DNA of 45,368 nucleotides from Candidatus Zixiibacteriota bacterium (GTDB taxonomy: Bacteria > Zixibacteria > MSB-5A5 > UBA10806). The notes under the pieces are model-generated. The model made no database searches and was not told the origin of the DNA. It saw only the letters and a program-made list of their open reading frames with translations. The position numbers and the translations under genes are program-made. The stretch spans positions 1,985,207 through 2,030,574 of the forward strand of contig CP070742.1 in NCBI GenBank assembly GCA_020348065.1, given 5' to 3'. Of this stretch, positions 1-45,368 are shown piece after piece. The stretch's first letter is position 1. Each line of letters begins with the position of its first letter.

Positions 1-695
1 GATGAATCGGGCGCGACTTTATAAGCGTGGTGAATATGATAGAAAGCATAGTTTACTCCCCGATAGAAAATATGCGGAACGGTGTCGACGACTGCGGTAA
101 ACGGCGCCGCCCCCAGACCGTAATCGCCCAGTTCGGATTCCTGCAGGACTTCCATGGAAAAATAACCGTTTTGTATTCTCCCGTAGGCGATTTTATACTC
201 GCCGCCTGTTTCGGTCACCCAGGAAAGATGAACAGTCCCCTGCAAATCTATCGCGGAGGTAACACTGCAATCGTCGTCTCCCGTATTAGTTATATTTACC
301 GGGGTCCATATCTCCCACGGCGAACTGACTATATCGCCATATATATCTCCGCCGGCGTCATAAAATATGGCGATTTTAAACGTCGCGAATTCCCGGGCGG
401 ATATGGACGGTGCGAAGGCGGGATTGACAGCTTCCACAACTACGGGATCTTCCCAACCGTCATCAAGGCTGAAAAATCGATAGTAAACCTTCCAGCCATC
501 TCCCGGACCCCGGCTTCCGGCATAAGTCATATGAAGCCCCGCCGGAGTGGCGGCTATAGGATTCTGGCTCAGAGAATGCTGCAATGAATCCGAGGTTAGA
601 ATCTCCCATACCGCGCCTTCAAATTGCGCCCTTCCTGAACCGGCCAGCATCAATATGACCGAAACCAGGAAAAAAAATGTGAGATTTAATTTCAT
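1..695 (-). CDS. Secreted beta-strand-rich (propeller-like) protein, cut by window edge
   Basis: Reading the minus strand from the ATG at 695 gives 231 open codons that run off the left edge, so the C-terminus is missing. The first ~25 residues form a typical signal peptide: MKLNLTFFF, then a hydrophobic core, then AGSGRAQ with likely cleavage after GRA. The mature part has recurring beta-strand units about 50 residues apart, each with a short hydrophobic-aromatic strand after a turn (GLHMTY, FKIAIFY, TVHLSWV, VPHIFYR). This pattern is common in BNR/Asp-box-type beta-propellers of secreted proteins, so a propeller is inferred; no catalytic motif is seen. A GGGGG stretch lies about 7 nt before the ATG. 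Genes of this kind in the FCB group often end in a sorting domain, which cannot be checked here. Function unknown. Confidence 0.75.
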   Translation of the reverse strand, partial: MKLNLTFFFLVSVILMLAGSGRAQFEGAVWEILTSDSLQHSLSQNPIAATPAGLHMTYAGSRGPGDGWKVYYRFFSLDDGWEDPVVVEAVNPAFAPSISAREFATFKIAIFYDAGGDIYGDIVSSPWEIWTPVNITNTGDDDCSVTSAIDLQGTVHLSWVTETGGEYKIAYGRIQNGYFSMEVLQESELGDYGLGAAPFTAVVDTVPHIFYRGVNYAFYHIHHAYKVAPDS

Positions 696-761
696 AATAA
701 TACCCCCATTTGTTTATTTCCATTTAAATATACAATATTCGCATAAAAAAAGAAGCGAATT

Positions 762-1415
762 TTATTTTCTTACAATCAATATATAATCGCGAAAAACTGT
801 TCTTAATTCATAGTCTCCGACGCCCAGTTCGCGGAGGAATCTTTCGATCCGGGGCTTAGTATAGAACCTTACCGGACAACGGTTTAACGCGAGCCGCATT
901 TTTCTGGTGACGGTGAATACGGACCACATTTTGGGAAAAGAGGCAAATAACAAGCCGTCTGAAAGATCGATCATTTTTCTCAGATGATCCAGGGGATTGA
1001 AAATATAATCGAAATAACCGACAGCGAAAATCACATCGAATTTACGGTCGGAAGAAAAGTCCATAAAATCGCTCTCTACAAATTTCAGTCTATCTTTCAA
1101 ATTAAAACCTTCGGCCATTTTTTGGGCTTGCTCCAGAGCCCCGGCGGCGGCGTCAATACCCACTACATAACCGGCGTTTCTTTCGAGCGCCTTAAACATA
1201 TACCGGCCGGAACCGCACCCGATATCCAGCACCGACCTGCCGGTTAGATCGCCCAGAATATCAAAAGCCAGATCGAACCTGATTCGCACGGAGGCTCTTA
1301 TGACCCTGTTAAGAATAGACAGCAGACCCTTCTTATCGTCTCGATAAATATCATCGAAAGCCCGGATCTTTCTATTAAAATAATCTATTGCGCCGGGATT
1401 GCGTTTATCTTTCAT
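762..1415 (-). CDS. Class I SAM-dependent methyltransferase
   Basis: 217 residues. The SAM-binding motif I is clear (VLDIGCGSGRY, residues 62-72), followed by an acidic motif II (VVGIDAAAGAL) and a motif near VESDFMDF that usually contacts the adenine. The aromatic-rich stretch FAVGYFDYIF sits where motif IV is expected. It therefore has the Rossmann fold of small-molecule or lipid/sugar methyltransferases (Methyltransf_25/31 type); the substrate cannot be read from sequence. AGGA lies about 8 nt before the ATG and supports the start. It follows the GT4 glycosyltransferase gene by 78 bp on the same strand, so modification of a surface glycan or a lipid is a reasonable guess only. Confidence 0.85.
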   Translation of the reverse strand: MKDKRNPGAIDYFNRKIRAFDDIYRDDKKGLLSILNRVIRASVRIRFDLAFDILGDLTGRSVLDIGCGSGRYMFKALERNAGYVVGIDAAAGALEQAQKMAEGFNLKDRLKFVESDFMDFSSDRKFDVIFAVGYFDYIFNPLDHLRKMIDLSDGLLFASFPKMWSVFTVTRKMRLALNRCPVRFYTKPRIERFLRELGVGDYELRTVFRDYILIVRK

Positions 1416-1493
1416 ATTTAGATCCTGAGGTACCGGACAGCCTATTCATAATCCAAAATTAAAAAGCGTCTCCCATAATAAGCCATAAAATTA

Positions 1494-2705
1494 TCAAACT
1501 GAATTTTCCATTATTTCTACCAGCTTATCCGTTAGTTTCGATCTTAAAAATTTTTCTCTGACCATTCTCCTTCCGTTATCTCCCATCTCCGATCTTAATT
1601 GTGCGTCGTTTTTCAGCTTTTTTATGACGCGACCAAGAGATCCTTTATCTCTCAAAGAGAAGTATAAACCGGCGTTATTGGAGGTTATTATTTCGCGGAG
1701 TTCGCCGTCAACATTGGAAACAACCGGCTTTCCCGCGGCCATATAATCGAAAACCTTGGATGGTATTGTGATCTTAAAAAATTCAGATTCATGCAATATA
1801 ACCATCATTATGTCAGAAGCGTAAATAAACGGAATCACATCCGATCTTGGCATCATATGTAAAAATTCCGCATTCTTCAATTCAATTTCATCAACAGCAT
1901 GTTTCAGGGCGTCTTCACCGGGACCGTTACCAATAAATACAAACTTAATATCGTCCTCGTCAATCTGCGTTATTTCGGGCAGGAGGGACGTTAGATTTTG
2001 TGCCAAACCAATTAGGCCCGCATAACAAACGACTATCTTATTCTCCCACCCCAAAGACCTGCGTAAATCTGTAACTTCACCCCGCCAATTCAAAACGTCT
2101 TCATCAGAGCCATTATAGGAGACTATTGTTTTTCCGGCGCCGCCTCTTTCTTCTATTGTCTTCTTCTGCCCCATGCTAGTTGCCGATATAAGCTTAGCAT
2201 TTTTATAGAGTTTCCTTTCCAGATAACCTCCCCATTTAAGTAATCGGCTGTTTGATACGGCCTTGATTCCCAAGGCGACTTCCGGCCAGATATCGCGGAT
2301 ATCCAGCACGAATCTGGACCCCTTTAGCATTGCGGCAATCATCGCCGCGAAAACGTGAAATATCGGAGGCGAAGATGAAAAGACTATGTCATGCTTTCTT
2401 AAAAAAACTGCCGCCAGAAATGACGAGAGCGAAAAAGAGAGATAAAACAGCATCCGCCTGATATTATTTTTCCGGGCAAATGTCAGGACGAAGGTGCGGA
2501 TTATTCTATAAGAATCATTTTTTTCAGATCTGAAAAGTCTCCAGCGATCTTTGCGATCGAGGATACCGGTAGGATGATTGGGGAATTCGCAAATCACGGT
2601 TACCTCGTGTCCCCGCCTAACCATGGCATCGACAATCGATCTCAACCGGTGCGACGTAGCTCCCGGTTCGGGATGATAATATTGAGAAATAACGAGAATT
2701 TTCAT
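1494..2705 (-). CDS. Glycosyltransferase family 4 (WcaI/WbuB-like)
   Basis: 403 residues from the ATG at 2705. The N-terminus (MKILVISQYYHPEPGA) is the classic first strand and donor-side loop of GT4 enzymes such as WcaI and WbuB. The C-terminal half holds the nucleotide-sugar-binding region with HESEFFKITIPSKVFDY followed by MAAGKPVV, typical of the GT-B fold. It should transfer a sugar from an activated donor onto a polysaccharide or lipid acceptor at the inner membrane. An upstream in-frame ATG at 2735 would add ten residues (MGNLINKAKK) but has no ribosome binding site; AAGG lies about 9 nt before 2705 and the family N-terminus begins there. A neighbouring methyltransferase gene follows. 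Confidence 0.88.
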   Translation of the reverse strand: MKILVISQYYHPEPGATSHRLRSIVDAMVRRGHEVTVICEFPNHPTGILDRKDRWRLFRSEKNDSYRIIRTFVLTFARKNNIRRMLFYLSFSLSSFLAAVFLRKHDIVFSSSPPIFHVFAAMIAAMLKGSRFVLDIRDIWPEVALGIKAVSNSRLLKWGGYLERKLYKNAKLISATSMGQKKTIEERGGAGKTIVSYNGSDEDVLNWRGEVTDLRRSLGWENKIVVCYAGLIGLAQNLTSLLPEITQIDEDDIKFVFIGNGPGEDALKHAVDEIELKNAEFLHMMPRSDVIPFIYASDIMMVILHESEFFKITIPSKVFDYMAAGKPVVSNVDGELREIITSNNAGLYFSLRDKGSLGRVIKKLKNDAQLRSEMGDNGRRMVREKFLRSKLTDKLVEIMENSV

Positions 2706-2794
2706 TTTTTTAGCCTTATTTATTAAATTGCCCATTAGGATTATTAACTTGAGGTCAGCATTGCAAATTGTCGATTTTCATAATTTAAGCCGGC

Positions 2795-2821
2795 TATATT
2801 TGTCATCAGGCGGCAAATATA
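2795..2821. repeat. Perfect 8-bp inverted repeat in intergenic region
   Basis: TATATTTG (2795-2802) and CAAATATA (2814-2821) form a perfect 8-bp dyad with an 11-nt centre, between the triple-repeat HTH gene and the glycosyltransferase gene. No run of T follows on either strand, so it does not look like a terminator. It could be an operator for the glycosyltransferase-methyltransferase pair. This is speculative. Confidence 0.3.
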
Positions 2822-2897
2822 ATACAAAAAACGAAGAAAATTAATATCTTATTTTAAAACCTGGAAAATTCGGGGGGAATACAAGCCAAAAAATATT

Positions 2898-3566
2898 CTA
2901 ATTGCCTTTGCTTCTTCTATTTATTGACTTCGCCAGTCCCAGCACTTCATGTCTGTGAATAGAGATAGACGCTTTGGACCGGTTTAAAACCTCCGCGATT
3001 TGCGAATCGGTCATGACCCTGTATTTTTGTTTTATGAACTTGTCCTCCTCTTCGGTATAAGGCCTTACGCTTCTTTTGGGACGGTTCAGGATTCTATTTC
3101 TGTGATGAGTTATTGAAATCAAAGATCGGTTCAGTTTATCCGCAATCGCCGTATCGGTCAACCGCCTGTAATTTTTCAAAATGTAGCTGTCTTCTTCATG
3201 AGTGAAGTTTTTTCTTTCGACTTTCTTCTTGCCGAGAACTATGAGCCTGCGATAGGTTACGGCATTGACCGGTTTCGAAATCGCCCTGGCGATATCGCCA
3301 TCGGTCATTTTCGAATAGTTTTTCGTAATAAAACTATCGTGTTCAGGACGAAAATCGAATTTGCTTTTCCTTTTCTTCGGTGATTGCTTTAACGCCTCCT
3401 GTCTGTTTCTTCTTTTTATCTCCAACGTTATGAATATCATCTGAACATATTGACGGCTGCACCCATAGACCTTTCCGATATCGGTCAAGGACATTTTGCT
3501 GTCGTAGTACATTCTAACCAATTTATCTTTTTCGCGTAACATTTTTTGTTTAACGCTTTCTGCCAT
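2898..3566 (-). CDS. DNA-binding-like protein with three tandem 49-residue SANT/Myb-like HTH repeats
   Basis: 222 very basic residues. Residues ~8-50 form a helix-turn-helix of the sigma-region-4/resolvase kind (LTDIGKVYGCSRQYVQMI). After a basic linker, three units start at residues 72, 121 and 170, exactly 49 residues apart, each with the pattern [FY]-x4-D-x-[FY]-I-x3-Y-x3-TD-x2-IA-x17-L. Aligned positions are D77/126/175, Y84/133/182, TD88/137/186 and L111/160/209. Each unit has the three-helix look of SANT/Myb-like DNA-binding modules, and the second and third carry LNRS at the turn. It starts 32 bp after glmS with GAGAGGAG before the ATG at 3566, so it is probably co-transcribed with glmM-glmS. 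A sequence-specific DNA-binding role is inferred; the target is unknown. Confidence 0.7.
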   Translation of the reverse strand: MAESVKQKMLREKDKLVRMYYDSKMSLTDIGKVYGCSRQYVQMIFITLEIKRRNRQEALKQSPKKRKSKFDFRPEHDSFITKNYSKMTDGDIARAISKPVNAVTYRRLIVLGKKKVERKNFTHEEDSYILKNYRRLTDTAIADKLNRSLISITHHRNRILNRPKRSVRPYTEEEDKFIKQKYRVMTDSQIAEVLNRSKASISIHRHEVLGLAKSINRRSKGN

Positions 3567-3597
3567 AATCGCTCCTCTCCCAAAAACTTTTAAGCTT

Positions 3598-5424
3598 TTA
3601 TTCCACAGTTACGCTTTTCGCGAGATTCCTGGGCTGATCTACATCGCAGTTCCTCAATTCGGCAATATGATACGCCAGAAGCTGCAATGGAATTATGCCG
3701 ATTAAAGGTAGAACAAAACTGTTTACCCTTGGTAAATATATAACATCATCCGCTATTTCCGCAATCTTTTTATCTCCTTTTGTAGCGACCGCGACAATCC
3801 TGCCCCTCCGGGCCTTGATTTCCTCCATATTCGACAAAATCTTGTTGTATACGGAATCCTGCGGAGCCATAACAACTACCGGCATATTGTCATCAATAAG
3901 GGCGATGGGGCCATGTTTCATTTCCGCTGCAGGATAACCCTCTGCGTGTATATAACTTATCTCCTTAAGTTTCAGAGCTCCCTCGAGAGCGATGGGGAAA
4001 TTAACACCCCTGCCCAGGTAAAGGAAATTATTCATATTGTAATACTTTTCAGCGAGTTCTTTGATACGATCATTAAGCTCTAAAACGTCCTTAACCCTGT
4101 CCGGAACCTCGCTAATAGCTCTCAGGAGCTTTTCTCCCTCATCAAATGACATGGAACGCATCCTGGCCAGGAGTATCGTAATAAGCGATAGTACCATCAT
4201 CTGCGATGTGAAAGCTTTTGTGGATGCCACCCCGATTTCAGGTCCGGCATGAATATAAACTCCCCCGTCCGATTCCCTGGCGATCGTAGAACCGACGACG
4301 TTGCAGATTCCAAGGCACGTGGCTCCTTTTCGTCTGGCTTCCCTCATGGCCGCCAAGGTATCGGCGGTTTCTCCGGATTGCGAGATCACAAAAACGATGG
4401 TACCGGGGTCAATGATGGGGCTTCTGTACCGAAACTCCGAGGCATATTCGATTTCCACCGGTATTCTCGCATATTCTTCAATCAAATACTCCCCGAGCAA
4501 ACCGGCGTGCCAGCTGGTGCCGCAGGCCGTGATAATAATTCTTTTAATATGATGAAGCTCATCATACTGAAGGTTTAATCCGTTTAATCGAGCCGTAGCC
4601 TCCTCGAAATTCAGCCTGCCCCTCATGGCGTTTTTCAAGGTCTCCGGCTGTTCGAAAATCTCCTTTAACATAAAATGATCGAAACCGCCCTTTTCTATCA
4701 TATCGAGGTTCCAGGATATCTCTTCCAGATGGGGCGTAACCTCAACCTCCTCGAGAGTGGAGATTGAAAAACTGTCTGCGGTGACTTCGGCCAACTCTCC
4801 GTCCTCAAGATAAACCACTCTGTTCGTATAGCGGAGGAGAGCGGCGACGTCCGAGGCGACCAGGTTCTCTCCATCCCCACATCCGATCACTATAGGCGAT
4901 CCCTGCCTGGCCGCCACGATCACATCGGGATTATCGGATGATAATACCGCTATCCCGTAGGTCCCCTCAACCTGGCTTAACGCTCTCCTGACAGCCTGCA
5001 ACAGATTCCCGTTATGATATTCCTCTATCAGATGAGCCAGCACTTCAGTGTCGGTTTCCGTTTTAAAAATGCGGCCCTGACGTTTTAAGACTTCGCGCAA
5101 CGCCGAGTAGTTCTCAATAATTCCGTTATGAACCACCGCTATTCGCCCGGTCATCCCGGTATGCGGATGGGCGTTGGCATCGTTGGGCTCGCCGTGCGTC
5201 GCCCAGCGCGTATGGCCGATCCCGACATTCGCCTGATAATCTTCGGCTTCAGTGCATGAGATAAGGGCGGGCAACTTGCCGGCGCTCTTGCAGACAACGA
5301 CGCCATCCCTTTCCAACAGCGCGATGCCCGTTGAATCATAGCCGCGATACTCCAGCCGTTTCAAACCCTCCATCAATATGGGATAGGCTTTTCTGGGACC
5401 GATATATCCGACAATGCCGCACAT
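3598..5424 (-). CDS. glmS: Glutamine--fructose-6-phosphate aminotransferase (isomerizing)
   Basis: 608 residues, the normal family length. It converts fructose-6-phosphate and glutamine to glucosamine-6-phosphate and glutamate, the first committed step toward UDP-GlcNAc. The mature N-terminal nucleophile is Cys2 (MCGIVGYIG), and the glutaminase domain shows HTRWATHG and HNGIIEN. Two SIS sugar-isomerase domains follow, with GCGTSWHAG and SQSGETADT in the first, and the chain ends with the conserved PRNLAKSVTVE. AAGGAGA precedes the ATG at 5424. It lies 12 bp after glmM, whose enzyme acts next. No glmS ribozyme is possible in that 12-bp gap. Confidence 0.98.
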   Translation of the reverse strand: MCGIVGYIGPRKAYPILMEGLKRLEYRGYDSTGIALLERDGVVVCKSAGKLPALISCTEAEDYQANVGIGHTRWATHGEPNDANAHPHTGMTGRIAVVHNGIIENYSALREVLKRQGRIFKTETDTEVLAHLIEEYHNGNLLQAVRRALSQVEGTYGIAVLSSDNPDVIVAARQGSPIVIGCGDGENLVASDVAALLRYTNRVVYLEDGELAEVTADSFSISTLEEVEVTPHLEEISWNLDMIEKGGFDHFMLKEIFEQPETLKNAMRGRLNFEEATARLNGLNLQYDELHHIKRIIITACGTSWHAGLLGEYLIEEYARIPVEIEYASEFRYRSPIIDPGTIVFVISQSGETADTLAAMREARRKGATCLGICNVVGSTIARESDGGVYIHAGPEIGVASTKAFTSQMMVLSLITILLARMRSMSFDEGEKLLRAISEVPDRVKDVLELNDRIKELAEKYYNMNNFLYLGRGVNFPIALEGALKLKEISYIHAEGYPAAEMKHGPIALIDDNMPVVVMAPQDSVYNKILSNMEEIKARRGRIVAVATKGDKKIAEIADDVIYLPRVNSFVLPLIGIIPLQLLAYHIAELRNCDVDQPRNLAKSVTVE

Positions 5425-5436
5425 TGAAAATCTCCT

Positions 5437-6783
5437 TTATTTCCGAATAACCGATTTTACGGTTCCGATCAGGCTTCTGGCGGTCTTATAATCGCGCGCT
5501 TCCGAGATAACCCTCGTTACGGGTTCCGTGTTAGACGCTCTGATCTGAACCCACCAGTCTTTACCCAAAATCTTTAAGCCGTCAACTCTGTTTATTTTAT
5601 CGCCCCTGAAAGCATTTTCAATAGCGCTCTTTTTCCTTTCGACCTCAGATAACGCCAGATTCAATTTTGTTTTAACCATAAAATATCGCGGAAGTTCCAT
5701 TACGAGTTCGCTTATTTTCAACTCGGAAGAAGCCAGATATTGAATTATTACAGCGGCCGCCAGAAAAGCGTCTCGCCCCCAGTGCAGCCGGGGATATATC
5801 AACCCGCCGTTGCCTTCTCCTCCCACGACGCCTCCGACCCGCCGGAGTTTCTCGGTGACATTTCTCTCGCCCACTTTTGTACGGTAGATTTTCACTCCAG
5901 CTTCTCCGGCGACAGAATCGTTCAGCATGGAGCTCGAAAGATTAACCGCCACGGGCCCTGCTGTTCTGGATAGAATATATCTTGAACAAAGAGCCAGAGT
6001 ATATTCTTCTCCGATGGGTTGCCCCTTTTCGGAGACTATGGCCAGACGATCGGCGTCGGGATCAAATGCAAACCCGACATCGGCTCTATGCCGCTTTACC
6101 GCCTTCGATAGATCGGTGAGATTCTCCGGAATCGGCTCGGGTCCTCTGGGAAACTCGCCGGTGGGAATGAAGTGAATCAACTTATAATCAACTCCCAGTT
6201 TCTTAAAGAAACTATCGGCCATATTGCATGCCGCCCCGCCGCCGCAATCAGCTACGATTTTCAGCCTGCGTTTTTTTATCAAAGATTGTGAAATTATATC
6301 AAGCTTTATAATTTTATTGATGTGATGATCGATCCATTTATCCTCAAATGTCGCCTTTCCGACAGAGTCCCAGCCACAATCTCTAAATCGTCGAGAATTG
6401 AAAAGCCGCTGTATCTTTCGCCCCTGGCTTTCGGAAAGAAATATCCCCTCCTCTCCAATTAATTTCAGAGCGTTATATTGTATGGGATTATGACTTGCGG
6501 TTACCGCCGCTCCTCCGCTGAACCCTCCGTCCCGGACCGCCATCTCAATCGTAGGAGTGGAGCAGATTCCGATATCGACAACATCGCATCCGGAGGAAAG
6601 CAAACCGGAAATAACCGCCGAAGTGATCATAGGGCCGGTTTTTCGGGTATCTCTTCCTATCACCACTCTGCCTTTCTTTAGAAAGGCGCCGAAAGCCCTG
6701 CCGTAATTAAGCGCCGTCTCCGAAGTAAGAGTTTTTCCGATAATTCCTCTAATGCCGGAAACGGAAATTAAGAGTTCTTTCAA
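5437..6783 (-). CDS. glmM: Phosphoglucosamine mutase (archaeal/Bacteroidota-type GlmM)
   Basis: 448 residues of the alpha-D-phosphohexomutase family. The phospho-serine loop is TASHNP (Ser97), the Mg-binding loop is DPDADRLAIV, the sugar-binding loop is GGEGNGG, and the phosphate-binding loop near the C-terminus is RASNTEPVTRV. The GEGNGG loop is the form seen in archaeal GlmM and related FCB enzymes rather than the GEQSGH of E. coli GlmM. Interconversion of glucosamine-6-P and -1-P is inferred mainly from glmS lying next to it; phosphomannomutase activity cannot be excluded. The start is a TTG at 6783, chosen because AAGGGG sits 5 nt before it and the family N-terminus (SVSGIRGI) follows directly. 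Confidence 0.9.
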   Translation of the reverse strand: MKELLISVSGIRGIIGKTLTSETALNYGRAFGAFLKKGRVVIGRDTRKTGPMITSAVISGLLSSGCDVVDIGICSTPTIEMAVRDGGFSGGAAVTASHNPIQYNALKLIGEEGIFLSESQGRKIQRLFNSRRFRDCGWDSVGKATFEDKWIDHHINKIIKLDIISQSLIKKRRLKIVADCGGGAACNMADSFFKKLGVDYKLIHFIPTGEFPRGPEPIPENLTDLSKAVKRHRADVGFAFDPDADRLAIVSEKGQPIGEEYTLALCSRYILSRTAGPVAVNLSSSMLNDSVAGEAGVKIYRTKVGERNVTEKLRRVGGVVGGEGNGGLIYPRLHWGRDAFLAAAVIIQYLASSELKISELVMELPRYFMVKTKLNLALSEVERKKSAIENAFRGDKINRVDGLKILGKDWWVQIRASNTEPVTRVISEARDYKTARSLIGTVKSVIRK

Positions 6784-6832
6784 TTCATCCCCTTTATCCG
6801 GAATAAATCAACACTTTACCGGGAGCAAACAT

Positions 6833-6861
6833 ATAATACAATCGATCTCCAGGTCTGTCAA
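6833..6861 (-). promoter_or_regulatory. Sigma70-type promoter of glmM-glmS
   Basis: On the minus strand a perfect -35 TTGACA (6856-6861) is separated by 17 bp from TATTAT (6833-6838). Transcription should begin near 6826, giving a leader of about 43 nt before the TTG start of glmM. This is the best promoter match in the window. Confidence 0.8.
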
Positions 6862-6879
6862 TAAATTTATTAAATTTTA

Positions 6880-7869
6880 TTAACTGAATAATTCCAAATT
6901 TCCTGTCGAATGATTTATAGTGCTGCGGCCCGTCTTCAAATCCAGAGCTTCCGCCTTAAAACCGATTCTTTTTAAATATTCGGCGATTCTCGAAGGTCCA
7001 AAAAGCGTATACACTTTTCTGGGTTTGGCCGTTTCTACATATCGGACAATATCATCAAACGAAGCGTGATCCGATAACGGAATCCCGAATCCGTCGCTGT
7101 TTTTAAATGCTCGATTCCGATCAACAACCCATCCGGATAGGAAACAGGTCCTGTATCTGCCCCATCCTCTCGAATCCACGAACCTGAATGCGCCGGGGGG
7201 CAATATCACGGCGCGGCCGGAAACCGGTCTATCCTCAAGCAAATGGAATCGACCCAGATCGATGCCGAATTTTGTGTATATCTTTGAGGCGCTATAAATT
7301 TTTTTGTAAACATCCGTCTCTATATCTTCGCGGCTCAGGATTTCCATAGCCTCTTGCGCTTTGCCAAACGAGTAAGCCAGGATTACAGGCGTTATTCCGG
7401 ATTTCAGATTTTTAAAAACGAATTCAACAAGCATCTCGCCGCATTCTTCCGCCTTTGGAAATTTGTAATGCGGCATACCGTAGGTGGTATCGATTAATAG
7501 AGTATCACAAGGATGGATTTCGGCTCTGGCGCAGGTGCGGTTCTCATTGAATTTAAAATCGCCCGTGTACACAATTCTCTCGCCGCTTAAATCCAGGATT
7601 ACCTGCGCTGAACCCAGCATATGTCCTGCCGGCGCAAGCTCGATTTCGGCCGGTCCGATTTCAAATTTCTCATAAAAATTAAGGATATGAGGCTCGAATC
7701 TCTTGTAATTGAGGCTCGCCAACTCCACCGTAGGGGCGGTGGCTACTATTTCCCGGTGGGCCTTTAGATGATCCGAATGCGCATGGCTGACTATGGCAAG
7801 GTTAGATTTTACAGTCGGGTCAACGGTGAAATATTCACCGCACCTTATCCCCCGGTCGATTTTCAGCAT
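6880..7869 (-). CDS. Metallo-beta-lactamase-fold, beta-CASP-type nuclease-like protein
   Basis: 329 residues. The zinc ligands of the metallo-beta-lactamase fold are all visible: HAHSDH near residue 31, GHMLGS, YTGDF and a late DHASFDD. LIDTTYG follows motif 4, as in beta-CASP proteins of the COG1236 (mRNA 3'-end processing/exonuclease) group. The protein is shorter than true CPSF-73/RNase J enzymes and resembles the compact exonuclease-like members. A nucleic-acid hydrolase acting in the cytoplasm is inferred; RNA versus DNA cannot be decided. It is the last gene of the HEAT-cyclophilin operon, starting only 1 nt after the adenosine-specific kinase gene stop. The ATG at 7869 has only a distant AGGA, so translational coupling is likely. 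Confidence 0.82.
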   Translation of the reverse strand: MLKIDRGIRCGEYFTVDPTVKSNLAIVSHAHSDHLKAHREIVATAPTVELASLNYKRFEPHILNFYEKFEIGPAEIELAPAGHMLGSAQVILDLSGERIVYTGDFKFNENRTCARAEIHPCDTLLIDTTYGMPHYKFPKAEECGEMLVEFVFKNLKSGITPVILAYSFGKAQEAMEILSREDIETDVYKKIYSASKIYTKFGIDLGRFHLLEDRPVSGRAVILPPGAFRFVDSRGWGRYRTCFLSGWVVDRNRAFKNSDGFGIPLSDHASFDDIVRYVETAKPRKVYTLFGPSRIAEYLKRIGFKAEALDLKTGRSTINHSTGNLELFS

Positions 7870-7870
7870 T

Positions 7871-8353
7871 TTACTTTTTGTATCCTATATCTCTAAGAAA
7901 CTTCCTTCTCGCGGCGACATCATCCTCTTTTTCTATTCCGGCCGGCGCGGCGCCGTCAACCACACCGAGAATTGCCCCGCCCTCCTCAGTTCTGCCTATA
8001 ACGACTTTCAGCGGATTGGCGGTGGCGCAGATTATCCTGCAAACCTCGGGTACCTCTTTGATCCTGCCGAGAAAGTTTATCGGAAAAGCGTCCTTCATAT
8101 AAATTATAAAGGTATGACCGCATCCGATGCCCATTATCGCCTCCGCGGCGAGCTTTTCAAGTTCCTCGTCGTTGCCTTCCAGTCGAACCAGGCGTTCCTG
8201 CGATGCTTCCGAAAAACCGATCCCGAATTTGACATTTGCGCTGGTGGAAATCATAGCTTCATAAAGATCCTCAGCGGTCTTAATAAAATGCGCGTGTCCA
8301 AGAACGATATTGCATCCCTCCGGCAATTTTAGCTCATATTCCTCCAGGTTCAT
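7871..8353 (-). CDS. Adenosine-specific kinase family protein (DUF355)
   Basis: 160 residues. The whole length matches the small adenosine-specific kinase family described from Pyrobaculum: an N-terminal NIVLGHAHFIKT motif, ANVKFGIGFSEAS, an RLVRLEGND stretch, GCGHTFIIY, AFPINFLG, and the strongly conserved ICATANPLKVV and GGAILGVVDG. It is predicted to phosphorylate adenosine or bind it. The family is common in archaea and in scattered bacteria. The ATG at 8353 is chosen over an in-frame upstream start at 8374 because GGGGAGG lies 7 nt before it. The preceding gene's TAG stop (8355-8357) is 1 nt upstream, so the pair is tightly coupled. Confidence 0.9.
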   Translation of the reverse strand: MNLEEYELKLPEGCNIVLGHAHFIKTAEDLYEAMISTSANVKFGIGFSEASQERLVRLEGNDEELEKLAAEAIMGIGCGHTFIIYMKDAFPINFLGRIKEVPEVCRIICATANPLKVVIGRTEEGGAILGVVDGAAPAGIEKEDDVAARRKFLRDIGYKK

Positions 8354-8354
8354 T

Positions 8355-10337
8355 CTAAAACCTCCCCTTCTCAATATTTACGGATAAAATTCGATCTCCT
8401 ATTTCAATTCTATCGAGCGTATCCCACCCCTCGATAACCTGCCCGAACGCGGTATATTCGCCATCGAGATGAGGTTGATCGGAAAGACATATGAAAAACT
8501 GAGAGCTGCCGGTATTACGTCCCGAGGTCGCCATTCCGATTGTCCCTCTTTTGAATCTGATGGGATTTATCTCTTCGCGGATCGTGTATCCCGGTCCGCC
8601 CCAGCCGTCCGCCCGGGGGCATCCCCCCTGCACCACGAAATTTTGAACGACCCTGTGAAACGTCAGATCGTTATAAAACCCTCTTTCAATAAGCCGGATA
8701 AAATTGGCCGCTGTCCTGGGAGCGGCAGCAGTATCCAGTTTAATCTTTATGATACCCCGCTGCGTCTCCATAATGGTTACCGCGTCCATTTTCGTTAAAT
8801 CCCTTAGATTTTTAAAATCCTCTTCGCTGAAATCGATATCAAATGTGCCGGGATCAAAATTTTCCGGGGCCAAACTTCCCAGAGCGGAGGAAGCGTCCTG
8901 CCTGACAATCCGATTTTGATGGTTCAGGAATTTCTTGATAGCATTTAATGCCGTAATCCCGATTTCGGTCGTATCGACAAAATTACCGATGGCGGAGACA
9001 AGAGAGCGGGCAAAATCCACATCGTCCGTTTCAACATTCTTCCGTGCCGCTTCGGCCAATATATCCAGAGCTTCATAATTGTCGGATGATCCGAGAACGT
9101 CTGCGGCGATTGATCTCACCACTGTATCATCCGAGCCGTTCAGGGCCGCCTTGATTATATCGATATTTCGATTTACGGGATAATTACCCAGTCCTTCTAT
9201 TACCGCGGCTTTCACCCTGTCGTCGTCGTCCTCGAGCATCAAACGGAGCTGTTTTAACGATCTACTGCTTTTCACCCTGCCCAGAGACCTGGCCACCTCG
9301 GCCCTTACCTGCCATTTGTCTTCCGACTTTAATTTTATCAACGTGTTAGTAGGAGAACTCTTATTAACCTCCGGCAAAGCCGATATGGCCGCCAGCTGAA
9401 CCTGTAGCGAGGAATCATGAAGATATTTTTCGACGACTTTCCTGCTTTTAGCGTTTCCGATTTGACCCAGCGATAATATTATTACTCTTTTGAGACCGTT
9501 ATCATCTGTACTGGCGAGAATCCGCTCGAGTCCCTCACGGCCAAGGCCTACCCTTCCCAAAGATCGGATCAACTCGATCTTTGCCGAACGGGCGAGAAGA
9601 TCGAAATGTTTTTCAAAAATGTCCAGGATAGCGGTTGAATCCCCGCTCGATCCCAAACCCCTGGCCGCAACGGCCGCAGTTTCGATGTAGACGCTGTCGC
9701 CTGATTTTCGATTTTCAAATACCTTTACAAACTGCGAAACGCAAGAATCAGGGGCGAGTCTAAACATAGAATAGACGGCCCCATACAATGCTTTCCCGGA
9801 AGCGCTGCCGGCAAGCAGACGCAAATCACCGATCGAGGAACTATCCGCAATACGCCATAAGGCCAGAGCCGCTTCGTATGCTTCCTCGTCCTGTTTTTTT
9901 AAAAACGGCTTGATATACGGAGCCGCTTTTCTATCGCCGATTTTACCGAGCGCTTCTATCGACATTAACCGGGAATCAAAATCCTCTATGTGTAATACAG
10001 CCGCCAGGGAATTCAAAGCGGCAGTGTCTTTGATTTCGCCAATAGCAAAAATCGCCGCTTCCCTTATGGCCTTATCGGTATGGCCGCAAAGCTCGGAGAG
10101 ACGATACATGAACCTGTCATCCCGGACTATTCCGCATGTTTTTGCCGCCGCTTTAATTAAATAGCTATCGTCGCATGAAAGAGCGAGATCCATGATGACC
10201 GAATCTACCGCGCCTTGCTCTTCCATTTTTAAAAGTTCATAGGCAAAATCAACCTCAGGGACAATTTCTTTATTGCCCGAAGAACAGGCTATCGTTGCCG
10301 CGAGAAGAAAAATTCCAGCTCGAATGTGTTTAATCAT
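8355..10337 (-). CDS. HEAT-repeat lipoprotein fused to a cyclophilin-type peptidyl-prolyl isomerase
   Basis: 660 residues. The N-terminus has a short signal with a possible lipobox TIAC (Cys18; the -3 Thr is atypical), suggesting export and lipid anchoring. Residues ~35-500 are a run of HEAT/PBS-lyase-like helical repeats with recurring units such as AAIFAIGEIKD, SIEALGKIGDR and VIEGLGNYPVN. Residues ~515-660 are a cyclophilin domain with active-site features FHRVVQNFVVQGG, GMATSGRNTGSSQFF and QPHLDGEYTAFG; the catalytic Arg, Phe, Gln and His positions are kept. It probably acts as an envelope chaperone whose HEAT scaffold selects partners. First gene of a three-gene operon with a strong promoter just before the ATG and no Shine-Dalgarno. 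Confidence 0.9.
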   Translation of the reverse strand: MIKHIRAGIFLLAATIACSSGNKEIVPEVDFAYELLKMEEQGAVDSVIMDLALSCDDSYLIKAAAKTCGIVRDDRFMYRLSELCGHTDKAIREAAIFAIGEIKDTAALNSLAAVLHIEDFDSRLMSIEALGKIGDRKAAPYIKPFLKKQDEEAYEAALALWRIADSSSIGDLRLLAGSASGKALYGAVYSMFRLAPDSCVSQFVKVFENRKSGDSVYIETAAVAARGLGSSGDSTAILDIFEKHFDLLARSAKIELIRSLGRVGLGREGLERILASTDDNGLKRVIILSLGQIGNAKSRKVVEKYLHDSSLQVQLAAISALPEVNKSSPTNTLIKLKSEDKWQVRAEVARSLGRVKSSRSLKQLRLMLEDDDDRVKAAVIEGLGNYPVNRNIDIIKAALNGSDDTVVRSIAADVLGSSDNYEALDILAEAARKNVETDDVDFARSLVSAIGNFVDTTEIGITALNAIKKFLNHQNRIVRQDASSALGSLAPENFDPGTFDIDFSEEDFKNLRDLTKMDAVTIMETQRGIIKIKLDTAAAPRTAANFIRLIERGFYNDLTFHRVVQNFVVQGGCPRADGWGGPGYTIREEINPIRFKRGTIGMATSGRNTGSSQFFICLSDQPHLDGEYTAFGQVIEGWDTLDRIEIGDRILSVNIEKGRF

Positions 10338-10346
10338 GGTTATGCC

Positions 10347-10375
10347 TATATAGTTATATATTTCAACTCAGTCAA
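10347..10375 (-). promoter_or_regulatory. Sigma70-type promoter of the HEAT-cyclophilin operon
   Basis: Minus-strand TTGACT (10370-10375), 17-bp spacer, TATATA (10347-10352). The -10 ends only 9 nt before the ATG at 10337, so the predicted transcript start is within a few bases of the start codon. The spacer is A+T-rich. No Shine-Dalgarno precedes the ATG. Confidence 0.7.
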
Positions 10376-10397
10376 GATCTGATAATAATTATGATGG

Positions 10398-12482
10398 TCA
10401 TCTATTTTTGCTTTTTCTAATAAAATCCAGATTCTTCTTAATCTGGATGTTTCCGGGTTCGAATTTCAAAGCCTTTTCCCAGAGGATTTCCGCGGAATCT
10501 ACCAGTCCTTTGCGATAGACCACGCTGGCCAGGTTATTATAGGCAACGGCGCCTCCCCCGGTTAACTCAATGATTCCGTTAAACATATCAATTGCTTTAT
10601 CAAATTTGCCCTGCGCCTGATAAGTGAATCCCAGATTATTCAACGCTCTAATATCGTCGGGCCTGAGTTGGAGCGAGCGCCGGTAATATGTCTCCGCCAG
10701 ATCGAATTGTTTCTGCGCCGCGTATTTTTCCGCAAGGCCGAAAAGCATATCGAACGATGGCAAATCGGGAGTTGTAGCGGCTGTATCGGACATCAGGATC
10801 TCTAACTCCTTCAACGCCCTGTCTGCATCCACGCCATAAGGGGAAAGCGATTTTGCTTTTTGGTAATAATAATGGGCCGAATCCACCATTCCCACGTTAA
10901 GAAAAGTCCTTCCGAGATTCTGGTATGGTTTATCATCGGTAGAATCTGAACTTATAGACCTGTGAAAATAGTGAATCGCCGAATCCGGTTTCTGTTTCGT
11001 ATAGAAATAACCGCCGATATTATTTAAAACGCCCGAGTGGAATGGCTGTACATCTACCGCTTGCCTGTACCATTTGATCGCCTCGTCAGGCTGGTTCTTA
11101 AAAAAATAAGATATGCCCACGTTATCATAAGCGGAGGCAATTTTGCTTTTGATGTCGATCGACCTGGGAAGGAACAGCAACAGAAACGAACCAACGGCAA
11201 ATAACGCAATCCGGAAAAGCATCGATCGATTTCTCTCCCGCAGCGATCGATAAATTTGCCGGATTCCGCCGCCTGCAAATATAAGAAGGGCAATTGAGCC
11301 GATGAGCTTGAAGCGGCCTATTGCAAAAAAGACCATTACGCCCGCTATACTGGAAATAAGTAGCATTAATAGCAACCACTTCGGTTCATTTCTCTCCAAT
11401 AAGACGATTCCTATTAGTCCGGGAATCAAAACGAACCAGTAACCTTTCGGTAGAATCCAGAAAACCGGGGAAAACCTGTGGTGAATCTGGATCGATTCCG
11501 CCTGCGGTATATCGAAATACCAGAGATAGAGCCAGGCTTTTTTAAAGAGCCCCGCCAAAAATCTTACGGGATTCTTCTTTAAAAAATCAGAGGTGCGATC
11601 GAACCAGAATTCCGATACCTCCGCGCTTTTCAATTTCCGGCCGGATTCTTTTTCGGCAATCTGCCTTCCGGTAAAATCGGAGGACAGGTTCAGGCCCGGC
11701 GGTTCGTCATACGAACCCGTAGCTTCCGGTCCATTCCCGATATAGAAATTTATCCCGAAATTCGATGATATGGGGATAAGTTCGCCATTTGAAATATTAT
11801 GAAGAGCGGCAGGCAATATCCCGCAAATAGCCCCGGCCAGAATCAAAGCGGCTTGTTTTAAATACCTTTTCCGACTGTTTTTTCCTTCACGGAAATATCT
11901 ATAAAGCCAGTATATCGCTGTAAAAACAGAAAATATTAAAATTGTCCCCCGGCCAAGAGCGGTCAGGCCGATTAATATTCCGGATAAGTAATAGTTTATC
12001 GGCCTGATTTTTTTGACCTTCGCAGGAATTATCAATAGTAGCGCGGAACTCAATAATAACAGCTGCAGGCTCTCGGAAAGCAGCAAACCGTCGTAAAAAA
12101 CAAAAGGTCCGTATATCGCCGCCATAAACGCCGCGATCAATCCGGCTTTTTTATCGAAAATCCGTTTAGCGATTACAAAAATATTATATACCACAATAGT
12201 GCCGAAAACCGCCTGCAGAAAAAGTATTGAATAAAAGCCGAATCCGATACTCATGAAGAAAGCCAGGAAATAGGGATAAAGCGGTCCCATGGGGAATGCC
12301 GGACCGAGATACGAAGATCCCGCCATGATCTTTCCAGCCCAGAGCCTGTAAGTTGAAGCGTCGGAAAGGAAATTCGCGTAAAAATTATCTCCAATGGCCA
12401 ATACATTCAAAAAACGGAGAATGAATGCGAGGCCGATGATTGACCATAGGAAAAGATATTTTTCACGGGACTTCGATTTCAT
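10398..12482 (-). CDS. GT-C/family 39-like membrane glycosyltransferase with C-terminal TPR domain
   Basis: 694 residues. Residues ~10-440 carry about ten membrane segments. The first periplasmic loop contains an acidic residue in NFLSDASTYRLWA followed by PLYPYFLAFF, the usual layout of GT39/GT83-type polyprenyl-phosphate-sugar transferases. From ~450 to 694 there are about six TPR units (for example AIKWYRQAVDVQP, AETYYRRSLQLRP and AEILWEKALKFEP). The architecture parallels eukaryotic TMTC O-mannosyltransferases, so transfer of a lipid-linked sugar to exported protein is a reasonable inference, not proven. Its ATG overlaps the rluD stop in an ATGA arrangement, so it is the last gene of the yggS operon. 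Confidence 0.85.
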   Translation of the reverse strand: MKSKSREKYLFLWSIIGLAFILRFLNVLAIGDNFYANFLSDASTYRLWAGKIMAGSSYLGPAFPMGPLYPYFLAFFMSIGFGFYSILFLQAVFGTIVVYNIFVIAKRIFDKKAGLIAAFMAAIYGPFVFYDGLLLSESLQLLLLSSALLLIIPAKVKKIRPINYYLSGILIGLTALGRGTILIFSVFTAIYWLYRYFREGKNSRKRYLKQAALILAGAICGILPAALHNISNGELIPISSNFGINFYIGNGPEATGSYDEPPGLNLSSDFTGRQIAEKESGRKLKSAEVSEFWFDRTSDFLKKNPVRFLAGLFKKAWLYLWYFDIPQAESIQIHHRFSPVFWILPKGYWFVLIPGLIGIVLLERNEPKWLLLMLLISSIAGVMVFFAIGRFKLIGSIALLIFAGGGIRQIYRSLRERNRSMLFRIALFAVGSFLLLFLPRSIDIKSKIASAYDNVGISYFFKNQPDEAIKWYRQAVDVQPFHSGVLNNIGGYFYTKQKPDSAIHYFHRSISSDSTDDKPYQNLGRTFLNVGMVDSAHYYYQKAKSLSPYGVDADRALKELEILMSDTAATTPDLPSFDMLFGLAEKYAAQKQFDLAETYYRRSLQLRPDDIRALNNLGFTYQAQGKFDKAIDMFNGIIELTGGGAVAYNNLASVVYRKGLVDSAEILWEKALKFEPGNIQIKKNLDFIRKSKNR

Positions 12483-13453
12483 TTTATGTTCCGAAGAAAT
12501 GAAATAGCCCCGGCAATATCGTCAGGAAGATCACAGGTGAAGCTGATCTCCCGCCCGTCATCGGGATGAGGTAAAGTCAATTCGGAGGCATGCAGCGCCT
12601 GTCTTTGCAATATCCCCAAAAGAGGCGATAACTTCGTTATTTCATTTTTGCCCAATCTCTTCAAGTATTTCGAGCGCCCGTTATAGGCGGGATCGCCTAC
12701 AACGGGATGTCCGTAATAGGAAAGATGGACCCTGATCTGGTGGGTCCGGCCGGTCTCCAGACGAACCGAAACCAGATCGCATCCCTTAAACCTTTCAATA
12801 ACCTCGTAATGAGTTAGGGCATCGCGTCCATGTCGAGGATTCACCCTCATAATCTTACGATCCTTTTCCGATCTTCCGATCGGCAAATCTATGGTCCCTT
12901 TATCCGGATCGATATTGCCCCAGGTTAAAACCCTGTAAACTCTTTTAATATTCCGCTCCTTGAGATGCTTCTGCAAATACGCCAGGGCCTGTTCATCCTT
13001 CGCCACGACCAGAAGGCCCGAAGTATCTTTATCGAGCCTGTGGACCAGTCCCAATCTTACCGGGTCGATATCTTCAGATTTATTATCCCCAAAATAATGA
13101 AGCAATGCGTTTACAAGGGTCCCCTCATAATTGCCGGCGGCGGGGTGAACCACCATCCCGGCAGCCTTGTTGATTACGACAATCCGCTTATCCTCATAGA
13201 CGACATTAATGGGGATATTTTCGGGTTCGGCCTCGATGGGGGGAGGGCTTATAAGTTCGATCTCCACCGACATACCTCGTTTTACCTTTAAAGAAGCTTT
13301 TGACTGTTTTCCGTCGACACTAATATGACCGGAGGATGCCAGTTTGGTGAAATAACTTCGTGTCCGATCCGCGACTTTGCGGGCACAGAAAATATCGAGC
13401 CTTTCGCCCTCACTATCGGCCGGGACCGAGAGTTTAAGTATATGAGCCGTCAC
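12479..13453 (-). CDS. rluD: RluD-family 23S rRNA pseudouridine synthase
   Basis: 324 residues. An N-terminal S4 RNA-binding domain (RLDIFCARKVADRTRSYFTK, then a VDGK turn) is followed by the pseudouridine synthase domain with the catalytic-Asp motif HRLDKDTSGLLVVAKD and the late RTHQIRVHL motif. RluD makes the pseudouridines of helix 69 in 23S rRNA; other RluA-family members (RluC, RluA) share this layout, so the exact target site is inferred from overall length and the S4 domain. The start is a GTG at 13453 lying inside the 3' end of lspA (20-bp overlap). lspA-rluD adjacency is a common bacterial arrangement. Confidence 0.92.
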   Translation of the reverse strand: MTAHILKLSVPADSEGERLDIFCARKVADRTRSYFTKLASSGHISVDGKQSKASLKVKRGMSVEIELISPPPIEAEPENIPINVVYEDKRIVVINKAAGMVVHPAAGNYEGTLVNALLHYFGDNKSEDIDPVRLGLVHRLDKDTSGLLVVAKDEQALAYLQKHLKERNIKRVYRVLTWGNIDPDKGTIDLPIGRSEKDRKIMRVNPRHGRDALTHYEVIERFKGCDLVSVRLETGRTHQIRVHLSYYGHPVVGDPAYNGRSKYLKRLGKNEITKLSPLLGILQRQALHASELTLPHPDDGREISFTCDLPDDIAGAISFLRNIK

Positions 13454-13988
13454 CGTCTTCTTCTAATATTTCAGAGGATTGCTGATCCTCGATCGGGGCG
13501 TATTTATCTTTTTTCTTGAAAAGGACGCCGATAACGAAGACAAACAACCCTATTGTAATGGCGGCATCGGCGACATTATAAGTGAACCAGCGCCGGATAT
13601 ACAGGAAAGGTATATCCGGAAAATCCATATCTATGAAATCGATTACCTTCCCATAAATCACCCTGTCTATGAGATTTCCAACGGCGCCTCCCAGTATCAT
13701 CGCCAGCGCTGTCTTTATATGCCAGCCGGCCTCCGGTGTCATGATTAAATACCGTATGATTATTACCAGTGCCACGACAGTTAAAATCAGATAAACCCAG
13801 GAGGGACCGATGCTGGTACCCATGGCGCCGCCGGCATTATAGATCAGCCTGAAATACAAAAGATCTCCGATAACCGAGATCTTATCACCTTCATACAAAA
13901 ATATCTGAATAAGAGATTTTGAAACCTGGTCCGCGATAGTCACAAAGGCCGCGATCAAAAAATAAAGAAGGAGACTTCTGGTACGCAT
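13434..13988 (-). CDS. lspA: Prolipoprotein signal peptidase (signal peptidase II)
   Basis: 184 residues with four membrane segments. The two catalytic aspartates are in GGAVGNLIDRVIYG and YNVADAAITIG, and an early DQVSK motif is present. It cleaves signal peptides from diacylglyceryl-modified prolipoproteins in the inner membrane; the HEAT-cyclophilin protein in this window is a possible client. The C-terminal tail (~25 residues) is longer and more acidic than usual and overlaps the start of rluD. AGGAG lies about 9 nt before the ATG at 13988. Confidence 0.96.
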   Translation of the reverse strand: MRTRSLLLYFLIAAFVTIADQVSKSLIQIFLYEGDKISVIGDLLYFRLIYNAGGAMGTSIGPSWVYLILTVVALVIIIRYLIMTPEAGWHIKTALAMILGGAVGNLIDRVIYGKVIDFIDMDFPDIPFLYIRRWFTYNVADAAITIGLFVFVIGVLFKKKDKYAPIEDQQSSEILEEDGDGSYT

Positions 13989-14000
13989 TAATAGAGTCTC

Positions 14001-14384
14001 CTAACGTCCTTTTTTTCGCTCTTCTTCCAACTCCTTACATTTTATACACAGTCGCGCATGTGGAACCGCTTTGAGACGTTCGTGGTTGATCTCTTCCCCG
14101 CATTCGACACATTTCCCATAGCTGCTATTTCTTAATCTCCTCAGCGCCTCATCAATATGATACAACAACCTGCCCGATTTCGACGCGAAATAAAAGGTTT
14201 TTTCCCGCTCCATGGCGTCGGTGCCCAGATCGGCCATGTGATATGAATAGGAAGACAGATCGCCGGTATTATCCTTAATGGTGTTATCCATAGCAGCCTT
14301 TTTTAAAAGCCCGAACTCCTCAATGAGCTGTCTGCGTTTTTCAAGCAGGAGTTTCTCGAATTTCGCCGTATCCCTTTTATTCAT
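14001..14384 (-). CDS. DksA/TraR-family C4 zinc-finger protein
   Basis: 127 residues. An N-terminal helical pair contains the MADLGTDAMEREKTF stretch found in TraR/YteA-type proteins. The C-terminal zinc finger has CVECGE and LCIKC, giving the C-x2-C-x17-C-x2-C spacing of DksA. Such proteins bind the RNA polymerase secondary channel and modulate initiation. The classical DksA tip motif DxxDxA is not obvious, so calling it DksA itself would go too far. GGAGGA lies ~8 nt before the ATG at 14384. It sits between ileS and lspA, a frequent location in diverse bacteria. Confidence 0.9.
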   Translation of the reverse strand: MNKRDTAKFEKLLLEKRRQLIEEFGLLKKAAMDNTIKDNTGDLSSYSYHMADLGTDAMEREKTFYFASKSGRLLYHIDEALRRLRNSSYGKCVECGEEINHERLKAVPHARLCIKCKELEEERKKGR

Positions 14385-14409
14385 CAGGAAGTCCTCCGGC
14401 CAGTATATA

Positions 14410-17400
14410 CTATTTTATCTTTTCGAGCGCAACAACTGTTTTCACGCCGTTGAGATTGAATTCGATCGAATCCTGTAAGTCAGTATTGTCAGACAGGTTA
14501 TCCGTGAGAGTCTCGTTTTTTATGTAATCGGAGAACTTCGATAACGCTCGTTCGGATTCCGGGTTGTCGGATATGGACAGAACAATACGATCCGTAACCT
14601 CCAAGCCGGACGCTTTTCTTAAATTCTGAATCTTATTAACCAATTCCCGGGCGTTACCTTCGGCCAGAAGATCCTCATTCAGCCGTAAGTCAAGAGCGAC
14701 CTTAAGGTTGCCATCCGCCATTACAGAGAAACCATCGCGGGAATCGATTTTGATCTTTGTCTCTTCATCTCTGATCGTGAAACTGTCCGAATCCAAATCT
14801 ATCCGCGTCATTCCCTTAGCATTCAGCTCAGCCACCTTCTCGCCGGGAAGCGCTTTAATCGCTTCGGCTACGGCTTTCGCTTTATCGGCAAACTTCGGGC
14901 CGATCTTCTTGAAATCGGGTTCCGCCCGGTAGCTGAAATAGGTTGAATCTTTATTATCAAATTCAAGATTTTTGACATTAATTTCTTCCAGGACAATATC
15001 TTCAATACTTTTCAGCATCTCCTGTTCTTTTATATTCAATCCCAAAACAACAAGCCTCTTTAGAGGTTGCCTTGTTCTGGTTTGAGATTCCTTTCTGCCC
15101 GCGCGCCCCAGCTCCACCACTCTTCGCGCGAGATCCATCTCTTCCTCTAATCTTTTATCGATATATTTTTCTGAAAAGACGGGAAACTCACAGAGGTGAA
15201 CCGACTCGGGATAATCCGCCATAGATCCGGTTAACCTTCGATAAATGTCTTCTGAGATAAACGGAGCCATAGGCGCGATAAGTTTGCATGACGTGAGCAG
15301 ACACTCAAAAAGCGTCTGATAAGCCGATTTTTTATCCTCGGTTTCCTGCGAACCCCAGAATCTCCTGCGGCTCCGGCGCACATACCAATTGGAAAGATCA
15401 TCCACCACAAAATCCCCGATGCAACGCGTAACCCTGGTAAGATCATTATTTTCATATTCCGCCATTGTCTCCTCGATCACGCTGTTGAGTTTCGATATCA
15501 CCCAGCGATCGATAAGAGATCTATTCTCGACTTTTAAGCTCATATCCGGTGCGAAATTATCAATATTGGCGTAGAGGGCGAAAAACGAATATGTATTTTG
15601 AAAGGTCGAAAAGAAACGCCGGACGACCTCCACCAGCATATCCTTATCAAACCGTTTCGGCAGCCACACCTGCGACGAACCTATTAGATACCACCGAAGA
15701 GCGTCAGCGCTATACTCGTTAATTGCCTCCAGGGGATCGATATAATTTCCCAGGCTTTTGGACATTTTCCGGCCCTCGCCGTCCAACACATGGTTGTTCA
15801 CGACGCAGCTTTTGTAGCAGGATCTCCCGGATATGAAAACCGAAATCGCCAGAAGAGTGTAAAACCATCCCCGTGTCTGGTCGAGACCCTCAGCTATGAA
15901 CTCAGCGGGAAAATACTTTTCTTCGAATTCATCCTTATTTTCGAAGGGATAATGAACCTGACCGTAAGGCATGGAGCCTGAATCAAACCAGGCGTCGATG
16001 ACTTCCGGAGTCCTTTTCATTTTGCCGCCGCATTCAGGGCACTTTAACAATATCTCGTCGACAAACGGTCTGTGCAGATCGAGGTTTTCAGGCGTCTCCA
16101 GCGCCATTTCTTTAAGCTCTGCAATTGAGCCGACACAATGCTGGTTATTGCAGCCTTCGCAGATCCACATCGGCAGGGGAGTCCCCCAGTATCGTTCCCG
16201 CGATAACGCCCAATCGACATTATTCTCGAGCCATTCGCAAAATCTGCCTTTGCCAACTTCCTCCGGATACCACTTAATTTCATTATTGGCTTTTACCATC
16301 TCGTCTTTGAACTCGGTGGTTTTGATGAACCATGACGAGCGGGCGTAATATAGAAGCGGCGAATGACATCTCCAGCAGAACGGATAGTTATGAGTATACC
16401 CGGCGGAAAGGTATAGAAGCCCCCTGCTTTTCAAATCCTCCACTATCGCCGGATCGGCGTCCTTGACGAATCTACCGGCCCATTTCGAGACCTCCGGAAC
16501 CAGATTACCTCTTATATCGACTCCCTGGACAATCGAGATTCCCTCTTTCAAACTGACTTCGTAATCGTCCGCGCCGAAAGCCGGGGCTATATGGACTATG
16601 CCGCTTCCCTCCTCCATAGAGACGAAATCGGCGTTCAGGGCGTAATGTCCTTTTTCAGCCGGAAGAAAATTAAAAAGAGGTTCATATTTCACACCGTAAT
16701 AATCCGAACCCGGTTTGCTTTCAAGCACTTCGTACTCACCATCGATAACCGGCAGCCTTTTTTCGGCCAGTATCAGTTTTCTGCCGTTATGTTTAATTGT
16801 TACATAACTTTCATCGGGATTAAAAGCCAGGGCGACATTGGAAATCAACGTCCAGGGCGTAGTGGTCCAGACCAGAAAGTAGGTATCGTCGCTTCCAGCC
16901 AGTTTCATGGTGACGAAAATCGACGGATCGGTAACTTCTTCATAGCCCTGCGCGACTTCGTGCGAAGACAAAGCCGTTTGGCACCTGGGGCACCAGGGAA
17001 GAATCTTATACCCCTTATAAAGCAGTTCCTTGTTCCAGAACTGCCTTAAATTCCACCATACGGTTTCGATATATTCATTTTCGCACGTTATATAAGGATC
17101 GGAAAGATCGATCCAGTATCCGAGCTTGCGGGTAAACGTATCCCATTCGGATTTATACCTGAACACCGATTTCTTACATCTCTCGTTGAATTTCGCGATA
17201 CCGAATTTCTCTATCTCGTCCTTGGTTTTTATGCCGAGTTCACCCTCGACCTCCAGCTCCACCGGTAGTCCGTGGGTGTCCCAGCCGGCTTTGCGCTCCA
17301 CAAGATAACCTTTCATCGTTTTATAACGGCAGATAGCATCCTTAACCGTTCGAGCCAGCGCGTGTCCGGTATGAGGAAGTCCGTTGGCGGTGGGAGGCCC

Positions 17401-17544
17401 CTCGTAGAATATGAAGCGCGGCGACGTTTTTCTTATCTTGACCGATTTTTCGAAAATAGAATTTTCTTCCCAGAATTTAGAGATCTCTGTTTCTCTTTCC
17501 GCAAAATTAAAATCGCCTTTGAACTGCGTGTATTTTTCACTCAT
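14410..17544 (-). CDS. ileS: Isoleucyl-tRNA synthetase, type 2 (IleS2-like)
   Basis: 1044 residues. It charges tRNA-Ile with isoleucine and edits valine. The HIGH motif is PHTGH (His58-His61) within PPTANGLPHTGHA, and the KMSKS loop is GRKMSKSLGNYIDP. The CP1 editing domain contains the TTTPWTLISN motif. The TANG-PHxGH form of the signature, the length over 1000 residues and the lack of a C-terminal zinc finger place it in the eukaryote-like IleS2 branch rather than the IleS1 branch of E. coli. Type 2 enzymes are generally resistant to mupirocin. It lies 4 bp after punA in the same operon. Confidence 0.97.
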   Translation of the reverse strand: MSEKYTQFKGDFNFAERETEISKFWEENSIFEKSVKIRKTSPRFIFYEGPPTANGLPHTGHALARTVKDAICRYKTMKGYLVERKAGWDTHGLPVELEVEGELGIKTKDEIEKFGIAKFNERCKKSVFRYKSEWDTFTRKLGYWIDLSDPYITCENEYIETVWWNLRQFWNKELLYKGYKILPWCPRCQTALSSHEVAQGYEEVTDPSIFVTMKLAGSDDTYFLVWTTTPWTLISNVALAFNPDESYVTIKHNGRKLILAEKRLPVIDGEYEVLESKPGSDYYGVKYEPLFNFLPAEKGHYALNADFVSMEEGSGIVHIAPAFGADDYEVSLKEGISIVQGVDIRGNLVPEVSKWAGRFVKDADPAIVEDLKSRGLLYLSAGYTHNYPFCWRCHSPLLYYARSSWFIKTTEFKDEMVKANNEIKWYPEEVGKGRFCEWLENNVDWALSRERYWGTPLPMWICEGCNNQHCVGSIAELKEMALETPENLDLHRPFVDEILLKCPECGGKMKRTPEVIDAWFDSGSMPYGQVHYPFENKDEFEEKYFPAEFIAEGLDQTRGWFYTLLAISVFISGRSCYKSCVVNNHVLDGEGRKMSKSLGNYIDPLEAINEYSADALRWYLIGSSQVWLPKRFDKDMLVEVVRRFFSTFQNTYSFFALYANIDNFAPDMSLKVENRSLIDRWVISKLNSVIEETMAEYENNDLTRVTRCIGDFVVDDLSNWYVRRSRRRFWGSQETEDKKSAYQTLFECLLTSCKLIAPMAPFISEDIYRRLTGSMADYPESVHLCEFPVFSEKYIDKRLEEEMDLARRVVELGRAGRKESQTRTRQPLKRLVVLGLNIKEQEMLKSIEDIVLEEINVKNLEFDNKDSTYFSYRAEPDFKKIGPKFADKAKAVAEAIKALPGEKVAELNAKGMTRIDLDSDSFTIRDEETKIKIDSRDGFSVMADGNLKVALDLRLNEDLLAEGNARELVNKIQNLRKASGLEVTDRIVLSISDNPESERALSKFSDYIKNETLTDNLSDNTDLQDSIEFNLNGVKTVVALEKIK

Positions 17545-17548
17545 AGCG

Positions 17549-18373
17549 CTAAATCTTTATCCTCTCAATGGTCTTTTTCACAAGTTGAGTTAATTTCGGT
17601 TCCGCTTCCGCGGCCGCGGCCAATACACTCTCGATGGTACACGGCGCATGCGCGTCGGGCAACCCCATATCGGTTACAATCGAGAATCCCAGAACCTTTG
17701 TTCCCTGGTGTCTGGCTACGATAACCTCCGGAACAGTAGACATCCCCACCAGATCACCACCCAGAATTCTAACCATCCTATATTCGGCGGCGGTTTCCAG
17801 ATTGGGTCCGGTTACGCTTACGTATACCCCTTTCTGAAGCGGGATTTTCTCATCGATAGCCGTTTGTTCGGCAAGTTCGCGCAGTTCCCTGTCATAACAG
17901 TTATACATATCGGGAAATCTGGGACCGAGATCTTTGTCGTTCGCGCCGATTAGCGGATTCTCACCCTGGAAGTTAATATGATCGGTTATCATGACCAGAT
18001 CGCCGGTCCGGTACTGAGGATTGACACCTCCGGAAGCGTTCGAAACAATCAGGATCTTTACTCCTATCTCCTTGAGCACCCGTACCGGGAAAGTCACCTG
18101 CTTCAAATCATATCCCTCATAGTAGTGAAACCTGCCCTGCATGGCAACCACGTCTTTTCCCCCAAGACCTCCGAATAAGAGTTTCCCCGAATGAGATTCC
18201 ACGGTACTTACGGGGAAATTGGGGATCTTATCGTAAGGGATTTCATGATGTACGGTGATTTCCTCTGCCAATACTCCGAGCCCGGTCCCCAGGATTATCC
18301 CTATGGAAGCGTTAAAATCCGTTTGACTCCGTATGTATTTAACCGATTCTGCGATAGCAGATTTGAGATTCAT
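17549..18373 (-). CDS. punA: Purine-nucleoside phosphorylase (trimeric PNP/MTAP family)
   Basis: 274 residues. It cleaves purine nucleosides with phosphate to base and ribose-1-phosphate for salvage. The phosphate-binding GIILGTGLG near residue 26, FHYYEGYD, SNASGGVNP and the GDLVGMSTVPEVIVARH stretch are all diagnostic of this family. At the base-recognition site the aligned residue is Asp (SIVTDMG) where human PNP has Asn243 (SLITNKV), and the His of human PNP's NHEEV is Thr here; this resembles enzymes that accept 6-aminopurines. The start at 18373 is 3 nt after the divIVA stop. Specificity for inosine/guanosine should therefore not be assumed. Confidence 0.93.
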   Translation of the reverse strand: MNLKSAIAESVKYIRSQTDFNASIGIILGTGLGVLAEEITVHHEIPYDKIPNFPVSTVESHSGKLLFGGLGGKDVVAMQGRFHYYEGYDLKQVTFPVRVLKEIGVKILIVSNASGGVNPQYRTGDLVMITDHINFQGENPLIGANDKDLGPRFPDMYNCYDRELRELAEQTAIDEKIPLQKGVYVSVTGPNLETAAEYRMVRILGGDLVGMSTVPEVIVARHQGTKVLGFSIVTDMGLPDAHAPCTIESVLAAAAEAEPKLTQLVKKTIERIKI

Positions 18374-18376
18374 ATT

Positions 18377-18985
18377 CTAATCCTGGTCTTTCAATCGATT
18401 CGATTCCTCTCCGCCTTCTTCGCTTTTATTGCTATGAGAATCATACTGGCGTTCAAAATCATTCACCACCCGCTCGAGATCCTCTTCGCTGAGATCGGGT
18501 TTCATCTTAATTCTGAGATAACTCCTTTTTTCCTCGTTTCGTTTCTCAACCATCTCCAGCAAAGACCGCTGAGTATCGAGAAGCGATTTGAAATTTATTA
18601 CAAAGATCTCTTTTTGATTTTTTAAATCCTCGATCTCACTTTGAATTTTAAGCAATTTCTCGCGGGCCTCCGCGATAATTTTATCTGCGCCGATGTTAGC
18701 CTCATCAATAATATTTTTCGCTTTCAGCTCGGCCGATGATTTCGTCTCTTCGGCGGACTTCTGAGTGGTTAAAAGCGTATCCTGGAGAACGTCCTCGATC
18801 CTGGTGTAATTGGAAAGCTTCTCTTCGAGCGCTTTAACCTTTTCGTCCAACTCGAGGTTCTTCTTTAAAAGATCCTCCATCTCGTCGGCGACCATATCCA
18901 GGAAAGAATGAACCTCGTCGGGACTGTAACCGTTAAACTTTTTGCCAAATTCCTGCTTTTTAATATCGAGAGGAGATATTTTCAT
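18377..18985 (-). CDS. divIVA: DivIVA-domain coiled-coil protein
   Basis: 202 residues. The N-terminal DivIVA signature (ISPLDIKKQEFGKKFNGY followed by SPDEVHSFLD) is the membrane-curvature and pole-binding region. A long coiled coil follows to about residue 150 and the tail is charged and disordered (SNKSEEGGEESN). DivIVA proteins mark poles or division sites and recruit partners; roles in diderms of this kind are poorly known. The start at 18985 is chosen because TAAAGGAGGGG sits just before it; a longer frame to 19069 would run into yggS and lacks family similarity. It begins 13 nt after the yggS stop, a frequent neighbour in other bacteria. Confidence 0.9.
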   Translation of the reverse strand: MKISPLDIKKQEFGKKFNGYSPDEVHSFLDMVADEMEDLLKKNLELDEKVKALEEKLSNYTRIEDVLQDTLLTTQKSAEETKSSAELKAKNIIDEANIGADKIIAEAREKLLKIQSEIEDLKNQKEIFVINFKSLLDTQRSLLEMVEKRNEEKRSYLRIKMKPDLSEEDLERVVNDFERQYDSHSNKSEEGGEESNRLKDQD

Positions 18986-18998
18986 CGCTCCCCCTCCT

Positions 18999-19694
18999 TT
19001 AAAATTTATTTCTCGGTCCGAAAATCGCGGTTCCGATACGTAAAACATTCGCCCCGTAATCAAGGGCAATTTCGAAATCCCCGGACATCCCCATGGACAG
19101 CCATTTGAGTCGGCCGCCTATTCTTCCTTTCAGTTTATCAAAAACCTCATTTGTTAAAGAAAAGCTCCTTCTTATTAAAGTCTCGTTTTCCGTAAACGGC
19201 CCTATTGTCATCAAACCGGTCAATTTCAAACCTCGTAATTTATTAATTTTATCGGCGATATCAAGAATCTCTGAGGCGTTAAACCCGCTTTTTTGAGATT
19301 CGCCGGTCGAATTCAGCTGAAGATAAATTTCCTTTTCTTTATCCAGTTCCAGAATCCTTTTGGAAATTATCTCCGCCAGCTCCGGGCTATCGACAGTTTG
19401 AATAACGTCGAAATATTCTGTCGCCTTTCTGGCTTTGTTTCGCTGCAGATGCCCGACGAAATGCCAGATCGGCCGCGGCGAGACCGCCTTTATCTTTTCG
19501 ATTCCCTCCGGTACCCTGTTCTCGCCGCATTCTTTTAATCCCGCCAATACCGCTTCCCGGACAAATTGTGCGGGGACTGTTTTGCTTACGCCCACGATTT
19601 TAATCTGTTCGAAATTTCTTCCAACGGAAACGCATTTTTTCTCAATTCTGGCCAGAAGTTTTTCCAGATTTCCGGCAATCGTATCCTTTTCCAT
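18999..19694 (-). CDS. yggS: YggS/PLPBP-family pyridoxal-phosphate-binding protein
   Basis: 231 residues, family-typical length. The PLP-lysine motif is VGVSKTVPAQ, followed by ECGENRVPEG, WHFVGHLQRNKA, LTGLMTIGPF and the phosphate-binding LSMGMSGDFEIALDYG near the C-terminus. The protein has the fold-type III barrel of alanine racemase but no racemase partner domain; known members control vitamin B6 pools and influence amino-acid metabolism. It is the first gene of the operon that continues with divIVA and punA. No Shine-Dalgarno is present and a TATAAT box ends 9 nt before the ATG, so the mRNA may be leaderless. Confidence 0.95.
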   Translation of the reverse strand: MEKDTIAGNLEKLLARIEKKCVSVGRNFEQIKIVGVSKTVPAQFVREAVLAGLKECGENRVPEGIEKIKAVSPRPIWHFVGHLQRNKARKATEYFDVIQTVDSPELAEIISKRILELDKEKEIYLQLNSTGESQKSGFNASEILDIADKINKLRGLKLTGLMTIGPFTENETLIRRSFSLTNEVFDKLKGRIGGRLKWLSMGMSGDFEIALDYGANVLRIGTAIFGPRNKF

Positions 19695-19703
19695 TAACCG
19701 GTA

Positions 19704-19732
19704 ATTATATATAAATCAGTGACTTCAAGCAA
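19704..19732 (-). promoter_or_regulatory. Sigma70-type promoter of the yggS-divIVA operon
   Basis: Minus-strand perfect TATAAT (19704-19709), 17-bp spacer and TTGCTT (19727-19732). The expected transcript start is about 3 nt before the yggS ATG at 19694. Confidence 0.65.
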
Positions 19733-19757
19733 TCATTTTATAAAGATGAGCGATTCT

Positions 19758-20129
19758 TTATTTGGAATGGCCGAGAAGGTTGGTCAAAATAGTTTCGATC
19801 TCGTTAACTTTGAACGGCTTGTGCAAAAAACCATCGGCTTTCTGCGAAAGCATGAGATCCTGGCCTTCCTCAACCGTGTAGCCGGTAACGACCACCACAG
19901 GGATTTTGGGATGCTCGTTTTTTATGGCCTGCAGAAGATCATAACCATCCATTCGGGGCATCCTCAAATCGGTAAATACCAGATCATATTTATCTTTTCG
20001 TAGTCTCTCCAGCGCATCGGTCCCGTCTTCGGCGTGGTATCCCTTATATTCGAATATTTCCAGAATATCGGAAAGCAGGATTGACATATTGGGATTGTCG
20101 TCGACGATAAGGATTTTGCGGGTACTCAT
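19758..20129 (-). CDS. Stand-alone response-regulator receiver-domain protein (CheY-like)
   Basis: 123 residues, essentially a single receiver domain. The acidic pair (IVDDN), the phospho-acceptor Asp in VFTDLRMPRMDGYD, the switch Thr in VVVTGYT and the invariant Lys in LHKPF are all present, so phosphorylation should be possible. There is no output domain and no histidine kinase in this window, so the partner is unknown. The ATG at 20129 is chosen over 20159 because GGAGG lies 5 nt before it. That ribosome binding site is inside a short hairpin (20133-20148). Confidence 0.93.
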   Translation of the reverse strand: MSTRKILIVDDNPNMSILLSDILEIFEYKGYHAEDGTDALERLRKDKYDLVFTDLRMPRMDGYDLLQAIKNEHPKIPVVVVTGYTVEEGQDLMLSQKADGFLHKPFKVNEIETILTNLLGHSK

Positions 20130-20132
20130 TCG

Positions 20133-20148
20133 AACCTCCGATGAGGTT
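20133..20148 (-). promoter_or_regulatory. Hairpin that contains the Shine-Dalgarno of the receiver-domain gene
   Basis: On the minus strand AACCTC-ATCG-GAGGTT forms a perfect 6-bp stem with a 4-nt loop ending 3 nt before the start codon. The GGAGG ribosome binding site is in the loop edge and right arm, so folding would lower translation. Confidence 0.5.
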
Positions 20149-20196
20149 ATCGGCAACATTAACGCGTATGTTTAATATTATGATCGACAACGGATT

Positions 20197-21540
20197 CTAT
20201 TTTATATAATCGCTGCCCCATTTATGGCTGTAGAATTTCGCCAGCATCAGAATCGCCCTGACCGCCCAGTCAACCGGCATCGCCAGCCATATGAAAAATA
20301 TCCCGTAACCCATATAACTTCCAAATAGATAAGCTACCGGAACTCTGACGAACCATGTCCCTATGATAGTGACATACATCACCCATCGGGTCTGCCCCGC
20401 GCCCCGGAGAGATCCCGCCAGTATCATGGTGGCGGCGAGGGGAATTTGCAGAACCGCCGCGAATTTACAGAATAATATTCCATACTCGATAACTTCAGGA
20501 TCATTGGAGAAGATCTTCATCCAGATTTCGGGAAAAACCCAGTATGTTATCCCCAAAAAACCCATGATCGTAAGACCTATAATTAGCGCCTGGTTGCTGA
20601 ATTTTTTGGCCATATGCGGCAGCCTCGCTCCCAGGTTCTGACCGACCAGGGTTGTCGCCGCCTGGGCGAAACCGATTCCCGGCAAGAACGCCACCGATTC
20701 TATCATCAAACCGACCGAATGGGCAGCGTAAGCGCTCAATGAGATTAATAGTACGAAACGCGTATATACAATCTGGGATGTAAAGGTCATAATGCGTTCG
20801 CCGAAAACAGGAAAACCCAGATTAATGATGTTTTTCATCCTGATGAATGAAAAGCATTTAAATTTTAACAGCTTTTTTCTATAGGCCAGATACGCCAGGA
20901 ATGCCGCCCCCAGGGTCTCGGAAGTCACGGTGGCCAATGCCACCCCTATAATCTCCAATCTGGGAAATCCCCAGGCTCCGAACGTTAGAGGATAGGCGAT
21001 TAAAATATGGATTATATTGATGCCGAAATTTACTCTGAAAGGGGTTTTGGTATCGCCGAATCCCTGGAATATACCCCCTACCACCATAAGGGTGCCTTTA
21101 CTGGCGAAGAAAAGACATATGATAAGCATATATGAACCGACTGATCGGGAAAGGGTTTCATCGGCGCCCATGATATAGGAGAGCGGTCGGACAAAAAGCA
21201 GTGCAAGAATAGTCACTATAATCGATGCTCCGAGTCCCATCCAGAAAACCGTATCTGCGGATGAAATTCGATTTTTATCGTCCCGCGCACCGGTGAAATT
21301 CGCCACCGATATGGTCCCGCCAACCGCCACTCCCCAGAGAAGCGCCATCATCAGCCCTATAATCCATTGCGACATCCCCACCGCGGCCTGGACTTGGGGG
21401 GAGATATGCCCGACCATGGCGGTATCAACAATCCCAACTCCCCTCAAAAGCAGATTCGTGCCCACTATCGGGAATGCCAGGGCATAAATCACCCGCCGCA
21501 TTTGCTTCGGCGTCAAATTTTCATTGTTAACAAGATCCAT
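20197..21540 (-). CDS. MATE-family efflux transporter
   Basis: 447 residues with about twelve predicted membrane helices in two related halves, as in NorM/DinF. The N-terminal half has the family motif around RGVGIVDTAMVGHIS and the GTISVANFTGARD stretch; the second half repeats it near FAQAATTLVGQNLGAR. It should exchange Na+ or H+ for toxic or metabolic compounds across the inner membrane; the substrate cannot be read from sequence. TTGAGGA lies 5-10 nt before the ATG at 21540. It stands alone, divergent from the M16 peptidase operon and 67 bp upstream of the receiver-domain gene on the same strand. Confidence 0.93.
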   Translation of the reverse strand: MDLVNNENLTPKQMRRVIYALAFPIVGTNLLLRGVGIVDTAMVGHISPQVQAAVGMSQWIIGLMMALLWGVAVGGTISVANFTGARDDKNRISSADTVFWMGLGASIIVTILALLFVRPLSYIMGADETLSRSVGSYMLIICLFFASKGTLMVVGGIFQGFGDTKTPFRVNFGINIIHILIAYPLTFGAWGFPRLEIIGVALATVTSETLGAAFLAYLAYRKKLLKFKCFSFIRMKNIINLGFPVFGERIMTFTSQIVYTRFVLLISLSAYAAHSVGLMIESVAFLPGIGFAQAATTLVGQNLGARLPHMAKKFSNQALIIGLTIMGFLGITYWVFPEIWMKIFSNDPEVIEYGILFCKFAAVLQIPLAATMILAGSLRGAGQTRWVMYVTIIGTWFVRVPVAYLFGSYMGYGIFFIWLAMPVDWAVRAILMLAKFYSHKWGSDYIK

Positions 21541-21624
21541 TAAATCCTCAAGAAATCGAAATATCCAAATAAGTCAAGATGAACAATTCGGAAATACAGG
21601 GATACAATTAAAATCAGGATATAG

Positions 21625-21653
21625 TTGAATATAATAAAACTATGAATTATATA
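21625..21653 (+). promoter_or_regulatory. Probable sigma70-type promoter of the M16-mltG operon
   Basis: TTGAAT (21625-21630), 17-bp spacer, TATATA (21648-21653), then AAGGAGG at 21678-21684 before the ATG at 21691. A perfect TATAAT at 21630-21635 overlaps the -35 and could serve an alternative start, but has no good -35. Confidence 0.5.
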
Positions 21654-21690
21654 TATATGTTCTTGATAGATTAGAAAAAGGAGGAAGAAT

Positions 21691-23244
21691 ATGAAAAAAA
21701 TTCCACTTTTAATTTTCTTAATTTTACTCCCCTTAATAGTTAACGCTGAAAAAGACGATATCCATCTGGATGTAAAACAGCATACTTTTTCAAACGGACT
21801 GGAGCTTCTGGTTGTCGAAAGACACCTTTCGCCCACTTTCTCAGCGATAGTCCGATTCAAAGCCGGTTCCGCCGATGAAAAACCGGGCATCACCGGCACT
21901 GCGCACCTGCTGGAACATATGCTCTTTAAAGGAACCAAGAATATAGGTACGGCCAATCATGATGCGGAAATTCCTATCATGGATAAAATAGATATAGTTG
22001 CCCACTATTTAAGCGACGCCATAAACGAATCGCGAAATCCGTTGTACCGGGGCGGGACGGAAAAAATCGACTCTCTGAGGTCTCTTATCGCCGACCTTCA
22101 AAAAGAACAAAAACAATACATTATTAAAGATGAGTTCTGGGAAACGTATCTCCGGCACGGCGGCTTGGGATTGAACGCCTCGACCGGAAACGATGGTACG
22201 CAGTATTACGTTTCTTTGCCGTCCAATAAACTCGAATTATGGGCTTATATGGAATCTGACCGTCTTGCGAATCCTATACTAAGGGAATTCTATTCGGAAC
22301 GAGATGTCGTATATGAAGAACGGAGGCTGAGCATAGACAATTCGCCGTCGGGAAAGCTCTACGAACAACTGAACGCTACCGCGTTTACGGCAAGTTCTTA
22401 CAGCTGGCCGATACTCGGCTGGGCGTCGGATCTGGAAACCGTGCTGAGAGAGGAAGTCGAGGAGTTCTTCCGCCAGTATTACTCTCCAAACAATATTGTA
22501 ATCGCGATAGTGGGAGATGTGAAATTCGATGAGGTCGTAAAACTGGTTGAAAAGTACTTCGGAAATATCCCGCCATCCGAAAAACCGGTGCCGCCCGTCA
22601 CCACCATGGAGCCGGAACAGGAAGGCGAACGAAGAGTAGCGGTGGCTTTTGACGCTGAACCGAGATTGGCCGTAGGGTGGCATATGATGGCCGGCGGCGA
22701 TGTCGATCAGGAGGTTTTCGATGTAATTTCCAACCTCCTGACCAGCGGGCGTACCAGCAGGCTATACAAAAGCCTGGTGGAGAAAAAACAAATGGTATCA
22801 TCAATACGCGCCATAAGCGCCTTCACACGATTCCCCGATATTTTCACCATAGTGGCAATTCCGAAAGCCGGGTATTCCGTAGAAGAAGTCGAAAAGGCGA
22901 TTTATGAGGAGATAGACAGGCTCCAAAATGAAGGCCCCACCGGGTGGGAACTGCAACGGGTAAGGAATCAACTCGAGGCCGATTACGTCCGCGGTCTTCA
23001 ATCCAACAGAGGTATGGCTTTCGGGTTGGCCAATATGCAGGCCCAAGTCGGGGATTGGGGTTACCTTTTGATTCTAAAAGAAAAAAGACGGGCGGTAACC
23101 GCCGATGACGTAAAAAGAGTCCTGGCGGAATATTTTACCGAAGACAACCGGACTGTCGCTTATCTCGTAAAACCCGACAGAGGGATATCCGCAGAATCGG
23201 CCAAAATACAGAAACTCAATAAACGCCAGGCGGTGAAAAAATGA
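21691..23244 (+). CDS. Secreted M16 (pitrilysin-family) zinc metallopeptidase, active subunit
   Basis: 517 residues with a signal peptide (MKKIPLLIFLILLP, cleavage after NA at ~19). The inverted zinc motif is HLLEH (His72, Glu75, His76) and the distant zinc-ligand glutamate lies in VVYEERR (~209). That gap is some 55 residues longer than in ordinary M16B enzymes because of a helical, lysine/glutamine-rich insertion at ~95-150. The second, non-catalytic half begins near VAVAFDAEPR. It should degrade peptides in the periplasm together with the next gene product. AAGGAGG precedes the ATG, and its TGA overlaps the next ATG (ATGA). Confidence 0.93.
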   Translation: MKKIPLLIFLILLPLIVNAEKDDIHLDVKQHTFSNGLELLVVERHLSPTFSAIVRFKAGSADEKPGITGTAHLLEHMLFKGTKNIGTANHDAEIPIMDKIDIVAHYLSDAINESRNPLYRGGTEKIDSLRSLIADLQKEQKQYIIKDEFWETYLRHGGLGLNASTGNDGTQYYVSLPSNKLELWAYMESDRLANPILREFYSERDVVYEERRLSIDNSPSGKLYEQLNATAFTASSYSWPILGWASDLETVLREEVEEFFRQYYSPNNIVIAIVGDVKFDEVVKLVEKYFGNIPPSEKPVPPVTTMEPEQEGERRVAVAFDAEPRLAVGWHMMAGGDVDQEVFDVISNLLTSGRTSRLYKSLVEKKQMVSSIRAISAFTRFPDIFTIVAIPKAGYSVEEVEKAIYEEIDRLQNEGPTGWELQRVRNQLEADYVRGLQSNRGMAFGLANMQAQVGDWGYLLILKEKRRAVTADDVKRVLAEYFTEDNRTVAYLVKPDRGISAESAKIQKLNKRQAVKK

Positions 23245-24695
23245 GAAAACACGCGATTACTATATCGACGATATTGATTCTATTTATGACGTCGTTTCCT
23301 TTCGCTCAGGAGAAAAGGTCTCCGGGATCCAGGATAATTGAGAATATGAAATTCCCCGAATTGAAATGGGATGTTCCTGTGGTCGGAAAAGAGGTTGCCA
23401 GGACGGTTCTTGATAACGGGATGATCCTGTTCTTGATGGAAGATCGGGAACTGCCCCTTATTTCCGCGCATGCTCTGATAAGAACCGGTTCAATTTATGA
23501 TTCAAAGGAAAACCAGGCCCTCGCCGGTATTGCCGGAACAGTTATGAGAACCGGAGGAACGAAATTGTATTCTCCGGATTCATTAAACGCGATTCTGGAA
23601 TTTATCGCCGGGTATATCGAGTGCGTTATCGGAAATGAATCCGGATCGGCGCGCTTATCGGTAATGTCGAAAGATATCGATCTGGGGCTGGGATTATTCT
23701 ATGAGGTGCTTCGATATCCCGCTTTCGATTCTTCGAAAATCGAACTCGAAAAATCACAGATAAAAGAGTCTATTCGAAGGCGTAACGATCGACCGCGTTC
23801 CATTATTTCGCGCGAATTCACCCATCTGCTTTACGGAGATCATCCTTATGGAAGCGTTATCGAATGGAATGAGGTGAAGCCTATCTCCAGGGACGATATT
23901 GTCGCCTACCACAAAAAATATTTTCATCCCAATAACATAATGATCGCATTCTCCGGGGATTTCAAGACCAAAGATATGATTAAAAAAATAGAAAAGGTGT
24001 TCGGGAAATGGGAACGTCATGAGATCGAATTCCCTGAAATTCCGGATGTGAATTACACATTTAAGTCCGGCGTTTACATAATAGATAAAGACATTACCCA
24101 GGCGAACATCCGGGTCGGGCATCTGGGGATCAAACGTGACAATCCCGATAAATGGACAATCTCCCTGATGAACTTTATTCTGGGCGGCGGCAGCTTCACC
24201 TCGCGGTTGACCTCCAGAGTCAGATCTGATGAAGGTCTCGCCTATTCCGTAAGATCTTCGTTCTCTACCGGAAGCAGGGATTACGGGGTGTTCGCGGCCT
24301 ACACTCAGACCAAAACGGCGACGGCAAAAAGGGCTCTTGAAATATTCTTCGAGGACTTCGAAAATATCAAAAATTCTCTGCCTGACAAAGAAGAATTGGA
24401 GTCGGCCAGAGAATCATACCTGAATAACTTTATCTTCCGGTTCGATTCCCCCGGCGAAATCGTCAACAGGCTGATGTCGCTGGAATTCGACAAATATCCC
24501 GACGATTATTATCAAACTTATCTCGATAATATCAGGGCGGTAAAGTTGCAGGATATAAGGAGAGTCGCCGAACAATACCTTCATCCAGACTCGATGACCG
24601 TAATGATCGTAGCCGATACGAGCGCGCTCGAAGGCGACCTTTCGGAATTCGGAAAAGTGACTCATATGGAACTGAAGGAACCGATTGTGGAATGA
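23241..24695 (+). CDS. Secreted M16-family protein lacking the zinc motif (partner subunit)
   Basis: 484 residues with a signal peptide ending at FPFAQ. It has the full two-half M16 fold, but the position of HxxEH reads ALAGIAG, so zinc binding and catalysis are lost. The later RLTSRVRSDEGLAYSV carries the Arg/Tyr pair that non-catalytic subunits supply to the active site of a catalytic partner. This is the arrangement known from heterodimeric M16B enzymes such as the Sphingomonas and mitochondrial processing peptidases. Start and stop are both in ATGA overlaps, with the active subunit before and the Nudix gene after, so equimolar translation is likely. Confidence 0.92.
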   Translation: MRKHAITISTILILFMTSFPFAQEKRSPGSRIIENMKFPELKWDVPVVGKEVARTVLDNGMILFLMEDRELPLISAHALIRTGSIYDSKENQALAGIAGTVMRTGGTKLYSPDSLNAILEFIAGYIECVIGNESGSARLSVMSKDIDLGLGLFYEVLRYPAFDSSKIELEKSQIKESIRRRNDRPRSIISREFTHLLYGDHPYGSVIEWNEVKPISRDDIVAYHKKYFHPNNIMIAFSGDFKTKDMIKKIEKVFGKWERHEIEFPEIPDVNYTFKSGVYIIDKDITQANIRVGHLGIKRDNPDKWTISLMNFILGGGSFTSRLTSRVRSDEGLAYSVRSSFSTGSRDYGVFAAYTQTKTATAKRALEIFFEDFENIKNSLPDKEELESARESYLNNFIFRFDSPGEIVNRLMSLEFDKYPDDYYQTYLDNIRAVKLQDIRRVAEQYLHPDSMTVMIVADTSALEGDLSEFGKVTHMELKEPIVE

Positions 24696-25255
24696 GCATA
24701 CCCGACGAACATAAGTTAATCGAAGCGAGGGATTTTAAATATTGCCCCTGGTGCGGCTCAAGGTTGGAATCCCGGCGTCTGGACGGTGTCATGAGATCCG
24801 CCTGCCCCTCCTGTGAGTATATCTGGTATAAAAATCCTATCCCGGCCACCGGCGCAATTATCGTAGATGATAACAGGGTGCTCCTGGTGAAAAGGAAGTA
24901 TCCCCCCAAAGTGGGCGACTGGTGCATACCCGCCGGGTTCATGGAGTACGATGAATCGCCAGTCGAATGTTGCAAGAGGGAAGTAAAGGAAGAAACCGGG
25001 CTTGATATAAAAATCGAAAGGCTTTTCTGGAACTATAAGGCGGGTGACGATCCCAGGTCGATAGTGGTATTAATTCTTTATCTGGCCAGTGTCATAGACG
25101 GCGATCTCCTTCCGGGCGATGATGCCCTGGAGACAAAATACTTCGATCTCGAGAGGTTGCCTTCCAACATAGCGTTCAGCGCCCACCGAAGGGCCATAAA
25201 AGACCTCAAAAAATACCTGGAAGACGGTGAACTGCCGCGCGAAAATGAACCATAA
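24692..25255 (+). CDS. Nudix hydrolase with N-terminal zinc ribbon
   Basis: 187 residues. Residues ~17-45 hold two CxxC pairs (CPWCG and CPSCE), a zinc ribbon of the NudC type. The Nudix box is complete: GFMEYDES, then CCKREVKEETGLDI, giving G-x5-E-x7-REVxEE-x-G. It should hydrolyse a nucleoside diphosphate linked to another group; ADP-ribose or NAD(H) are typical substrates of zinc-ribbon Nudix enzymes, but the NudC-specific SQPWPFPxS motif is absent. The start overlaps the preceding M16 stop as ATGA, and its stop overlaps the ruvX start. Confidence 0.93.
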   Translation: MSIPDEHKLIEARDFKYCPWCGSRLESRRLDGVMRSACPSCEYIWYKNPIPATGAIIVDDNRVLLVKRKYPPKVGDWCIPAGFMEYDESPVECCKREVKEETGLDIKIERLFWNYKAGDDPRSIVVLILYLASVIDGDLLPGDDALETKYFDLERLPSNIAFSAHRRAIKDLKKYLEDGELPRENEP

Positions 25256-25667
25256 GCCCCTCAAGATACTTGGTATAGACCCCGGCAAGAAGCGGGTCGG
25301 CCTGGCAATTGGCGACAGCCAATTCAGAATCGCCACGGGATATAAGACTATCGAATATAAGAGCAAAGAAAACTTCATTAACTCCCTTCAATACGTAGTT
25401 AAAGAAGAGGAAATCGATCTTGTGGTAATTGGCCTTCCCAAAAATATGGATGGGACCGAGGGAGATTCGGCTAATTTTTCGAGACGATTGGCCGAATTGA
25501 TAAAAAGGAATCTGAATTTGAAAGTTGAATTTGTAGATGAAAGACTGACAACGGAAGAGGCCATAAGGCAAATTCACCAGGCAGAGAAAAAAGTCGGTAA
25601 ATCTAAAGAAACGATAGATATGCTTTCGGCCGCTTTAATATTGCAGGCATATCTTGATAAGGGTTGA
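25245..25667 (+). CDS. ruvX: YqgF/RuvX-family putative Holliday junction resolvase
   Basis: 140 residues from the ATG at 25245. The RNase H-like fold motifs are KILGIDPGKKRVGLAIGD (first catalytic Asp), VVIGLPKNMDGTEG and VDERLTTEEA, with a final DMLSAALILQ helix carrying the last Asp. In bacteria the protein is linked to 16S rRNA 5'-end maturation and recombination. An in-frame GTG at 25227 would add six residues; neither start has a strong ribosome binding site, and ATG is preferred because the family N-terminus follows closely. The ATG lies inside the last codons of the Nudix gene. In many bacteria ruvX neighbours mltG, as here. Confidence 0.93.
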   Translation: MNHKPLKILGIDPGKKRVGLAIGDSQFRIATGYKTIEYKSKENFINSLQYVVKEEEIDLVVIGLPKNMDGTEGDSANFSRRLAELIKRNLNLKVEFVDERLTTEEAIRQIHQAEKKVGKSKETIDMLSAALILQAYLDKG

Positions 25668-25677
25668 TAATGTCATA

Positions 25678-26688
25678 ATGAGTAAGTCAAAAAAAATCCT
25701 GGGCGCCGCTCTTCTCTTATTCGTAATCGGGTGGATATATTATTTCTCGCTATTCCATATTCCCCATCCGGCCGCTGATTTCAAGGACGGTACCCGTTAT
25801 CTAATTGTCAGGCGCGGCGAATCGTTGTCCGAAATCGCGGCAAATCTGGAAAAAACGGGAGCCATATCATCAAAATCGAATTTCATATTTTTTTCAAAAT
25901 TATTTAGCAAAACCACCAAAATGAAAACAGGGCGCTACGCCATCCGGCCCGACGATTCCATAGCCGACATAATAGATATAATCGTCCGGGGATTTGCCAC
26001 CCCCTTTAATGTGGTAATACCCGAGGGCTACACCATGGCGGAGATGGCGTCCCTTCTTCATTCCAAAATCGATATGGAAATCAGTGGTTTTAGAAATTTA
26101 ATGTCCGATCCCGACCTTCTGGACTCCCTGGGTATCGAAGCCGACAATCTGGAGGGTTATCTGGCCCCGTCCACATATAATTTTTTCTATGAAGAAAACC
26201 CTGAAAACGTGGTGATAAAAATGACGGATCATTTCTTCGGTTCGCTTCCGGATTCATTTGAGATTAAAGCCAACGAACTGGGCTTGACCTTCCACGAAGC
26301 GGTCACGCTGGCCTCCATGATAGAGGAGGAGGCTATGATTGATTCCGAAAGGTCGGTAATCGCGGCCGTCTATTTAAACCGCCTTAAGAAAAGATGGCGG
26401 TTGGAATGCGATCCCACCGTAATCTATGCCCTGGGAGGCCTCGACCGACCCCTTTATAGAAAAGACCTCAATTACGATTCGCCCTATAATACCTACAAGT
26501 ATTTCGGACTTCCTCCCGGTCCCATCTCCAATCCGGGCGTTAAATCCCTCGAAGCGGCGGTAAATCCGGCGAAATCTGAATATATGTTTTTTGTGGCCCG
26601 GGGAGACGGCAGCCATGTTTTCACGCGAACGCTTCGCGAGCATATAAACGCCAAAAACAGAATAAAAAAAAATAATAGAAACAGCTGA
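25678..26688 (+). CDS. mltG: Endolytic murein transglycosylase MltG
   Basis: 336 residues. One N-terminal membrane helix (ILGAALLLFVIGWIYYFSLF) is followed by a LysM-like segment (LIVRRGESLSEIAANLEKTG) and the YceG catalytic domain. The catalytic glutamate is in ASMIEEEAM, with NRLKKRWRLECDPTVIYALG and the final PPGPISNPGVKSLEAA motif. It cuts nascent glycan strands in the periplasm and sets chain length. Start at ATG 25678 is chosen over a TTG at 25654 because that leaves a short basic cytoplasmic tail (MSKSKK). It ends 57 bp before the convergent ftsZ end, the two sharing one intergenic hairpin. Confidence 0.96.
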   Translation: MSKSKKILGAALLLFVIGWIYYFSLFHIPHPAADFKDGTRYLIVRRGESLSEIAANLEKTGAISSKSNFIFFSKLFSKTTKMKTGRYAIRPDDSIADIIDIIVRGFATPFNVVIPEGYTMAEMASLLHSKIDMEISGFRNLMSDPDLLDSLGIEADNLEGYLAPSTYNFFYEENPENVVIKMTDHFFGSLPDSFEIKANELGLTFHEAVTLASMIEEEAMIDSERSVIAAVYLNRLKKRWRLECDPTVIYALGGLDRPLYRKDLNYDSPYNTYKYFGLPPGPISNPGVKSLEAAVNPAKSEYMFFVARGDGSHVFTRTLREHINAKNRIKKNNRNS

Positions 26689-26695
26689 AAAGAAA

Positions 26696-26725
26696 GGCGC
26701 GATCCCGGAAAATCAGGACCGCGCC
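26696..26725 (-). terminator. Intrinsic terminator of the dcw operon (after ftsZ)
   Basis: On the minus strand GGCGCGGTCC and GGATCGCGCC form a 10-bp stem (one G-U pair) with a 10-nt loop, followed by TTTCTTTTC. In the plus direction the stem has one A-C mismatch, and TTTTT comes only 16 nt downstream (26742-26746), so mltG transcripts may also end here but less well. Confidence 0.8.
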
Positions 26726-26744
26726 GATCGGCTTCGCGCAGTTT

Positions 26745-27890
26745 TTAATTCAGCGTATTCTTTTGATTTCTCATAAACGTGGGCACGTCCAGGTTTTCGA
26801 TTACGTAATCGGATGAGGTGATTTTCTCATAGATCTTTCTCGGTTGCTTAATCCTTCTTGCCCTGCCGTTCTTTTTTTCGGGCTCGAATCCGAATAGATC
26901 TATCTCTTCTCCGGGATCATCAATTTTTTCCCTTCGCCCGAATCCGGTCGCGATTACGGTAACAAACAATTTGTCGTTCATTCTTTCGTCAATCACCGCG
27001 CCGAAGATGATGTTACCTGAACTGCCGGCCGCCTCATATATAGTTTCATTTGCCAGACGTATATCTTCAAGGCTCAAATCCGGGCCGCCCGTAATATTGA
27101 CTATTATTCCTTTGGCTCCCTCGATAGAAAGATCCTCGAGCAACGGGGATTGCAGCGCCATTCGAGCGGCTATTTCGCCCCTGTCATGGCCCTCGGCTAC
27201 GCCGGTTCCCATAATCGCCTCGCCGGCGTTAACCATCACCGCCCTCACGTCGGCAAAATCGAGATTGATCAGGCCCGGTACCATGATCAGGTCGGATATT
27301 CCCCTGGTAGCTGAAAGCAAAACCTCATCGGCTTTCATAAAGGCATCGTTTATCGGCGTCGACCTATCAACCAGCGCGAAAAGCCTTTGATTGGGGATTA
27401 CTATCAACGTATCCACGTAATCCTTGATCTGATGTATACCCGATTTCGCTCTTGAGATTCTCAGGTTACCCTCGAACAAGAATGGCCTGGTCACGATTCC
27501 TACGGTAAGGGCGCCCAGTTCTTTCGCTATTTTCGCGATATGAGGAGATGCTCCCGTGCCTGTTCCTCCCCCCATTCCGCAGGTTATAAAAACTATATTG
27601 GCGCCTTCAAGAGCCTCTTTGGTAGTCTCGGGATCTTCCTCAAACGCCTTCCTCCCGATTTCGGGATCGGCTCCGGCTCCCAGGCCACGGGTCAGCTTTT
27701 TCCCGATCTGGATTTTCAGGTCGGCCCGGGAGTTTTCAAGCGCCTGGGCATCGGTATTTACCGATATAAATTCGACGCCGGAAAATCCCGATGAGATCAT
27801 CCTGTTGACAGCATTCCCGCCGGCGCCGCCGACTCCAACGACTTTTATTTTTGACCGCGGGCCTTCGTCAAAATCATATTCGAAGAGCAT
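26745..27890 (-). CDS. ftsZ: Cell division protein FtsZ
   Basis: 381 residues. This tubulin-like GTPase forms the Z-ring. The nucleotide-binding [14 protein letters not shown] and the [12 protein letters not shown] signature loop are intact, as is the T7 catalytic loop [10 protein letters not shown]. The linker is short (~40 residues) and basic ([14 protein letters not shown]). The C-terminal peptide [11 protein letters not shown] is the docking site for FtsA and other tethers. GGAGGG lies ~7 nt before the ATG. It is the last gene of the dcw operon, 35 bp after ftsA, and is followed by the strong hairpin at 26696-26725. Confidence 0.98.
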
Positions 27891-27925
27891 AAATACCCTC
27901 CATTCTATCCCCTCCAGAGGAATTA

Positions 27926-29155
27926 TTAAAAATATTCATTAAACCATTTTTTCATTTTATCGATAGTCCTCGCCAAACCTCCCGGTCGCGTCCTAATGGC
28001 GGTCTTGTCCGAACGGGAGAGAGCATAGTGTATGGCCCCGATGCCGGTGGCGAAAGCCGGGCCGGGCGTTATTTCCGTGCAGTTTTCATATTGTAGAGGA
28101 GTTCCCAGTTTGGCCGGCAAATCGAAAATCTGTTCGGCCAGCTCCAAAACTCCGTCAAGCTGGGCTGCGCCTCCTGTCAAGACAACTCCCGCGGCCAGCA
28201 TTTCCGTAAAATGGCTTCTCTTGAGTTCGCGGGCCACCAGCGAAAATATCTCCTCCACCCGCGGCTCTATAATAGAGGCCAGGACCGACCGAGAGACCTC
28301 TTTGGATTCGCGCCCGGCGACCCCCGGAACGATCACCAGTTCCGTCGCGTCCACGGTCGATGAGAGAGCGGAACCATAGTTACACTTCAACTGCTCGGCT
28401 TGTTCGAGAGGGGTTCTCAGCCCGATGGCCAGATCGCTGGTGACATTTTTCCCTCCGATGCCTATCACCGCCGTATGCTTGACCGATCCCTCATGAAATA
28501 CCGCCAGGTCGGTGGTGCCTCCCCCCATATCGATTACCACGCAGCCGAGTTCCATCTCGTCCTTTGTCAGAACCGCGTAGCTTGACGCCAGGGGCTGTAG
28601 AACCAGCTCCTCGACTCCGATTCCGGATTTTTCGATACATCTTAAGACATTCTGCGCCGCCGAAACGGAACCGGTTACTATATGAACGTCAACCTCGAGC
28701 CGCACTCCGGAAAATCCGATGGGATCCCTGATTCCGTTTTGATCATCGACTTTATATTCCTGGGGAAGAACATGAATTATTTCCCGATCCGAGGGAATGG
28801 CCACGGTCTTGGCCGCCTCTATCGCCCGCTCCACGTCGGATGACGTGATTTCAGATCCGGTTTTTCCTATGGCAATCACACCTCTGCTGTTGATGCTTTT
28901 AATATGGTCGCCGGTGATGCTGGCGTATACGGATACGATCTTTTTGCCGGTTACGAGTTCGGCATCGTCAACGGCGGCTCTTACCGAATCAACCGCTTTC
29001 TCCAGGTTTACCACCATTCCCTTTTTTAAGCCTTCGCTGGGAGCCGCTCCCACGCCCAGGATCTTGAAATTACCGTCTTCCGTCGGCTCGCCTATTATTA
29101 CTCCCACCTTGGTGGTGCCGATATCAAGGCCCGTTATTATCGTGCCTTCGCTCAA
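27926..29155 (-). CDS. ftsA: Cell division protein FtsA
   Basis: 409 residues of the actin/Hsp70 superfamily. ATP-binding motifs are [16 protein letters not shown] at the N-terminus, [17 protein letters not shown] in the middle and [13 protein letters not shown] later. The C-terminus ends in an amphipathic helix ([12 protein letters not shown]) that anchors FtsZ filaments to the membrane. The start codon is TTG at 29155; GAGGG lies about 12 nt upstream. It follows ftsQ by 1 nt and precedes ftsZ by 35 bp, the classic order. Confidence 0.97.
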
Positions 29156-29156
29156 T

Positions 29157-29882
29157 TTAAAGCGTCCCTCTTTTCATCGATGATTCTACAACGATGTCGC
29201 CGAATCGCAGGTCAAATACCCTTCGTCCTTCCAGCATTCCCGATTCCTTTAATGTGCAAAGCCTGTAAATATCGCTTTCGCTGTAACATTTATTAAGTAC
29301 GACCGCGGTACCGTCGGGCGAAAAATAGATCATTATCAGGTTTTTCCCTTTGAAGTTCAACTCGGACAACATCCTGCACAATGCCGGCGACCGGAAATTC
29401 AGAGCATTGTACAGATCCAACGCATAGGCGATATCCGGGTCTCTTATCTGCTCATAACATCTCGCGTACTTAAACTTACGTCCTGTCACCAGCGGCAGAT
29501 CCGGGGTTAAATCATTCACCGGCAGGACGATCCCTTCTTTTGATAGCCCGAAGACTTTATCACCGTTTATCAGCAAACTCGGTTCGGCGAACTCCACGTT
29601 AACGCTAATATCGGATAATATCCCTCTATCAACCGCGCAGGACACCACGCCTTTTTGACGTGAGATCATATCGGCGGCGAATTTTATATCCTGTTTGAAA
29701 ATCGATTTACCTTTCTCAAGTCCACTCAAGGCAACGAGGGTATCCGGATCAAAGTACCCATTTGAATTTATTTTCACCTCTTCCAACGCAAACAATTGCA
29801 GATCGGCCACCTTTTCAAAAGCAAAACGTCCCGCGCCAACCGCGACAATCAATACTACCAGCTTTATAAAAAATTTCAACAT
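29157..29882 (-). CDS. ftsQ: Cell division protein FtsQ/DivIB
   Basis: 241 residues. One N-terminal membrane helix (FIKLVVLIVAVGAGRFAF) follows a very short cytoplasmic tail. Residues ~30-95 form a POTRA domain (VKINSNGYFDPDTLVALSG, then KGKSIFKQD). The remaining beta domain is typical of FtsQ. It links early and late divisome proteins through FtsL/FtsB. Overall sequence is divergent and the call relies on topology, POTRA features and position between murC and ftsA. The ATG overlaps the murC stop by one base (TAATG). Confidence 0.88.
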   Translation of the reverse strand: MLKFFIKLVVLIVAVGAGRFAFEKVADLQLFALEEVKINSNGYFDPDTLVALSGLEKGKSIFKQDIKFAADMISRQKGVVSCAVDRGILSDISVNVEFAEPSLLINGDKVFGLSKEGIVLPVNDLTPDLPLVTGRKFKYARCYEQIRDPDIAYALDLYNALNFRSPALCRMLSELNFKGKNLIMIYFSPDGTAVVLNKCYSESDIYRLCTLKESGMLEGRRVFDLRFGDIVVESSMKRGTL

Positions 29883-31255
29883 TATTCCTTCAAATCCTCT
29901 ATAATTCTGGGGGTAAATTTAAATATATCGCCGGCGCCGAACATGATCACCCGATCTCCCTTTTTTAAAATCCTTTTCATACGCGAGGGCAACTCTTCTT
30001 TATTTTTGAGAAACGTAATATCCCGGTGCCCGAATTTACGCGCGGCTTCCACTATCATCTCCCCGGATACGCCATTGATGGGCTTCTCTCTTGCGGGATA
30101 AATGTCGAGAACCAAAACCTTATCCGCGTCCGAGAATGATCCCCCGAACTCCTTATAGAACCTTTTGGTCCTGCTGTATAAATGCGGCTGAAAGACTGCC
30201 ACGATCCGGCCGCCGAAAACGGCTTTCATACCTTCTATGGTGGTCTTAATTTCGGTGGGATGATGTCCGTAATCATCGAAAAATTTAACGCCTTTTGCCT
30301 CTCCCGCAAATTCCATTCTCCTGTTTACGCCGGAGAAACTTTCAATCTCGGGAATAACCGTCTCCAGGGGCACTTCCAGGTCGTGAGCTACGGTTATGGC
30401 TGCCAGAAGATTCCTGATGTTATGATTTCCGTAAAGCCGCGAAAATACTCTCGTAAGATAATCCCCCCTGTGATACAACGTGAAGCTCGTGCCGCTCTCA
30501 TTAAATTCGATACCATCCGCGCCGAAATCTCGGTCCTTTGAAATGCCGTATGATAAAACGGGTCTTTTTATATGTTGTTCGATCCTGGAGACCCCCGGAT
30601 CGTCGACACATAAAATTACGCTGCCGTAGAAGGGAACCCGGTTGGCGAAATCGATGAAACAATCCTCCAGATCGCTGTAATCCACGTAACATTCCATATG
30701 CTCCGGTTCGAGGCTCGTAATAACCGCGATGGTGGGAGAGAACCTCACAATAGATCGGTCAAACTCGTCGGCTTCGGCCACAAGATATTCGCTTTTACCC
30801 AGATAGGCGTTCGATCCCAGTTCCAGAACCCTTCCCCCGACGATTACCGTAGGATCTAATCCGCCTTTAGTCAGCAAATGCCCTATCAGCGACGAAGTGG
30901 TGGTTTTCCCGTGCGTACCGGCGACCGCAATGGAAAACTTCATCCTCATAAGCTCGGAAAGCATCTCCGCGCGTTTTATAACCGGTATCTTCCTGGAGTG
31001 CGCTTCTGCAACTTCCGGGTTGTCGTCGGTTACGGCGGATGATGTTACAACAACATCGCTGCTTATGACGTTTTCCGGATTGTGAGAAAAGTATATTTTT
31101 ATTCCTGTATTTTCGAGATGAGCGGTGGTTTCGCTTGCCTTTAAATCCGATCCCGTTATCTCATACCCGGAATTATGCAGTATCTCGGCAATACCGCACA
31201 TGCCGACCCCGCCTATACCAACAAAATGCAGTCTTTTTATTCTTTTAAATTTCAT
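29882..31255 (-). CDS. murC: UDP-N-acetylmuramate--L-alanine ligase
   Basis: 457 residues. It adds the first amino acid to UDP-MurNAc using ATP. The N-terminal LHFVGIGGVGMCGIAEIL is diagnostic of MurC, the P-loop is VAGTHGKTTTSSLIGH, and the mid-domain has LVAEADEFDRS and the DDYGHHPTEI motif, all MurC-specific. The gene overlaps murG by 11 bp upstream and touches ftsQ downstream. No murB or ddl is found between murC and ftsQ. Confidence 0.98.
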   Translation of the reverse strand: MKFKRIKRLHFVGIGGVGMCGIAEILHNSGYEITGSDLKASETTAHLENTGIKIYFSHNPENVISSDVVVTSSAVTDDNPEVAEAHSRKIPVIKRAEMLSELMRMKFSIAVAGTHGKTTTSSLIGHLLTKGGLDPTVIVGGRVLELGSNAYLGKSEYLVAEADEFDRSIVRFSPTIAVITSLEPEHMECYVDYSDLEDCFIDFANRVPFYGSVILCVDDPGVSRIEQHIKRPVLSYGISKDRDFGADGIEFNESGTSFTLYHRGDYLTRVFSRLYGNHNIRNLLAAITVAHDLEVPLETVIPEIESFSGVNRRMEFAGEAKGVKFFDDYGHHPTEIKTTIEGMKAVFGGRIVAVFQPHLYSRTKRFYKEFGGSFSDADKVLVLDIYPAREKPINGVSGEMIVEAARKFGHRDITFLKNKEELPSRMKRILKKGDRVIMFGAGDIFKFTPRIIEDLKE

Positions 31256-32354
31256 TTATCTTTTCCAGTATGGTTTCCGCTATTCTCCTTGCCGCTTCGG
31301 GCTTTCCCAAACGGCGCGCGTTTTCGGACATTAACTTTCTCTTTTGCGTATTATTAAAAAGATCATTGATGACATCTTTAAACCTGTTACCTATTTCTTT
31401 TTCCCGGATTATTATCGCTGCCCCTGAGTCTTCAAGAAATTTCGCGTTCAGAGATTGGTGATCGCCGGTGGCATGAGGATAAGGTATGAGCACGGATGGC
31501 AAACCTGCGGCTATAATTTCCGATATAGCCATGGCACCGGCTCTCGATATAACCAGATTAGAAACTGCATAGGCCGCGGGCATATCGTCGATAAACGCAA
31601 TTACCCTTATCCTACATTCATCCGGTGATAATGATGATTCTATTAATTCATAATCGCTTATGCCGGTCTGCCAGATAATCTGCCAGTTATCGGGAATACG
31701 GTTTCCTTCGATAAGGTTTAATAAGGAAGAATTTATGGTTTTCGCACCGGAGCTCCCGCCCAATACCAGCAGAGTATTCATTTGAGGATTAAGATCGAGC
31801 TGTTTATATGATTCAGCCCTGTCAGCCCGGGTAATATCGGTTCTGACGGGATTCCCGATCAGCATACATTTTGCCCGGCCCAGATATTTGCCGGCGGATT
31901 CATAGGCCGTGAATATAACCAAGGCGTATTTACTGAGAGTCCTCGAGGCCAATCCGGGCAGGCTGTTTTGCTCCTGAAGAAATATCGGTATTCCTTTCCT
32001 GTGCGCCGCCTTTACCACCGGAGCCGATATATAACCTCCCGTACCCACAACAGCTATCGGAGAAATATTGTTTACGATATTTTTCGCCTGGCCGTAACCG
32101 GTGAGCCATTTGACGGCGAATTTCATTATTCCTGTAATTGTTCGTCTCATACCTATTACGTCAATTTCATCTATTTCAAAACCGTAGCTTTTTACAATTC
32201 TGCTTTCCATACCGCTTTTTTTCCCCACAAAATGCGGCTCGATCTCTTTATTTAGAGCCCCTATTTCGCGCGCGATATTAATAGCGGGCATCAAATGTCC
32301 TGCCGTCCCTCCTCCCGCGAATAATATTCGCTTCCGATTTTTATCACTTATCAT
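31245..32354 (-). CDS. murG: UDP-GlcNAc--lipid I N-acetylglucosaminyltransferase
   Basis: 369 residues of the GT28, GT-B fold. It converts lipid I to lipid II on the inner leaflet. Diagnostic motifs are LFAGGGTAGHLMPA, TGGYISAPVV, QEQNSLPGLASR, LVLGGSSGAKTIN and SRAGAMAISEI. The ATG at 32354 overlaps the ftsW TGA (ATGA), giving the family N-terminus directly; a longer frame from 32435 adds 27 Cys-rich residues that are merely the shifted reading of the ftsW 3' end. It is followed by murC with an 11-bp overlap. Confidence 0.97.
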   Translation of the reverse strand: MISDKNRKRILFAGGGTAGHLMPAINIAREIGALNKEIEPHFVGKKSGMESRIVKSYGFEIDEIDVIGMRRTITGIMKFAVKWLTGYGQAKNIVNNISPIAVVGTGGYISAPVVKAAHRKGIPIFLQEQNSLPGLASRTLSKYALVIFTAYESAGKYLGRAKCMLIGNPVRTDITRADRAESYKQLDLNPQMNTLLVLGGSSGAKTINSSLLNLIEGNRIPDNWQIIWQTGISDYELIESSLSPDECRIRVIAFIDDMPAAYAVSNLVISRAGAMAISEIIAAGLPSVLIPYPHATGDHQSLNAKFLEDSGAAIIIREKEIGNRFKDVINDLFNNTQKRKLMSENARRLGKPEAARRIAETILEKINEI

Positions 32355-33490
32355 GCTCTCGATCTTTTGAAATATTTCCTGGGCGATCTGCTTCTTCTGG
32401 CAACCGACGCAATCATGCCCACACCGATGGAGCATGCTATTAACGACGACCCTCCGTAGCTGATAAAAGGCAGGGTCATGCCGGTTACCGGCAACAGTCC
32501 CAGCGCCACCCCGATATTGATGGATGCCTGCGACAATATTAATATAGACACGCCGCAGACGAGCATCGCCCCTTCAATGTTTACCGCGTTGAAGGCGATT
32601 TTATAGGCGGTATAACCGAATAATCCGAATAATGAAAATATCGTCACGACCAGTAAAAATCCACCCTCCTCCGCCGCCGCCGATAGAATGAAATCAGTAT
32701 GTCGTTCAGGCAGAAAGAGGTGTTTCTGTCCCCCGTTCGCCAACCCCTTACCGATTGCTCCCCCGGAACCGAAACTCACAAGCGACTGCCTTGTTTGATA
32801 ATTTGCCTCTTTGTGAAAAGGATCTTTAAGCGTAGTTGTATAAGAATCGATACGGTCTTTCTCATATCCGATCCCGAAAACCATAATTATGGCCGCCGCC
32901 ACGCCGATGGCTGGAAGAATCAGCAGATGCCTTTTTTTAAAACCGGATAGATATAAGAGTATCGCGGTGACCGCCAACAGCAACGCTGTCGTGCCGAGAT
33001 CCGGTTCCAGCAACACCAGCAGTGTTCCCGGAAGCCCCAGGATGAGAGCGGGTATATATCCCTTATGGCCGTCCCGCCTTTCGTTTTTCCCCGCGATCCG
33101 CGCAAAAAAGGCCACCAGTGCTATCTTAAAAAATTCGCTCGGTTGAACTGATAGACCCCCTATTGTTATCCAACGTTTGATCTGCGCGCCGGACAACGGG
33201 AAAATTATCGCCAGCGTTATAATGGACATGACAATAAGCGCCGGTGATATCTTGATCATAAATTCATAATCCAGCCGGTACATAAAAAACATCAATGAAA
33301 TCGCGATTAATGCCCAGAACAATTGCTTTATCAAGAAATACCACGTGGGTTTTGGCGGATCCATGAATTTGCAGAAAGGACCTGAAGAGGAATATATAAA
33401 CAGTATTCCGATTAACATAAGCGCGGCCGCCACCGAAATTATCAGCATATCTCCACGATTCTTAACCAGGTTTCCCAACACGAACCTCAT
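32351..33490 (-). CDS. ftsW: SEDS-family peptidoglycan glycosyltransferase FtsW
   Basis: 379 residues with about ten membrane helices. FtsW polymerises lipid II at the septum with its partner penicillin-binding protein FtsI. Visible SEDS features are the SSSGPF stretch after helix 1, the loop SVQPSEFFKIALV, the catalytic-Asp region LLEPDLGTTALL, the FLPERHTDFILSAAAEEGG loop and the terminal PFISYGGSSL motif. The ATG overlaps the murD stop (ATGA) and its own stop overlaps murG. FtsW rather than RodA is inferred from its dcw position. Confidence 0.96.
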   Translation of the reverse strand: MRFVLGNLVKNRGDMLIISVAAALMLIGILFIYSSSGPFCKFMDPPKPTWYFLIKQLFWALIAISLMFFMYRLDYEFMIKISPALIVMSIITLAIIFPLSGAQIKRWITIGGLSVQPSEFFKIALVAFFARIAGKNERRDGHKGYIPALILGLPGTLLVLLEPDLGTTALLLAVTAILLYLSGFKKRHLLILPAIGVAAAIIMVFGIGYEKDRIDSYTTTLKDPFHKEANYQTRQSLVSFGSGGAIGKGLANGGQKHLFLPERHTDFILSAAAEEGGFLLVVTIFSLFGLFGYTAYKIAFNAVNIEGAMLVCGVSILILSQASINIGVALGLLPVTGMTLPFISYGGSSLIACSIGVGMIASVARRSRSPRKYFKRSRA

Positions 33491-34821
33491 TTCAACGCCA
33501 TGACGGCTTTTTTAAAATCGTTTCCTCTCTCTTCGAAATTCCCGTACATATCAAATGATGCGCACCCCGGCGAGAGTAAAACGGTATCGCCGTCTCTGGC
33601 ATCCCCGTAAGCGATACTTACCGCTTCTTTCATATCGGGCGCTCGCATGCATTCGGTCAAATGCATCCAGACCCTTTCAATTTTATCGGCAGCTTCCCCG
33701 ATTAGAAGGACCCCTTTTACTTTATCTTTAATGAGATCGTTCAACCTGCTGAAATCTCCCGCTTTGTCACGTCCCCCGGCGATCAGGATCACCGGCGTAG
33801 AGACCGCCTTCAAAGCCCAGAATACGGAATCGACGTTGGTTCCCTTGGAATCGTTAATGAAGCTCACCCCTCCGATAAGCCGCACGAATTCCAGGCGATG
33901 CTCTACGCCGGCGAATGATTTCAAAGTATCAATTATCTTATCGTTATCAACACCGATTGAATTGGCAACGGCAACCGCCGCGCAAACGTTTGAAAGATTG
34001 TGAAGGCCCCGGAGCTTAATATCATTTGAATTAATGAGCTCCTTGTTATTTATATATAATTTACCCCCCGGTTCCGCATGAATTTCAGTATCTTTCGATT
34101 CAACGGAAAACCAGATCATTTTTGATGCCAGATCGCCGCATTTATTTTTCAGGTAATTATCATCATGGTTCAGGATTGAAAAATCATCTTTATCCTGATT
34201 TTCGAATATACGGAGTTTAGCGGAAGAGTATTTTTCAAAGTCGCCGTGACGGTCCAGATGATCGGGCGTAATATTTAATATAACGGCCGCATCGGCCTTA
34301 AATCCGTCTATGATTTCAAGCTGGAAACTGGAGAGTTCTACGACAGCGTACCCATCGGCCGGTATTTCATCGGCGACTTTTATGAACGGGTTTCCGATAT
34401 TACCGCAAACGATGGCGGAGATCCCGGAATTTCCAAATATTTCGCCTATCAAGGCCGTCGTGGTGGTTTTCCCGTTGGAGCCAGTTACCCCGATTATTTT
34501 ACCGTTACATATTTTATAGGCCAGTTCGATTTCGGGCCAGACGATCAATCCGCGCGATCTTGCCTTTAGTACTATTTCGGAACCGGGAAGGACGCCAGGA
34601 CTCAATATCATTAGATCGCATTCTAAAACGGCGTCGCTGTGACCGCCGGATTCGAATTTAATTTCATTCTCTTTTAGCCGATCCAGGGCATTCTTATCGA
34701 TATTCCCGGAATCACTCACAAAAGGGATTCCGCCGATATTTTTTACTTTTTCGGCAGTCGCTATTCCCGTCTTTCCCGCGCCCAAAATTGAAACGCGTTT
34801 GTTTTGAAGATCAAATTTCAT
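33487..34821 (-). CDS. murD: UDP-N-acetylmuramoylalanine--D-glutamate ligase
   Basis: 444 residues. It adds D-Glu to UDP-MurNAc-L-Ala. The N-terminal Rossmann motif is SILGAGKTGIATAEKV, the ATP loop is GVTGSNGKTTTALIGE, and later NITPDHLDRHG, GVEHRLEFV and NDSKGTNVDS are the expected MurD motifs, ending with LLSPGCASFDMY. It overlaps mraY before it and ftsW after it in ATGA arrangements, so translation is likely coupled through this part of the operon. Confidence 0.98.
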   Translation of the reverse strand: MKFDLQNKRVSILGAGKTGIATAEKVKNIGGIPFVSDSGNIDKNALDRLKENEIKFESGGHSDAVLECDLMILSPGVLPGSEIVLKARSRGLIVWPEIELAYKICNGKIIGVTGSNGKTTTTALIGEIFGNSGISAIVCGNIGNPFIKVADEIPADGYAVVELSSFQLEIIDGFKADAAVILNITPDHLDRHGDFEKYSSAKLRIFENQDKDDFSILNHDDNYLKNKCGDLASKMIWFSVESKDTEIHAEPGGKLYINNKELINSNDIKLRGLHNLSNVCAAVAVANSIGVDNDKIIDTLKSFAGVEHRLEFVRLIGGVSFINDSKGTNVDSVFWALKAVSTPVILIAGGRDKAGDFSRLNDLIKDKVKGVLLIGEAADKIERVWMHLTECMRAPDMKEAVSIAYGDARDGDTVLLSPGCASFDMYGNFEERGNDFKKAVMALK

Positions 34822-35903
34822 CTTATTTTCAAAGTACTCAAGGCTATCAGGGCGAAAATTATTCCGATTATCCAGAACCTGACCACCACCTGCTGCTCCT
34901 TCCAGCCCTTCAGCTCGAAATGATGATGCATGGGCGCCATTTTAAATATACGGACCCCCGTGGCCTTAAAATACATGACCTGAATTATAACCGAGGCCGC
35001 CTCCAACACGAAAACGCCGCCCATTATGACCAGTAAAAATTCTTTTTTAATCAAAAGCGCGAGGACTCCCAGAGCTCCCCCCAGCGCGAGCGCGCCGGTA
35101 TCGCCCATGAATACTTTCGCCGGATTCGAATTAAACCACAAAAACCCCAGGCAGGCTCCGAGTAACGCCCCGCAATAAACCGTCAACTCACCCGCACTGC
35201 TGAGGTATCGTATGTCAAGATATCTGGAGAAATCGACTCGTCCTGTTACATAGCAAAGTCCCGCGAAAGTAATGGCGCAAATCCCCACCAGCCCGATTGC
35301 GAGCCCGTCCAGGCCGTCCGTCAGATTAACGGCATTTGACGAGCCCGTAAGAACAATTACAACAAAGGGAATATAGAACAAACCGAATTCAAGATATATA
35401 TCCTTGATAAACGGCAGATCGGTGCTGGTTCCGAAATTGGGATCCGGGGGATACCAGTAAAGATACAGTCCCAGAATTATTCCCAGGGCGACCTGCCCGA
35501 TGAATTTTTTCCGGGCCACCATCCCTTTTCGCTGCTTCAATTTCGCTTTCAGATAATCATCCATGAAACCGAGACCGCCCATCCAGACCGTGACGAATAG
35601 AATTATCAGAATATAGCGATTCGATACATCAGCCCAGAGAAATGTCGGTAACACGATAGATAACAAAACCAGAAGTCCTCCCATGGTGGGAGTTCCTTCC
35701 TTCGCCCGATGCGTTTTCGGTCCGTCATCCCTGATGCTTTCTTTCATCCGATATTTCTGCAGCAGTTTTATAAACACCGACCCGAAAATAAAACTTATAA
35801 GCATGGCGGTAACCGTCGCGTACGCGGTCCTGAAGGTTATATATTTGAACAGGTTAAAACCAGATATATACTCGCTGAGCGGAAACAGTAAATGATATAA
35901 CAT
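34818..35903 (-). CDS. mraY: Phospho-MurNAc-pentapeptide transferase
   Basis: 361 residues with ten membrane helices. It joins UDP-MurNAc-pentapeptide to undecaprenyl phosphate to make lipid I. The signature motifs are GTPTMGGLLVL, GFMDDYLKAK (metal-binding Asp pair), NAVNLTDGLDGLA, FMGDTGALALGG and MHHHFELKGW. It starts 1 nt after the murF stop and overlaps murD at its end. It is the target of muraymycin-type and phage E-type inhibitors in other bacteria. Confidence 0.98.
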   Translation of the reverse strand: MLYHLLFPLSEYISGFNLFKYITFRTAYATVTAMLISFIFGSVFIKLLQKYRMKESIRDDGPKTHRAKEGTPTMGGLLVLLSIVLPTFLWADVSNRYILIILFVTVWMGGLGFMDDYLKAKLKQRKGMVARKKFIGQVALGIILGLYLYWYPPDPNFGTSTDLPFIKDIYLEFGLFYIPFVVIVLTGSSNAVNLTDGLDGLAIGLVGICAITFAGLCYVTGRVDFSRYLDIRYLSSAGELTVYCGALLGACLGFLWFNSNPAKVFMGDTGALALGGALGVLALLIKKEFLLVIMGGVFVLEAASVIIQVMYFKATGVRIFKMAPMHHHFELKGWKEQQVVVRFWIIGIIFALIALSTLKIR

Positions 35904-35904
35904 A

Positions 35905-37293
35905 TTATACGGCTTTCATTAGTTTTTCCGCTATCTCTTCCAGAGCCATACCTCTCGAACCCTTGAATAGAACCAGGTCGCCCTTTTTTACCAGGTTTTT
36001 TAATCTCGAATAAAGTTTCATTTTATCGCCGAAATGTTCGCCATTTTTACCGAATTCGGCAATCAGGTGTCCTGATAATTCACCATAAGCCATCACCTGA
36101 TCGATTTCCGCTTTTTTCGCGTGTTTGCCCACTTCTCTGTGAAACAGCTCGGAACCGTTGCCCAGTTCAAGCATATCTCCCAGCACCGCTATTCTTCTGC
36201 CGTCGCATTTCATCAGGGCCAGCGTATCAATGGCGTATTTCATCGATACCGGGTTGGCATTGTAACAATCTACAAAAAATAATATTCCGGATTTACGAAA
36301 TACCTGAGATCGCATCCCCTCCGGCTGAAAACCGCTGATCGCCTCCGCGGCGGTTAACGAGTCAATACCTTCCGCAACCGCAACGCTAAATGCCGCAACC
36401 GCATTGTAGACATTATGAACGCCCGGAAAAGCCAACTTGAAATCGGTGCCGTTTATTTTAAAGCGGGGAAGCTGGTTTTCGCCGAATTCCAGGTCGGCAG
36501 GATATATATCATTGTTATATGATAAACCGAATTTTATTATCTTCAAATTCCGATCTGTTTTAACCTCGCGTAAAAAATCATCGTCTCCGTTTACAATCAG
36601 GACACCCCCGGATTTTATTCTATCGATAATTTCCAGTTTCGCCGATGCAATATCCTCCAGATTATTAAAAAATTCAAGATGCACCGGCCCCACATTGGTT
36701 ATAACGGCTACGTCGGGCAAGGATATTTCGCCGAGCCGCGAGATTTCACCCCTGCGACTCATACCGAGCTCAAAAACAGCATAATCGGTTTCGTCTTTAA
36801 TTTGAAATATTGAAAGAGGCAAGCCAAAAAAATTATTATAATTCCTCTGGGATTTTATTGTTGACGCCTTGCGCGAAATAACTTCGTAAACCAGATTTTT
36901 CACCGTGGTCTTGCCGTTTGAACCGGTAACGGCAATTACCTCAGCGGTCATTTTGCTTCTATAATATTTGGCGATTTGGCCCAGGGCATAAACGGTATCT
37001 TCGACCATAAACACGTTATTGCCCGTGAAATCCCTGCCCGGGGCTATTTCTCTTGAAACCACCGCCGCTGCCGCCCCGTTGGCGAACGCCGAATGTACAT
37101 AATCGTGGCCGTCGTGCTTCTCTCCCCTTATAGCTATAAATAGATCCCCGCTTCCGACCAGCCGACTGTCGATCTTTACTCCCGATATCGGGGCGCGGCG
37201 AAATTCGGGGGTCCCCTCCATCCTTGCCCCCAGAATCTCGCCGATTTCGCCCACGGTAAACATCATGTCTTTATTTTCAACCATTGTTTTCAT
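35905..37293 (-). CDS. murF: UDP-MurNAc-tripeptide--D-alanyl-D-alanine ligase
   Basis: 462 residues. It adds the D-Ala-D-Ala dipeptide. The N-terminal domain carries KIDSRLVGSGDLFIAIRG, typical of MurE/MurF, the ATP loop is AVTGSNGKTTVKNLV, and the FELGMSRRGEI and DCYNANPVSMK motifs are MurF-specific. The first in-frame ATG (37293) overlaps murE by 17 bp; alternatives at 37284 and 37266 are possible as none has a clear ribosome binding site. The dipeptide must come from a ddl gene outside the window. Confidence 0.97.
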   Translation of the reverse strand: MKTMVENKDMMFTVGEIGEILGARMEGTPEFRRAPISGVKIDSRLVGSGDLFIAIRGEKHDGHDYVHSAFANGAAAAVVSREIAPGRDFTGNNVFMVEDTVYALGQIAKYYRSKMTAEVIAVTGSNGKTTVKNLVYEVISRKASTIKSQRNYNNFFGLPLSIFQIKDETDYAVFELGMSRRGEISRLGEISLPDVAVITNVGPVHLEFFNNLEDIASAKLEIIDRIKSGGVLIVNGDDDFLREVKTDRNLKIIKFGLSYNNDIYPADLEFGENQLPRFKINGTDFKLAFPGVHNVYNAVAAFSVAVAEGIDSLTAAEAISGFQPEGMRSQVFRKSGILFFVDCYNANPVSMKYAIDTLALMKCDGRRIAVLGDMLELGNGSELFHREVGKHAKKAEIDQVMAYGELSGHLIAEFGKNGEHFGDKMKLYSRLKNLVKKGDLVLFKGSRGMALEEIAEKLMKAV

Positions 37294-38782
37294 AGCCGAG
37301 CTTTCGCAGTTCGGATTTCACCGCTTCAATATCCGAAAAATACTTTTTTACGGCGCCTACGATCTGATATTCCTCGTGGCCCTTGCCCGCGATGACCACA
37401 ATATCGCCGCTTTTGGCCGATGCTATGGCGGCTTTGATGGCCAGGGCCCTGTCCTCGATTACGCGACATCTCTTCTTATCCGTTATACCCGGCAGTGTAT
37501 CTTTAATAATCTTATCGGGGTCTTCGGTTCTCGGGTTGTCCGACGTGAGATACACGAAGTCCGCGTACTTCGATACCGCCATGGCCATCAGGGGACGTTT
37601 TGTTACGTCTCGATCACCGCCGCAGCCGAAGACAACATGAATATGATCGGGTTCGAAACTCCTTATACTCTTAAGAAGGTTTTCCAGAGCCCCCGGCGTG
37701 TGAGCGTAATCCACATATACCCCGAAGGGTTGTCCGAAAGATACCGCCTGCATCCTTCCCGGAACTGTAGTTGCCTGAGATAGACCATTCGTTATATCAT
37801 TCAGCGAAAGACCAAACGATAAAGCCGTGGCCGCCGCCGCCGCGGCATTGAGATGGTTAAAAATACCGGGCAGAGGAAACCTGAATCGCGATAACCGATC
37901 TTTATACTTAAATTCCAGCAGCGACGAATCGATATCGCTGCTTATCGCTTTACACTCCAGGTCGGCTTCCCGTCTAAAACTATAAGTAATGATATCCCCT
38001 GCGATCCGCCTTAGAAGTTTTCTGCCGTAATCATCATCAATGTTAATAATTGAACGTGCGGCGTTTTCGAACAACCTGGCCTTTGCCAAAAAATACTTTT
38101 CCATATTCTCGTGATAATCAAGATGGTCCTGGGTTAAATTCGTGAAGGTGGCGGAAAAAAAATTTATTCCATCGGATCTTCCCTGTTCAAGCGCATGTGA
38201 TGATACTTCCATGGCGCAACCGTCCATATCATTCTCAACCATCTCGGCCAGCAATTTCTGGATGTCCACCGGTCCCGGGGTGGTATTCTGCGCCGGTATG
38301 ACTCTCGAACCGGTGTCATAACCGACGGTCCCGATTTTTCCCCATTTTTCTCCGACGGAATCAAAGATCGCCTCGATCAAATAGGCTGTCGTAGTCTTGC
38401 CGTTTGTTCCCGTTACTCCCGCAATTTTAATCTTTTCGGAGGGAAAATCGTAAAAACGATTTGCGATTATGGGCAATATTTCCGTTAAATCATCCGCCAA
38501 AATAACCGGAACGCCCGCGATTATGTCTTTGCCTGCGATAGTGAGTACGATGGAGGCTCCCAATGATAGGGCTTCGGAAATGTACTGCCTTCCATCCTGC
38601 GAATGGCCGGGTACTGCGATAAATAAATTCCCCTGTTGAACCGTACGAGAATCAACCGTAATACCGCTAATCTCAAGTTTCCCGTTTTCTTTTGACAACT
38701 CGACGTTCAATCCCTCAAACAAATCCGATAAAATCATCGATCTGTATATTTTTTCATTATCGCTCATAATAGCGAAATTCAT
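37277..38782 (-). CDS. murE: UDP-MurNAc-L-alanyl-D-glutamate--2,6-diaminopimelate ligase
   Basis: 501 residues. It adds the third residue of the stem peptide. The N-terminal VDSRTVQQGNLFIAVPG, ATP loop GVTGTNGKTTTAYLIE and MEVSSHALEQGR are standard. TSDNPRTEDP contains the DNPR motif that selects meso-diaminopimelate over lysine, so the wall is predicted to be DAP-type, fitting a diderm. The ATG at 38782 lies 3 nt after the ftsI stop with GGGAAG ~7 nt before it; M16 (38737) is an alternative nearer the family N-terminus. Confidence 0.97.
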   Translation of the reverse strand: MNFAIMSDNEKIYRSMILSDLFEGLNVELSKENGKLEISGITVDSRTVQQGNLFIAVPGHSQDGRQYISEALSLGASIVLTIAGKDIIAGVPVILADDLTEILPIIANRFYDFPSEKIKIAGVTGTNGKTTTAYLIEAIFDSVGEKWGKIGTVGYDTGSRVIPAQNTTPGPVDIQKLLAEMVENDMDGCAMEVSSHALEQGRSDGINFFSATFTNLTQDHLDYHENMEKYFLAKARLFENAARSIINIDDDYGRKLLRRIAGDIITYSFRREADLECKAISSDIDSSLLEFKYKDRLSRFRFPLPGIFNHLNAAAAAATALSFGLSLNDITNGLSQATTVPGRMQAVSFGQPFGVYVDYAHTPGALENLLKSIRSFEPDHIHVVFGCGGDRDVTKRPLMAMAVSKYADFVYLTSDNPRTEDPDKIIKDTLPGITDKKRCRVIEDRALAIKAAIASAKSGDIVVIAGKGHEEYQIVGAVKKYFSDIEAVKSELRKLGYENNG

Positions 38783-38785
38783 ATC

Positions 38786-40747
38786 TTACTTCCCATATAG
38801 AATCAGCTCATCGACACGATCGATAATTATGCCGGGAGCGGGCTTTTGATATTCGACTATGCCGCTTCCGTAAATAGCACATTTCAATCCCAATGACCTT
38901 GCCGCCCGGTAAGCGTCCCGTATGGTCTTGCCCCGGAAATCAGGCAACATACTCTCCGGATTATTAGCTGCGAAAACGTCTTTAACGCTGGCATAGCGTG
39001 TTTCAGCTTTTGGCGAGGTTCCGAAATCGCCGTGCGAAATACGCGTTAACCGCGATTCTTCCTGTTGGTTCTCTATCCCGCCTTTAACCAGCGCGCTGTT
39101 TCGGGGAAGGCTCACGAACCTCCTCGCTATTTTCCTGAATACCGGCGCCGAAACCTCCCCGCCATAAATGCTTGTTCGGGGCTCGTCATACATTACAATA
39201 CCGGCGTAGCGAGGATTATCCGCCGGGAAATAACCCACAAATGACGCCAGCGACCTGTGGGGATCGTAGCCGTGGCCTTCCTTTTTGATTCTCAGGGCAG
39301 TACCGGTTTTACCCGCGATGGCACAAAGACGATCATCCGCTCTTCTGGCGGTCCCTTCACGAACCACGCCGTAAAAGATGTCATTCAGAATATCGCGGGT
39401 CCTTTTATCCAGAATGTTTCTTTCCACCACTTTCGCGTTTAGTGTTTTTTCCGATCCCTCAGGCGATATCATCTTCTCGGCGAAAAAAGGTCTCAACAGT
39501 TCGCCGCCATTCGCTATGGCTGCGTAAGCCCGAACTGTTTGAAGACCTGACACCGCAACCCCGTAACCGAAGCATACATTGGCCAGGAAATGCTCTGTCC
39601 ATTTCTCCGGTTTATGAATAAGACCTGAAATCTCGCCCGGAAAATCCACGCCGGTTTTCTCGCCGAAACCAAACCTTAACAGCATCTTATATATTAGATC
39701 GGATCCGGCCGCCAGACCCATTTTACTAACTCCGATATTTGACGAGTGGATGCCTATTTCATCGCAACGAAGCGTGTCGTAGGGATGGTCATCCCTGATA
39801 ACATGCCGGCCGAGATTGAACCTGCCTCCTTCTACGTTTATGATATCGTTCGGTTCGAATATCCCTTCCCGAAAAACGGCCGCCAGGGGAATTATTTTGG
39901 CCGTAGAGCCCGGTTCGTTTCTATCCACGATGCCGCGGCACCTTTGAAAAGAAACTTTGCCCTTTTCTATCGTAGCGCATGCCGCCACACCGCCGGTTTC
40001 CAGGTCCATAAAGACCGCCGAGCCATAAAGCGCCTTGCTTGAATCCAGCATCCAGCGGAGTTCCTCCTCCACTATCTGCTGAAAATCCAGGTCCAGGGTC
40101 AGGCAAATATCCGAACCGTCCATTGGTTCCACGATGGTATGTTCCCAGTTGGTTACCTCATTTCCGTAAACATCCCGAAGATATATTGATTGGCCGTCGC
40201 TGCCGGCCAATATATCCTCATAATACATCTCCAGCCCCGAAACCCCGCAATTATCCGTATCCGTCCGCCCTATAACTTCGGATGCCAGATCCTTATAAGG
40301 ATAAATCCGGACCGTCTCCACACGAGACTTCAGCGTTTCTATTCCGGCGTCTTCATATCTGGATTGATCTTTCTGCGAAACACCTCGCGTGATATATAAA
40401 AAACCGGGATGCTTTTTAAACTTCTTTATCCAGTATGATTTTGATTTGCCCGTTAGTCTGGAAAGCTTCAAGGCTTCCTGGCCGGAGTTCTTCATGTATC
40501 CGGGGTTGACGGAATAGGATTTCACTTCCATATCATAGGCCAGAAGCCGGTTCCGGCAATCGAGTATCGAACCGCGTTTTGATTTTAACAGCATCGATGA
40601 TTTTTGCTGCGAATCGGCGTATTCTTTGAAAGTATTATGTTTAAAGATCTGGACCTCGACCGATCTTGCCAGAAATACTAATCCGATTATTATAAATACC
40701 GCCCTGATCAGTCTGCCCCTTCTCCTTAAAGTTCTAAAATCAGTCAT
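38786..40747 (-). CDS. ftsI: Division penicillin-binding protein (class B transpeptidase) with C-terminal PASTA domain
   Basis: 653 residues. After a basic tail, one membrane helix (RAVFIIIGLVFLARSVEV) leads into the pedestal domain and the transpeptidase domain. Active-site motifs are STAK (Ser281, Lys284), SSN in GIHSSNIGVS and KTGT (Lys480). The last ~55 residues form one PASTA domain (MLPDFRGKTIRDAYRAAR). It crosslinks septal peptidoglycan with FtsW. The start at 40747 is preferred; a longer frame to 40825 would lie over the end of ftsL and add a basic stretch without support. GGAA lies ~9 nt upstream. Confidence 0.96.
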   Translation of the reverse strand: MTDFRTLRRRGRLIRAVFIIIGLVFLARSVEVQIFKHNTFKEYADSQQKSSMLLKSKRGSILDCRNRLLAYDMEVKSYSVNPGYMKNSGQEALKLSRLTGKSKSYWIKKFKKHPGFLYITRGVSQKDQSRYEDAGIETLKSRVETVRIYPYKDLASEVIGRTDTDNCGVSGLEMYYEDILAGSDGQSIYLRDVYGNEVTNWEHTIVEPMDGSDICLTLDLDFQQIVEEELRWMLDSSKALYGSAVFMDLETGGVAACATIEKGKVSFQRCRGIVDRNEPGSTAKIIPLAAVFREGIFEPNDIINVEGGRFNLGRHVIRDDHPYDTLRCDEIGIHSSNIGVSKMGLAAGSDLIYKMLLRFGFGEKTGVDFPGEISGLIHKPEKWTEHFLANVCFGYGVAVSGLQTVRAYAAIANGGELLRPFFAEKMISPEGSEKTLNAKVVERNILDKRTRDILNDIFYGVVREGTARRADDRLCAIAGKTGTALRIKKEGHGYDPHRSLASFVGYFPADNPRYAGIVMYDEPRTSIYGGEVSAPVFRKIARRFVSLPRNSALVKGGIENQQEESRLTRISHGDFGTSPKAETRYASVKDVFAANNPESMLPDFRGKTIRDAYRAARSLGLKCAIYGSGIVEYQKPAPGIIIDRVDELILYGK

Positions 40748-40751
40748 TTCA

Positions 40752-41186
40752 TCATTCCGATTTTGACGATTTCTCGCGACGTTCCCGGGCGTTAATCTTG
40801 CCCGATCTGAATACCGCTTCTTCAAGCCATTCCGCGAATATATCCGTATTCACGAACAACCTCCTGGTATCCCCGTTTTTTCCAATCGCCGGGATTTCTA
40901 TTTTCAATCTCTCGGATACATTCTGGGTCAACCCATATTTTTTTACAACCTCACCCACCTGAGTTATTGATTTCAGATCCATGAGTTCCGCCTTATATTC
41001 GGAAATTTCCGATATCAATTCGCCTTTCGATTTTTCAAGATCCCTGGTTCTCGAGTAGTAATCCTTGACCTTGTTCGATTTCCAGATCATTAAGAGTCCC
41101 AGAGCAAAAATCATTACGATGAAAATGCCCGGCTTCAAAACCGGCGTTTTCCCGGGCTTTGATTTTTTTTTATATTTTTTCGGCAT
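40752..41186 (-). CDS. ftsL: FtsL-like divisome protein
   Basis: 144 residues. A lysine-rich cytoplasmic tail (MPKKYKKKSKPGK) precedes one membrane helix (~20-38, GIFIVMIFALGLLMIW), followed by a coiled coil (~45-75, DLEKSKGELISEISEY) and a short C-terminal region. Size, topology and position between rsmH and ftsI identify it; sequence similarity of FtsL proteins is always weak. It should bind FtsQ and a FtsB-like partner and activate FtsWI. The start overlaps the rsmH stop by 17 bp. Confidence 0.85.
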   Translation of the reverse strand: MPKKYKKKSKPGKTPVLKPGIFIVMIFALGLLMIWKSNKVKDYYSRTRDLEKSKGELISEISEYKAELMDLKSITQVGEVVKKYGLTQNVSERLKIEIPAIGKNGDTRRLFVNTDIFAEWLEEAVFRSGKINARERREKSSKSE

Positions 41187-42069
41187 ATCTTAATCTCGCG
41201 GAGCGCGCCCGCGGATTCTTCCGGATTTCCATTTCGTTCGGGCGAAACGGTTTTTTGGTCTTTATATCAATAATCCTTCTGGCGCCGCATTCGCAAATAC
41301 CTCTTCCCGGGCCGCACTGGCATTTCCCCGAAAACAATCTTAAGATTTTTTTGGCGATACCGTCCTCGAGTGAATGATAAGAGATTACCGCTATTCTACC
41401 TCCCTTTGAAATCAGGGGAATAATCCCCCGTAGAGCTTTTTCAAACTCATCCAGCTCGTTGTTCACATATATCCTGAACGCCTGAAATACCCTGGAGGCG
41501 GCCTTATTGTAATTTCTAGGGCCGACGATTTTTCGTATGATTGCAGCCAGCCCGTCAGTAGTCTTCGGACGTTGATCAATTATGGCCCTCGATATGGCGC
41601 GGGCGTTTTTTTCCTGCCCGTAGGTTTTTAAAATATTTACCAGCTCTAACAGGCTGAATTTATCGACCATCCTGTGGAACGGTTGTCCCGAACTCCTGTC
41701 AAACCTGAAATCCAGAAACGATTTCTCATGATATGAGAATCCTCTTTCGCCTCGTTCCAATTGCATGGAATTCAATCCCAGGTCAAACAACACGCCTGTC
41801 ACCGGACCTGTATTCTCTCCTTCGAGCATCAACGGTATTTGCGAATATGTCATTTTAAACAGGCGATAACTTTCGGGCAGATTGTCCTTTGCCAGTTCAA
41901 TCATTTCTCCGTCACGATCAAAACCGAAAAAGATGAATTTCCCCGGCAAATCCCTCTCTACCGCCAGCGCGTGCCCTCCAAGGCCAATCGTAGCGTCAAT
42001 GAAAACTCCCTCCGGTACGTCAGCGAAAACCGATACGACTTCCTTTACCATTACCGGTAAATGGTCCAT
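41170..42069 (-). CDS. rsmH: 16S rRNA (cytosine1402-N4)-methyltransferase
   Basis: 299 residues. It N4-methylates C1402 in the ribosomal P site. The N-terminal HLPVMVKEVVSVF, SAM-binding FIDATIGLGGHA, GVLFDLGLNSMQLE, RGFSYHEKSFLDFR and the ISYHSLEDGIAKKI motif are diagnostic. The C-terminal part contains KCQCGPGRGICECG, a cysteine cluster seen in some family members. It follows mraZ by 1 nt, as in most dcw clusters. Confidence 0.97.
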   Translation of the reverse strand: MDHLPVMVKEVVSVFADVPEGVFIDATIGLGGHALAVERDLPGKFIFFGFDRDGEMIELAKDNLPESYRLFKMTYSQIPLMLEGENTGPVTGVLFDLGLNSMQLERGERGFSYHEKSFLDFRFDRSSGQPFHRMVDKFSLLELVNILKTYGQEKNARAISRAIIDQRPKTTDGLAAIIRKIVGPRNYNKAASRVFQAFRIYVNNELDEFEKALRGIIPLISKGGRIAVISYHSLEDGIAKKILRLFSGKCQCGPGRGICECGARRIIDIKTKKPFRPNEMEIRKNPRARSARLRYAEKI

Positions 42070-42070
42070 A

Positions 42071-42514
42071 TCAAATTAATAACTGACCCGCTACATCTTC
42101 ATAGGAATCCGGTTGATCCGATTCGTACGCCTTAAGCCTTTCTGGATCCCATAATTCGATTTTATCAAAAACCCCCCGTATAGTAACTTCCTTGGAAATC
42201 CCCGCCAGGTCCAGAAGATTTTGCGGGATGGCGATCCTGCCCTGTCTGTCAATCTTGGCGTCGGCAGCGTTGGATAACATTAACCTCTCGAAGTATCTCG
42301 CCTTGGGATCAGAGAGCCTTTTTAAACCGGAAAGCTTCTCTTCGATAATGAGCCAAAAGTTATGCGGATAAACATAAAGACAGCCTTCAAACCCGCGCAC
42401 AATAACGTAATGCTCATTTTCGGGAAACTCGGGATTGCCCCTGAACTTCGCGGGTATATTAATTCTGTTTTTATGGTCAATAGAATGAAGATATGTACCT
42501 TTAAACGCTACCAT
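42071..42514 (-). CDS. mraZ: Transcriptional regulator MraZ
   Basis: 147 residues with two SpoVT/AbrB-like halves: FKGTYLHSIDHKNRINIPAK at the N-terminus and AKIDRQGRIAIPQNLLDLAG in the second half. MraZ forms ring-shaped oligomers that bind repeated TGGGN boxes and control the dcw operon. Such boxes are directly upstream (42526-42561). The ATG at 42514 has only GAG at -6, because the boxes occupy the usual ribosome-binding region; the family N-terminus begins here, so the start is well supported. Confidence 0.97.
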   Translation of the reverse strand: MVAFKGTYLHSIDHKNRINIPAKFRGNPEFPENEHYVIVRGFEGCLYVYPHNFWLIIEEKLSGLKRLSDPKARYFERLMLSNAADAKIDRQGRIAIPQNLLDLAGISKEVTIRGVFDKIELWDPERLKAYESDQPDSYEDVAGQLLI

Positions 42515-42525
42515 CTACTCATTTC

Positions 42526-42561
42526 TCCCACTTTCTCCCACAAATTTGCCATTGCAACCCA
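42526..42561 (-). promoter_or_regulatory. MraZ operator: four TGGGN-type boxes
   Basis: On the minus strand, reading toward mraZ, the boxes are TGGGT (42557-42561), TGGCA (42547-42551), TGGGA (42536-42540) and TGGGA (42526-42530), with starts 10, 11 and 10 bp apart, i.e. one helical turn. TGGGN repeats with 5-nt spacers are the known MraZ site in E. coli. One box deviates (TGGCA). Confidence 0.8.
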
Positions 42562-42571
42562 CATGAGTCAA
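42543..42571 (-). promoter_or_regulatory. Probable dcw operon promoter
   Basis: A good -35 TTGACT (42566-42571, minus strand) lies 17 bp from a weak -10 CAAATT (42543-42548). Two MraZ boxes fall within the spacer and -10, so bound MraZ would block polymerase. The weak -10 leaves open that the true promoter lies further upstream. Confidence 0.5.
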
Positions 42572-42811
42572 GTAAAAAATTCCCAATAATCCTAATCCTT
42601 TTATCTATATAACGATAGAAAAACAGATTTTTATCGCGTGTAAAAATCGACCTGTTTTGGGTATCATAATCGTAATCTAATTATCTCATGGCCTTTGTAA
42701 CTCCTTATAAATCAAGGTATTTGTTTAAATGATCTTATTATTGAGCCTTCGCCAAATATCAGGGAGATGGGATGAATAAAAATTGCCCGAAAATTGCTTC
42801 CAAACAAAGAA

Positions 42812-42855
42812 TATGGGATTTTTCCCATACTCCGGAAGGCAATATCGCCTTCGGG
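42812..42855 (+). repeat. Two adjacent hairpins in the C25 protease upstream region
   Basis: TATGGGA-TTTT-TCCCATA (42812-42829) is a perfect 7-bp stem. CCGGAAGGC-AATATC-GCCTTCGGG (42832-42855) is a 9-bp stem with one G-G mismatch. They are 2 nt apart. No T-run follows, so they are not terminators; they could be a folded mRNA leader or protein-binding sites. Confidence 0.45.
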
Positions 42856-43006
42856 TCAAAACCTCTACAGCTAAAATCCTAAAATAACATGCTGTTAATC
42901 AATAAGTTATAAGGTCGTTTCAGATGTTTCATAGTGAAGATCGGACGGCATTAACGTTGCATCTTAACTTTCGGAATTTGAAAATTAACTTTTGAGGGAG
43001 GCTAAA

Positions 43007-45368
43007 ATGCTTAGAAAACTATTTGCCCTACTTTCGGTCATGCTTTTGATAATATCTATTGCCCGTAACGCTGGGGCCGAGGATGACTATGTCTACATCG
43101 ATAAGACTGATTTAAATTCAATCCACATAGATGGCGCCGGGATCGATATTGATAGAGGATTCGAGAATCCGGTTACGGGGGCGCCGGAAATCGATTATAA
43201 AATCGTTAGGCTGGTATTGCCCCCCGGAAAAGCAGTTTCGGGCTATTCGGTGGAGACTACCGACCCGGTAATCGCCGGTTCCGTCTATCTCGATTATGTA
43301 AAAGGCGACATAAAAACGGGCAATTACGCGGATAATATCGCCACCATGCCCGATCCCGAAATTTTCGGATCCGATGAAATATATCCTGAAAAACGAGTTG
43401 AAATGCTGAGCAAAGGCGATTGGGGAGAAATAAACCTGGTCAGCCTCGCCATTTATCCAGTGGGGTACAGGCCCATATCGGGCAAGGTGCTGTTATTTCC
43501 CGAAATAACGATAAGACTACAGCTCGAACCAGTTTCGCAAAATCCCTATCTTAATATAAAAAACGACAGAATCGCTTATAATGCCCTTGATAAGATCGTT
43601 CAAAACAAAATGGATCTTCCGCTGGCGGCCGTTTCGCCTCCGCGATTCGGTTTACCGAAGGTTACTTCCGGAATACCCTCGCCCGAATATTTAATCATAA
43701 CTTCGGGCGCGATAGCTCCGGGTTTTTATCCGTTTCTCGAATGGAAAAACCAGAAAGGTGTCCCGACTGACCTGGTTTTAATTGAAGACATACTGGCAAC
43801 ATCTATGGGATCTGATCCCGCAGAGCAGTTGAGAAATTATCTGATCGAGGCCTATAATGACGGGATTCGCTGGGTCCTTCTGGGCGGCGACGAGGATTTT
43901 GTTCCGATCAGGTATCTATATCCCGGAAATGTATACAGTTATATACCTGAACTGGGGCTTCAACAGATTTCCGACATGTATTATTCCGATTTAACCGGCG
44001 AGTGGGACGTTGATGGCGATGGCGTCTGGGGGGAATCTTATCACGATTCTCCCGATATCTATCCGGAATTATACGTGGGCCGGGTTCCCGCCAGAAACCG
44101 GGAACAGGCTCAAACCTGGAGCGCCAAGGCCGTAAAATATGAGAAAAATCCCGGTAATGGAGATTCTTCTTATTTAACAAAAGCGCTGTTTATTGCAGCC
44201 GACCAGATGAGAGACTACGGTCAGCATTATACGCTGGCGGGTCTCTTGCCCGACAATTTCACCTACGATGTTAACAGGCTGGAGGAAATGCCCAGCGGCG
44301 GTGCTCCCTCCCCCACCGGACCCTATGGCGATGAGGTTATCAGCGTTATGAATGAAGGGTGGGGATTTATTTCAAACCTGAATCATGGAAGCCCGGAATG
44401 GTATGGAACAAAATCATGTTATTACAACCATTATTGCTGGTCAGGCGTCTGGAGTACCATTGTACCTGAATGGGGCCGTTGCGGGGGCCTGATACAGCTC
44501 ACAACTTATGATCAACCGGCGGTACATTATTCCATCAGCTGTGATCTCGGCGCTCTCGATTTTGACAAAGGTATACTTTCACCGAACCCTTACGCTACTA
44601 CTTATACCTACGCCGAAGCGTATCTTTTCGAACCGGGCGGAGGAGTCGCATTCCTCGGCAACACCCGCTGGGGCTGGGTTTCTTCGTCCTACAATATGGA
44701 AAAGAAATTCCTTGAACATATATTCGATGATTCAACCAGCAGACTGTCGGAGGCCGAAGCTCTTTCGAAAATCGATTATCCAAATTACAGGGATATAGGT
44801 TACGGCCATACCCTGTTCGGAGATCCCGAAATGAGATTATGGACCTCTATCGAAGGCAATTTGACTCTTGACGGGCCCACGAGAATAAATCTCGGGCAGT
44901 CGATCGAAATTAATTACACCGTTCACGACGGCGCCTATCCCGTTCAGGGAACGCAAGTTTGCCTTTATCTTCCCGGATACGCTTTTAATATTGCCATCAC
45001 CGATGAAAACGGTGGAGTGAGATTTGAGATTATACCCGAATTCGACGGCGTCGCCACCGTTACCGCAACCAAGCAGAATTTCATCCCCGCGCAGCTTGAT
45101 ATCGTTATAGGTTCCCCCGCCGGGGTGGATGATGAAATAGTTATACCGAAATCGCCCCGGATTTATCAGAACTACCCCAATCCCTTCAACAGCTCCACCG
45201 TCATCGAATTCGAGCTTCCGCAGGACGCTTTTGTCGATCTCGATATCTTCGATATAGGGGGAAGGCTGGTCAAGAAATTGGCGTCACAACATTACCCGGC
45301 GGGAGAAAACAGTATCGTCTGGAACGGCAAAAACAAGTATAATGAAAATGCCGCCAGCGGAATATACC
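43007..45368 (+). CDS. Secreted C25 (gingipain-family) cysteine protease with C-terminal sorting domain, cut by window edge
   Basis: 787 codons are open from the ATG at 43007 to the window end. GAGGGAGG lies just upstream. Residues 1-24 form a signal peptide ending NAGA. Residues ~40-190 resemble the gingipain propeptide, and ~225-610 the C25 domain, with catalytic His460 in NLNHGSPEW and Cys512 in YSISCDLGA. WVLLGGDEDFVPIRY and LYVGRVPAR are further family motifs. After a beta-sandwich (~615-700), residues from ~714 form a Por/FlgD-like tail (YQNYPNPFNSSTVIEFELP). Such tails direct export by type IX-like secretion in the FCB group. About 15-25 residues are probably missing at the C-terminus. 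Confidence 0.93.
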   Translation, partial: MLRKLFALLSVMLLIISIARNAGAEDDYVYIDKTDLNSIHIDGAGIDIDRGFENPVTGAPEIDYKIVRLVLPPGKAVSGYSVETTDPVIAGSVYLDYVKGDIKTGNYADNIATMPDPEIFGSDEIYPEKRVEMLSKGDWGEINLVSLAIYPVGYRPISGKVLLFPEITIRLQLEPVSQNPYLNIKNDRIAYNALDKIVQNKMDLPLAAVSPPRFGLPKVTSGIPSPEYLIITSGAIAPGFYPFLEWKNQKGVPTDLVLIEDILATSMGSDPAEQLRNYLIEAYNDGIRWVLLGGDEDFVPIRYLYPGNVYSYIPELGLQQISDMYYSDLTGEWDVDGDGVWGESYHDSPDIYPELYVGRVPARNREQAQTWSAKAVKYEKNPGNGDSSYLTKALFIAADQMRDYGQHYTLAGLLPDNFTYDVNRLEEMPSGGAPSPTGPYGDEVISVMNEGWGFISNLNHGSPEWYGTKSCYYNHYCWSGVWSTIVPEWGRCGGLIQLTTYDQPAVHYSISCDLGALDFDKGILSPNPYATTYTYAEAYLFEPGGGVAFLGNTRWGWVSSSYNMEKKFLEHIFDDSTSRLSEAEALSKIDYPNYRDIGYGHTLFGDPEMRLWTSIEGNLTLDGPTRINLGQSIEINYTVHDGAYPVQGTQVCLYLPGYAFNIAITDENGGVRFEIIPEFDGVATVTATKQNFIPAQLDIVIGSPAGVDDEIVIPKSPRIYQNYPNPFNSSTVIEFELPQDAFVDLDIFDIGGRLVKKLASQHYPAGENSIVWNGKNKYNENAASGIY

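Follow-up and report, generated by a model that had tools for sequence, protein, structure and literature searches.

A multi-helix-turn-helix gene with three Myb-like units directly after glmM-glmS in one order of Zixibacteria

Directly behind the amino-sugar genes glmM and glmS, the window (the whole 45,368-nucleotide stretch of a Candidatus Zixiibacteriota genome analysed here) encodes a 222-aa protein of helix-turn-helix (HTH) and Myb-like modules (2898..3566, minus strand), which we refer to as the multi-HTH protein and which was characterised from its open-reading frame (ORF), Pfam and PHROG matches, orthologues and a structural model. The new part is the locus: the gene stands directly after glmM-glmS across one order of Zixibacteria. 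We give an even chance to the reading that its product is a chromosomal transcription factor whose gene closes a glmM-glmS-regulator operon and is kept in that single order. Most likely the gene was vertically kept, built from modules of the mobile-element type and co-expressed with amino-sugar synthesis, on which its product perhaps acts by feedback.

Position behind glmM-glmS and distribution of the gene

In the window the gene starts 31 bases past glmS (glutamine--fructose-6-phosphate transaminase; 3598..5424, minus strand; NCBIfam equivalog TIGR01135, 836.6 bits against a cut-off of 418), which lies directly upstream of it and has one match in its own genome. Ahead of glmS is a glmM-type phosphoglucosamine mutase gene (5437..6783, minus strand; NCBIfam equivalog TIGR03990, 510.7 bits against a cut-off of 439), which on synteny as well would be the first gene of the proposed operon. 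The genome (3.74 Mb, a single contig) holds the multi-HTH gene in single copy. Just upstream of glmM and on the same strand, the window encodes a metallo-beta-lactamase-fold protein and an adenosine-specific kinase (PF04008; 6880-8374, minus strand), a pair which precedes glmM in the related genomes G001 and G002 too, and at 8355-10337 (minus strand) it encodes a 660-aa protein in which HEAT repeats are followed, in the same chain, by a cyclophilin domain at the C-terminus.

The gene is present in seven of the 58 genomes searched as relatives (its own genome, G000, included). These carriers are seven of the nine genomes of the window's order and span two families and six genera, with identity down to 41%. 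A profile search of a phylum sample of 132 genomes returned seven matches at 1e-5 and none in the other 125, whilst a class sample of 132 genomes gave ten matches at E<=0.001, comprising the seven orthologues and three weak matches to different proteins. These three, in G023, G112 and G122 (E 1e-4 to 1e-3), lie on contigs other than those of glmS and were rejected as orthologues, being either single-unit, basic-tailed proteins or of LAGLIDADG type. The G023 protein (L024 1423-1722, minus strand, 99 aa) and the G112 protein (L026 1354-1800, plus strand, 148 aa) come from two other families of the class, each carries a single Myb-like unit in Lys/Arg-rich, histone-H1-like tails, and both are perhaps nucleoid proteins built on that unit. 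The 425-aa protein of G122 (L025 1273-2550, plus strand) has N-terminal HTHs resembling the N-terminal module of the window protein, as well as a LAGLIDADG_3 match (23.3 bits, cut-off 22.5), and judged by its sequence is likely a homing endonuclease.

The glmS stretches of 15 genomes of other orders yielded no relative of the gene by tblastn at 1e-4, with just 420 bases of sequence past glmS to search in one of them, G023. In 12 of the 15 genomes, as in the non-carrier G003 of the window's order, glmM stands in the stretch before glmS; the arrangement of glmM near glmS is older than the multi-HTH gene's position there. A scan of genome contigs with strict peptide patterns, which says little on distant phyla, found one locus (CP070813.1, 93% identity), which is that of G001; bacterial phyla beyond the window's own were otherwise covered only via the phage and plasmid collections.

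All seven genomes with the gene have the order glmM-glmS-gene on one strand. The three genes share one contig in G000, G001, G005, G006 and G008, in G007 the end of the contig truncates glmM, and the multi-HTH gene is split between two contig ends in G002. The original prediction had taken the placement after glmM-glmS as a hint of a link to amino-sugar supply or of a shared transcript, and had proposed that the adjacency of glmS and the HTH gene be checked in related genomes; kept in every carrier in both families, the link is far firmer than a hint. The gene is absent from two genomes of the order, G004 (69% complete), where glmS was not found either, and G003, which has both glmM and glmS. 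As G003, from the same family, keeps glmM-glmS without the gene, the gene is dispensable there. Sequence likeness between genomes drops right past the glmS stop and does not resume in G003, and downstream of the gene lie a glycosyltransferase (G000, G001), a large ORF of shared type (G007, G008) or another gene (G006). The G008 assembly also holds a second glmS (L055, G008:C169), partial and cut by the contig end, with no HTH gene behind it; with 9% contamination in this assembly the copy is possibly foreign.

The multi-HTH gene is under purifying selection. Between G000 and G001 its dN/dS is ~0.050 (0.043/0.862), with 0.032 for glmS and 0.113 for glmM, values which are rough because dS is near 1.

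Repeat architecture and predicted fold

In an ungapped self-comparison the 222-aa protein scored 191 at an offset of 49 residues, the top offset of the whole scan, and 72 at an offset of 98, with scores of 8-20 at offsets 46-48, 50, 51, 97 and 99 and a maximum of 49 at any scanned offset over 300 residue shuffles. The units start at F72, F121 and Y170, a constant step of 49 residues. Delimited by the offset-49 self-match and the model helices, all on the minus strand, unit 1 covers ORF residues 72-120 (3207..3353), unit 2 residues 121-169 (3060..3206) and unit 3 residues 170-218 (2913..3059). Of the three exact 49-residue repeats described in the original prediction, the exactness thus holds for the spacing and not for the sequence, as 15-22 of 49 residues are identical between units (1 vs 2, 16; 1 vs 3, 15; 2 vs 3, 22). 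Aromatic residues stand at unit position 1 and twelve residues later (F72/Y84, F121/Y133 and Y170/Y182, from the sequence).

The N-terminal HTH, also predicted as a separate module, was recovered by Pfam as HTH_23 (5.7e-9) and Sigma70_r4 (7.5e-6), each above its cut-off; it occupies ORF residues 5-48 (model residues 4-47; 3423..3554, minus strand) and is of sigma-70-region-4/HTH_23 type. An NCBIfam scan of the protein gave nothing close to any model's cut-off. In the model, ORF residues ~5 to 218 are taken up by the HTH, the Myb-like units and linkers, those joining the Myb-like units being short and basic, and the chain stops four residues past unit 3. The protein is strongly basic (pI 10.3; 53 K+R vs 25 D+E). 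No ligand-binding domain was seen in it, and nuclease domains (HNH, GIY-YIG, LAGLIDADG) were absent from the Pfam matches at E<=1 in all seven orthologues, the same library detecting LAGLIDADG_3 in the G122 protein.

An AlphaFold model was built from seven orthologues with an input beginning at ORF residue 2, so that model numbers equal ORF numbers minus one, and reached a mean pLDDT of 82.9 and a pTM of 0.32; at this pTM the model gives neither the relative placement of the modules nor the way in which the units would lie on DNA. The N-terminal module has four model helices (4-10, 12-21, 26-33, 37-47), with a further helix at 54-60. The original prediction was made to hang on a three-helix fold in each repeat, and three helices are present in every unit of the model (unit 1, 73-82, 88-94 and 99-109; unit 2, 122-131, 137-144 and 148-158; unit 3, 171-180, 186-193 and 197-207), supporting the prediction of each repeat as a Myb/SANT-like three-helix unit.

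The units differ in how well they are conserved. Leaving out G007, mean identity between genomes is 71% for unit 2, 66% for unit 3 and 57% for unit 1; unit 2 is the best-conserved unit, with a reading helix nearly invariant across orthologues. Differently numbered units compared across genomes share 35-45% identity (G007 again left out), below that of same-numbered units, which dates the triplication to before the compared genomes diverged. Unit 3 of G007 shows in-frame decay, retaining a few key residues, and by eye the other frames hold no better match; the full set of three is thus not strictly required in every genome.

With the AlphaFold model as query, Foldseek gave no match at E<=0.001 among 350 against the PDB, and 18 of 865 against viral models (ten nameless, four uncharacterised, two endonucleases, one D5 protein and one HTH protein). 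By sequence, the best match of the whole protein among solved structures was the UPF0122 protein 1s7o (E 0.069, to the N-terminal HTH only), and a single-unit profile gave a best E of 0.27. VIA-align was used to re-examine 539 chains against the model. The top-scoring single-domain structure for single units was the bacterial GcrA, whose DNA-binding domain overlays unit 3 (5yiv, in complex with DNA; Z 7.0, rmsd 1.1 over 43 residues, 28% identity) and unit 2 (5yiu; Z 7.4, rmsd 1.9 over 47 residues). A single c-Myb repeat (1mbg) fits unit 3 with Z 5.8 and rmsd 2.0 over 48 residues, and the c-Myb protein-DNA complex 1h8a gave Z 6.7 and rmsd 7.5 over 90. Units 1 and 2 taken jointly matched tandem Myb chains (c-Myb, plant R2R3 Myb and spliceosomes, the chains of the last of which we take to be the spliceosomal Myb protein Cef1/CDC5L) at Z ~5.7-7.7 and rmsd mostly 7-8. 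Small helical folds often reach a Z of ~7, and HTHs of homeodomain, paired-domain and transposase type score almost as high; the low rmsd of the single-unit overlays on the model is a stronger point than the Z values.

The units share the small three-helix fold with the DNA-binding domain of Caulobacter GcrA. GcrA itself is outlined in PMC7403470 as one DNA-binding domain and a sigma-interacting domain; the window protein differs in having three units and an extra HTH, and in having no sigma-interacting domain. We consider it improbable that the window protein is a sigma/RNA-polymerase cofactor of the GcrA kind, in which the Myb-like units would hold promoter DNA and the N-terminal HTH would contact the polymerase. 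Such a role would suit both the GcrA overlays and the Sigma70_r4 match above cut-off, yet the modules fill the protein and leave no space for a GcrA-type sigma-interacting domain, the likeness to sigma region 4 may be that of a generic HTH, and Pfam GcrA is absent from the matches of the window protein and its orthologues at E<=1.

Relatives among phage, plasmid and Myb proteins

The nearest sequence relatives found outside the order appear to be phage D5-like regulators and multi-unit plasmid proteins. The window protein matched PHROG 323 (D5-like transcriptional regulator) at 7.2e-21; next came a transcription-regulator family (2.4e-14) and, after it, HNH-endonuclease families, among them phage HNH endonuclease profiles 1891 (7.6e-10) and 8446 (4.2e-9). 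Three scanned orthologues, of six others known, matched PHROG 323 at 8e-22, 2e-23 and 2e-22, whilst the control, an ECF sigma factor, did not list it at E<=0.01. The next PHROG 323 place in the window's genome outside the gene scored 4.8e-4; weak hits of this profile are meaningless, since 13 of 14 control genomes contain a match to it at E<=0.01. Known phage proteins belonging to PHROG 323 include T5 D5 (1.2e-71), annotated as DNA-binding and needed for DNA replication and late transcription, and gp65 of Listeria phage B054 (4.4e-61). By hhalign, our own profile gave no convincing alignment with T5 D5 (probability 16%, E 0.0016 over 87 columns) and aligned with B054 gp65 at a probability of 96.5%, covering the units only. 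A tblastn search of phage records at 0.001 with the window protein found Listeria phage B054 only (28.8% over 43%), and two viral-contig scans confirmed no relative. With the G008 orthologue as query, two plasmid proteins were found, one of 382 aa on pND6-1 of P. putida (27.9% identity over 90% of the query, E 2e-6) and one of 297 aa on pMLY91_6 of Priestia megaterium (29.4% identity over 69%, E 7e-9). The pND6-1 protein (L075 2204-3352) seems to consist wholly of Myb-like/HTH units, ~7 or 8 by eye.

The D5-like regulators T5 D5 and B054 gp65 resemble the window protein in carrying several Myb-like/HTH units in one small protein; the window gene differs from them in being chromosomal, single-copy and fixed after glmM-glmS, and B054 gp65 also differs in module order, its HTH standing behind its units. 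Both plasmid proteins are likewise bacterial, with tandem Myb-like units, and are annotated as hypothetical, but they are plasmid-borne, longer and of another unit number and order, and their loci, unlike that of the window gene, list no glmS among the neighbouring genes. As in the window protein, the three-helix units of eukaryotic c-Myb, plant R2R3 Myb and Cef1/CDC5L stand in tandem ~50 residues apart. The Myb signature has Trp at its aromatic core positions, where the window protein has Phe or Tyr, and the Pfam Myb/SANT families PF00249 and PF13921 were absent at E<=1 in all seven orthologues, in a scan that does detect both, above their cut-offs, in B054 gp65 and the Priestia plasmid protein. 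The label SANT/Myb-like given to the units in the original prediction is therefore sound as to fold, by the model and the GcrA and c-Myb overlays, and finds no counterpart in a Pfam Myb family. Its companion statement, which presented such arrays as a mark of eukaryotic factors and as seldom seen in bacteria, was misleading, the relatives being phage D5-like regulators and plasmid arrays and the best-scoring single-domain structure GcrA. There is precedent for tandem Myb-like units in prokaryotes, given the match to the D5-like profile and the comparable arrays of phage and plasmid proteins; such arrays recur in prokaryotic mobile DNA. Among these already known multi-unit DNA-binding proteins the multi-HTH protein is a host-fixed variant, and a role in amino-sugar supply is proposed for it. 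In the open-licence literature nothing was found on such a protein, and Myb was never paired with Zixibacteria or Zixiibacteriota.

Such relatives also suit a different origin, in which the gene is a mobile-element leftover after glmS with no host role, either the DNA-binding part of a homing endonuclease or phage protein or a Tn7-like cargo. The two HNH endonuclease profiles, the array-type relatives on phages and plasmids and the N-terminal HTHs of the LAGLIDADG-type protein of G122, which match our own profile weakly (E 2e-4), would fit this account, as would the position, for the site directly past glmS is the target of Tn7. We regard it as very unlikely nonetheless, in view of the lack of a detectable nuclease domain, the purifying selection, the maintenance of the gene at one place in two families and the lack of any Tn7-end-like site near it: the Tn7-end pattern matched three times, against 4.8 expected by chance, and never near the gene. 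A TnsA search of nine genomes gave one weak, sub-cut-off match, elsewhere in the window's genome, with its controls silent too, and a TniQ search was uninformative, none of its controls giving a match.

Transcription and proposed role

Upstream of glmM lies a putative sigma-70-like promoter (TTGACA-17-TATTAT; 6833..6861, minus strand) with 11 of 12 consensus positions, and an equally good site recurs in G001 and G002. The promoter score ahead of glmM is clear in G000, G001 and G002, where it is reached by <=1% of 200 shuffles, and weaker, no better than chance, in G005, G006 and G008 (9-14.5% of shuffles reach it), each of which still has TTGACA. On the gene's strand from glmM to the gene, one terminator-like site only was found, inside glmM (6093-6075); as the scan as a whole is at chance (6 sites found vs 6.4 expected) and lists none behind the gene, it supports one transcript weakly. 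Known controls of glmS are a ribozyme, the small RNAs GlmY/GlmZ and NagC; an Rfam search over the window returned no family at gathering scores, so no known glmS ribozyme or riboswitch lies in it.

A shared operator upstream of glmM was sought in G000, G002, G005, G006 and G008, leaving out G001 as too close and G007 as having no glmM start. Beyond the promoter hexamers none was found, shuffles equalling the best candidate in 36-55 of 60 across the five genomes, a result weak both ways because the sample is small and diverged. The lack of a common operator would suit a DNA-binding protein of global or nucleoid type, whose regulon is broad or unrelated and which simply draws its expression from a steady housekeeping operon, glmM-glmS not being its target. 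We hold this to be possible but doubtful. The gene stands last in the operon, the protein is very basic, and the single Myb-like units with histone-like basic tails in other families (L024, L026) imply that nucleoid-type use of the unit may occur in the class; the window protein, however, has no long basic tail, the near-invariant reading helix of unit 2 suits sequence-specific reading, and the same post-glmS position in two families and six genera exceeds what simple expression would need.

For a transcription factor belonging to the glmM-glmS operon, we infer DNA binding by the protein, a single transcript, an operator and a direction of control. From the promoter ahead of glmM, the multi-HTH protein would be made together with GlmM and GlmS. 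A single chain would offer four DNA-reading helices, one in the sigma-region-4-like HTH and three in the Myb/GcrA-like units, and with four readers, and units 49 residues apart on short linkers, should by our estimate cover ~25-40 bp of duplex, which it would bind as a monomer and with high specificity. It would then tune transcription of the operon, and possibly of other cell-wall genes, to the operon's expression level; with no ligand-binding domain seen, any signal would work via dosage or a partner. A shared operon is in itself no proof that the protein acts on glmM-glmS. A fuller version, which we put forward tentatively and with well under even confidence, is that an array of tandem Myb-like units, of the phage/plasmid type, entered one order of Zixibacteria and became established there as a dedicated transcription factor for the synthesis of UDP-GlcNAc precursors, working without a ligand domain and feeding back on glmM-glmS.

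If true, this feedback loop would differ from the established glmS controls, which are RNA-based or of NagC type, in a phylum, the Zixibacteria, where to our knowledge little gene regulation has been studied. The locus presents a clear case of a predicted multi-unit DNA reader of phage/plasmid type that has become a conserved part of the host chromosome next to a core cell-wall operon, and the single chain with four predicted readers may serve as a natural model of long-site DNA recognition by tandem units.
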